Source: Butyrivibrio sp.
GTDB taxonomy: Bacteria; Bacillota; Clostridia; Lachnospirales; Lachnospiraceae
Assembly: GCA_023664865.1 (NCBI GenBank)
Contig: JAMPEU010000023.1
Location: 1 to 42,872, forward strand
Direction: 5' to 3'
DNA: 42,872 nt
This document shows positions 1-42,872 of this stretch, in pieces (the first letter of the stretch is position 1; each line of letters begins with the position of its first letter). The notes under the pieces are model-generated. The model worked only from the letters and a program-made list of their open reading frames with translations, had not been told where the DNA came from and made no database searches. Position numbers and translations under genes: made by a program.

Positions 1-42
1 GTCTATTACTTTTTGTTCGTCCTCATTAAACTTGAAATTCAT
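1..42 (-). CDS. Partial CDS, N-terminal 14 codons (possibly acyl-CoA dehydrogenase)
   Basis: Only the start of a leftward gene is inside the window. The ATG at 42-40 is preceded by a perfect AAGGAGGT ribosome site (48-55, minus strand). The visible peptide is MNFKFNEDEQKVID. This pattern (Met-Asn/Asp-Phe, then acidic residues and Gln before a hydrophobic helix) resembles the N-terminus of acyl-CoA dehydrogenases, but 14 residues cannot prove it. It is divergent from the LysR gene at 174, the usual layout for a LysR regulator and its target. Confidence 0.6.
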   Translation of the reverse strand, partial: MNFKFNEDEQKVID

Positions 43-173
43 ATAGTACCTCCTTGAAAATTGATTGATATTTCCTGCCTGCTGTTTTATAATAACACAA
101 GAAATACAATTAAAAAAATTAATAGTTTTGATACCTTAATTCGATATATTGAATGTATTTGGGAGCGATGAAA

Positions 174-1070
174 ATGAATACAAAGAGTTTGGTTACGTTC
201 AAAACAATCCTTGAAGTGGGAAGTTTTCAAAAGGCAGCGGATAAGTTAGGCTATACACAGTCTACAGTTACATTCCAAATAAAACAGCTTGAGGAAGAAT
301 TAGCTTTAAAGTTATTTGAGAAAATAGGCAGACGTATGGAACTTACACAGGCCGGAAAAGATATTATGCCTTATATTGATATGATTTTGCAAGGTGCAGA
401 ACAAATTAGCAATTATGGAAAAAGTCTGTCTGAAATAACTGGATCATTAAAGTTGGCAATTCCAGATTCTATTTTGATTTATACAATGCAGCCGTTTATA
501 CAGGCGTTTTCGCATGAAGCCCCAAATGTACAGCTTGTTATTCATTCGTTGACAGCAGGAGAAGTCAATCAGTCCATTATGGACGGAACAGCCGATATAG
601 GCATAAACTGCGAGAAAGAGAATTATCCTGATACGATTGTACATAAAAAACTCGGTCACTATTGGATACGCCTTATTGCATCGCCTTTTGCCGACAGAAA
701 TCTGCTTGATTTCATTACGCCACATCAGCACAAACCATTCAGCCTGATCTGTAATGAGCCAGACGGCTATTATCAGTTGGGCATGGATAAATACCTTTCC
801 GAAAAGGATATTCATCTTAATCCGCCCATGAAAGTGCAGAGTATAGAGGCTGTAAAAAGATGCGTTATGAATAATTTAGGAATTGCGGTCGTTCCTACTT
901 ATTCTATTGTCGAAGAATTGAAAAACGGTTCTTTAATACCAATAAAAACAGAACTTGATGAAAAAAAATTTGACTCTGTTTATATTTATCATAAAAACAA
1001 ATGGATAAGTCCACAAATGGAGTTGGCGCTGAATTTATTAAGAAAAATTGTAGGTACTAATGATACTTAG
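174..1070 (+). CDS. LysR family transcriptional regulator
   Basis: A 298-residue LysR-type regulator. The N-terminal winged helix-turn-helix (about residues 3-60) shows the family pattern: a 'GSFQKAADKLGYTQSTVTFQIKQLEEEL' type recognition region, followed by the 'LFEKIGRRMELTQAGK' wing. The rest is the periplasmic-binding-like effector domain. An ATG at 153 is also in frame, but GGGAG at 161-165 lies 8 nt before the ATG at 174, so 174 is the better start. It is divergent from the partial gene at position 42, so the 42-174 gap probably holds both promoters and the LysR operator. The effector is unknown. No truncation is seen and the length is normal for the family. Confidence 0.9.
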   Translation: MNTKSLVTFKTILEVGSFQKAADKLGYTQSTVTFQIKQLEEELALKLFEKIGRRMELTQAGKDIMPYIDMILQGAEQISNYGKSLSEITGSLKLAIPDSILIYTMQPFIQAFSHEAPNVQLVIHSLTAGEVNQSIMDGTADIGINCEKENYPDTIVHKKLGHYWIRLIASPFADRNLLDFITPHQHKPFSLICNEPDGYYQLGMDKYLSEKDIHLNPPMKVQSIEAVKRCVMNNLGIAVVPTYSIVEELKNGSLIPIKTELDEKKFDSVYIYHKNKWISPQMELALNLLRKIVGTNDT

Positions 1071-1239
1071 CTTGTTGATTTCTAAATACAAATTTGACAT
1101 TTACAAATCACATAATATTTAATACCTTTTATCTTGTATAAAACATACTGTGACATCAAATGCTCAAAAAAGCTTTATTTTACTCATGATTTGTGCTAAT
1201 ATAGATTTATTATATATTATTTATTATAAATAGTGTCGT

Positions 1240-2595
1240 GTGACATATGGGAGAAACAATGAATCGAATAGAATTAATATTAAAACAAAATTTCCTTTTG
1301 AAAAAAATCAAATTTTTTGTTATTTGGAAGAACAATATAATACTTCCAATTATAAAAATAAGTTATATGATTCGCTTAAACAGCATTCTTCTACAATAGC
1401 CCCTTTATTAATTGCATTAGAAAACAATCAAGGATTTATTTCCAAAGATTTATTTACAATTTATTCGGTTTCACCTATCAAAAACACAAAAGGGCATCGA
1501 CTTTTTTGTAGAAATGTTTATGATTTACTTGCTACTGAAATTATTTTTGAATATGGTGAAGATTATTATATGCTTAATAGCAGTTTTTCCGGAGTTGTCC
1601 CCGATTTTTCGTATCATACTAGTTATAAGCGGTTGTGTAAAATAATTATTAATGACTTTATTTCATGGGCAGCAAAGCTTAATATTATTGCTTTCAATTC
1701 AGCAATATCATATCCTGATATTGCTGAATTTTCCCATTTTCAATGGAATACCACCTGTCCTTCATATATGCAACCTATATATAACTGTGTTGATGAAAAA
1801 CCTGGTTTCTTAGTTGCTGACGTAATATTTAAGGATCAAGTCTCCGTTTATGATATTATTTACTTTATTAGAAAAATAAATATAATACGACATTTTAAAA
1901 ATGCTCCTAACTTTTTACCAGTTTTGCTCGTTAATAGCGTTTCACCAGAAGCACTAAAATTGTTAAAAGAACATAAAGTATTCGTCGGAATACTTTCAAA
2001 TTTATATGATAGTAATTACACAGCTATACTATTAGATATTTATAATGTTTTCCGAAATGCTACAACCATTTTGCTCAATGATGCAACTAAAATAGATTCT
2101 TTACTTGAAAACATTTCAAAAAGTGAAGGACGTTTCAATAATGCAATGGGCGATTTATTTGAATATATGGTAGGATTATTTTACACGAAACTAGGTGTAT
2201 CCTACATAGAAATGAACAAGCTAATTCCAAATGATAATGGCACAAAAAATGAATTAGATGTTCTAATCTGTAAGGACAATAAAATTATTGCTATAGAATG
2301 CAAAGCAACAAAATCTCCACTTTCCCATAATTATGTCCAAAAATGGTTATCCAAATTAGTACCTACCTTTCGGAAATGGATACAAAGCACCTATCCTCAA
2401 AGAAAATATGAATTTCAAATATGGTCATTGGGAGGTTACGATGAACAAGCAACCGAACTACTAAAAAGCCACCAAAAAACTGTCACAAAATATACTTTAC
2501 TATATTACTCAAAACCCGAAATAATCAATATTGCCAAAGAATATAATGATCATGTTTTTTTAAAACAGATTAATAAACATTTTTCTGATTATTAA
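1240..2595 (+). CDS. Hypothetical protein with C-terminal PD-(D/E)XK nuclease-like domain
   Basis: A 451-residue protein of unknown function, strongly AT-rich. The C-terminal third reads like a restriction-endonuclease fold: GDLFEYMVG (catalytic-helix Glu, near residue 307), then ELDVLICKD with the acidic Asp, then IIAIECKATKS giving the E-x-K pair. This is the order and spacing of Mrr/Card1-like PD-(D/E)XK nucleases. The N-terminal two thirds match no family I recognise and may sense or bind a ligand. The only in-frame start near the 5' end is a GTG at 1240 without a convincing ribosome site, so the true N-terminus is uncertain. It is a lone rightward gene at the edge of the defence-like island. 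A nuclease effector is inferred from the motif, not proven. Confidence 0.65.
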   Translation: MTYGRNNESNRINIKTKFPFEKNQIFCYLEEQYNTSNYKNKLYDSLKQHSSTIAPLLIALENNQGFISKDLFTIYSVSPIKNTKGHRLFCRNVYDLLATEIIFEYGEDYYMLNSSFSGVVPDFSYHTSYKRLCKIIINDFISWAAKLNIIAFNSAISYPDIAEFSHFQWNTTCPSYMQPIYNCVDEKPGFLVADVIFKDQVSVYDIIYFIRKINIIRHFKNAPNFLPVLLVNSVSPEALKLLKEHKVFVGILSNLYDSNYTAILLDIYNVFRNATTILLNDATKIDSLLENISKSEGRFNNAMGDLFEYMVGLFYTKLGVSYIEMNKLIPNDNGTKNELDVLICKDNKIIAIECKATKSPLSHNYVQKWLSKLVPTFRKWIQSTYPQRKYEFQIWSLGGYDEQATELLKSHQKTVTKYTLLYYSKPEIINIAKEYNDHVFLKQINKHFSDY

Positions 2596-3092
2596 TCAAA
2601 CATTGGATATATTATATTTTCACAACTTATTTACCGTCTTCACATTTTATAATATCTGTGTATATAAGACACATTTTTCTACAAAAGAAAATGGCAATTT
2701 CCTTTTTATTTGGAACTGCCATTTCATCATTTTTCCATTTCAATGTCATTTCAAGGCTCTTTCAAAAATGGTGTAATAGTGGTGTAGTAAGTGCCTTATT
2801 TTGCCATGAAACCATTGATTTTACAGGCTTTTTCGGAACATTTCAAGATACTGCTGTTGCACATGACCTGTATCTTTATCATTTTGTTAATTCTCCCTGC
2901 ATAAGTTGGTATTTCATGTTTTTGGTGTTTCGATCACCTGCTTTATGGGTCATTCTTTCTAAACTTGATTCCATAAACTTCTATGCATTCAATCCCGGAT
3001 ATGACCACGTATGCTCATCATAAGTAAAACAGAACGGAATATAGTATGAAATGCCCCGGAAATCTCGGAGTTATTTGTTTACAGCTCTATCG
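2596..3092. other. About 500 bp without an intact gene; decayed coding traces
   Basis: No convincing gene is present. A 121-codon rightward open frame (2658-3023) lacks a ribosome site and any family signature. The minus strand carries short gene-like peptides broken by stops, such as FMESSLERMTHKAGDRNTKN (about 2973-2910) and ALTTPLLHHF (about 2795-2765). The latter recalls the Thr/Pro-rich tails of clostridial tyrosine recombinases, so this may be the 3' scar of an integrase. That reading is weak. Confidence 0.3.
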
Positions 3093-3878
3093 CTATGTTT
3101 CACGATACTTAATAGCATTTTTATTCACTAATTTAATTGTAAATGGTTTATATTGAAAATCTAGATATCCAATCATAACAATATAATAGACCGTTTCTTT
3201 TTTTACTAAATCATTTATATCACCTCTATATAAACTGGTTCTGCTTTTCCATTCACCCTTATTATTTTGAGTGTAAATTTTTAGCAGATAGTACTTATAG
3301 CAATTTTCCGGATTGTCACTATTTTTTTCTTTTTCTACAACTTCTAATTTTACTTTGCCATAGAATACATAAAGGTCTGTGCCGTCCGATTCATCTATCC
3401 AACCATTAAGTCTTTTACGGCGCAATGCTCTTAAAATTGTTTCTTTTCCTTTTTGCTCAGAAATAAGCATCGAATTTTCTCTTTTATTTGTTTCTTCAGC
3501 ACCATCAGTATTTGTCTTTTTCATTTTGGGCTTTCGACATAACATATTCATGATTGAATTTAACTTATCTTGTATTGCACCATAATCTAAAGAATCTACA
3601 TATTTTTTAATTGTCTTTTTTGATGCATATTCATAACAATATGAACATCCATTTGCATGATTTGAAGATGCAATTTTTCTTAAATGTGCACGCCGTTTAG
3701 ATGTTTTATGAACAAAAGACAATTCTGCTTGTTGACATTCTGGACAAAACATATCCCCATGAAATTCCCCAATATCTCCATCATGAATCTCTGCATAATT
3801 AGCTACAATATCAATATTAAAAATATTATCTTTACTTTTAGAATAAAATTCTTCAAAACTTTTAACTTTTTCACTCAT
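3093..3878 (-). CDS. Hypothetical protein with zinc-ribbon-like cysteines
   Basis: A 261-residue protein I do not recognise as a whole. Near residues 43-82 it has CPEC, a basic stretch with His (RRAHLRKIASSNHANG) and CSYC. The pattern resembles the zinc-binding 'CxxC ... H ... CxxC' N-terminal modules of CoiA-like and other nucleic-acid-associated proteins. The middle is Lys-rich and disordered-looking (KPKMKKTNTDGAEETNKRE); the C-terminal half is a beta-rich domain (YKYYLLKIYTQNNKGEWKSR). A GTG at 3887 is an alternative start; the ATG at 3878 follows GGAAAGTGA. It lies downstream of, and in the same direction as, the HTH-GTPase gene with a gap of about 200 bp, so the two may work together. 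That link is inference only. Confidence 0.6.
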   Translation of the reverse strand: MSEKVKSFEEFYSKSKDNIFNIDIVANYAEIHDGDIGEFHGDMFCPECQQAELSFVHKTSKRRAHLRKIASSNHANGCSYCYEYASKKTIKKYVDSLDYGAIQDKLNSIMNMLCRKPKMKKTNTDGAEETNKRENSMLISEQKGKETILRALRRKRLNGWIDESDGTDLYVFYGKVKLEVVEKEKNSDNPENCYKYYLLKIYTQNNKGEWKSRTSLYRGDINDLVKKETVYYIVMIGYLDFQYKPFTIKLVNKNAIKYRET

Positions 3879-3965
3879 ATAAATCACTCACTTTCCGTTT
3901 TTGTGTTCCCTATAAATTCCATGTATACCATATAACAATTGGAAATGCTTAATTATATTGACATA

Positions 3966-4082
3966 TTATTTGCCTTCCAAAAGTTGCACACACTCTTCCC
4001 TTCATTTTTCTGCTTCTATTGCTTTCAGTTGAGCGCTTTCTTCCGTTTCATATTGTCCATCTGCATCTAAAAAACGTATTAC
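3966..4082 (-). pseudogene. Short coding relic between the GTPase and zinc-ribbon genes
   Basis: On the minus strand a gene-like peptide, RFLDADGQYETEESAQLKAI, runs to a TGA at 4002-4004. It continues in the same frame as REECVQLLEGK to a TAA at 3966-3968. It has no start of its own and overlaps the last codon of the GTPase gene in another frame. It is best read as a leftover 3' end of a lost gene; family not recognised. Confidence 0.3.
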
Positions 4083-5995
4083 CTATCATTTACCTGCCTT
4101 CTCATAAATTGATCTTTAACTATAGTTACCACCTGTCCCTCATCCTCGTATGAATCAATTTCCCAAAGGATATCTGTATATATATCAACAGCAGCACGAT
4201 ATAACAAACCACTAACAGCACAGTTACGAATCAAATCCCTTACATATTGACCATCTTTACATTCTTCATCAAGCAAACCACTTTCGGTCAGTATTCTTAA
4301 ATCCCCTATACCGTACGGATTCGCAACTGTACGATCCCAACTATTACTTTGAATATTATATCTCTGAAGAACAGTACGATATCTTTTTGTTATCTCTATC
4401 CTTTCCTCCGTAGTATATTCAACCTTACCTTCAAACTCCTTAAGCGCATCATATAATTCTGATGCAAAAATACTTTCACAAGTCCTCATTGTAACAGCTG
4501 GCGAATCTTCCCACGGGTGAATGCCTATTCCAACACCAGGACAAGATTTTATTGTACGATCTATGGTCTGATATACATACTGAATAAGCTTTTGTCTCCA
4601 CTCTTCCGAATAGTCGTTCAAAGAATAACTTTCCATTTTTTTACTATTTTCAAGCAATACGTCTTGACATTGTACATTAACATCGCTAAGAATCCTATAT
4701 TGATCTTGTGACTTAACTCGCGCATGTTTTTCTTCTTTGAATTTGTCAATAGCCTCCATTCTACTTTCTTTATCTACAGGATATATCTGTGGTGTGTATA
4801 TAACATCATAAAGCAATGTGATTACTTCGTCTTTTGTCACATTTGCCTCCTTTATTGCTGTTCCAACACACTCTGCTGAGATTTTATCTCCTACCCCAGC
4901 AATAATCTGTTTTGTCAAATCTGTAGTAAACAAATCTTCCACATCCGAATATTTCTTTGACTTAAAAATTGGCAACGCTACAAAGTGATCCAGCGGATGC
5001 AATGCATTTAATGAACTCATAATGATGCTATCGTGATTGAAAGCCGACTTAATTTTCTCTTCAAATCTTTTCATAGATTTGTTGCCATCTTCTTGCGCCT
5101 CATAGTATTCACTATCCTCAGTAACATTATCATTAGTACGATAAACATAAACCACCGGGGTCGTTCCCACAAGCCCCGCAATTTTCATAATGGATTTTGT
5201 AAATTCCTGCATATTTTCATCGCGCATTGTAATAATGACTACGTCTTGACGACTAAGGCTATCAAACGTATAATCTCCTGAAACTCCAGGTGTATCTGTG
5301 AGGACAATAGATTGCTTACCCGTTTTATCCATTATTTCTTTTGCCATTTCACTCGGTCGTGTGTACAATTCCAAAGATACCAACTCGTCCAAATTTTTTA
5401 TACCAGAATCATGCAAGTTTCTCAACCAATCATTAATAACTGTCATCGCAACTTGAAAGTCTGGTGCATTTACATCAATGGCCACTGCCCTGCGAACATA
5501 AGAATTAACCTTCGTACTAATTTGATTTGAAAGCTGTTCGCTTATATTACACCTAAAAAACGGTGAAGTATCAGTTATATTAATTTTTGTAGGTATCTGT
5601 GTAAAATCACTTCCTCCGCCACACAAAGCTTGGCGCATAAATACATGATTCTCAATAAAATATGAAGCAATAAAACTCTTACCTACCCTTGCCCGGCCAA
5701 TCAAGCTAATATTCAGCGCAAAATCCATCGTTTCCCGTTGCAACCGCTGAATGTCACGATATCTTGTTTGTTTTCCATAAATAGGAATATTATGGGCATG
5801 AGCCCATTTAATTACATCGCCATAAAAATAGATTGGTGTTCCCTTCTCATTGTTACGGTCAATAGGAAAATCAGGATTTCTTTTCTTTCTGTTAGATACA
5901 TCCGAAGATGATAAATTAGTCATCTCAGATATGTCCTTGGCTTGAACTCGACTATTGTATCCAAAAGAACCTATTGACAACCTCTCATTCTGCAT
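4079..5995 (-). CDS. HTH-GTPase fusion (dynamin-like/TRAFAC P-loop GTPase)
   Basis: A 638-residue protein. Residues about 16-70 look like a MerR/excisionase-type helix-turn-helix: KDISEMTNLSSSDVSNRKKR, then PIYFYGDVIKWAHAHNI. Similar modules sit at the N-termini of some DNA methylases and phage proteins. A P-loop GTPase follows: G1 GRARVGKS (100-107), a candidate G2 Thr near 136, G3 DTPG (234-237), and a G4-like YRTND (285-289) in place of NKxD. The remaining 300 residues are helical and unrecognised. The start is supported by AGAGAGGT, 7 nt before the ATG. Coupling DNA binding to GTP hydrolysis is unusual. Its position among other defence-like genes suggests a role in sensing invaders, which is inference. 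The altered G4 raises the question of nucleotide specificity. Confidence 0.7.
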   Translation of the reverse strand: MQNERLSIGSFGYNSRVQAKDISEMTNLSSSDVSNRKKRNPDFPIDRNNEKGTPIYFYGDVIKWAHAHNIPIYGKQTRYRDIQRLQRETMDFALNISLIGRARVGKSFIASYFIENHVFMRQALCGGGSDFTQIPTKINITDTSPFFRCNISEQLSNQISTKVNSYVRRAVAIDVNAPDFQVAMTVINDWLRNLHDSGIKNLDELVSLELYTRPSEMAKEIMDKTGKQSIVLTDTPGVSGDYTFDSLSRQDVVIITMRDENMQEFTKSIMKIAGLVGTTPVVYVYRTNDNVTEDSEYYEAQEDGNKSMKRFEEKIKSAFNHDSIIMSSLNALHPLDHFVALPIFKSKKYSDVEDLFTTDLTKQIIAGVGDKISAECVGTAIKEANVTKDEVITLLYDVIYTPQIYPVDKESRMEAIDKFKEEKHARVKSQDQYRILSDVNVQCQDVLLENSKKMESYSLNDYSEEWRQKLIQYVYQTIDRTIKSCPGVGIGIHPWEDSPAVTMRTCESIFASELYDALKEFEGKVEYTTEERIEITKRYRTVLQRYNIQSNSWDRTVANPYGIGDLRILTESGLLDEECKDGQYVRDLIRNCAVSGLLYRAAVDIYTDILWEIDSYEDEGQVVTIVKDQFMRRQVNDR

Positions 5996-6189
5996 ATCAT
6001 TACCTCTCTTACATTCGTCCTTTTTTATTATTATAAGGGTGTGTGAACATCTTGTCGCTACTATGTGTAAACTATTTGTCTTTTATTCACTTTCAAATAT
6101 TCGTATTTTACACTTTAATTTTGCACCGTAATAATTTCCCTGCCCATTATAGCAGAAATTCCCCTCCCCGTTCCACCGGATTTTTGTTC

Positions 6190-6518
6190 CTAAAAGGAAT
6201 CAAGCGTGAAACTCCGACTCCTCGTCTTGATGAATACCGTCTCCTGCTGCTGTTTCCTCCTCTTATCCAGCTCCCTTTCCGCCCGCCGGAACACCTCCCG
6301 GAATTTATCTTCCTCAACCGGCTTTAGCAGATAATGGAACGACGCTACGTCAAATGCCTCAAAGACATACTCCGGATTCCCGTTATTAAGACCAGTATGG
6401 TATCCTCGTCCCTCTCCCAGAGCTTCCTCGCCGTCCCGAGCCGTCCGTCTCTTCCATCTGTATGTCAAGGAACACCAGTCGCCGCCACTCGTAAAACGGG
6501 TGGCTCGGGACGCTGGCT
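6190..6518 (-). pseudogene. Fragment of a LytTR-type response regulator
   Basis: Three minus-strand reading frames join into one receiver domain. RRLVFLDIQMEETDG (about 6505-6460) contains the phospho-acceptor Asp. TARKLWERDEDTILVLITG follows in a second frame. NPEYVFEAFDVASFHYLLKP and the helix EEDKFREVFRRAERELDKRR come in a third, ending at 6190. This is the hallmark order of AgrA/LytTR regulators. The N-terminus and the LytTR DNA-binding domain are missing, and at least two frameshifts separate the pieces. It lies beside the IS1182 relic and a broken histidine kinase, so a former quorum or bacteriocin-type two-component region has probably decayed here. Confidence 0.75.
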
Positions 6519-6603
6519 GTAAGCCCTTACTACCGGACAGCGTCTCAAGACGCCCAGACTTTCTCTTCGTTCAAGTCACTATTGCACTTGACGCGTTGCT
6601 TAT

Positions 6604-6646
6604 GGGGCTGTCGCACTAAGTAATTAGTGCGCAGCTCCTTTTTTCT
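6604..6646 (+). repeat. Stem-loop at the left edge of the IS1182-like element
   Basis: GGGGCTGTCGCACTAA (6604-6619) and TTAGTGCGCAGCTCC (6624-6638) form an almost complete inverted repeat with a 4-nt loop, followed by a run of six T. It sits about 65 bp before the transposase start, so it is either the IS end or a terminator that shields the transposase from outside transcription. Confidence 0.55.
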
Positions 6647-6702
6647 GCAAAAAATAACTGCCAGACCTCGAAAGAATCCGGCAGTTGGTGTAAAATTAAT
6701 GT

Positions 6703-7897
6703 ATGACCAAACACATTAACTTACAAAAAAATTATAGTCTAAATCAGAGCGGATATCAATTAAAACTTCCGCTAAATATCGAAACAATCATTCCGGAAGA
6801 TGATTCCGTGCGCTTACTAAGTCAGTTTGTGGAGGCAATGGATCTGACTGACCTGTATTCTACCTATGAAAGAATAAATCCGGTATCGCCGAGAACGCTT
6901 TTGAAGATTGTACTCTACTCATACATGAACGGGGATTATTCCTCACGTTCCATGGAACTCAACTGCAAAAGGGATATCAATTTCATGTTCCTTTTAGAAG
7001 GTGCTCCGGCTCCGAACCATGCGACATTTGCAAGATTCCGAAGCATCCATTTTGCACCCTGCTCCAAGCGTATCCTTGCCGAAATGTCCAATGCACTCTT
7101 TGACCTAGGTGAAATATCAGGTGAAACCATTTTTATCGACGGCACAAAGATCGAAGCCTGCGCCAATAAATATACCTTCGTCTGGAAAAAATCAGTAACA
7201 AAGAATCAGGCAAAGCTCCTGATAAAACTTGCCGGTTTTGTTGCGGAGTGTGAACAGCTCTATGCCTTCAGGGTCGTGCATGGTGACACCGTAAAAATGA
7301 AGCATATAAAAACGCTCCGCAAAAAACTGTATGCCTTGAAACAGAATGAAAACATCGTTTTCGTGCATGGGACCGGAAAACGAAAAACCCCGCTCCAAAA
7401 AAGCATTGAAACACTGGAAGATTACCTGTCCCGGCTCAAAAAATACAACCGGGAGATCCATACCTGTGGGGAACGGAACAGTTATTCCAAGACAGACCAC
7501 GATGCCACATTTATGCGGATGAAGGAGGATGCCATGGGCAACGGACAGTTAAAACCTGCATATAACCTCCAACATGGTGTGGATTCCGAATACATCACAT
7601 GGCTCACCATTGAACCGCAGCCAACAGACACCACAACCCTGATACCGTTTTTGAAAGATGCGGAGGAGCATCTGAAATTCAAATATAAGAACATAACGGC
7701 GGATGCCGGATATGAGTGAGGAAAACTATGGATTCCTGTAATTAAACGGACAACTTTCTTATATAAAGTCGGCAAACTATGAGATTTCCAAAACCCGTAA
7801 ATACAGGAATGACATTGGAAGAATAGAAAATATGGCATATGATTCCGAATCAGACAGCTACACCTGCAAAAACGGCAGAAAGCTGACAGCGGAAAAT
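6703..7897 (+). pseudogene. IS1182-family transposase, frameshifted and truncated
   Basis: The N-terminal 338 codons are open and show the IS1182/IS5-type DDE transposase pattern: LPLNIETIIPEDDSVR, SPRTLLKIVLYSYMNGDYSS, PNHATFARFR and TIFIDGTKIEACANKY (first catalytic Asp). A central basic linker precedes the second acidic region, ITADAGYE. The frame stops at 7719. In another frame the protein goes on as SEENYGFL, then (past a TAA) NGQLSYIKSANYEISKTRKY and SYTCKNGRKLT up to about 7890, where it ends abruptly. One frameshift, one in-frame stop and loss of the C-terminus make it inactive. A spaced GGTGT-type ribosome site is weak. Confidence 0.85.
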
Positions 7898-8728
7898 TCT
7901 TAAAAATGCTGAACCAATCATAACCTCAATCGAAACGCTCGGAAATGGCAAGCCAACCTCTCTTTCTATGCGTGGAGAACTATCAGGAATAGCAGACAGT
8001 GTCAACATGGCATCCCGTATTCTAAGCAGACAAGATCAAGCCCGTGCAAACTGAATCAGTGGCGTTTCTCACGATATACGAACTCCCCTTTCCATGACAA
8101 TGGGATATGCTGAACAGATAGCACATGAAAAAATGTAGACGCTCATGTCCACAAAAAAGCTGAAATTATCCGGCAGCAAAGCATCAAAATCAAGGAATTA
8201 GTGCAAGACCTCAATCTCGTATCGCAACTGGAATATAAGATGCAGACCATTCATAAAAGCCCTGTCCGGCTGGCAAGTTTGCTGCGTTCCTATACTGCTG
8301 AACTACTTAACACGGGACTGTCTGATGAGCATTCCGTAGATATTGATATTGTACCCACTGCTGATACTATTTTCTTTGATTGTGATGTCCACCTGATCAC
8401 GAGAGCAGTCAATAATTTAGTGCAAAACAGTATCCGTCATAATCCGGATGGCTGCAACATTACGCTTAGTCTTGATTTTGCAGATGGAATCATTTCCTTA
8501 TCTGTATCAGATAATGGTGTTGGATTATCAGAGGAAAAACTAAAAGAACTAAAAGAAAAGCCCCACTATATGGAAAGTACAGATGACAGACTGGATTTTA
8601 GGCATGGGCTTGGACTAATCCTTGTCCAGCAGATTGTGGATGCCCACATGGGAAGTTTGCAAATTGAAAGTGAGGAGCGGAAAGGCTGCAAAACCACTTT
8701 AGTCCTTTCAAATGATGATAACAACTGA
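7898..8728 (+). pseudogene. Histidine kinase, 5'-truncated and interrupted
   Basis: The plus strand encodes a sensor-kinase core. It has a linker SGIADSVNMASRILSRQDQ, an H-box reading ISGVSHDIRTPLSMTMGY (around 8050-8105), an N-box VNNLVQNSIRHNPDG, a G1 box DNGVGLSEEKL and a G2 box HGLGLILVQQIV, ending at a TGA at 8728. A stop codon replaces the Trp/Arg-type residue just before ISGVSHD, and another break (AHEKM then stop) follows the H-box helix. The sensor region is missing because the IS1182 relic abuts the 5' side. The longest clean frame starts at 8201 and contains only the ATPase half. It may be the former partner of the LytTR or another regulator. Confidence 0.8.
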
Positions 8729-8818
8729 ATGAAACCAACATATAGCGGGCTGGGCTTTTGACTCCACCGCTATTTATACTTTTCGGCAAAACCCTATACA
8801 ATTTGACGAAACTACCGA

Positions 8819-8852
8819 CTTTCGCCAAAAGGTTCATACTTTTTGGCGAAAG
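8819..8852. repeat. Perfect 12-bp inverted repeat CTTTCGCCAAAA / TTTTGGCGAAAG
   Basis: The arms are at 8819-8830 and 8841-8852 with a 10-nt spacer. Partial copies occur at about 8779-8790 (CTTTTCGGCAAAA) and 9006-9016 (CTTTCGCCAAA). It could be a protein-binding site or an element end. Confidence 0.6.
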
Positions 8853-8961
8853 AACCCTGGAACAACTGTTTACCAACCTTCAAATGTAAAAATCGACCTT
8901 AAAACACAAAAAGAGAGGCTCACCAGTCATCCCGGTGAACCCCTCCAAGCCTGGAAACCCT

Positions 8962-8988
8962 AGCTGAAAGCTCTGCTTTCAGCTTTTT
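8962..8988 (+). terminator. Rho-independent terminator
   Basis: AGCTGAAAGC (8962-8971) and GCTTTCAGCT (8975-8984) pair perfectly with a 3-nt loop and run into a T tract (8984-8988). It would end transcription coming from the broken histidine kinase. Confidence 0.8.
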
Positions 8989-9127
8989 CAAGCCATTTCT
9001 ATACACTTTCGCCAAATCGTACCAAAATTCCTATGGCACCAATTATTGATAGCCGCCCGTCTCGCTGTTAGGCTTAGTGGACTTTTCCCCTTGCCACGCT
9101 CGCAATCAATATATTTAACATCTTCTA

Positions 9128-11248
9128 CTATTCATCAAACATATGACCATTTAAATACTCTCTATCCAAACTTTGATGTCGACAAAACAAATTATAGGTA
9201 GAATAATTCATTTTAAAAAAATTCTTCAAAGCTAATGCTATATCTTTATCCTTTGAAAACAAATCTATAAGATACATATGTACCGCTCTTCCAATAGCAT
9301 ATGATAAAATATGCTCTTGACTTGAAGTTAATTTACTCCGAGTTACCGACGGAATAAATTCATCACTAAGAATATTTACAGCTATATCTACTATTATTAA
9401 AATATTTGCTATAAAAGGAATCCGCAAATTAACATCCTCCAACAAGACACCTCTATAACAAACACTTGTGTGATAAGAAGTTATAAAACTATCTGGTTGA
9501 TAGGATAAAACAAATTCATTTGGGTATGCTCCCTCATATACTGAACCAGAATTAACAATATAACCTTCTAAACCTGGAGAAATTGATATTGCACCTATAT
9601 CTAATAAATAACGCATTTTTGTTTTTTGTACTATCTCTTGAATATTTATCTTTTTTAACGAAACATCCCAAATAACACATATGGGAATTTCCGTCAACTC
9701 ATAAACAGAATCTATCCACCACTCTTCATTCTCTGCTTCTAGATACGGATTAAAATTCGGTTCAAAAGTTTCAAAACCATACTTTTCAAAATTACAAATA
9801 ATTTCATCAATATCTAATTCATTCCTAAAGTATTCATCACCAAAAAAAGTCTGAATAATTAATTCTTCAAATAGATTTTTTGAATATAAGACCAGACATA
9901 CTTTTTTACGATGTTCACATATTGAATTTTGATGGATTAGTTGAATACCATTTGAGCTGAAAAGAACAATATTATAGTCATCACTTTTTACTTCAAAAAA
10001 ATTATTATAAAGTTTAAACTCATCAATAAGAGTAACCAAATTTGCTCTACATTCAATTCCTTCTAAATAATGTGAGAGATCAATGTTTAAAAAGTTAGTT
10101 AGTTTTTTAGCTTCTGCCTGTTCTTCTAATGTTATTTTACCATCTTTTTGAAAATAAACATTCATTTTCACATTTAGGCTATAAAAATTCCTATCAATAT
10201 ATGATATTATTGATTCCCATGAAAATACTTCATTAAATTCATCCATTGAAAGAGCTATTGCAGTTCCATGCGTACCAACAAATTTTTTGTCCAAATAACA
10301 AATATATCTAGAGTCTTTATCAAGTAAGAATGAATGTGTTTCTCCACTTTCATAATATTTTGTATATACGGTTACTTTATGAGAAAGCATAAAACATGCC
10401 AAAAATCCTATGCCAAAAGTACCTGTTGGGTTGATTTTATATCCCAATTTACCATATTCATCAGAGCGATAATACGATTTTCCAATAGCTAAAAAATAAT
10501 TTGCTATTATATCCTTTGACATTCCAGTTCCATTATCTTTTATCACTACAGTATTATCGTCATAATTATATATAATAGACACTTGCGGAGTATAAGATAA
10601 TGTCGGATCACTTATTGAATAGTATTCCTTCATGACACTACACGCATCAAAACAATTTTGAAGTAACTCCCTAAGTCCACATTTCTTATCACCATAAAGG
10701 TTTTCGCCCATTAATAAATTAGTAACTTTATAATAATCTAAAGTGAAAGAAAACTTTTCCGGTTTAAAACCTTTTGTCACTATATTTATTCTGGTTTTAT
10801 CATTAATACGTAAATGATACAGTGGTTTCACAAACTGTTTTGAATATGATACACTATCAAATATCTCTTTGCTCATTAAATCTAATGTATCTATCAACTT
10901 GCAATATAAATTAAAATCATCACATTCTATATCAAAAAAAATTTCCCTACTCTCTTCATCAACCTTGTCTTGATTACATACGACAGCATGTTTTTTCCAC
11001 TCCACATAGCTAAAATTGCCAAGATGCTTATGTTCTAACAAATATTGCGGAGCTCTTTGACTATCAAAATCAATATAATCTGCTAGTCTTAAAAGCAACG
11101 CAATATATTTACTATTGTAATAATATTTTTTAGCAAAATTCTCCTTGAGATTTTCATCTATCCAGCGAATACTTTCCATATGCGATTGACAAATTAGTGC
11201 CACATCTTCAGCAAATGATACCGTCGATAAATCTTTATCGGATAGCAA
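9128..11248 (-). CDS. Hsp90-like (GHKL) ATPase, downstream part of a split HD-ATPase gene
   Basis: A 706-codon frame with a Hsp90/HATPase fold: N-box ELLQNCFDA (194-202), G1 box DNGTGM (238-243) and G2 box GTFGIGFL (276-283), as in Hsp90/MutL rather than histidine kinases. The first 60 residues are the end of an HD domain (ICQSHMESI, then LLRLADYIDFD with the distal Asp). The domain therefore begins in the neighbouring 145-codon frame at 11254-11691. The apparent start is a TTG at 11248 with no ribosome site, which argues that the two frames were one gene of about 855 residues. The C-terminal 400 residues are unrecognised. The role may be stress or phage sensing by an ATP-driven clamp controlling a nucleotide or nucleic-acid hydrolase; this is inferred. 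Confidence 0.75.
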   Translation of the reverse strand: MLSDKDLSTVSFAEDVALICQSHMESIRWIDENLKENFAKKYYYNSKYIALLLRLADYIDFDSQRAPQYLLEHKHLGNFSYVEWKKHAVVCNQDKVDEESREIFFDIECDDFNLYCKLIDTLDLMSKEIFDSVSYSKQFVKPLYHLRINDKTRINIVTKGFKPEKFSFTLDYYKVTNLLMGENLYGDKKCGLRELLQNCFDACSVMKEYYSISDPTLSYTPQVSIIYNYDDNTVVIKDNGTGMSKDIIANYFLAIGKSYYRSDEYGKLGYKINPTGTFGIGFLACFMLSHKVTVYTKYYESGETHSFLLDKDSRYICYLDKKFVGTHGTAIALSMDEFNEVFSWESIISYIDRNFYSLNVKMNVYFQKDGKITLEEQAEAKKLTNFLNIDLSHYLEGIECRANLVTLIDEFKLYNNFFEVKSDDYNIVLFSSNGIQLIHQNSICEHRKKVCLVLYSKNLFEELIIQTFFGDEYFRNELDIDEIICNFEKYGFETFEPNFNPYLEAENEEWWIDSVYELTEIPICVIWDVSLKKINIQEIVQKTKMRYLLDIGAISISPGLEGYIVNSGSVYEGAYPNEFVLSYQPDSFITSYHTSVCYRGVLLEDVNLRIPFIANILIIVDIAVNILSDEFIPSVTRSKLTSSQEHILSYAIGRAVHMYLIDLFSKDKDIALALKNFFKMNYSTYNLFCRHQSLDREYLNGHMFDE

Positions 11249-11253
11249 CCTAA

Positions 11254-11691
11254 TTATTTTTTGTCACTCATCAAATATTCATATGAACGTCTACCGTGAA
11301 TCGGTCTTATATAGTCCTGTAATGCCAATGTTTTATTTCTATTATTCTTTTTTAAATAAAACTCAAATTGTGGACTCTTTTCAATATGAATAATCTCATC
11401 GGAGGATATCCACATCCCTACATCATGCAGTAGAGCCACATATATTATCATCGCAAGTTCTAAATCACTCATATCTTTTAGTGTATCGTTTCCAGCTATA
11501 GCACACATATTATAAAGTACACGCAAGGAATGATTTATATCATGCAGTGTATAATTATTAAAATATACTGATATTTCATTCAGAATAGGCGTAATATCAA
11601 TTTCTATTTGTTCAATATCGGATATGAACTTATGTGCCATTCTAGCCTCAAGTATTCTATATGCAATATTATTTTTAAGATTATATGTCAT
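11254..11691 (-). CDS. HD-domain phosphohydrolase, upstream part of the split HD-ATPase gene
   Basis: A 145-codon frame carrying the start of an HD phosphohydrolase domain: H50/H54 in TLHDINHSLRV, the HD pair in ALLHDVGM (89-90) and IHGRRSYEYL (His 132). It stops at TAA (11256-11254) directly after six A residues (T run at 11257-11262 on the plus strand). One extra A, or a -1 shift, would let translation pass through KIIRLLSDKDL into the 706-codon frame, where the remaining metal ligands lie. The start is supported by AAGGGA, about 9 nt before the ATG. On its own this fragment lacks the last HD ligands and would probably be inactive. Confidence 0.75.
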   Translation of the reverse strand: MTYNLKNNIAYRILEARMAHKFISDIEQIEIDITPILNEISVYFNNYTLHDINHSLRVLYNMCAIAGNDTLKDMSDLELAMIIYVALLHDVGMWISSDEIIHIEKSPQFEFYLKKNNRNKTLALQDYIRPIHGRRSYEYLMSDKK

Positions 11692-11985
11692 TCTATTATT
11701 TCCCTTCTTAAAAAATAACTATGACTATTTTATCAAAAATGTCTAATGTCACAAGATATTCTATTTCATTTAACAATCCCTAAAATTAAATATAATATAT
11801 AATGCCATAAAAAACAGAATTAGATCCCTCTTATATATCTCCACTAACAACGCAATATTTGGCGCAGCTAAATTAAATGCATACACCGTATACTAATCTA
11901 AAATAGTTTCCACTGTACTACTTTGTCCTTACCCTGCTTTCTTATTTCGTACCACTGGAAACCCTGTCTCCAATCTCCTATCACG
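11692..11985 (-). other. Gene-free spacer with a Cys-rich relic (copy A)
   Basis: No intact gene is present. At about 11838-11905 the minus strand reads YGVC then, after a stop, FSCAKYCVVSGD. This matches the second relic at 13480-13659 (GVCAEFSCDKYCVSGE) at protein and DNA level. The rest is AT-rich sequence with no feature I can support. Confidence 0.45.
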
Positions 11986-12864
11986 CTATTCATTTTTCCA
12001 TATAGTCGCCTCTATTCTTTTTATAAGCCTTTCTTTCAAATCCTGTTCATCTTTCCAAAAAATAGTATTGATTTGTGCAACATCAAAATGAGGGTTTTCC
12101 CCTTCTTTACAGGAAAGAATCAAATTTTTATCTTTAGCAACTGCATAGCCAGCTTCATAATACACCCCACCCCTTTGTCCAGTCAGATCAGCAATCACAA
12201 ATTTACTATCACTTATCTCTTTATATATTTCAGGTACAATTTGATTATTATGTTCTTTATTATCTATTAACATTGGGTCATAACCACAACTCTTAATAGC
12301 ATCTGATATAGCCTTTCTAGCTTTTTCCATAGAATTATCAAAACTCATAGCAATAAAAACTTTCTTCTTCTGTTCTCTGCCTATAATATCTATAGCAGAA
12401 AATAATGTATATTCTTTTAACCCCCTATGTAGCTTTTTTACGAACTCCGTATATAAGTCACAATTTGTGTCTACACCCTTTGTAACAGATAAAACTGCAT
12501 AACTAAATTCTACATCATCTTCTACTGTTTGAATTTTTTCATATATATCTGAAAATGCGACATCACAATACAAGAACCCGCTTTCATCATAGGAATTTTC
12601 TATCTTTTTAATTTTTTCATCCAATTCCCACCCCATTTCGCAATATGTCATTATAGCATCATCATAATATATACTTTCCCAACTATGTTCCAACTTCCGC
12701 ATATTCTTAGGACCCACACCAATGACCCTTGCTTGCGTTTTTTCAAAATCATAATTCTTTTTATAGGAATAATAACAATTTTCTGCCCATACGCGAAACA
12801 ATTTAAAGTTTTCTTCACTATTCTCCCATGTACTTACAATTTCCTTAAATTTCCCTATATTCAT
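11986..12864 (-). CDS. Nucleoside 2-deoxyribosyltransferase/TIR-like domain protein
   Basis: A 292-residue protein. The C-terminal domain (168-290) has the Rossmann-like pattern shared by nucleoside 2-deoxyribosyltransferases and TIR-like NAD hydrolases: KVFIAMSFD, a helix with CGYDPMLID, the NQIVPEIYKEI helix, FVIADLTGQRGGVYYEAGYA (Asp226, Glu237) and NLILSC. The GGVYYEAGYA segment with its Glu is the expected catalytic region. The N-terminal 160 residues are helical, Trp/Tyr-rich and unrecognised (AENCYYSYKKNYDFEKTQ). A ribosome site GGAAG lies 6 nt before the ATG. Proteins of this architecture are frequent in defence islands, where they are thought to degrade nucleotides or NAD when triggered; here that is inference from domain and context. 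Confidence 0.75.
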   Translation of the reverse strand: MNIGKFKEIVSTWENSEENFKLFRVWAENCYYSYKKNYDFEKTQARVIGVGPKNMRKLEHSWESIYYDDAIMTYCEMGWELDEKIKKIENSYDESGFLYCDVAFSDIYEKIQTVEDDVEFSYAVLSVTKGVDTNCDLYTEFVKKLHRGLKEYTLFSAIDIIGREQKKKVFIAMSFDNSMEKARKAISDAIKSCGYDPMLIDNKEHNNQIVPEIYKEISDSKFVIADLTGQRGGVYYEAGYAVAKDKNLILSCKEGENPHFDVAQINTIFWKDEQDLKERLIKRIEATIWKNE

Positions 12865-12966
12865 TCTCTACTTCCTCTCCGCCATATCTTATTGCAACTT
12901 AAACTCCATTATCTTTGTTCTTCCACCAGTTCTTCTTATCAGATCATCTAATCCAATAACTTTATT

Positions 12967-13452
12967 TTAACCTCCCATCTTCAAAACCATATCATAAAAA
13001 TTCATGAAACATGCATCAAGTTCGTAGCCTTGAAAAGTTCCATTCATATTTATTCCAAAATCATCAGTTTCTGGAAATCCACCATCAATAGATATTAGTT
13101 CATGATATTCATTTATAAAACCTGTTCTTTCCAATTGCTTAAAAATGAAATTTACATCAATCTCTGGATATTTAGAATTCTTTTTAAACTCTTCCCAATC
13201 TTTATCAATAATCCTTCCATTTGTAGAACGTGATTTCTGATAAAATTCTGCCAAGCACTCTAATTGTCTATATGACAAAGTAACCAATATATCCAAATAC
13301 TCTTCAAATTCATCATTTTCTATATGTTCCCCCGACAAGTAACCATTTCTGATAAGATTTCCAAAAAATTTAACCTTATCATTTGTTGCAAGTCTATGAA
13401 CGGCATCTAAAGTTCTACTATAATTTACAATAAACTCAATATCATTTACCAT
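12967..13452 (-). CDS. Hypothetical protein
   Basis: A 161-residue acidic, mostly helical protein that I do not recognise with certainty. The run KFFGNLIRNGYLSGE, then a segment with DILVTLSYRQLECLAEFY, resembles the helical pattern of Abi-alpha/DUF4393-like proteins, in which a similar region is the C-terminal half. The ATG at 13452 has no ribosome site. The frame continues upstream through a single stop (13477-13479) into the Cys-rich relic B, and beyond that into the RES gene frame. The present gene may therefore be the 3' remnant of a longer one, or be translated poorly. Function unknown. Confidence 0.5.
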   Translation of the reverse strand: MVNDIEFIVNYSRTLDAVHRLATNDKVKFFGNLIRNGYLSGEHIENDEFEEYLDILVTLSYRQLECLAEFYQKSRSTNGRIIDKDWEEFKKNSKYPEIDVNFIFKQLERTGFINEYHELISIDGGFPETDDFGINMNGTFQGYELDACFMNFYDMVLKMGG

Positions 13453-13479
13453 ATAAAAAGTAATTGTATGATTGTCTTA

Positions 13480-13659
13480 CAATATAATCTCATTTAAGTC
13501 TTGCTCTTTTTCATTCTTAAAGCCATCCGGCAGATATTCTGCAGAAACACTTACAAACTCACCACTAACACAATATTTGTCGCAACTAAATTCAGCACAT
13601 ACTCCGCAAATGCACCTGAAATTGGTGTCACCACGTCTAAGCCTTTTAATAGAATCACT
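13480..13659 (-). pseudogene. Cys-rich coding relic (copy B) after the RES gene
   Basis: Sixty open codons without a start codon, in the same frame as both the RES gene (stop at 13678) and the 161-residue gene downstream. It contains RRGDTNFRCICGVCAEFSC followed by DKYCVSGE, a dense Cys cluster (CxCxxC...C...C) like a small zinc ribbon, then EYLPDGFKNEKEQD. A second, more damaged copy lies at 11838-11905. Both occur just after the stop of a defence-like gene, on the same strand. Confidence 0.45.
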
Positions 13660-13677
13660 TTATGTACTTATATATTG

Positions 13678-15189
13678 CTAATCAATTTCATCAAATTTCA
13701 TATGATGTTGGCTAACCAGATAATTATCCATTATCGAAAAAGGTGTATCTTGATAAAACACCTCTTTTCCTTCATAATCCACCTTTGCACTATAATTTTC
13801 TCTCTCACCATCACACAATTCATATTTCAAATGTGTGGGCCACTTTTCGTTTATATAGCTTTTTTTCTCAAAATGGATATTTTCATCAAATCTGCTAAAC
13901 AAAACAGGCTTAGTCATCTCATAGCATTTTATTAAATCACCATATTCATCCTCACTATTAATATCTGTAACAGGAATAGCCAAACATACCATTTGTGGAT
14001 ATTGAAAATCATCTTTTCCTTGTCTTGATAAATAAGCCACCCCATCTATCCCTTCTTTATGCAACACATTCATCAAAACTTGACTCAAAAGATATTCATA
14101 CTTAACCGTTTCATTGTATTTTTTCTCTCTTTCACTATCAGATGTCTTTATTGTAAACATCGTTGCTATTACAAGTGGAAACACTCGTATCATTGCATTA
14201 TGTACATTTTTCTCCTCTAAATTATTTTCATCGTTAGGTATCATCCCATTCATTAAAGCCTGCAATACAACTAAATTTAGTATTTTTAATCTTTTCCCTT
14301 TATCATTAAACTTAAAAGAAGATAAATATAAATTATCTTTCTTATTCCAACGACATTCTTCACTGCAAACATAAGATGTTGTTCCCAAATATAAGCATAC
14401 TTTTCCTTTTGAACTAAATCGCATATCTTTAGAAAGTAGTCGCTTACTATATGGTAAATAGTTTATTTCCTCTATTTCATTAATTTTTTCTCTTGTTCCT
14501 ACAACCCTTGCTCTAAAAAAGCTCAAATCACCACTTAACATATTCTCGTAATTTTTTTGATTTCCCCAACTTTGCCATAATTTTTCAAATGGCGCCACTC
14601 CTCTAAATGCATAACTTTTATCTAACTCTGATACTGCAAAAGGATACTGCTTATAATCTTTTAATATTTCAGCAACTATTTGTTCTGCCTCATTACTTTT
14701 TCCTGTTTTTACAGCATCAAAAGCATTAATCACTTTATCACATATATCATTTACATCAGTAATCAAACTATCTTCTTTTTCAAACGCAGGTCTATTTATC
14801 TGCTCTTTAAATGCAGATAATTTTTCTTTAAGTTTTTCTTCATAATCTTCATTATTGTCTGCAATAAAAGGTATTGAAAACCCATTAATATTTTTGTCTA
14901 TACTACCATATATTTCTTTCTGAATTTCTTCTAACCCTAAGTTATTAACAATTTCACTTATCTTTTCATCCATTTTTTCCATAACACCGCTTTTCTTCAT
15001 CATAATCCACCAATCATCAAGACTCATACAAAGAAGAGTATCACTTCCTGCTTTCTCATTTAATTCATTTACATATTGTTCAGCCTCCTCTTTTGAGAAA
15101 TCTATGCCTCTACAATTACCAAATTCATCATACAATGAAAGTGGTGTCATTAAATCTTTTTTATCATAAATTCTATAAATACTGCTCAT
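13678..15189 (-). CDS. RES-domain protein (putative NAD-consuming toxin/effector), long form
   Basis: A 503-residue protein. Residues about 223-400 carry the RES pattern: FFRARVVG (first Arg pair), MRFSSKGKVCLYLGTT (257-271), SEECRW with the conserved Glu, a long helix, then GIDGVAYLSRQG with the Ser near residue 393. RES proteins resemble ADP-ribosyltransferases, and RES-Xre toxins degrade NAD+. This protein is over twice the usual toxin length: it has a helical 220-residue N-terminal extension (DKVINAFDAVKTGKSNEAEQ) and a C-terminal tail. No Xre antitoxin gene is adjacent, so it is more likely a regulated effector than half of a classical pair. The start is supported by GGGAG, 6 nt before the ATG. 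Confidence 0.7.
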   Translation of the reverse strand: MSSIYRIYDKKDLMTPLSLYDEFGNCRGIDFSKEEAEQYVNELNEKAGSDTLLCMSLDDWWIMMKKSGVMEKMDEKISEIVNNLGLEEIQKEIYGSIDKNINGFSIPFIADNNEDYEEKLKEKLSAFKEQINRPAFEKEDSLITDVNDICDKVINAFDAVKTGKSNEAEQIVAEILKDYKQYPFAVSELDKSYAFRGVAPFEKLWQSWGNQKNYENMLSGDLSFFRARVVGTREKINEIEEINYLPYSKRLLSKDMRFSSKGKVCLYLGTTSYVCSEECRWNKKDNLYLSSFKFNDKGKRLKILNLVVLQALMNGMIPNDENNLEEKNVHNAMIRVFPLVIATMFTIKTSDSEREKKYNETVKYEYLLSQVLMNVLHKEGIDGVAYLSRQGKDDFQYPQMVCLAIPVTDINSEDEYGDLIKCYEMTKPVLFSRFDENIHFEKKSYINEKWPTHLKYELCDGERENYSAKVDYEGKEVFYQDTPFSIMDNYLVSQHHMKFDEID

Positions 15190-15408
15190 GGCAAACTCCC
15201 CCTATCATTACTATCAATTTTTCAGTGCCAAATCAAACCAGTTCTCGATCACAAGAATATTCATAAGATGTTCCTCTCATCCACTAACGAATATCGACAA
15301 TATTCTTACTTTTATTCTATATTTCTCTTTTATTATCTTCAATACCTTACTCTGCAAATTTTGCCGCTTTTCATGCTAATTTTTCCTACTTGAATATTAT
15401 TCTGAATA

Positions 15409-15519
15409 TTATCTCGTTTCAGAGCCATCAGTTTCTCTCTTGGAAACCGCATAAAAATAGTATTTTCCAGTTTCAGAACCACCACAACATATTGTGGCAG
15501 CACACATATTGGATTTCAC
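15409..15519 (-). CDS. Possible 36-residue Cys-containing small protein
   Basis: A GTG at 15519-15517 is preceded by AAGGAG with 7-nt spacing (15527-15532). It opens a 36-codon frame: MKSNMCAATICCGGSETGKY, then a tail rich in Arg, Glu and Thr, and a TAA at 15411-15409. Three Cys lie in the first 12 residues. It matches no family I know. It could be a genuine small gene, or a gene whose 3' end was lost. It lies about 220 bp upstream of the RES gene, in the same direction, next to the IS21 relic. Confidence 0.35.
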   Translation of the reverse strand: MKSNMCAATICCGGSETGKYYFYAVSKRETDGSETR

Positions 15520-15595
15520 AATAAATCTCCTTAAAGTTGTTATTGGAGAACTGTAAATGCAATACCGCCAAATAATCTAGTAAGAAGGTCTTTTT

Positions 15596-16158
15596 ATGTT
15601 TAAGAAGACAAAAATCAGAAGCATTCTGGAATTTCTGGTGAAAAATCTAAGTGCAAGAGAGGTATCAAAAGTTTTTTAGGGGGTCTAGAAACACCGTTGC
15701 CGAAGTGCAGGCGTTGTTCTTACAGTCAGGCAGATCATGGGATGATAATTCAAACTGAGATGATGATAGGTTCTACGGACTGTTTTATCCCGATAAGTTT
15801 AAATATAAGCCCAGATATGCCCTGATTAATTATGCCTATGTCCATAAGGAATTAAAAAAGACAGGCTTAACAGAAAAACTTCTCTGGTAAAAATACTGTG
15901 CCGGTTGCAGGAATGAAGGTTTAAATGCCTGCTCGTATATCACATTTGCTAAAAATTATAAAAAATTCATGGCAGATAAAAACTATATGAGCCGCCTAGA
16001 ACACAAACCCGAATTGAAGGTTGAAGTTGACTGGTCAAACCATGAAATGTGCTACACGAAGCCTGATACCGGTGAATAATTCCTGCAAATGAAACAAATT
16101 TAAGGAAATTGTAGATTCAGGGAAACTGAAAAAGTTTGTTGATGAGATAGAATCATAG
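15596..16158 (+). pseudogene. istA: IS21-family transposase (IstA) relic
   Basis: From the ATG at 15596 the frame MFKKTKIRSILEFLVKNLSA begins with the IstA helix-turn-helix. After several stops and frameshifts it continues in pieces: YPDKFKYKPRYALINYAYVH, ELKKTGLTEKLLW, CSYITFAKNYKKFMADKNYM and HKPELKVEVDWSNHEMCYT. The last contains the first catalytic Asp (VDW). It ends in D-T-G-E-stop at 16079. A short frame KFKEIVDSGKLKKFVDEIES then runs to 16158. The DDE core C-terminus and IstB are absent. Clearly inactive. Confidence 0.8.
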
Positions 16159-16463
16159 TTATTAGGAATAAGTGATATTAATGCTACCTCTGTTGTATTT
16201 TAACCAGCAAGAGCAACAGCACTATATGTTGTTCTTCAATAATTGCAATTTTTTTCATGCTCTCCGACCTCCATGAATAAGACTTAAAAATCAATCCATT
16301 ATTGATTATATGTTATAACTAATCTTACCCCAAGGCAGAATTATGTAATATAAAGATAATTTATTTATAAGAATATCAATAAAAATCTTGGAAATGACAA
16401 TCCACAGACTATCATTCCCAAAATTTTATAAACTTAATACCGTTTATATGAAATAAATTTATG
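16159..16463. other. Gene-free AT-rich spacer
   Basis: Between the IS21 relic and the dGTPase stop I see no gene, repeat or strong terminator. A 24-codon minus-strand frame at 16184-16258 has a ribosome-like GGAGG but a low-complexity Leu run and no recognisable function. Confidence 0.5.
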
Positions 16464-17957
16464 CTAATAAATTCCGTTTAATTCCTGATAAAGGCTTTTC
16501 GCATAGGTATCTGTCATTCCGCTGATAAAATCATTTACAAGCAATAAGCGATGATACAATTTTTCCTTTTCGTCCGAGATATCCTTTACCTCTAATTTGT
16601 AATTTTCCAAATAATTATCTGACAACAGCTTGATTATCTTCTCATCACCTTTTCCTGGCATACGCTGTTTCTTCTTCTCTTCATCCAACTCCTCTGGACA
16701 AATATAATCATAATAGCGAACAGCCGTCACGAATTTATCCAACAAGGTTGAGATAATGCTGTCTGCCGCCAGCTCCAGTTTCAAAATCCGAGGCTGCGGA
16801 TAAATGAATTTTCCCATTGCGTCTTTCAAAATCTTCAAAGAAAACTCATGATTTGTCTCTGCCATAATTTCATTTTGGCAGTTACCTGCCATAATCAAGT
16901 TATACTTTTGTTTAAAACCAAAACAAGCGCAATAGACAAACCACCCCCTCACATATCCAATCCAATTCTGCATTGCATACAAGTCTCTGTTTTTAACATT
17001 TTTTTGAATATTTTCTGGAATCTGTTCCCGATATTTTCCCAGTTTTTCGAACAACTCCTTTGTAAATTTTTTCTGGTAATCATTCATTTTGCAATCATAT
17101 ACTTTTCTTTGTTCCTCTATAAACGCAATCAGCTCATCTAACGTAAAAATACCCTTTTTATATCCATCCTCAAGATCTGCTGTTGCATATGCAATATCAT
17201 CTGCCGCCTCCAATAGATACGTCAGCGGATGGCGGCATACTATATCATTATGTCTCGTTCCCGTATCTGTGGTAATTTTCTCAAAATTTTTTAAATCTCC
17301 TTGAAAGTACCCCATTTTATGATATTTAATATCGACATGATCTTTGTCTTTCTGCGTTGAAGAACACGGATATTTAATAATCGTATTCAACACGGCATTG
17401 GTTAAATTCATGCCACAATCATTGTCAACAAAATGTAATTTTGATAGCAGACGAAAAGCCTGTGCATTACCTTCAAAATTACATAAATCTTGATATTTCG
17501 GGGACATTTTTCCAAATGCTGTTTCCAAAGTATCCTCACAAAAAGTGATTTTACTTCCATTCTTCTTATACCAATCCCCTATAACTGTTTCCCCAAAATG
17601 TCCAAACGGAGGATTCCCGATATCATGCAGCAAGCCAGCGCACATCAATATATCAGAAATATTCGATGCTACCTCTGCTTCAGCCAATTTGTTCTCTATC
17701 AAATAATATTCTACCGCCTTTCCCAACTCTTTGGCAATTGAGGCAACTTCTAAGGAATGTGTCAGGCGTGTCCTTACAAAATCACTGCTGTCCAGAGGAA
17801 ATACCTGCGTCTTATCCTGCAACCTGCGAAAAGAAGCACTGGATACAATCCTACTGTAATCTCTTTCAAATTCACTTCGTTTAAATTCACTTTCCTTATA
17901 AGATTCTTCTATCTTTCCTCCCATTCGCGACGATGATAAAAGTTGCGACCACTCCAT
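16464..17957 (-). CDS. dgt: Deoxyguanosinetriphosphate triphosphohydrolase (dGTPase)
   Basis: A 497-residue HD-superfamily dNTP triphosphohydrolase, the normal length for Dgt. Visible motifs are the N-terminal FERDYSRIVSSASFRRLQDK, TRLTHSLEV (His 67), LLHDIGNPPFGHFGE (HD pair 111-112) and EAADDIAYATADLEDG with the distal Asp. The enzyme cleaves dNTPs, preferentially dGTP, to nucleoside and triphosphate. AAGGAGG lies about 10 nt before the ATG, so it has its own ribosome site. It lies downstream of mcrC in the same direction, with a gap of about 290 bp. Bacterial dGTPases can defend by depleting dNTPs during phage infection; its place after a restriction operon fits such a role, but a housekeeping role cannot be excluded. 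Confidence 0.9.
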   Translation of the reverse strand: MEWSQLLSSSRMGGKIEESYKESEFKRSEFERDYSRIVSSASFRRLQDKTQVFPLDSSDFVRTRLTHSLEVASIAKELGKAVEYYLIENKLAEAEVASNISDILMCAGLLHDIGNPPFGHFGETVIGDWYKKNGSKITFCEDTLETAFGKMSPKYQDLCNFEGNAQAFRLLSKLHFVDNDCGMNLTNAVLNTIIKYPCSSTQKDKDHVDIKYHKMGYFQGDLKNFEKITTDTGTRHNDIVCRHPLTYLLEAADDIAYATADLEDGYKKGIFTLDELIAFIEEQRKVYDCKMNDYQKKFTKELFEKLGKYREQIPENIQKNVKNRDLYAMQNWIGYVRGWFVYCACFGFKQKYNLIMAGNCQNEIMAETNHEFSLKILKDAMGKFIYPQPRILKLELAADSIISTLLDKFVTAVRYYDYICPEELDEEKKKQRMPGKGDEKIIKLLSDNYLENYKLEVKDISDEKEKLYHRLLLVNDFISGMTDTYAKSLYQELNGIY

Positions 17958-18246
17958 CTCTTAATATCCTCCTTCTCATGCTCTCATATCTTTCTCTTCA
18001 TGTATATTATTTTTAGTGCCGAAAAACAGGTTCTGAAAAAGCAAATACATTTACCTTATTTTCTGCTTAATTCTACCATTATATTCCATATTCCGCAAGC
18101 AAATCCTGTATTTGTATCCAGAAATGCGATAAAGATAAAATATCATTGCTTTCAATTATGTTTTAAGGGAAAGTTCAATGGTTTTCTGGCAAAGGGTGTG
18201 CGCAATTTAACGATAGCTGGCGCATAAAACAATTCAGGCTCTTAAA

Positions 18247-19593
18247 TCAGACCATTTTCAGCATTTCCGACCTATCAACCGTATTGCCTAAAATTAATTC
18301 ATAATACTTTAATTGCTGCATCAATGGAGTTGCAAGCTCAATATAATCGCCATTTAACATCTGTTTCCAAACTGTTTGACTCCCTGGCAGGACAAACCCG
18401 CACTTGTCTACGCCTGTTAAAAGAACATAGGATAAAAGCTGATGGCAGTCAGCGCGAACAGCTCTATCATCCCGCTTATACTTCGCATCCAGAACCATAA
18501 CCGGCACTCCCGTGTTCTTATCGCAGATAATAATATCAGGAATGCAATAAGGCATTAAATGGATTCCGCCTACTGAATCTTCCGTGCTTGCTGCACCTTT
18601 CTGTAGAAATACTTTTTTTGAATAATCCTCTAAGTAATATTTATTAGGATCCAGCATCTCACGAAATATAGTTCTTACATAAAACTCAAATATAGTCTCC
18701 ATATTAATCATATATGGAATTGTATAAACGCTTCTTGCCACAGTGTCTCCATTCTCTGCAGTATAAGACATATACTTTTGGTTCAGAATACATTTTGCCA
18801 GCTTTAATAAAGGTTTGTAATATGTATATAATCCTGTCACACTCGCATTATTAAAATCCCGGTTTTTTATTGCAGTTAATTTCACGCTACGCAAAGCATT
18901 TAAGCAGTAATACAATCTGCTTACTATTCCAGATTCCATCTTAAACTTTCGCTCAATAGTATTTTTACATTTTAACAAAGTAGCTTTAAGTATTCTGTTC
19001 TCTATCACATCCGATGTAAAATCAATATATTTACAAAAAAATCTGTCATTTCTCCCATTAAAGGTGTTTTTCCGAATATTCTTTTGAATATCTATTTTTC
19101 CCCTAACCTTGGATATAAGATTTTCCTCCTTATGAATCATTTTCTTTTTTATGCCCTTTTTGCATAAAGAATAGCAGAGGTTAACAAAGCTCAAGGCATA
19201 CAAAATATCTGCATCACATCCTTGGTCTTGCGCCAGTTTGATTACAGGCTGGTCATAAAAAATCTTGAATAAATATTTTTTCTCAATTTCCATTTCCGCA
19301 AGATAATCGTCATATTCTGCATCCGTCATAACTTTCTCGAGCATTATCCAAGGATCAACATTATATTTTGGATTTATTACAACAATGTGTTCTTTCCCAT
19401 CTGTAGCCAGCGTTCTTCCATTTGCGCCATATAATCGCCCTACTCCCACATAGCCGCTGGTCCACAGATTTCCGTTATAAATATGCAATCCGAAATTTTC
19501 ATCTCTGGACATATCAATCCCTTTAAAAAAAGAGTCGTTTCTATTTAATTGTGACCAATCCTCTAATTTACGCAAAATTATTCTATCAGCCAT
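18247..19593 (-). CDS. mcrC: McrC-like nuclease subunit of an McrBC restriction system
   Basis: A 448-residue McrC homologue. The N-terminal part is the McrB-contacting region. The C-terminal third has the PD-(D/E)XK site: YCIPDIIICDKNTG followed by PVMVLDAKYKRDD, then HQLLSYVLLTG. It would cleave DNA when the McrB ring translocates. The frame extends three codons further to 19602, but AAGGATGG is well spaced only for the ATG at 19593. It starts 14 bp after the mcrB stop, so they are one operon. No truncation is seen. McrBC systems usually cut DNA with modified cytosine; the target of this variant is unknown. Confidence 0.88.
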   Translation of the reverse strand: MADRIILRKLEDWSQLNRNDSFFKGIDMSRDENFGLHIYNGNLWTSGYVGVGRLYGANGRTLATDGKEHIVVINPKYNVDPWIMLEKVMTDAEYDDYLAEMEIEKKYLFKIFYDQPVIKLAQDQGCDADILYALSFVNLCYSLCKKGIKKKMIHKEENLISKVRGKIDIQKNIRKNTFNGRNDRFFCKYIDFTSDVIENRILKATLLKCKNTIERKFKMESGIVSRLYYCLNALRSVKLTAIKNRDFNNASVTGLYTYYKPLLKLAKCILNQKYMSYTAENGDTVARSVYTIPYMINMETIFEFYVRTIFREMLDPNKYYLEDYSKKVFLQKGAASTEDSVGGIHLMPYCIPDIIICDKNTGVPVMVLDAKYKRDDRAVRADCHQLLSYVLLTGVDKCGFVLPGSQTVWKQMLNGDYIELATPLMQQLKYYELILGNTVDRSEMLKMV

Positions 19594-19607
19594 ACGCGCC
19601 ATCCTTT

Positions 19608-22535
19608 TTAATAGTTAAGAGCATCACATAGTTTCTCAATGAAATCAGATATATATTTATTATCAATAATCTCTCCTTTTGCGTTATGTTCTCCAAAATA
19701 TTTAATAAACAGCATAATGTTTTCACCTAGCTTTTTTATTCTATCGTCTCCTGCTGCCGCTGAAATATCGGCTATGGAATTTTCATTATTAATCAAGTCC
19801 TCAAAAGAGTCTATGATTCCATCTTTAACATATTCCCGAAGAATTGGTACAACTTGGAATATAAATTTTCCTACCATTTCATTTATGTAATCAGTCCGTT
19901 CCCTATAGTGCCTCAAGAAATATGTATGTCCGATTCTCACATCGCTTCGCTGATATTCTTCGTTAAAGAATCTGTCGCCTTCAAAAAGATATCCAACGGC
20001 ATCAAATAATAATGCTTCTATACAATCATCATCTGTGCGCCCGGAAATATTGTGATAACAAGACAAAACAACATCTTTCTGCGCCGGGCTGTCAATGAAG
20101 ATAAATCTCCTTCGGATAGCATAGTCGATGGCATCTATAGATTTATCTGCTGTATTCATCGTTCCAATGATAAACAGATTCTTACCCAACACGATGTCCT
20201 TGCTATTAGAGCCCTGAACTTTATCTGATACCTCGTAAGGAGTCGATACCTTGCTGTCTCTATATTCCAAGCCATATATTAACTCGCCAAAAACAGTGGC
20301 AAGATTAGCCCTGTTTATCTCATCGATAATCAAGTAAAATTTAGGCGCTGCTGCTCCCTTGCCTGCATCATTTTCAGCCAATTTGGCAAACTCTGCTATT
20401 TTACCCAAAATTCTATTCACCGAAGAATATGTGGGTATGCCATTAACCGGCTTTACCTCAATGCCGCGTATGAAATCCTCATAACCATATGAAGGATGAA
20501 ACTGTACCAAATCCCAGCCTCCTGATTTTAACTTGAGAGATGCACTAGGCTTGTCATAATCTTCTGCCGTTAATTTATAAGGCTCTAACTCTTTTGAAAT
20601 CTGCTCCTGATTTGCCGTCTGGGTAGCAAAAACTGTTGATGCCGGATTTAACTGTTTCAGCACAAACTTTTTGCTTTCAAATGTTTTTGAGGTTCCGGGA
20701 GGTCCCTGGAATATCATTTGACGAACCCCTATGCTTTCCATTATTTGTTGGTAATCTTTCAAATCCACCATTGTACTCACTCCTTTAATCTCTATAGACT
20801 TTATCGCACCCGTAATATTATACAGATTTTCATATGTATTTATTGAAACCCTCATTGTTCCTGATGCAAGATTGGCAAAGCTATTGTAATCCACCTCCAG
20901 CCGTGTCCCCGCCGAATTCCATAGGGTCTTTATATTCAAAGCTGCTTCCGTTAATCTTCTAAGTTTCGCATCTGATCCCGCTACCGCCTGTGCCTCCACA
21001 TTTTTTAGCTCCCAATATTCCTTCTCAAAGCCAACTAACTTATAAATATCTCCATATTCCGAATTCGCCCCTGCCATCAACATCAAACTTGTTTTATATG
21101 CTGTCAAATATGCATGCACTAAATGATATAAAGCACAATAAATGGAGGCAGTATTCTCATGAGCATGAATAATCCGAGTGTTAGTGTCAAACCCGGTATT
21201 TCTAAAGGCATTTAATGGTATATATTTTCTCGTTGTTCCATCCAAAAGCGTCACCTCATATGCAGGGGCATCATTACTGCCCATCCACCTTCCGGTTCTA
21301 CAAGAATTTGATGAATAATATGAACGAGTATTATTTGAAACGCTTGTCAAATAACCATAATTTTCATTTTGCTCAGCTTCCACCAAAAATGCGGCATAAG
21401 TTCCCGGCTCAGTCCTATGCTCAAATCTTACAACATTAATATTCAGTAAAATGTCTGAAAGCGCCTTATCTATAGGAAACACATTATTAGTAAAAACAGC
21501 ATCAATTATGCTTTCTATCATGGTCCTATGTTCTCTACATCCATCGGGAATAATTGTATTTTGGAAGTAGTCAAAAGAATCACTCAAATTAAAATTCGGA
21601 ACAGTCTGCCGTGTCTTATATAATATCTTTTGAACGCCCACGTTATTTATAATTTGTTCACGCCCGACATTGATCTGATTCGTAATATTATCATAAAGCT
21701 CCTTCAAATCCTGCTGCGTCGCTGTAAGAATTCCTGACATTTGCATATCCACCAGATATGGATATAACTGGTATTCAAACTTCTGACGTATCCTCGTCAA
21801 AATATCAATTTGATTTCCATTTCTTTCAACCATTAGCATTCCATGACCTGGCATATAGTTTTCTTTTTGAATCATAGGGTCACTTAAGATATGTCCATTG
21901 ACAAAATTACAAATTGCCGCAAACACATTAAGAACCTGCATTTTTATTGACTCCGTCAGACACGACTCATAAAACCTATTAAGAACCTCGCTGCTTGAAA
22001 TTAATTCTTTCTCATAATCAAATCTTCTCCTTAGGGCATACTCCATGCGATTGCCATATAAATCCTGACATTCAGTAATAATAATTATCACATTATCCGG
22101 AATAACAATGGTATTTCCGTCACATAAACTTACAGGCTGATTCCTATATTCCATTGCATATAAAAGATTTCCCAGAAGGTTTCCGACATCAGCTCGTCCA
22201 ATATCATCAAGAATTATAAAATATAAATCAAGTTTACCTATCGCCCTGTCGCATAGTTGTTTTATCCTCTTCTCAGCATAATCCATTGTCAAGTTTCCAG
22301 CCGACATGGTTTCAATTCCATAAACTATATCTTCATAAGTCATTGAAGGATGGATTTGAATAAACTCGACATAATCACTTTGTATATACGTTTCAATCTT
22401 GTCAATATCCGCTTGAATATCCTTGGTATATACATCTTCTATCGGCAATCCGTCATGTCCTACATAATAGGCTATTGCTCTTGAAATAATTGTTTTCCCC
22501 GTTCCCGGGCCTCCTGTAATCAAAATATTTCTCAT
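19608..22535 (-). CDS. mcrB: McrB-like GTPase/ATPase with two AAA+ modules
   Basis: A 975-residue protein with two related AAA+ modules. Module 1: Walker A GGPGTGKT (8-15), HPSMTYEDIVYGIE (62-75), Walker B FIILDDIGRAD (106-116) and ALRRRFDYE, but ITECQDLYG where MNTAD is expected. Module 2: Walker A GPPGTSKT (611-618), HPSYGYEDFIRGIE, Walker B YLIIDEINRAN (734-744), the McrB signature MNTADKS (793-799) and AIRRRFIFI. The 400 residues between them probably hold the DNA-recognition or linker region. The protein starts directly with an AAA module, with no N-terminal DNA-binding domain as in E. coli McrB. Its ATG overlaps the methylase stop by 4 bp, so translation is coupled. Confidence 0.85.
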   Translation of the reverse strand: MRNILITGGPGTGKTIISRAIAYYVGHDGLPIEDVYTKDIQADIDKIETYIQSDYVEFIQIHPSMTYEDIVYGIETMSAGNLTMDYAEKRIKQLCDRAIGKLDLYFIILDDIGRADVGNLLGNLLYAMEYRNQPVSLCDGNTIVIPDNVIIIITECQDLYGNRMEYALRRRFDYEKELISSSEVLNRFYESCLTESIKMQVLNVFAAICNFVNGHILSDPMIQKENYMPGHGMLMVERNGNQIDILTRIRQKFEYQLYPYLVDMQMSGILTATQQDLKELYDNITNQINVGREQIINNVGVQKILYKTRQTVPNFNLSDSFDYFQNTIIPDGCREHRTMIESIIDAVFTNNVFPIDKALSDILLNINVVRFEHRTEPGTYAAFLVEAEQNENYGYLTSVSNNTRSYYSSNSCRTGRWMGSNDAPAYEVTLLDGTTRKYIPLNAFRNTGFDTNTRIIHAHENTASIYCALYHLVHAYLTAYKTSLMLMAGANSEYGDIYKLVGFEKEYWELKNVEAQAVAGSDAKLRRLTEAALNIKTLWNSAGTRLEVDYNSFANLASGTMRVSINTYENLYNITGAIKSIEIKGVSTMVDLKDYQQIMESIGVRQMIFQGPPGTSKTFESKKFVLKQLNPASTVFATQTANQEQISKELEPYKLTAEDYDKPSASLKLKSGGWDLVQFHPSYGYEDFIRGIEVKPVNGIPTYSSVNRILGKIAEFAKLAENDAGKGAAAPKFYLIIDEINRANLATVFGELIYGLEYRDSKVSTPYEVSDKVQGSNSKDIVLGKNLFIIGTMNTADKSIDAIDYAIRRRFIFIDSPAQKDVVLSCYHNISGRTDDDCIEALLFDAVGYLFEGDRFFNEEYQRSDVRIGHTYFLRHYRERTDYINEMVGKFIFQVVPILREYVKDGIIDSFEDLINNENSIADISAAAGDDRIKKLGENIMLFIKYFGEHNAKGEIIDNKYISDFIEKLCDALNY

Positions 22536-24178
22536 AAACCGTCACCGCTCTCATTTGTTTCAACGCCAGCGCCAATTCTATATCGATACGCAAAATTCTT
22601 TATGTACAGCCCTTCTTCTTCAGATAAACCATATAAGGCATTGATATAGTCATCAATTTGATGGATTGTATCTACGCACTCTTTATGTTTATACTCATAT
22701 TCCGTCTGTTTCGTACCCACATATAATTTTGTTTCTTCTAATCGTTTCTCCAAAGCAGCCGCCAATTTATTCACTTCTGTAAAATCATCAATTTCCGGCA
22801 CCTTAAATCCATACAATTCCTTTCTTGTTATATGCCAGCAGTCAGATACGCAAATCCAATACCACCAGAACAGGGACGAGTTTAACAAGCACATGCAGAA
22901 AGCAGCATAGTCTTGATTTTTACATTTGAATGTTTTATATTCAGCGCCTGTATGTTCCTTCAAGAAAGCCTTAATCCAAAATGTCGCCCTCATATTCAGA
23001 TATAGCTGTTTGCCATCTTTTTCAAGCAAATTTATAATCGATGTCTTAAACCTGATTAACCTCTTATACACGGAAACGTCAATCTTTGTCCCTAATTTAG
23101 GGATATACTCATTCTCCACATAATCATTTTTCACAACTTCAGCAGTATTGAACAAATTATGTCTTTCTTCTTTATACCAATATCTGTAATTTCCCGTGTA
23201 TATATCACGCGCCCCATTGTTATTCCTTCCAAACAGAATGCAGAGTTTCTGATGCACAGAAACAAATAAGCAATCAGGCCTATCTGAATAACTTAAAATG
23301 TACTGTTCCGGCACTGTAGCATATAACTCATCACGAATTTTCCCCATTCTTGGCGTTGAAACATAAGACAATGGAATAACGAACCCTAAAACTCCATTCG
23401 GTTTTAACTGCAATGAAGCATTCTCCAGTACATTGGCATATATGTTTCCATATCTTTTTTCCGGAAACGACTCACTTTTTGCATCCTCTATATATGGCGG
23501 ATTTCCTATAATGATGTCATACTTATTCTCCTCGTTTGGCTTGTGTTCCACATAATCATAACATTTATAACAACTATTGAGGACATCTGCAAGCCCTTTT
23601 ATTTTGGCTGCTCCATGTCTATAAAGCACGCAAAGGAAAAGGCGGATTTTTGTAATGGTTACTGAATCTTTATTTAAATCATTGCCATTTATAGACTCAA
23701 CTACTTTTTTAATTATATCCTTTGTAACCTCTATATGATTTAAATCAAGCAAATCCAGCTTAAGCTCCAAGGCTGCAAGCAGGAAAACGCCGGAACCACA
23801 TGTTGGGTCATACACTGTTTTATCATAGCATAATGTACTGCATGGGATTCCGCTTAAATCTGATACATGAAGATTATTTGGGCAAAATCCTTGGCAGGCC
23901 ATTTTCACACTGTTAATCAATATGAACTTTACAACATCTAAAGGGGTATAATATACGCCCTTATTCTTTCTTATAGTCTCTTTTTCATTTAGGGTTGACA
24001 ATGACTCCTGCATTTCCTCATATGAACAAGGTTTATTTGGATAATCATCAAAAAACATTGAACCGCCCATAATAGTATTGATTTCTTTGTGGATTACCGC
24101 CAACTCATTATCGCCATAGTTTTGCTTTAAATATCCGTTTATTATTTTCAAGGCATTAATCAACATATCGTTTGCCAT
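22532..24178 (-). CDS. N6-adenine DNA methyltransferase (Eco57I/type IIG-like)
   Basis: A 548-residue gamma-class adenine methylase. It has KGVYYTPLDVVKFI, motif I YDPTCGSGVFLLAALE (DPTCGSG at 124-130, AdoMet binding) and catalytic motif IV IIIGNPPYIED (NPPY 226-229). A C-terminal region with FWIKAFLKEH and WHITRKELYGFKVPEI looks like a target-recognition half. It would methylate adenine in a specific sequence. The frame is open up to 24220; the ATG at 24178 follows GGTAGGTG, and 24193 is an alternative. It leads the operon with mcrB and mcrC (4-bp overlap). Pairing of an adenine methylase with McrBC, which normally attacks modified DNA, suggests a self-marking arrangement like LlaJI-type systems, or a BREX-like modification step. 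Confidence 0.88.
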   Translation of the reverse strand: MANDMLINALKIINGYLKQNYGDNELAVIHKEINTIMGGSMFFDDYPNKPCSYEEMQESLSTLNEKETIRKNKGVYYTPLDVVKFILINSVKMACQGFCPNNLHVSDLSGIPCSTLCYDKTVYDPTCGSGVFLLAALELKLDLLDLNHIEVTKDIIKKVVESINGNDLNKDSVTITKIRLFLCVLYRHGAAKIKGLADVLNSCYKCYDYVEHKPNEENKYDIIIGNPPYIEDAKSESFPEKRYGNIYANVLENASLQLKPNGVLGFVIPLSYVSTPRMGKIRDELYATVPEQYILSYSDRPDCLFVSVHQKLCILFGRNNNGARDIYTGNYRYWYKEERHNLFNTAEVVKNDYVENEYIPKLGTKIDVSVYKRLIRFKTSIINLLEKDGKQLYLNMRATFWIKAFLKEHTGAEYKTFKCKNQDYAAFCMCLLNSSLFWWYWICVSDCWHITRKELYGFKVPEIDDFTEVNKLAAALEKRLEETKLYVGTKQTEYEYKHKECVDTIHQIDDYINALYGLSEEEGLYIKNFAYRYRIGAGVETNESGDGL

Positions 24179-24216
24179 TTTGCACCTACCCATAAAATAA
24201 ATCCTATAATAGTATA

Positions 24217-26511
24217 TCACTTCCCCTTCAAAAACCCAACCAACATCTCCGTCAGCGTCGCAACTTCTATAGGCTTTGAAACATGGGCGTCCATCCCCGC
24301 TGCAAATGCTTCCGCTTTATCTTCTTCAAACGCATTTGCCGTCATGGCAATGATGGGAATCGTGGCTTTTTCTTTATCTTCCAGCGCGCGAATCGCCCTT
24401 GTCGCCTCATATCCGTTCATAACGGGCATCTGTACGTCCATAAGGACTGCAAAATAATATCCGGGTTCGGATTTTTTCAACATTTCCACGGCTTCCTGTC
24501 CATTTGTCGCCACGTCAAGCTGTATACCCTCGCTGCCAAGAATCTCCACCATAATCTCTGCATTCAGTTCCACATCCTCAGCCATGAGTAGCCGCATGCC
24601 ATTAAGCTGCGATACTTCTTCCTCAGAAGGCGTTTCTGCTTTTCCATCGCCCGCAACCATAGCCTTATCTCCAAGAGACCGTTCTATATGTGGTGTGGAC
24701 ACCGTTTTATCTGCAAGCTTAAGCGGCAGCGAAATAATAAATTCCGTCCCCTTGCCAAGTTCGCTTTCCACACGAATATTGCCGCCCATCATCTCCACAA
24801 TGTTCTTGGTAATTGCCAGACCTAACCCTGTTCCCTGAATTTTGCTGACTGTAGAGTTATATTCACGGCTGAATACGTCAAACACATGGGGCAGATACTC
24901 TTTACTCATGCCGATGCCTGTGTCCTTTACGGATATTTCATAATTACCGACTGCCAGATCTTCCGAGGCAAGCTCTTTTATCGAAAGCGTAACACTGCCA
25001 CCCGCGTTGGTGTATTTTACCGCATTGCCTAAAATATTAATCAAAACCTGGTTGAATCGCAGGGAATCCACAATAATATCCTCATGCTCGATGCTGCCCG
25101 TTTCCACAAAAAACGCCAGATTCTTCGCATTCATCTGCGTCCCGACCATATTTACCAGATTATGTATGATTACAGGCAGGCTGCACTCCTGTTCCTGCAG
25201 CTGGATTTTCCCGCTCTCAATTTTCGACATATCAAGAATGTCATTTATCAGCGACAGCAAATGGTTGCTGGAGGCGGCGATTTTATTTAAGCAGTCCTGT
25301 ACTTTCTCGCTATTGCCTATATGCGAATTAGCAATCACGGTAAAGCCGATGATGGCGTTCATCGGCGTACGGATATCGTGGGACATATTGGAAAGAAATT
25401 CAGATTTCGCCCTGTTGGCACGCTCCGCTCCTTCTTTTGCCTCCTGCAGCATTTCGTTATACTTTTCCAGTTTACGGTTTGCCTCCTGCTGCTGGCTAAT
25501 CATCTGTCTGTCCGCATTTCTCTTTACCATGGAACGGAAGATAAAGCCAAACAGCCCTGCCATAACCAGCGCGACCACCAGAAAATAGCCGATGGTTATC
25601 GCCAAATAACTGCCCATATTCGTACTCAAAACTTTAGTAGGGACAAACAGGAGCAGCGAATTTTTCGTAAGCCCCGCGGTGCTGACAAAATAATTCGTTC
25701 CATCAGGATAAACAAATTCCATGCACCTTGAAGACTGGTTCTGCAGGGCGTCCTGTAAATCCGCAGCCGTTCCGCCGCGGATGTATCTGCAGCCGCCAAG
25801 CGTCTCCATAATATCGGCAGTTTCAATAAAATGTTTTCCGAAGGTGTGCTGGTATATGCGCTCATTGTCCGACCTGACCATATAAGTCATGCAGTTTTCA
25901 CCAAAACCGGAAACATTAATCATTTCCTGCACATTTTCCATATTCACGGCAATGGCTAGAAAAGTAAGGGTAATCCCTGTATCGCCGACTACATAAGGCT
26001 CAGGCAGCCTTTGCACGCAGCATAGGTAGGTATTGATGGTATCGTATGGGAGCGTCATAACGCCGCTGTCCATCTCCCAGCTGCCCTCCGGGTGTGCCTG
26101 CCCCGTCCATTTTCCCGACCTTGTTGCCGTATAGTAATTAACATCTTTATCAAACGCTATGAGAACGGTATCATCATTAAACGCTGTTTCCGAAAGTTCC
26201 TTTAATACTGCGGACAGTTCCTCTGTGTCTGCAATATCGCTGTTATATATATATGCGGTAGCCATCTTCACGTTTTCCCTTGCCGTTTCCGTGATGGTGT
26301 CAATCTGGTCCGCCACTTTCTGCGTGATTTCCGTAAGATGGGAACTTCTTTCCTCAAACAGCTGCTCCTGTATATAATAATAATAGAATACGGTGCTGCA
26401 TATAATCACAAGGAAAACAAGCGCCGGTACGACAATATCACCTATACGCCTGTTTTTCCCTAAGTCCTTTTCCTGTTCTTGAAGGTTTTCTTTCAGCCGA
26501 GAACCAGCCAT
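24217..26511 (-). CDS. Hybrid sensor histidine kinase/response regulator
   Basis: A 764-residue membrane protein. Order: TM1 ([20 protein letters not shown]), an extracytoplasmic Cache-like sensor of about 280 residues, TM2 ([17 protein letters not shown]), a coiled linker, HisKA with [19 protein letters not shown], HATPase (N-box [16 protein letters not shown]1 DTGIGM, G2 GTGLGLAI), and a C-terminal receiver with the acidic pair AEDVE and the phospho-site [11 protein letters not shown]. No DNA-binding output is present. The frame extends 15 codons upstream to 26556, but AAGGAG lies 9 nt before the ATG at 26511. It follows the solute-binding lipoprotein gene by 46 bp, so they are likely one operon in which the lipoprotein presents a ligand to the sensor. 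Confidence 0.9.
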
Positions 26512-26557
26512 ATTCCCACTCTCCTTATTTATAACAATAACATTCTCGCATGACATG

Positions 26558-27898
26558 CTATTGTTTCAACGTTTCCGTAAACAGCCCGTTCAACTCCTCT
26601 TCCGCTTCAGCCGCCGCAGCCTCCACGTCAACGCCGTTTAACACAATATCCTGAAACATGCTTTCAATGACTCCGCTGCTGGTTATGATGCCCGCCTGCA
26701 GATTCGGTCCATGCTCAAAGCCTAACGCCATTCCATTTAACATTGCCTCCCTTATAACAGCCTCTTCTTCGGCAAACTGCTTGCGGACGTCATTGCTCTG
26801 ATACTGCTCCGTGCTGGAAATTCCGCGTATGGACGGCAGCATCCCCACGGGAACCGAGTCCAGAAAGTCGATGTAGTTCTCTTCTTCAAAGAGAAATTGC
26901 AAAAATCTCCTACAGATTTCCACATTTTCCGCGTCCTTATACATAACAAGGGGAATATGTGAAACAACCGCGCTGTAATAATCATCCTCCTGATTCATGC
27001 GGGGAAGCGGTGCGCAGGAAATAGATTCCAACAAGTCTTCCCTGCTCCCGGCAACTCCTGAAATATGAAAGCCGGAATTAAAATCAAACGCCGTCTTACC
27101 CTCATAAAAAAGCGCCGCCTGCTCTGTCACGGTATAGTCTATCGTCTCTTTAGGCGAACAAACTTCATACATCTTCACCCAATAGCGAATGCCCTCCAAC
27201 GCAAGGTCACTGGTCAGATTTGCCGTCAGGTCGTCATTTAAAAGGCTGCCACCTCCGGATTGCACATACATATGCAGATTTATCGCGGACATAAAATCTT
27301 TCGGACTCATGGAGACGGGACAGCCGTAAACTCCCTGCCCTTCATCGGTTACAGCACACGCCGCCTCATATAGCTCTTCCCATGTAGAAGGCACCGAAAG
27401 CCCTTTTGCGTCCAGCAAATCCTTACGATACCACATTACATAAGCATGGGAATAGTAGGGAACTCCGTATACCTTATCCCCGTGGGTAAGTTCGCTAAGC
27501 ACGTTGTCGGAAAACCGGCCTCTTCCAATAGCATCAATCACCTCATCTGCAGGCTGCAAAATCCCGGCGTTTACCAGTTCCTCTACCTCATACATATTGC
27601 ATGCCGTACTGATATCGGGGAGATTGCCGTTTTCCATCCCTTCTTTCCATCTGACCTTAAAGTCTGACCAAGACATTGTTTCCACATTTAGCTTGACATT
27701 GGGGTATCTTTTCTCAAATTTTGCCACGGCTCTATCTACCGCCTCCATTCGGGCACCCTGTACAAAGCTGTGCCAGAAGGTGATTTCACCGCTTAGAGAC
27801 TCGTCTACCACAGTATTTTCTTCATTTCCCGCCGTACCGCATGAGATTACGCTAAAAGCCATTACTAATATCAATAATAACGAAACTGTTTTTTTCAA
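26558..27898 (-). CDS. Extracellular solute-binding lipoprotein (ABC family 1)
   Basis: A 446-residue lipoprotein. The signal peptide [15 protein letters not shown] is followed by a lipobox ending SVISC (Cys 20). The mature part has the sugar-binding family 1 start [20 protein letters not shown] and later [20 protein letters not shown]. The start is a TTG at 27898 with AAGGGGAAA upstream. No ABC permease genes are adjacent. Instead it lies between a Fic gene (21-bp gap upstream) and a hybrid sensor kinase (46-bp gap downstream), so it probably senses a ligand for the kinase rather than feeding a transporter. The ligand is unknown; a sugar or oligosaccharide is the family default. Confidence 0.88.
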
Positions 27899-27919
27899 AT
27901 TTTATTTCCCCTTTTCCGA

Positions 27920-28900
27920 TTATTTCAAGCGAACATAATATGTCCCTTTTCCGGTGCCTTCTCTTTTTAACTCTCCTGCCTTTACAAGCTTTCTCAATGC
28001 TCCTTCGACAGAGCTTACACTAAGAGACGGGCATAATTCTCTAATATCCTGTTTCGTAAACTTACCAATCTTATTTAAGGCAGCCTTTCTTACAATATCA
28101 ATTGCCGGCAGTTTCTCTTCCACGATTGCAAATCTATCTTCAAAATCTTTATATGCGGCAAGAATAGTGCCTAATAAATATTTAATAAAAGGTATTACAT
28201 TCTCTGTGCCTTCATGCCAGCCTTCCTGCGACCTGCCAAGCGCATCATAATACAAGTCTTTATTTTCTGCTATCTTTGCCTCTAGGGAAATATATTTACC
28301 CACATAAAAACCATTACGGTATAAAAGGAGCGTGGTTAGCAGTCGGCTCATTCTGCCGTTGCCGTCATTAAAAGGATGTATGCACAAAAAATCATGGATA
28401 AAAACAGGTATAACTATAAGCGGCTCCACTTCAAAGTTGCCTATGACATGATTATATTCTTCACATATGCTATCAATCGCTTCAGGAGTTTCAAAAGGTG
28501 CAAGCGGGTTATTCATATGGCTGTAAAGTATTTTATGCAGTTGAAGAATATAGTTCCTAGTGATTGGAATGGCATCAAAGCTTTCATGGATAACATTCAA
28601 CACGTCCCTATACCCCGCAATTTCCTGCTCATCACGGTTCTTGGGCGTTGTTTTTTTCTCGACTAACTGCCTGATTCTCGTATTCGTAGTTATAATACCC
28701 TCAATGGCGTTAGACGCCTCGGTACTTTGTATCTTGGCGATTTCTACAAGTTTTTCCAGTTCGTTTGGCTTTTGTTTAAGATAAAGTTCCTGCTTTCCTG
28801 CATATCTATATATAGCGGCAACCAGTCCAAGAATATCCGAATCCCACTTTTGCTCTTTTAAAGATAAATAATTGAATGTCCTCATTCCCTTACTCGCCAC
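27920..28900 (-). CDS. Fic-family AMPylase with C-terminal winged helix
   Basis: A 326-residue class II Fic protein. An N-terminal autoinhibitory helix bears STEASNAIEGI (SNAIEG at 63-68, the S/TxxxE motif). The catalytic loop HPFNDGNGRMSR (175-186) is complete, with the His and both glycines. The C-terminal 60 residues (KFTKQDIRELCPSLSVSSVE) form a winged helix. It transfers AMP or another nucleotide moiety to target proteins. The first start is a GTG at 28900 with AAGGG 5 nt upstream; an ATG at 28885 is an alternative. Both the ribosome site and the GTG lie in the arm of a perfect 14-bp inverted repeat, so the gene may be autoregulated by its winged helix or by an RNA hairpin. Confidence 0.9.
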   Translation of the reverse strand: MASKGMRTFNYLSLKEQKWDSDILGLVAAIYRYAGKQELYLKQKPNELEKLVEIAKIQSTEASNAIEGIITTNTRIRQLVEKKTTPKNRDEQEIAGYRDVLNVIHESFDAIPITRNYILQLHKILYSHMNNPLAPFETPEAIDSICEEYNHVIGNFEVEPLIVIPVFIHDFLCIHPFNDGNGRMSRLLTTLLLYRNGFYVGKYISLEAKIAENKDLYYDALGRSQEGWHEGTENVIPFIKYLLGTILAAYKDFEDRFAIVEEKLPAIDIVRKAALNKIGKFTKQDIRELCPSLSVSSVEGALRKLVKAGELKREGTGKGTYYVRLK

Positions 28901-28938
28901 CCTTTCCCTTAAATTTTAGCATATTTTAAGGGAAAGGG
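28900..28938 (-). promoter_or_regulatory. Perfect 14-bp inverted repeat over the fic -10/ribosome site
   Basis: CCCTTTCCCTTAAA (28900-28913) and TTTAAGGGAAAGGG (28925-28938) are exact complements with an 11-nt centre. On the minus strand the centre contains TATGCT and TAAAAT, candidate -10 boxes, and the second arm contains the fic ribosome site AAGGG and the first base of its GTG. No U tract follows, so a terminator for the ABC operon is less likely than an operator or RBS-sequestering hairpin. Confidence 0.65.
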
Positions 28939-28956
28939 CAACAGTACATTTGTCAT

Positions 28957-29637
28957 TTAATCTATCTCCATAATCTTACGCCTAAACGTATACCACAACG
29001 CTGCCGCGGAAATTACAACAACAGCTAAGACAAGCCCGATGCTTTCCTGATAATTTTCACTTGCCGTAATCGCAATCTGCCTAAGATAGATGAAGATAAT
29101 CGAACTTACAATTGTTGCGATTACGGATTTCCTTATCATGCCTGCCGCAAACGACCAAAGCCCCAGACAGCAAAAAACAATCGTACTGTAAAGGGCGGCG
29201 GATATCCAGTTTCCCAGCACTTCTTTTGAAAATTCACCGGCAATCAGATCAAGCCTGCGGTCAACGCTGACAATAAACAATGAGCAGCAGACATATCCAA
29301 GCAGTATGGAGACCGCCATAAAAAGCATAATAATCAAAAGTTTCGCGGCAATGATTTTTTTACGGTCAATCGGGTAAGTGAACATCAGCAAAATCGTCTT
29401 ATTATTATATTCACTGATAACCAGAGTCGAAACCAAGACGGCAAAGAAAATCACATACACGAAGGCAAAAATCATCTGCACGGCTCTAAAAGCGCTGTCG
29501 AAAGTCTCTTTACCGCTGCCTGAATCATTCAGGGCGACGAAGACAAAAAACATCGCGAGAATAATTGCACCGGCAGAAATCAGGATGTAGCGCAGAAAAT
29601 GTATTTTTTTTAGCTCCAACTTCATCAAATGTGCCAT
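28957..29637 (-). CDS. ABC-2 type transporter permease
   Basis: A 226-residue integral membrane protein with about six hydrophobic segments: YILISAGAIILAMFFVFVAL, MIFAFVYVIFFAVLVSTLVI, LLIIMLFMAVSILLGYVCCS and others. The cytoplasmic segment SEYNNKTILLMFTYPIDRKK is typical of BcrB/lantibiotic-immunity permeases. The ribosome site AAGGAGGG overlaps the end of the ATPase gene (gap 4 bp), so the two form an exporter operon. With the preceding histidine kinase and regulator it makes a four-gene peptide-resistance type module. The substrate is unknown; bacitracin or a lantibiotic-like peptide is the family expectation. Confidence 0.85.
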   Translation of the reverse strand: MAHLMKLELKKIHFLRYILISAGAIILAMFFVFVALNDSGSGKETFDSAFRAVQMIFAFVYVIFFAVLVSTLVISEYNNKTILLMFTYPIDRKKIIAAKLLIIMLFMAVSILLGYVCCSLFIVSVDRRLDLIAGEFSKEVLGNWISAALYSTIVFCCLGLWSFAAGMIRKSVIATIVSSIIFIYLRQIAITASENYQESIGLVLAVVVISAAALWYTFRRKIMEID

Positions 29638-29641
29638 ATCA

Positions 29642-30547
29642 TCAGCCCTCCTTAATTACATGGAAGAAATAGTCTTCCAGAGAATTTTGTTTCATGCCGA
29701 TACTGATGATGCCGATTTCATTCTGCACAAGGGAAACGGAAATTTCCTTTACGGATTTGCTGGTATCGTATATCTCGATTCCCGTGTCCGTAACGACCTT
29801 GAAATTAGTCAAGCCAAGTTCTTTCTCCAGCAGACAGGCTGTGCGTCTTACATCATCAACTTCCAACTCAATATATTCAGTCTGCATCTTGCGGATATCC
29901 GAGATGGAGATTTCTTTTAGCAGCCTGCCGTTTTGAATTATGCCTACCGTATCTGCTATCTGTTCCACTTCGGAGAGAATGTGGCTTGAGATAAAAACAG
30001 TAGTGCCATACTCCTGATTGAGACGGCGAAAAAGCGTGCGCATTTCCCTAATTCCTTCCGGATCAAGGGAGTTAATGGGCTCATCTAAAATCAAAAGCTC
30101 AGGTTTGGTTAAAATAGCCCTTGCAATCGCCAGACGCTGTTTCATACCCATAGAATAGCGGGAAACAGCCTTTCCTTCAATGTCCTGCAAATCAACCAGC
30201 CGCAGCGCTTCATCAATCCGCTCTATGTTGTGAAAACCCATATATTCACAATGCAGCTTTAAATTTTCGCGTCCTGTGATTTTTTCATAGAAATAAGGGC
30301 TTTCGATTATGGAGCCGATTCGCTTTAAGTATTCATTGCCGCCGTTTTGCTCTCCGAAAATATAAATCTCGCCGGAGTCTTGCGGCGTCAGGTTCATGAG
30401 CATCTTCATCACCGTACTCTTACCCGCGCCGTTTGGTCCGACGAAACCGTAAATTTCTCCCTTTTTTACATGGATATTCACTGTATCCACCACAGTCTTG
30501 TTTTTATAGGACTTCACCAAGTCCCGCGTTTCCATAATATATTCCAT
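29642..30547 (-). CDS. ABC transporter ATP-binding protein (Bcr/lantibiotic-immunity type)
   Basis: A 301-residue ABC ATPase. It has Walker A GPNGAGKS (about 39-46), a Q-loop region IIESPYFYEKITGREN, signature YSMGMKQRLAIARA, Walker B LLILDEPINSLDPEG and an H-loop SSHILSEV. The C-terminal 90 residues are the accessory domain seen in BcrA-like proteins. It energises the permease encoded 4 bp downstream. A GGAGGC ribosome site precedes the ATG. It is about 100 bp downstream of a histidine kinase gene in the same direction, so the two-component system probably controls this exporter. Confidence 0.9.
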   Translation of the reverse strand: MEYIMETRDLVKSYKNKTVVDTVNIHVKKGEIYGFVGPNGAGKSTVMKMLMNLTPQDSGEIYIFGEQNGGNEYLKRIGSIIESPYFYEKITGRENLKLHCEYMGFHNIERIDEALRLVDLQDIEGKAVSRYSMGMKQRLAIARAILTKPELLILDEPINSLDPEGIREMRTLFRRLNQEYGTTVFISSHILSEVEQIADTVGIIQNGRLLKEISISDIRKMQTEYIELEVDDVRRTACLLEKELGLTNFKVVTDTGIEIYDTSKSVKEISVSLVQNEIGIISIGMKQNSLEDYFFHVIKEG

Positions 30548-30645
30548 TTTGTATGCCTCCTATAAATACACAAACCTGTCAAATAGTTACCGCCTTTTTC
30601 ATATAACAGTATACAAAACGGACTTCTCTTTTCCTTATCTAAAAT

Positions 30646-31650
30646 CTAACTTTTTTCTATCGTTGCAGCCGCGCAGGTGGAAGTTTTTAAAATCAGGGTG
30701 AAAATTGTCTTCTGCCTCGGTTCGCTTTCCATCTGTATATCAGCTTCCATCTGCAAAGCAAGGTTTTTGGCAATCGTAAGTCCTAATCCGCTGCCAAAGC
30801 CTTTATGGGACGTTGTATAGGCGCGGTCGAAAATCTGCTCTTTTTCTTTTTCCAAAATGCCTTGTCCGTGGTCTTCCACTTCAATCTTTATTTTATCTGA
30901 CGTTTTCTTTAACCGCAGGGCAAGGTATTTGCCGTCGCCTCCATGTGTAATCGCATTATCAATCAGGTTTTTTAAAATCCGTCTCAGCGCATCAATATCT
31001 GCATAAGCGTATTCAGGCGAAGGACTTATATCTATCTCTACCTCATAATTTTTCTCTTCCAGAATATCATAGTAGTCTAAAATTACATCATGGCAAAGCT
31101 GCGTAATATTAACGCGCTGCAAATCTATTTTCATATCGCCGGAAGTTATTTTCGACATGGTAAAATATTCGTTAATCGTCGCCGTAAGCTCTGCCGCCTT
31201 GCCGTCAATTTTAACCGCCATCTCCTGAATATTCTTTTCTCTTGCCTTTTCAGTTTCTATTGTATTTTCAATTTGTCCTGCCTTTTCAGTTTCTACGATA
31301 TTTTCCACTTCTCTGTTAAGCAGTTCGCTATAGCCTTTTAAAACGGTAAGCGGCGTGCGCAGGTCATGGGAAATATTTGTCAATACTTGCGACATAGCCT
31401 TTCTTGAGCGCTCGTATTCCGCTTTTTGAGTATAAAACGTATCTAACAAGCGGTTTATCTCTGCGGCAAGCTCTTTTATCCGTAAATTCTCGGACGGCAC
31501 TAAAATATAAGCATTTTCGCTTGTGGGGGAAATAGAGCCGATTCGTTCTTTGATATAACGCAGTTCTTCGTTGATTGCTTTGTGTTTCATCCACTGCCAT
31601 AAAGACAAAATTGCAAACAGCAGAACCAGAATGGAAAGGAATATCACCAT
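30646..31650 (-). CDS. Sensor histidine kinase (intramembrane-sensing type)
   Basis: A 334-residue kinase with a single N-terminal membrane segment (VIFLSILVLLFAILSLWQWM) and almost no extracellular part. The H-box is ISHDLRTPLTVLKGYSELL, the N-box RILKNLIDNAITHGG, G1 DHGQGI and G2 GSGLGLTIAKNL. The linker after the H-box carries a Glu-rich near-duplicate (VETEKAGQIENTIETEKARE). It starts one base after the regulator stop (TAA-ATG), so the pair is co-translated. The short sensor and the neighbouring BcrAB-type exporter fit detection of membrane-active peptides, possibly with the transporter as co-sensor. Confidence 0.9.
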   Translation of the reverse strand: MVIFLSILVLLFAILSLWQWMKHKAINEELRYIKERIGSISPTSENAYILVPSENLRIKELAAEINRLLDTFYTQKAEYERSRKAMSQVLTNISHDLRTPLTVLKGYSELLNREVENIVETEKAGQIENTIETEKAREKNIQEMAVKIDGKAAELTATINEYFTMSKITSGDMKIDLQRVNITQLCHDVILDYYDILEEKNYEVEIDISPSPEYAYADIDALRRILKNLIDNAITHGGDGKYLALRLKKTSDKIKIEVEDHGQGILEKEKEQIFDRAYTTSHKGFGSGLGLTIAKNLALQMEADIQMESEPRQKTIFTLILKTSTCAAATIEKS

Positions 31651-32346
31651 TTATTTTTCCTCCATCTTGTAGCCGATGCCCCATAAAGTTTTAATATATG
31701 TGGTATCGCTGTTTGAAGCCTTCTTTAATTTGGCGCGAAGTCTGTTGATATGTGTGTTCAGGACATTTTCATTTTCAAAATAAGGCTCCTTCCAAATCAG
31801 GCCATAAAGCCGCTCTTTTGAAAACGCTTGTCCTGAATAGGAAGCCAGCAAGTTCAATATTTCAAATTCCGTACGGGTTAAATCCAAAGAAACGCCGGAG
31901 ACCTTCGCTGTATGTGTAGACGGATTGATTTCCAAATCTTTAATCTTAATTACTGCCTGTTCCGACTGACTTCCATACATATCGGCGCGCCTGATATTTG
32001 CCTTTATCCTTGCCGTCAGTTCAATAAGCGAAAAAGGCTTCACCACATAATCGTCTGCGCCCAGATTTAAGCCCATCGTCTTATCCGTATCGTTATCTTT
32101 TGCCGTTAATATGATGATGGGGATAATGCTGGTCTTACGGATTTCTTTTATAATCTCCATGCCGCTCATATCCGGCAGCATCAGGTCGATAAGGGCAAGC
32201 GCATAATTGTCGTCTGCCTGAAACGCCTTCAGCGCATCGCTGCCGTTATGAAAAATGTCTACAGTGAAATTCTCGCTGCTTAAATAATTGCCAACCATTT
32301 CACAGATGGAAAAATCATCTTCGACAATAAATATTTTATTGCTCAT
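31651..32346 (-). CDS. OmpR-family response regulator
   Basis: A 231-residue regulator. Receiver: VEDDFSICEMV acidic pair, phospho-site LIDLMLPDMSG, then IILTAKD and VVKPFSLIEL. The C-terminal winged helix includes LTRTEFEILNLLASYSGQAF and TYIKTLWGIGYKMEE. It heads the operon with the histidine kinase and the BcrAB-like exporter downstream. A 9-bp palindrome containing TTGACA lies about 50 bp upstream (32394-32414) and could be its binding site. Length and residues are normal. Confidence 0.92.
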   Translation of the reverse strand: MSNKIFIVEDDFSICEMVGNYLSSENFTVDIFHNGSDALKAFQADDNYALALIDLMLPDMSGMEIIKEIRKTSIIPIIILTAKDNDTDKTMGLNLGADDYVVKPFSLIELTARIKANIRRADMYGSQSEQAVIKIKDLEINPSTHTAKVSGVSLDLTRTEFEILNLLASYSGQAFSKERLYGLIWKEPYFENENVLNTHINRLRAKLKKASNSDTTYIKTLWGIGYKMEEK

Positions 32347-32393
32347 TTGCGCTTATCCCTTCGTTAGTTTGCATAACCAAACTATGCTATTCT

Positions 32394-32414
32394 AAAGTGT
32401 CAATTTGACACTTT
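32394..32414. promoter_or_regulatory. Perfect palindrome upstream of the response regulator gene
   Basis: AAAGTGTCA (32394-32402) and TGACACTTT (32406-32414) flank a 3-nt centre. On the minus strand it contains TTGACA, a consensus -35, but no clear -10 is spaced 16-18 nt away. A smaller repeat, AGTTTG/CAAACT, lies at 32366-32383. It may be a site for autoregulation. Confidence 0.5.
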
Positions 32415-32623
32415 TGGATTCATGCAGCCTCCCACTAGTTTCATATACCATATTTTATCATTAATTGTCTGAATTTTCCATTCATATTTTATTATGCCTG
32501 CAATATACTATGATATGGCATATACCGAACATAAGAAATTGCCAGTTTGTCCTCCGATATCCTTCGGGTTCAGGGGCTTTTTATATCAACAGATTCTTAA
32601 TCGCCAAAATTTTACCCAAACCC

Positions 32624-35041
32624 TTACTCCACTTCCCTAAGCCTTTCCACAAGCGGCTTCCTACCAAGTATACATATCACCACGCCGGAAATTATTACCG
32701 GCACAAGCACCACTAAGACCGCATAGGCAAGCAGATGCCAAATCGGGAAATGCCAGTGCAGATAATACGCGCCAAACTCGTGCATAAGCAATATGAACGC
32801 ATATCCTGCCGGCACTCCTAAGCAAACGGTGATAATTATATTCTTTACAGCAAGGATAAGCCCTTCTTCGATTATCATTTTTTTAAGCTGCGCTCTGCTC
32901 ATGCCTATAGAGCAAAGCATTGCAAACTCTCCTTTACGCGCCATTGCATTAGATACAAGGGTATTTATCATATTTATAAGCGCAAAGCCGATTATAAACG
33001 CAGACAACCCCCATATCATGTATTTCATCGAATTATAATCTTTTTCTCGCTGCTTAAGATATGCGGTAAATTTTGCCAATGTAAGATATAAATTATCATC
33101 TGTATAATTTTCAAGAAACTCCTTTACAACCGTATCCGTCTTATAGTCTTCTACGGCAATAATCATTCTATAACTGAAATTATAGCCTTCGGGAACCATA
33201 ACCGCCAGAAGTTCTTCCGGCAGGAAAAACCATCCGTCGTTTAATGTCATCAACCTAGCTTTTTCGTCCGTAACTTTATAAAGGTTTTCCATGTTTCCTG
33301 CTATGGTAAAATAATCCTCGCGGTAATCAGTTCCGTCATACCATCTGAATTTCACCTTATCGCCTATCTCAAATTCCCAGCCGAATATTTCTTTGGCGAC
33401 GCTGTTATTATTAACCAGTATCTCTTTATTCTGAATCATTTTTTCATAATCAATATAGTCCTGTATGTGTGGTTCGAGCATATCGACGTCTTTCTTATTA
33501 AATGACATAATGGAGCAGTTTGATTGATAATTATTATACTCATACGTCACCTCAAAGCTTTCCTGACGGGTTATTTTTTCTACGCCGTCTAAGGAAGCTA
33601 TTTCTGCCTCCAACTCTTTCGTAAACGGGCTGACAAGCTGGATATCAGTCAAGCCGTATTCCGCCGTCTGAATGGCGTTATTGGAAATGCCTATCATATA
33701 ATCACCAAGAGAAAATTCGGCCTGACGCGCATACTCTTCAAGGTTATATGCGGCAAGGAAAGTTCCGCCCAGAATAAAAAGCACGCCGCCAATGCCAAGC
33801 GAAATTGCGGTCATGGCTGATTTTTTCCTGTTGCTGCCAGCACTTATTTTAGCAAGGTTAAAAGGCGTAAGGCTTCTTTTCCTGCCTGCTTTATTCTTTG
33901 TTTCAGCACGGTTATCGTACATTTTCGCCGCTTCTATCGGTGACACCGCCGCTGCGATTTTCGCGGGCTTTCTTATAGACAGCATGACCGTAAGGGTATT
34001 GGCGATTATAGTAAGCGCCCAGATATTTAAAGTATTCGGCAGATAGAAGCCACTCGGCATGAGAAAATATGCACAAGCCGTGCCGATGCAGATACCCGCC
34101 ATAATTCCCGCCGCACTTAAGAAAATCCCTTCATATTGCACGGTTTTCCTGATTTGCTTAGATGTCATTCCTATCGTGCGCAGTTGTCCGAATTGGCGTA
34201 TCCTGCCCGTAACGGAAATATAGAAAATGCTATAGATTACAAACACGCTGATGAACAAAACCGCTATGCTGACAATTATGACTGTGATTTTTTCGGTTGG
34301 CGTGGTGTCTGATATCATTACCACAAACGAACTGTTTTCCCTTATATTATAGCGCGGTATGCCGTACTGCCCGCCCATGCTGCGTATTTCTTCTAAAAAG
34401 GTTTGCTCAGTCATTTTATCAGCGCCGTTAATTCTAAGAGCGGCGGTATAGTTTACGTCTTTAAGTTCAGCGCCGCTTTCCGCATATTCTTCCGAGAGCA
34501 TGATAACAAAGTTGTTTTCCGGCTCGGCATCGGTATAGCCCGTAACCGTATAGGTCTCTGTATTTCCATCAAGCCATGTGATAGTAATTTCCGCTCCGAT
34601 AACAGGCTCTTTGCTGATTTTTCGCATATAGGCTTTCGATACCGCCGCTTCATTTATCTTGGCAGGATATGTGCCTTCGGTAATCTGTGAACGCGCCGAT
34701 TTGATTATTCCACCATCTTCGGAATAGTATGCAGCGCGTATTATGTAATTGTCCACTTCCATCGGACTTCCTGCTTTATATGTCACCATGTCTTCTGTAC
34801 GCCCATCGTCTTTAAGGCTTTCCGCCTGCTCTTTGCTTAATTCACTGTACATGGTCTGGTACTGCATGGCTAGCTCACGCTCCACATTTTTATCATAAGC
34901 AGCAGAAAATCCCGCCAGCCCTGAAATAAGGGCGGCGGACAGGGCAACCGTAATTATTATAAAAATATTACGCATTTTACCAAAACGCAGACTGCGCACG
35001 GTAATTTTGCGAAGAATTTTTGTGTTATTGTTTTTCAACAT
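32624..35041 (-). CDS. FtsX-like ABC transporter permease
   Basis: An 805-residue permease with two FtsX units. An N-terminal membrane segment (NIFIIITVALSAALISGLAG) precedes a large extracellular loop. Three segments around residues 260-370 contain FYISVTGRIRQFGQLRTIGM, the typical FtsX cytoplasmic loop. A second long loop is followed by a C-terminal unit with MARKGEFAMLCSIGMSRAQL and two final membrane segments. The duplicated QLRTIGM/MLCSIGM motifs mark the two halves. It pairs with the ATPase 62 bp upstream. This MacB/BceB-like class exports or displaces peptides rather than importing solutes. The neighbouring two-component system probably regulates it. Confidence 0.88.
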   Translation of the reverse strand: MLKNNNTKILRKITVRSLRFGKMRNIFIIITVALSAALISGLAGFSAAYDKNVERELAMQYQTMYSELSKEQAESLKDDGRTEDMVTYKAGSPMEVDNYIIRAAYYSEDGGIIKSARSQITEGTYPAKINEAAVSKAYMRKISKEPVIGAEITITWLDGNTETYTVTGYTDAEPENNFVIMLSEEYAESGAELKDVNYTAALRINGADKMTEQTFLEEIRSMGGQYGIPRYNIRENSSFVVMISDTTPTEKITVIIVSIAVLFISVFVIYSIFYISVTGRIRQFGQLRTIGMTSKQIRKTVQYEGIFLSAAGIMAGICIGTACAYFLMPSGFYLPNTLNIWALTIIANTLTVMLSIRKPAKIAAAVSPIEAAKMYDNRAETKNKAGRKRSLTPFNLAKISAGSNRKKSAMTAISLGIGGVLFILGGTFLAAYNLEEYARQAEFSLGDYMIGISNNAIQTAEYGLTDIQLVSPFTKELEAEIASLDGVEKITRQESFEVTYEYNNYQSNCSIMSFNKKDVDMLEPHIQDYIDYEKMIQNKEILVNNNSVAKEIFGWEFEIGDKVKFRWYDGTDYREDYFTIAGNMENLYKVTDEKARLMTLNDGWFFLPEELLAVMVPEGYNFSYRMIIAVEDYKTDTVVKEFLENYTDDNLYLTLAKFTAYLKQREKDYNSMKYMIWGLSAFIIGFALINMINTLVSNAMARKGEFAMLCSIGMSRAQLKKMIIEEGLILAVKNIIITVCLGVPAGYAFILLMHEFGAYYLHWHFPIWHLLAYAVLVVLVPVIISGVVICILGRKPLVERLREVE

Positions 35042-35103
35042 ATGAATAACCTTATTCCTTTCTCGTCCTGCGAATTTATGTGCTGGGATATCTTTGGTAA
35101 ATA

Positions 35104-35775
35104 TCAGCCCCGTTCCTTTATCCTGCCGTCTTCAATCCTCACTATCCTATCGGCAAGCTGCGCTATTTCAAGATTGTGGGTTATCATTACAAGTGTCTGG
35201 TCGTAGTTTTCGGCAGTCTGCTTAAGCAGCCCTAAGACTTCCTGACTCGTCTTGCTGTCAAGATTTCCGGTCGGTTCGTCCGCTAATATTATCGCGGGTT
35301 TAAAAGCGATGGCACGCGCTATGGCGGCGCGCTGCTGCTGTCCGCCCGACAGATTATTAGGGAAACGCTCCAGCTTATCTTCAAGGTGCAGCATTTTTAT
35401 AACGCCGTCTATAAATTCTTTGTCGGGCTTGCTGCCGTCAAGCTCTATCGGCAGGACAATGTTTTCATAGACGTTGAGCATCGGCACAAGATTGTAATTT
35501 TGAAAAACAAAGCCTATCTGTCTGCGTCTGAAAACGGTAAGATTATCGGGCGACATTCCCGATATTTCTTTGCCGTTTATTTTAACGCTGCCCGACGTCG
35601 GATTATCCAGCCCGCCCATCATATTAAGCAACGTGGACTTGCCGCTGCCCGACGTTCCCACGACAGCGACAAACTCCCCCTTTTCCACGGAGAAATCAAC
35701 GCCGTCCAACGCTTTCACAAGGCTGTCGCCGCTGCCGTAATATTTTTTCAGATTTTCGGTTTTAAGTACGTTCAT
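35104..35775 (-). CDS. ABC transporter ATP-binding protein (MacB/LolD type)
   Basis: A 223-residue ATPase. Walker A is GTSGSGKS (about 40-47); the Q-loop [19 protein letters not shown] is characteristic of the MacB/LolD/BceA class. Signature [14 protein letters not shown], Walker [16 protein letters not shown] and H-loop TH follow. It drives the FtsX-type permease immediately downstream. AAGGAG lies about 13 nt before the ATG, slightly long spacing. A terminator-like hairpin at 35951-35987 separates it from the kinase cluster upstream, so the ABC pair probably has its own promoter in 35776-35950. Confidence 0.92.
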
Positions 35776-35950
35776 TTCAATTGCTCTGCTCCTTGTTCTT
35801 ATTTATGTTCTTAATTTTTATTCTTATCCTTGCCTACGGATTTGTCCGCATCAATTCAGTATGAGAATTTACTTTCATGCTTGAATATGATTTTAGTATA
35901 AACGGCAAATGTCACAAAAACCTCTCAATTTTATAAAATTTTTCCACATA

Positions 35951-35987
35951 AAAAACAAGTAGAAATTTTACTTTCCACTTGCTTTTT
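35951..35987 (-). terminator. Terminator-like hairpin, possibly bidirectional
   Basis: CAAGTAGAAA (35956-35965) pairs with TTTCCACTTG (35972-35981), one mismatch, with A5 on the left and T5 on the right. On the minus strand it would end the transcript carrying the HD, regulator, kinase and 61-residue genes. Confidence 0.7.
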
Positions 35988-36050
35988 AATCTTTCAACTA
36001 CTGCATTATTAATAAACTCATTGTAACAGTTCAGCACATTTGCTGCCTGC

Positions 36051-36236
36051 CTATTCTTTTATCTTGTCCAATTCTGTGAGATTTACCCCTGAAATCTGCA
36101 AAAATACTTTTAACTCAATATACCTGTCTTTCATTTCTTTATAAACTGCAGATTCTTTATCAGGCATTAAAATCATGTACTTCTGCAGTCTGGAAAACTC
36201 TTCTATTGATATCTTTATCATCTCTATTTCTGACAT
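36051..36236 (-). CDS. Small hypothetical protein, 61 residues
   Basis: An open frame of 90 codons reaches to 36323, but GGGAGGT lies about 8 nt before the ATG at 36236, which gives a 61-residue protein starting MSEIEMIKISIEEFSRLQKY. It is fully helical and charged, has no Cys or membrane segment, and matches no family I recognise. It is the last gene before the terminator at 35951, downstream of the kinase gene (176 bp). It may be a small regulator associated with the two-component system; this is only a guess from position. Confidence 0.6.
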   Translation of the reverse strand: MSEIEMIKISIEEFSRLQKYMILMPDKESAVYKEMKDRYIELKVFLQISGVNLTELDKIKE

Positions 36237-36412
36237 ATTAGTGTACCTCCCATTTATTAATAACTTTATAATAGCAGAGTTTTCGCTTTTTTCAAACCGT
36301 ATAATTTTATTTTGCAGATACATTCATATTCTGTTACCATTCACAAACCAGGAGACATGAACAGTAACCATATTCTGATTTTTTAGATACATATTTATTA
36401 AACGATGCTCCA

Positions 36413-37333
36413 TCACTCTATAGGAATATTCACAATAAATTCCGCTCCATTTGTCGGCTCGGATTTGACGACTATGAATCCGCCCTGCTCCGATATGATA
36501 TTGCGTGAAAGGAACAGCCCTATGCCTAAGCCTTCCGTATTCTTTGCCGTTTCAGAGCGGTAAAACCTGCCGAATATCTTTGCCTGCTCATCTTCCGGGA
36601 TACCCGCGCCGCTGTCTTTTACGGTTATCTTCGCATAGAACTCGCTTGCAGCCGCCGCAATCTCTATACTGCCGTTTGCGGGCGTATATTTCACGGCATT
36701 GTCAATAATATTAAATAACGCTTCCGCCGTCCATTTTTTATCACAAAATGTATAAACATTTTCGGGACAATCTATCTTTATCTCGATATTCTTATTCTCT
36801 GCGGCGGGAATTATCTGCGCAAGGCTCTCTGCGACAATCTCAAGCGCGGAATTTTTTTCTTTTTTAAAAGAAATTATCCCACTCTCTAAACGTGACATTT
36901 TTACTAACGCCTGTGTCAAAAATTCCAGTCTCTCCGTCTGTGCGATAGATAATTCAAGAAATTCGCGACGTTTTTCCTCATCAATGTCCTGCCGCAAAAG
37001 TATCTGCATATACATTTTCAAGTTCGCCGCAGGAGTTTTCACCTGATGGGAAATATCGGAAATAAGCGACTGCATTTTTTCCTTGTCCTGCTTGGACTGC
37101 TCGCTTTTGGCGTTTAATATTTCATACAGACGCTTAAGCCGCACGTTAATTTTCCCGTCTATGCTGTCCTCCGTAATGTTAAAATCGGGAACTCTTTCGG
37201 CTATCATATCGTCTAAAATATTTTCCAGTTCATTTGCAAAGCAGGAAATTTTTCTCTTATAATGCAAATTAACGCAGATTGCCGCCGCTGCCGCAATTAT
37301 AACGACGGCGCAAACCATTAAAATATATGTCAT
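36413..37333 (-). CDS. Sensor histidine kinase
   Basis: A 306-residue kinase with one N-terminal membrane segment (YILMVCAVVIIAAAAAICV) and no real extracellular domain. H-box: ISDISHQVKTPAANLKMYMQ. N-box AEALFNIIDNAVKYTPANG, G1 DSGAGIPEDE and G2 GLGIGLFLSRNII. The start overlaps the regulator stop by 4 bp (ATGA), so they are translationally coupled. The missing second membrane segment suggests sensing at the membrane or through the FtsX-type transporter encoded next door. Confidence 0.9.
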   Translation of the reverse strand: MTYILMVCAVVIIAAAAAICVNLHYKRKISCFANELENILDDMIAERVPDFNITEDSIDGKINVRLKRLYEILNAKSEQSKQDKEKMQSLISDISHQVKTPAANLKMYMQILLRQDIDEEKRREFLELSIAQTERLEFLTQALVKMSRLESGIISFKKEKNSALEIVAESLAQIIPAAENKNIEIKIDCPENVYTFCDKKWTAEALFNIIDNAVKYTPANGSIEIAAAASEFYAKITVKDSGAGIPEDEQAKIFGRFYRSETAKNTEGLGIGLFLSRNIISEQGGFIVVKSEPTNGAEFIVNIPIE

Positions 37334-38004
37334 TGATTTTCACCATTCCATAGATAGCCTATGCCGTAAGCCGTTTTGATGTATTTGCGGCCGCCGTTCT
37401 CTATCTTGCTGCGGATACGGTTGATGTTCACCGTCAGCGTATGCTCGTCCACAAAATTCCCCTTATCGTCCCAAAGTTTCTCAAGCAGCATCTGCCTTGT
37501 CAAAACGCAGTGTCTGCTGTTCACAAATATCTTTAAAAGTTTGTATTCAGTCGGGGTAAAAGAAATGCTTTGCCCGTCCGCCGAAGCCAAGAGCCTGTCA
37601 AAATCAATGGTCAGATAGCCATCGGAATAAATATCCCCTTCGCCCATGCTGCGCTTTAAGACCGCCGTAATCCTTTTCCTTAACACGGGCAGCGAAAATG
37701 GTTTCGTAATATAGTCGTCCGCCCCGCTGTTAAAGCCGTCCAGTTCATCTTCTTCAAGACTGCGGCAGGTGAGGAATATTACAGGTATATCCCTGCGGCT
37801 CTTTATTTCACGGCAGACCTTAAAACCTTCCGTATCCGGAAGGTTCACGTCCATAAGCACAATGTCCGCCTCTTCAATATGTTCAAGCGCCGTCCTGCCA
37901 TTTTCCGCAGAAATAACATTGTAGCCTTCCGCCGACAAGTCGGTTTCAAGCCCGCGCCGCATTACCTTGTCGTCTTCTGTGATAAGAATCGTAAACATAT
38001 TCAC
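37330..38004 (-). CDS. OmpR-family response regulator
   Basis: A 224-residue regulator. The receiver has ITEDDKVMRRG, phospho-site IVLMDVNLPDTEG, FLTCRS and YITKPFSLPVL. The winged helix has SFTPTEYKLLKIFVNSRHCV and YIKTAYGIGYLW. The first start is a GTG at 38004 (AAGGA, 7 nt upstream); the ATG at 37998 is an alternative. It lies 12 bp after the HD-domain gene and overlaps the kinase gene by 4 bp, so HD-regulator-kinase form one transcription unit. The likely target is the ABC pair at 32624-35775. Confidence 0.92.
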   Translation of the reverse strand: MNMFTILITEDDKVMRRGLETDLSAEGYNVISAENGRTALEHIEEADIVLMDVNLPDTEGFKVCREIKSRRDIPVIFLTCRSLEEDELDGFNSGADDYITKPFSLPVLRKRITAVLKRSMGEGDIYSDGYLTIDFDRLLASADGQSISFTPTEYKLLKIFVNSRHCVLTRQMLLEKLWDDKGNFVDEHTLTVNINRIRSKIENGGRKYIKTAYGIGYLWNGENQ

Positions 38005-38016
38005 ACTGCTTTCCTT

Positions 38017-38517
38017 CTAAATTCCAAACATCTCACGGCAAATCCATTTGCCCGTGTTGGTCTTAAATATCGTCTGATAAGTATGCTGTATAGTCTCTTT
38101 TTTGCTGTTATCCTCATATAGATTCACCAAAAAATCTGCTTCGACTAAAATCTGATAATCCGCTCCGTCTATATTCGTATAGGTATGATGATGCCCAACC
38201 AGATAGGAAACCCGCTCAATCTGCTCTTTAGAAAACCCACATTCCTTTAACATCTTCTCCGCCTCCGGCGGTCCGTAAAGCTCCTGCAGTTCACCGCTGC
38301 AGCTTCCTTTTTCTTTCTCTGCGATTTTAATTCCGATATCGTGAACATAAGCCGCCGCTTCCAATATGACAAGCTGTTCTTTCGACAATCCTTCGCCTAG
38401 TCCGATGAGTCTGGCGAAACTGTGGACTTTTACAAAATGCTGTATCCGCCCCGCGTCGCCTGCGTCATATGAAATCATGGCTTTATAAAGTTGTTCAAGC
38501 TGTTTCGTGTAATCCAT
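38017..38517 (-). CDS. HD-domain phosphohydrolase
   Basis: A 166-residue stand-alone HD protein: IQHFVKVHSFARLI (first His), EAAAYVHDIGIKIAE (HD pair), SYLVGHHHTYTNIDG (His cluster) and ILVEADFLVNL (distal Asp). All metal ligands are present, so it should be an active hydrolase of a phosphomonoester or nucleotide; substrate unknown. GGGAG lies 7 nt before the ATG. It leads the operon with the response regulator and kinase downstream and follows the toxN-like gene by 85 bp. It has no clear functional link to either. Confidence 0.85.
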   Translation of the reverse strand: MDYTKQLEQLYKAMISYDAGDAGRIQHFVKVHSFARLIGLGEGLSKEQLVILEAAAYVHDIGIKIAEKEKGSCSGELQELYGPPEAEKMLKECGFSKEQIERVSYLVGHHHTYTNIDGADYQILVEADFLVNLYEDNSKKETIQHTYQTIFKTNTGKWICREMFGI

Positions 38518-38602
38518 TGTAATCTCCCTTACATTTATTATTTGAAAATTTATCGTTTACATAGTTGTACAATCCGTTAAATGAAGATAAGACGTTGCTT
38601 AC

Positions 38603-39157
38603 TTAATTTGCAGCGTCTTTGTTATATTTTCCTTTATATTGTAATGCTAATCGTTCCATATCCTTAAAGTCTATACATCTCTTAGAAACAACATGCTCCG
38701 GTTTATCATATTTTAACCTATATAATTCTTCAGCTTTAGTCCCTATGTCTAAAGAATTTATTGCCATTAATTCAACATCTAACAAATTAATGTATTTACT
38801 TTTTTCTATTTCAGACTTAAATGTCCTATATGTATGAATTTCTTTCTTTTCAAACGGTGTTGTTTCATCCTTTGGTATCGGAAACATATAATTTAAGTTT
38901 ACAACAGCAAGCAACCTTTTAGGATTCTTTGGATCAAAGACTTTATAAAAATCCTTTTGCTGTTTTAATCTCTCATGACGCGGTTGAGCATGAGAAATCT
39001 GTGTAACATAATACAGGTCGCCTATCTCAAACAAAATACCAAAAAACGGCTTATATCTATCTGTTCCATAATCTGTTAATGGTATACGTTTTTCCACAAT
39101 CCTCAAATAATCAAGATATTTTTCATTCACATTAATCCATTTATCTTTCGTCTCCAA
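38603..39157 (-). CDS. toxN: Type III toxin (ToxN/AbiQ family endoribonuclease)
   Basis: A 184-residue protein with the ToxN/AbiQ layout: NEKYLDYLRIVEKRIPLTDY, then RYKPFFGILFEIGDLYYVTQ, ISHAQPRHER and AVVNLNYMFPIP, a helical middle and a Lys-rich C-terminus. Toxins of this family cut RNA and are held inactive by a repeat RNA. The context is decisive: a terminator and three tandem RNA repeats lie directly upstream on the same strand. The first start is a TTG at 39157 that overlaps GGAG; a GTG at 39130 would give MNEKY. No start has a good ribosome site, consistent with low toxin expression by leaky termination. Such systems often abort phage infection. Confidence 0.85.
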   Translation of the reverse strand: METKDKWINVNEKYLDYLRIVEKRIPLTDYGTDRYKPFFGILFEIGDLYYVTQISHAQPRHERLKQQKDFYKVFDPKNPKRLLAVVNLNYMFPIPKDETTPFEKKEIHTYRTFKSEIEKSKYINLLDVELMAINSLDIGTKAEELYRLKYDKPEHVVSKRCIDFKDMERLALQYKGKYNKDAAN

Positions 39158-39183
39158 ATAATAAAGGAACTGAAAACAGTTCC
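39156..39183 (-). terminator. Attenuating terminator between antitoxin RNA and toxN
   Basis: On the minus strand GGAACTG-TTTT-CAGTTCC (39183-39166) forms a perfect 7-bp stem, followed by TTTATTATTT. It directly abuts repeat 3 and ends about 8 nt before the toxin frame, the expected type III position that sets the antitoxin:toxin ratio. Confidence 0.85.
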
Positions 39184-39284
39184 TCTATTAATACGATTTT
39201 ATTAGGCTTCGTAACCTCTATTAATACAGTATTTATCAGGCTCTGTAACCTCTATATAATACGATTTTGATTGGTTTCGTAACC
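39184..39284 (-). ncRNA. toxI: Type III antitoxin RNA (ToxI-like), three 33-34-nt repeats
   Basis: Three tandem units are transcribed leftward: 39284-39251, 39250-39217 (34 nt each) and 39216-39184 (33 nt). Each begins GGTTAC and ends ATAGA. In each, GGTT pairs with AACC or AGCC. The loop ACGA (units 1, 3) or ACAG (unit 2) is complementary to the downstream TCGT or CTGT in the same unit. The paired changes are compensatory and support an H-type pseudoknot, the known antitoxin fold. Promoter at 39317-39345; terminator at 39166-39183. Confidence 0.88.
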
Positions 39285-39316
39285 AAATATAGAAATCCTT
39301 ATAGATTTCTTATTAT

Positions 39317-39345
39317 ATTATATCCAAGTCACATAAAATATGCAA
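39317..39345 (-). promoter_or_regulatory. Sigma-A promoter of the type III locus
   Basis: TTGCAT (39345-39340) and TATAAT (39322-39317) are separated by exactly 17 nt on the minus strand. The start of transcription would be near 39310, about 25 nt before the first repeat. Confidence 0.8.
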
Positions 39346-39507
39346 TAAAAATTAAATGAACTTTTTGTGAACTTTTTAAAATATATCATCTTTATTGACA
39401 AACTTATTATATCACCTGGATATTAATTAATCAACAGCACGCTAATGTGAATTGATAAGCAGATATGAATATATGCCAGTTGATATAAAGCATTTCAAAA
39501 TATGGCA

Positions 39508-39535
39508 TTGCTTTTTTGATAATTTTGAGTATAAT
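39508..39535 (+). promoter_or_regulatory. Promoter of the second, divergent repeat-RNA locus
   Basis: TTGCTT (39508-39513) and TATAAT (39530-39535) are spaced 16 nt. Transcription would begin near 39542, about 12 nt before the first 49-nt repeat. Confidence 0.7.
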
Positions 39536-39553
39536 AATATACAGAAAATATTG

Positions 39554-39651
39554 CCGCTTACTGATGGCGCGGGATATAAGTTATTCAGTGTGTCAAATGT
39601 TCCCGCTTACTGATGGTGCGGAATATAAGTTATTCGGTGCGAAAATCTTTC
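39554..39651 (+). ncRNA. Orphan type III antitoxin-like RNA, two 49-nt repeats
   Basis: Two direct repeats, 39554-39602 and 39603-39651, share CCGCTTACTGATGG, TGCGG or CGCGG, and ATATAAGTTATTC. In each, CCGC pairs with GCGG 11 nt later. The loop ACTGA is complementary to TCAGT in unit 1 and to TCGGT (one G-U pair) in unit 2, again an H-type pseudoknot. A strong promoter, terminator and ribosome site complete the type III plan. The repeat length differs from the neighbouring locus, so it belongs to another subfamily, possibly CptI-like (uncertain). Confidence 0.75.
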
Positions 39652-39676
39652 CCCACCTTCTGTGGTGGGGATTTTT
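39651..39676 (+). terminator. Terminator after the orphan repeat RNA
   Basis: CCCCACC (39651-39657) pairs perfectly with GGTGGGG (39664-39670) over a 6-nt loop and is followed by ATTTTT. It sits directly after repeat 2, as in type III loci. Confidence 0.85.
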
Positions 39677-39689
39677 ATCAAGGAGAAAT

Positions 39690-39734
39690 ATGGATATACA
39701 GTCTGGTTTTTATTATCACATCAATCCACTGTTA
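39690..39734 (+). pseudogene. N-terminal stub of a second type III toxin
   Basis: AAGGAG (39680-39685) precedes an ATG at 39690. The peptide MDIQSGFYYHINPLL looks like the start of a CptN/ToxN-type toxin (short strand with GFYY). After about 15 codons the sequence becomes the 3' end of the oppositely oriented oxidoreductase gene (its stop is at 39735). The toxin body has therefore been lost, leaving the RNA without a cognate toxin here. Confidence 0.55.
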
Positions 39735-40781
39735 TCAACCAACTCCAGATGCCATCTCCTTAAACGTACCCGCCATCTCTCCTACAAGGCTCCACTGGCG
39801 CTGCATATAAGATTTCAGGCTGTCCGTGCTTTGCTCATAAGCTTCGCGGACAGTCTGCGGATTCTCAAAATGCTCCATGATTGCGTGGGCAGCGCAGAAT
39901 CCGCTTTCCATTCCGGCGGATATGCCTTCGCCCATAGGGTTAAGAAATCCGGCAGTCTCACCTGCAAAAAGGATACGCCCCACACCGTAGTCCACATGGC
40001 AGCCCGGACGAATATGCGGCATTAACCATTTTTCTTCCTTAACCTGACTGTCAATCTGCAGATTATGCTGCTCTTTCATATAATTAATGAAACGCTCATA
40101 ATAGTGCCTGATTTTATCCACATTCTTCACGGATACGCCAAGCACCAGAAGTTCATCTTTTACATTGAACCACGCATCATATTCCGACAGTTCCGACTGC
40201 AAATACGCATAAAAATAATGTGAATCTAAATCTATACTGCCCTTATTAAACGTCTGAAAAGTAGTTATATATCCTGCATTCTCCCCGATAATCTTCCGCT
40301 TAAGCGTCCCTACCACGCCTTCGCAGTCTAAGACATATCTCGCGTTTTCCGTATAATTAATTTCACCATTCAGGCTGACTTCCACCAAATCATCTTGCTC
40401 TATACAGGAAACCGCCGCTACGCCATCGTTTACTTTTGCACCGCTTTTCTTTGCCTTTTCCGCCAGCCAACCGTCAAACCCACTGCGCCACACATTCAGA
40501 CCTTCTTGCAGGGAACGGTATTCTTTTCCACAATCGTTTGTGAAAATCATGCCCCTGTTTTCTGTCGGAGTACACATCGCAGATTCGGGCACCGCCTCGC
40601 CGAAATATTTCTTCACAAGCTCCATTGATTTCTTTATCAGAATGCCCGAACAGGATTTATACCTCGGCAGCTTAAATTTCTCCACCAGAAGAACTTTATA
40701 TCCCTTTTCTGTTAAAATCTTAGCTGCCGTACACCCTGCCGGTCCCGCTCCGATTACTATCACGTCATATATATTTTGCAT
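39735..40781 (-). CDS. FAD-dependent oxidoreductase, geranylgeranyl-reductase family
   Basis: A 348-residue flavoprotein. It has an N-terminal Rossmann motif VIVIGAGPAGCTAAKILTEK, the acidic end VLLVEK, a PRYKSCSGILIKK segment typical of geranylgeranyl reductase-like proteins, and the second FAD motif ILFAGETAGFLNPMGEGISA. It probably reduces an isoprenoid or a related unsaturated lipid; substrate not known. The frame opens at 40817, but the ATG at 40781 has GGAAGGGAAG upstream and overlaps the stop of the DUF4179 gene by one base (TAATG). That couples it to the sigma-factor operon. The C-terminus lies exactly at the join with the type III toxin stub, so its last residues may be altered. Confidence 0.85.
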   Translation of the reverse strand: MQNIYDVIVIGAGPAGCTAAKILTEKGYKVLLVEKFKLPRYKSCSGILIKKSMELVKKYFGEAVPESAMCTPTENRGMIFTNDCGKEYRSLQEGLNVWRSGFDGWLAEKAKKSGAKVNDGVAAVSCIEQDDLVEVSLNGEINYTENARYVLDCEGVVGTLKRKIIGENAGYITTFQTFNKGSIDLDSHYFYAYLQSELSEYDAWFNVKDELLVLGVSVKNVDKIRHYYERFINYMKEQHNLQIDSQVKEEKWLMPHIRPGCHVDYGVGRILFAGETAGFLNPMGEGISAGMESGFCAAHAIMEHFENPQTVREAYEQSTDSLKSYMQRQWSLVGEMAGTFKEMASGVG

Positions 40782-42139
40782 TAGTATTCTTCCCTTCCAA
40801 TCTCCACCACATAACAATCATCTTCCGTTCCGGTCCTCTCTCCTGATTCAGACTTTTGAAACAGGAACGCATCTACCTGATTGACGTCAAGTATTCTGTC
40901 AACGGCAAACATATACACATATTGGCTGCTGTCTTTACTCATATATCCCATCTGCCCCGGTCCCATATAGAGATATGGATATGCTGTTCCGTCTTTCATT
41001 CTCACGCCGACAAGCGCAGGCGGCTCTACATAAGTTTCGTGCAGGAAAGTTTCTCCGGTTTCTGCATGTGCTGCCTCTTCCTGAATGGTTTGTCTGGGCG
41101 CGTCATAAACTGCTTTTATTGAAATCGGTGATATCTCCACGCCCGTTACCGTTACGCCTGTATCTCCTAACGGCGCATTACATTCCGCCTTATATATTTC
41201 ATCGCTGCCCTGCAGAGTCCAGTTGAAACTCCATTCTCCTGCCATTCTATTCTCATACTCTCCTCTATTTGTATAAGTCCCCAGATTTTTGAGTTTTACG
41301 CTGACAGGTTTATTCAAGAAAAAACCTTCCCTATTTTGTGCGTTGAGATACATATGATATTCCAGCGTACCGTCCTCTGTCTTATATCTGGAAATCGTTC
41401 TTCCATCTGAATCTGTCTGCAAAGGAGTGCCGTCTTCATACACTGCCTTTCCCCTATCCTCTGCCTTATATCTGGAAATCGTTCTTCCGTCTGCGTCCGT
41501 CTGCAAAGGGGTGCCATCTTCATACACTGCCTTTCCCATATCCCCTGCAATAACACCATCATAAAAGCTTGCATCCCACGAAACGAACTCGCCGTCAACC
41601 AAAGCGTCCATATATTCAAATGCGGGTTCTTCATTATCCGCTAATTCAAAACCGCTTACTTCAAAAGACAGTAAGGCATAATAGTTATCCACAATGCTTT
41701 GTTTCGCGGTTACGGTAATTCCATTACAAGTAACTGACTGTTCGGGAAAATCCGCAAGCTTTATCTCTTCCGCCTGAGTTTTTATTTCTTCCGTTGCATG
41801 CAGACTATTTTCAATTCCCCGCGACCAATTCATATGGTAGGCAAAACACGCCGTACCGAATGCAAGGACTAATACTGCTGCCAAAACGCACGCTGCCTTT
41901 AACCTTGTTTTTAATCTTCTGTTTGATTTTATCGCACTTTCTCTCACTTTTATCATTTTCCGTTTTTCTTCTCCTTCTTTTTTTGCCTTTCGACTTTCTC
42001 TGATTTCTTTTTCTAAGTCCTGATTTTCTCTACATTTTTCATCGGCATGAATTATGTCGAAAGCATTCTCCGCTTTTTTCAATACAACGTCCGGAATCAC
42101 TATATCTTTTTCTAAAATCTGCATTTTATCCTGTATCAT
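40781..42139 (-). CDS. DUF4179 membrane protein, likely anti-sigma factor
   Basis: A 452-residue protein. The N-terminal cytoplasmic region (about 1-80) is highly charged. A single membrane segment follows (ACVLAAVLVLAFGTACFAYH, 83-102), then an extracellular domain of the DUF4179 type beginning ITVTAKQSIVDNYYALLSFE. Position and topology fit an anti-sigma factor that holds the ECF sigma factor encoded upstream; its ATG overlaps the sigma stop by 4 bp. Residues about 198-253 contain two copies of a 28-residue unit (GKAVYEDGTPLQTDxDGRTI), an internal tandem duplication also present at DNA level. A signal outside the cell would presumably release the sigma factor. Confidence 0.82.
   Translation of the reverse strand: MIQDKMQILEKDIVIPDVVLKKAENAFDIIHADEKCRENQDLEKEIRESRKAKKEGEEKRKMIKVRESAIKSNRRLKTRLKAACVLAAVLVLAFGTACFAYHMNWSRGIENSLHATEEIKTQAEEIKLADFPEQSVTCNGITVTAKQSIVDNYYALLSFEVSGFELADNEEPAFEYMDALVDGEFVSWDASFYDGVIAGDMGKAVYEDGTPLQTDADGRTISRYKAEDRGKAVYEDGTPLQTDSDGRTISRYKTEDGTLEYHMYLNAQNREGFFLNKPVSVKLKNLGTYTNRGEYENRMAGEWSFNWTLQGSDEIYKAECNAPLGDTGVTVTGVEISPISIKAVYDAPRQTIQEEAAHAETGETFLHETYVEPPALVGVRMKDGTAYPYLYMGPGQMGYMSKDSSQYVYMFAVDRILDVNQVDAFLFQKSESGERTGTEDDCYVVEIGREEY
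41381..41548. repeat. Tandem 84-bp duplication inside the DUF4179 gene
   Basis: 41381-41464 and 41465-41548 are near-identical in-frame copies of 28 codons. Only scattered base changes separate them, which indicates a recent duplication with room to expand or contract by recombination. Confidence 0.9.
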
Positions 42140-42654
42140 ATGCTGACGCCCCCTTCTTCTTTTCCTAAATAGCTTTCAGATAATTTTTTTCTGCCCCTTG
42201 CGAGTCTGGTTCGCACTGTTGCCTCCGGCATATTTAAAATCTTGGCAATTTCCTTAGTGTTTAGTCGTTCCACATAATAAAGCAGCAATATCAGTCTGTA
42301 TCTTTCATCAAGACCGTACAGCACTTCTTTCCACTCCACATTTTCATATGCGTTATCGTACCTGCCTTCTTCGACTATCGTTTCGCAGGTTTGCAGCATA
42401 TTTTCCTTATGTATGATATCATTGCATTTGTTGACTAAAATCCTTATCAGCCATGTTTTAAAATATTTCTCTTCCTTTAGCTGATACAGCTTTTCCCAAC
42501 AAGTCAGGATTGTGTCCTGCAATGCGTCCGCCACATCTTCGTCGGAACGCAAGATTGCCTTTCCGACCTTATACATGGACTGCATATGCTGTTGCATTAA
42601 CGCCGTAAAAGCAGCCGGATTTTTCGCTTTTGCCTCTTTGACTAAGTCATTCAT
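42136..42654 (-). CDS. ECF sigma factor (sigma-70 family)
   Basis: A 172-residue ECF sigma factor. Sigma-2 region: NPAAFTALMQQHMQSMYKVG, then DVADALQDTILTCWEKLYQL and YFKTWLIRILVNKCNDIIHK. Sigma-4 region: LLLYYVERLNTKEIAKILNM, then PEATVRTRLARGRKKL. The frame opens at 42693, but AAAGGAAG precedes the ATG at 42654. It overlaps the DUF4179 gene (4 bp), the normal sigma/anti-sigma pairing. A TGAAAC-16-CGGTCT promoter about 60 bp upstream resembles ECF targets, so it probably activates itself. Confidence 0.92.
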   Translation of the reverse strand: MNDLVKEAKAKNPAAFTALMQQHMQSMYKVGKAILRSDEDVADALQDTILTCWEKLYQLKEEKYFKTWLIRILVNKCNDIIHKENMLQTCETIVEEGRYDNAYENVEWKEVLYGLDERYRLILLLYYVERLNTKEIAKILNMPEATVRTRLARGRKKLSESYLGKEEGGVSI

Positions 42655-42712
42655 GTTGACCGTGCTTCCTTTCATAGATTTGAACTTCTGCATGCATTAC
42701 ATTCTACTTATT

Positions 42713-42740
42713 AGACCGCCGCGGCTGATTTTATGTTTCA
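42713..42740 (-). promoter_or_regulatory. Likely autoregulated ECF promoter
   Basis: On the minus strand TGAAAC (42740-42735) is followed after 16 nt by CGGTCT (42718-42713). This matches the TGAAAC / CGTC-like plan of SigW/SigV-type ECF promoters and sits just upstream of the sigma gene. Confidence 0.6.
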
Positions 42741-42757
42741 GGGAGTTTATATAATTT

Positions 42758-42782
42758 AAAAAGCACCGGATTTATCCGATGC
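42758..42782 (-). terminator. Rho-independent terminator of the partial right-edge gene
   Basis: On the minus strand GCATCGGAT and ATCCGGTGC (42782-42774, 42771-42763) pair with one G-U, followed by five T. It ends the gene whose stop is at 42797. Confidence 0.8.
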
Positions 42783-42796
42783 CTATGATACAGTAA

Positions 42797-42872
42797 TTAC
42801 CTTTCTCTCATATAATGTTTAAGTTGGTCATAAAAATTTTCCCTTGTTCCAGCCATAATTACCACTACCACT
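42797..42872 (-). CDS. Partial CDS, C-terminal 24 codons
   Basis: The open frame enters from the right edge and ends VMAGTRENFYDQLKHYMRER-like (exactly: VVVVIMAGTRENFY, then DQLKHYMRER) at a TAA at 42799-42797, 15 bp before a clear terminator. Too short to identify. Confidence 0.45.
   Translation of the reverse strand, partial: VVVVIMAGTRENFYDQLKHYMRER

What the first reader, a model, noticed from the sequence alone, without database searches (positions are those of the whole stretch)
39508..39734. Second, divergent type III locus reduced to an orphan antitoxin RNA
Promoter, two 49-nt repeats with a conserved pseudoknot (ACTGA with TCAGT or wobble TCGGT), terminator, ribosome site and about 15 toxin codons are present, then the sequence runs into another gene. 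The RNA machinery is intact and the toxin is gone. The RNA might be a simple relic, or an anti-addiction RNA that neutralises toxins of the same subfamily carried by phages or plasmids.
Basis: partly seen in the sequence, partly recalled or inferred. Interest (0 to 1): 0.8.

Follow-up and report, generated by a model that had tools for sequence, protein, structure and literature searches.

The report
Antitoxin RNA that lost its toxin
A bacterium still carries the small RNA that once kept a toxin in check, but the toxin gene has been cut away; a sister species has the complete pair at the same spot, so this is most likely a recent leftover, although the RNA may still be able to neutralise that toxin.

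Summary
Observation confirmed. Window 39546-39643 holds two 49-nt pseudoknot units with a -10 box, terminator, ribosome site and the first 11 toxin codons. [quoted passage not shown] The decisive find is a sister genome (G416) with an intact CptIN locus at the same site, beside the same FAD-oxidoreductase gene; it matches the window at 225 of 229 nt and unit 1 is identical. In the window a deletion removed the toxin from codon 12 on. No CptN was found in the own genome. Loss of the toxin with the array kept is common: 32 of 77 classifiable distinct loci. Toxin remnants show no drift (median dN/dS 0.105 against 0.11), and the window's unit 2 has a weakened pseudoknot pair, so a young relic is the best reading. 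Anti-addiction is not excluded: unit 1 equals the sister's, and one unit suffices in E. rectale CptIN (PMC4627078). New member of a known kind.

The parts
39496..39724 (+). Whole surviving CptIN stretch: promoter region, array, terminator, ribosome site, toxin start
   Evidence: 225 of 229 nt identical, no gaps, to the intact CptIN locus of sister genome G416 (L192), then abrupt end
39530..39535 (+). -10 box TATAAT (the -35 is weak)
   Evidence: Sequence; pair not listed by the promoter scan
39546..39594 (+). CptI unit 1 (S1 39554-39557 with 39569-39572; pseudoknot 39560-39564 with 39585-39589)
   Evidence: identical to unit 1 of G416; RNA model E 4.8e-7
39595..39643 (+). CptI unit 2 (S1 39603-39606 with 39618-39621; pseudoknot 39609-39613 with 39634-39638, one U-G)
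   Evidence: RNA model E 4.0e-12, but this unit was in the training alignment
39650..39671 (+). Rho-independent terminator stem-loop, followed by a T-run
39680..39685 (+). Ribosome binding site AAGGAG of the lost toxin
   Evidence: Sequence; same in G416
39690..39724 (+). Remnant of cptN: first 11 codons plus 2 nt; the frame runs on as a 111-residue ORF antisense to the FAD gene
   Evidence: Identical to the cptN start of G416; ORF length; profile match to toxin positions 1-12 only
39725..39752 (.). Deletion junction, 28 nt of unknown origin
   Evidence: No shared 10-mer with L192
39735..40817 (-). FAD-dependent oxidoreductase (PF01494) whose end was changed by the deletion; anchors the site in G416
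38603..39157 (-). Context: separate, apparently intact ToxN/AbiQ-type toxin, back to back with the orphan array
   Evidence: PF13958 E 6.5e-42; AbiQ in PADLOC E 1.8e-21
39182..39284 (-). Context: three 34-nt repeats upstream of that ToxN (its own antitoxin array by layout)

Best explanation
This is a CptIN type III toxin-antitoxin locus that lost its toxin gene by a recent deletion. A CptIN module sits at this site, beside the FAD-oxidoreductase gene, in the sister genome too (shown), so it was probably there before the two lineages separated (inferred). In the window's lineage a deletion removed cptN from codon 12 on and the very end of the FAD gene (shown by comparison; single event inferred). 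The promoter region, both CptI units, the terminator and the toxin's ribosome site survive. If transcribed (not shown), the RNA should fold into two H-type pseudoknots. No CptN was found in this genome, so it has no known partner here. It is a young relic, and because unit 1 is unchanged it should still be able to bind the sister's CptN if that toxin entered the cell (inferred).
For: Sister genome G416: intact cptN (NF047359 179.1 bits, cut-off 90; 4rmo E 2.9e-23) and array next to the same FAD gene, 225 of 229 nt identical. Helix covariation on 62 distinct second units: 98.7% of cells paired, 69 two-sided changes against 18.0 in shuffles. No CptN in the own genome while the same search rings in 66 of 397 relatives. 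Losses of this kind are frequent and mostly young: 32 of 77 loci; dN/dS of remnants 0.105 (n=16) against 0.11 (n=36) in intact genes. The window's unit 2 alone among 62 second units has U-G at one pseudoknot pair where the sister has C-G.
Against: The RNA stretch differs from the sister at 4 of 229 nt while FAD third codon positions differ at 35 of 342, so the RNA is well kept; part of that time the toxin was still there, so this does not separate relic from upkeep. The measure 'further pair types' did not exceed shuffles (11 against 11.0). In a related CptI subfamily a toxin-less array persists across about 20% third-position divergence of its neighbour gene.
Confidence: 0.8

Rival explanations
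1. Anti-addiction RNA: the host keeps the array because it neutralises CptN toxins that arrive on mobile elements, so that such an element cannot hold or harm the cell.
For: Unit 1 is identical to the unit of an intact system in the sister. A single unit is fully antitoxic and CptIN stabilises a plasmid in E. coli (PMC4627078, passages). Intact CptIN loci occur in 5 other genomes of the genus; CptN relatives lie on 8 plasmid records (below 60% identity) and one viral contig (L153). Toxin-less arrays recur in a second CptI subfamily.
Against: No selection signature; by a crude scan toxin-less arrays more often lack a -10 box and terminator; unit 2 is slightly weakened; CptI specificity is narrow, none of six non-cognate pairs worked; no match of the stretch on the plasmids searched and only 22-26 nt on phages.
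Confidence: 0.14
2. Assembly or binning artefact: the toxin is present in the cell but was lost at a misjoin.
For: Draft genome of 180 contigs with 5.1% contamination.
Against: The junction lies inside a 42.9-kb contig and carries 28 nt found in neither neighbour; no CptN match anywhere in the genome; comparable losses occur in many other assemblies.
Confidence: 0.04
3. The array serves another partner, for example the ToxN encoded back to back.
For: The two loci are adjacent and divergent.
Against: ToxN has its own 34-nt repeats; CptN and this ToxN show no detectable BLASTP similarity (E 2.2); type III antitoxins are reported to be highly specific (PMC4627078 and PMC5086642, passages).
Confidence: 0.02

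Closest known systems
CptIN of Eubacterium rectale (PDB 4RMO; PMC4627078, passages read)
   Same: H-type pseudoknot units of similar length (45 against 49 nt), same order of stem, loop and A-rich L2, A29 and U30 in place by eye; cognate toxins of the repeat are CptN by NF047359 and by sequence match to 4rmo
   Different: The window has no toxin; the units differ in sequence, so cross-neutralisation with E. rectale CptN is not expected
Intact CptIN of sister genome G416 (L192, JAMPHY010000042.1)
   Same: Same site, 225 of 229 nt identical, unit 1 identical
   Different: Keeps cptN, and has a second CptI-like array, a KAP NTPase and a DUF2971 gene between cptN and the FAD gene
Orphan antitoxins and anti-addiction modules (discussed in PMC12548467, passages)
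   Same: Antitoxin kept without its toxin; could neutralise incoming toxins
   Different: The cases in the passages seen are not type III antitoxin RNAs of this kind; the function is not shown here
Phage PhiTE pseudo-ToxI (PMC3475682, passages)
   Same: Type III antitoxin-like repeats without a toxin that can neutralise a host toxin once expanded
   Different: Phage-borne, of the ToxI family, and selected as an escape from ToxIN

Membership tests
CptIN type III toxin-antitoxin system | Tandem RNA units forming H-type pseudoknots, supported by covariation | tested here: met
   98.7% of cells paired, 69 two-sided changes against 18.0 shuffled, slid partners at most 47.9%
CptIN type III toxin-antitoxin system | Promoter, array, terminator and ribosome site upstream of the toxin | tested here: met
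   the -35 is weak and the promoter pair was not listed by the scan
CptIN type III toxin-antitoxin system | CptN toxin gene next to the array | tested here: not met
   Only 11 codons remain in the window. Met at the same site in G416. Hence: a toxin-less remnant of a CptIN locus, not a complete system
CptIN type III toxin-antitoxin system | Toxin processes the array and is neutralised by it | not testable with these tools
   Needs expression
Anti-addiction module | Neutralises toxins of incoming elements | not testable with these tools
   Needs co-expression with the sister's CptN
Anti-addiction module | Kept by selection after toxin loss | tested here: inconclusive
   No signal; few and young losses, so power is low
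ToxIN type III toxin-antitoxin system | Toxin of family PF13958 next to the array | tested here: not met
   The cognate CptN matches no Pfam family; the PF13958 gene beside it has its own 34-nt repeats on the other strand

The most novel reading that the evidence does not exclude
Toxin-less CptI arrays, seen here in about four tenths of the loci that carry this repeat and also in a second CptI subfamily, act in these bacteria as RNA anti-addiction or counter-defence elements: they protect against CptN toxins carried by plasmids, proviruses and defence islands, and some travel in cassettes with other gene pairs.
Probability: 0.15. Interest if true: 0.7.

Novelty: new member of a known kind. Interest (0 to 1): 0.4.

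Why it matters
It gives a before-and-after pair at one site, intact in a sister species and toxin-less here, for what should be the first viable step in the decay of a type III system (the toxin must go before the antitoxin). It suggests that toxin-less CptI arrays are frequent and would be missed by toxin-based searches. And it makes the question whether an orphan RNA antitoxin still protects directly testable, with a natural toxin whose own antitoxin unit is identical.

Tried and rejected
Rfam: no family at gathering score in the window; three weak hits in 39100-39800 (RprA, snoR103, anti-hemB) lie far below their gathering scores and are taken as chance. blastn of 39500-39740: no plasmid match; 3 phage records with 22-26 nt only. 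tblastn of a CptN against phages: none. A stricter pattern of unit 2 in viral contigs: none.

Selection test: dN/dS of toxin pieces and RNA divergence per dS against the nearest intact relative, chosen by RNA distance. 45 intact and 19 broken rows; 9 and 3 were dropped because dS was undefined or outside 0.05-2; loci whose best toxin piece is shorter than 40 residues, the window among them, gave no row. Two broken rows (L045, L058) lie at contig or stretch edges, and some intact pairs are reciprocal. No difference: 0.11 against 0.105, and 0.085 against 0.075. L034 alone among the used rows reaches 0.43; too few to read.

The -10 and terminator scan is crude: it misses 10 of 45 intact terminators, and by eye L013 and L090 keep hairpins that it missed, so its 5 of 12 for toxin-less loci is a lower bound.

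Covariation alignment: of 92 loci, 9 were left out by hand because no clear second unit was seen, 2 were too short, and identical units were collapsed, leaving 62. The C106 unit is misaligned in it, which adds unpaired cells.

Second own orphan (C106): the sister G416 has other genes after the same ecfT-like gene, so no before-and-after pair there. L037/L088/L091 as an old shared orphan: flanks differ and the shared part is about 98% alike, so it is a recent mobile copy. The origin of the 28-nt junction was not found.

In print: the listings of searches showed no paper on chromosomal orphan type III arrays by title or start of abstract (12 of 129 listed). Four papers were opened for passages only. 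Papers of subscription journals are mostly not held.

Full report
What is there. The window is contig C96 of a 3.82-Mb draft genome in 180 contigs. Two 49-nt units lie head to tail at 39546-39643. Each can form an H-type pseudoknot: CCGC with GCGG, and ACTGA with TCAGT (unit 1) or TCGGT (unit 2). A TATAAT box (39530-39535), a terminator (39650-39671), AAGGAG (39680-39685) and an ATG (39690) follow the layout of a type III toxin-antitoxin locus. The -35 is weak and the promoter scan did not list this pair. Back to back on the other strand sits a separate, apparently intact ToxN/AbiQ-type gene (PF13958, E 6.5e-42; AbiQ in PADLOC) with three 34-nt repeats.

What it belongs to. A pattern for the unit, with up to 3 mismatches, matched 10 of 397 genomes of the family, the own included. 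An exact degenerate pattern matched 80 listed stretches of GTDB genomes (80 is the listing limit of the sister tool, so there may be more); 37 of the 80 titles name Lachnospiraceae. Behind the repeat many loci carry an ORF of about 160 residues. It is CptN: the example from L010 matches NCBIfam NF047359 at 197 bits (cut-off 90) and the solved E. rectale CptN, 4rmo_A, at E 2.4e-25; no Pfam family matched. On 62 distinct second units, aligned without using structure, 98.7% of the cells of the two helices are standard pairs and 69 cells have changes on both sides, against 87.2% and 18.0 in shuffles and at most 47.9% paired for slid partners; one of the five measures, further pair types, did not exceed shuffles. 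The published E. rectale unit (PMC4627078, passages) lines up by eye with the window units, including A29 and U30, whose change abolishes antitoxicity there. The locus is thus of the CptIN family; its toxin in G416 has no detectable BLASTP similarity to the ToxN beside it in the window.

The before-and-after pair. An RNA model built from the second units found arrays in 14 of 397 family genomes and 11 of 77 genus genomes, the own counted in both. One is G416, on the contig that also carries the closest relative of the window's FAD gene (95% identity). There the order is FAD gene, a second CptI-like array, a KAP NTPase (PF07693; PADLOC PDC-S49), a DUF2971 protein, then an intact cptN (NF047359 179.1 bits; 4rmo E 2.9e-23) and its array, convergent with the FAD gene. 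By length and an identical KAP gene this contig is JAMPHY010000042.1, isolate NALB_7961_5. Window 39496-39724 matches it at 225 of 229 nt without gaps and stops abruptly inside codon 12 of the toxin. The FAD genes differ at 54 of 1028 nt and at 35 of 342 third positions. In the window the FAD gene keeps homology to residue 355, as most fetched relatives do, and then runs through 28 nt of unknown origin into the toxin remnant. A deletion thus removed the toxin from codon 12 on and the end of the FAD gene. Whether the KAP cassette was ever present in the window's lineage is not known.

How often it happens. Of 92 array loci in hand, 83 are distinct; 6 end at a contig or stretch edge. Of the other 77, 45 have an intact toxin frame, 20 a broken one (the window is counted here) and 12 none. 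Three of the 12 (L037, L088, L091) are copies of one mobile stretch, and L026 carries a mixed array before another CptN subfamily, so it is not judged fairly. The pattern favours well-kept repeats. In the less biased model search, 15 arrays in 397 genomes come out as 4 intact, 1 at an edge, 4 broken and 6 without a toxin or, in the window, with only its start. In the genus search, the 10 genomes besides the own have 5 intact toxins, 1 broken, 1 at an edge and 3 with weak hits of 9-34 bits. A second CptI subfamily, that of the extra array in G416, gave 10 loci: 3 with an intact toxin frame, 2 broken, 1 at an edge and 4 without a toxin, three of these sharing one junction. The own genome holds a second toxin-less array on C106: the model reports its first unit, and my structure scan sees a second, diverged unit that still pairs. 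No CptN was found in the own genome.

Relic or kept for use? Against upkeep: toxin remnants have the same dN/dS as intact genes (0.105, n=16, against 0.11, n=36), so most losses look young, and RNA divergence per dS is alike (0.075 against 0.085). By a crude scan a -10-like box is found in 44 of 45 intact, 20 of 20 broken and 8 of 12 toxin-less loci, and a terminator in 35 of 45, 16 of 20 and 5 of 12 (at least two toxin-less terminators were missed by the scan). The window's unit 2 has the only U-G among 62 second units at one pseudoknot pair, where the sister has C-G. For possible use: unit 1 is identical to the sister's; a single unit is fully antitoxic in E. rectale CptIN, and CptIN stabilises a plasmid in E. 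coli (PMC4627078, passages); intact CptIN loci occur in 5 other genomes of the genus, and relatives of CptN on 8 plasmid records (below 60% identity) and one viral contig (L153). CptI specificity is narrow: none of six non-cognate pairs worked. In L223, L228 and L229, from three genera, a toxin-less array is fused at the same junction to the same two-gene cassette. Between L223 and L228 the larger gene differs at 40 of 202 third positions, and the arrays persist, by eye with one apparently compensatory pseudoknot change in L223/L229 and one pair-breaking change in L228. That points both ways.

Verdict. The best reading is a young relic made by deletion, with an RNA that probably still works if it is made. 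Anti-addiction is a live but unproven alternative that the sister's toxin makes testable. The kind, an antitoxin without its toxin, is known, with anti-addiction by chromosomal modules and phage pseudo-ToxI as the nearest published ideas (PMC12548467 and PMC3475682, passages). For chromosomal CptI arrays I saw no description in the listings of searches.

Noticed in passing
L002:1449-1555 (own genome G000, contig C106, - strand): A second toxin-less CptI array in the same genome, beside an ecfT-like gene; unit 2 has diverged in sequence but still pairs; no CptIN-like terminator follows. The sister G416 has other genes there.
   Followed up: partly
L192:2170-4411 (G416): A second CptI-like array of another subfamily stands directly before a KAP NTPase (PADLOC PDC-S49) with no toxin between, at the same FAD-gene site.
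   Followed up: partly
window 39735-39870 and genus contigs listed: Short pieces matching only the last 40 or so residues of the FAD gene lie scattered in several genomes of the genus, some with stops; the 3' end of this gene looks like an insertion hotspot.
   Followed up: no
L223, L228, L229 (downstream of the array): A toxin-less CptI array is fused to the same pair of overlapping genes (61 and 202 residues, no NCBIfam match) in three genera, at one shared junction; it looks like a mobile cassette.
   Followed up: partly
L088:700-1623 (also L037, L091): After a toxin-less CptI array comes a separate promoter-like site, an RNA stretch with several inverted repeats, a terminator and a PBECR4-family gene (PF18813, E 9.9e-16): the layout of an RNA-guarded toxin that I cannot name.
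   Followed up: partly
L026 (JAMPFC010000099.1), around 3800-4100, - strand: A mixed array: a unit of the window's kind followed by two E. rectale-type CptI units and an E. rectale-type CptN start, so CptI units of two subfamilies can be joined in one array.
   Followed up: partly
L019 (IMGVR_UViG_2831971958_000011), 4906-4935, - strand; same sequence in L078 (Acetatifactor muris): A toxin-broken CptI array on a contig listed as viral; a toxin piece lies inverted about 1 kb away.
   Followed up: no
own genome contigs C90 and C77 (L005, L006): Two more PF13958 (ToxN) genes with other short repeats upstream, so the genome holds three ToxN-type genes.
   Followed up: no
window 41373-41548: An 84-nt tandem repeat (2.1 copies, 90% matches) inside the 452-residue ORF 40781-42139.
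   Followed up: no
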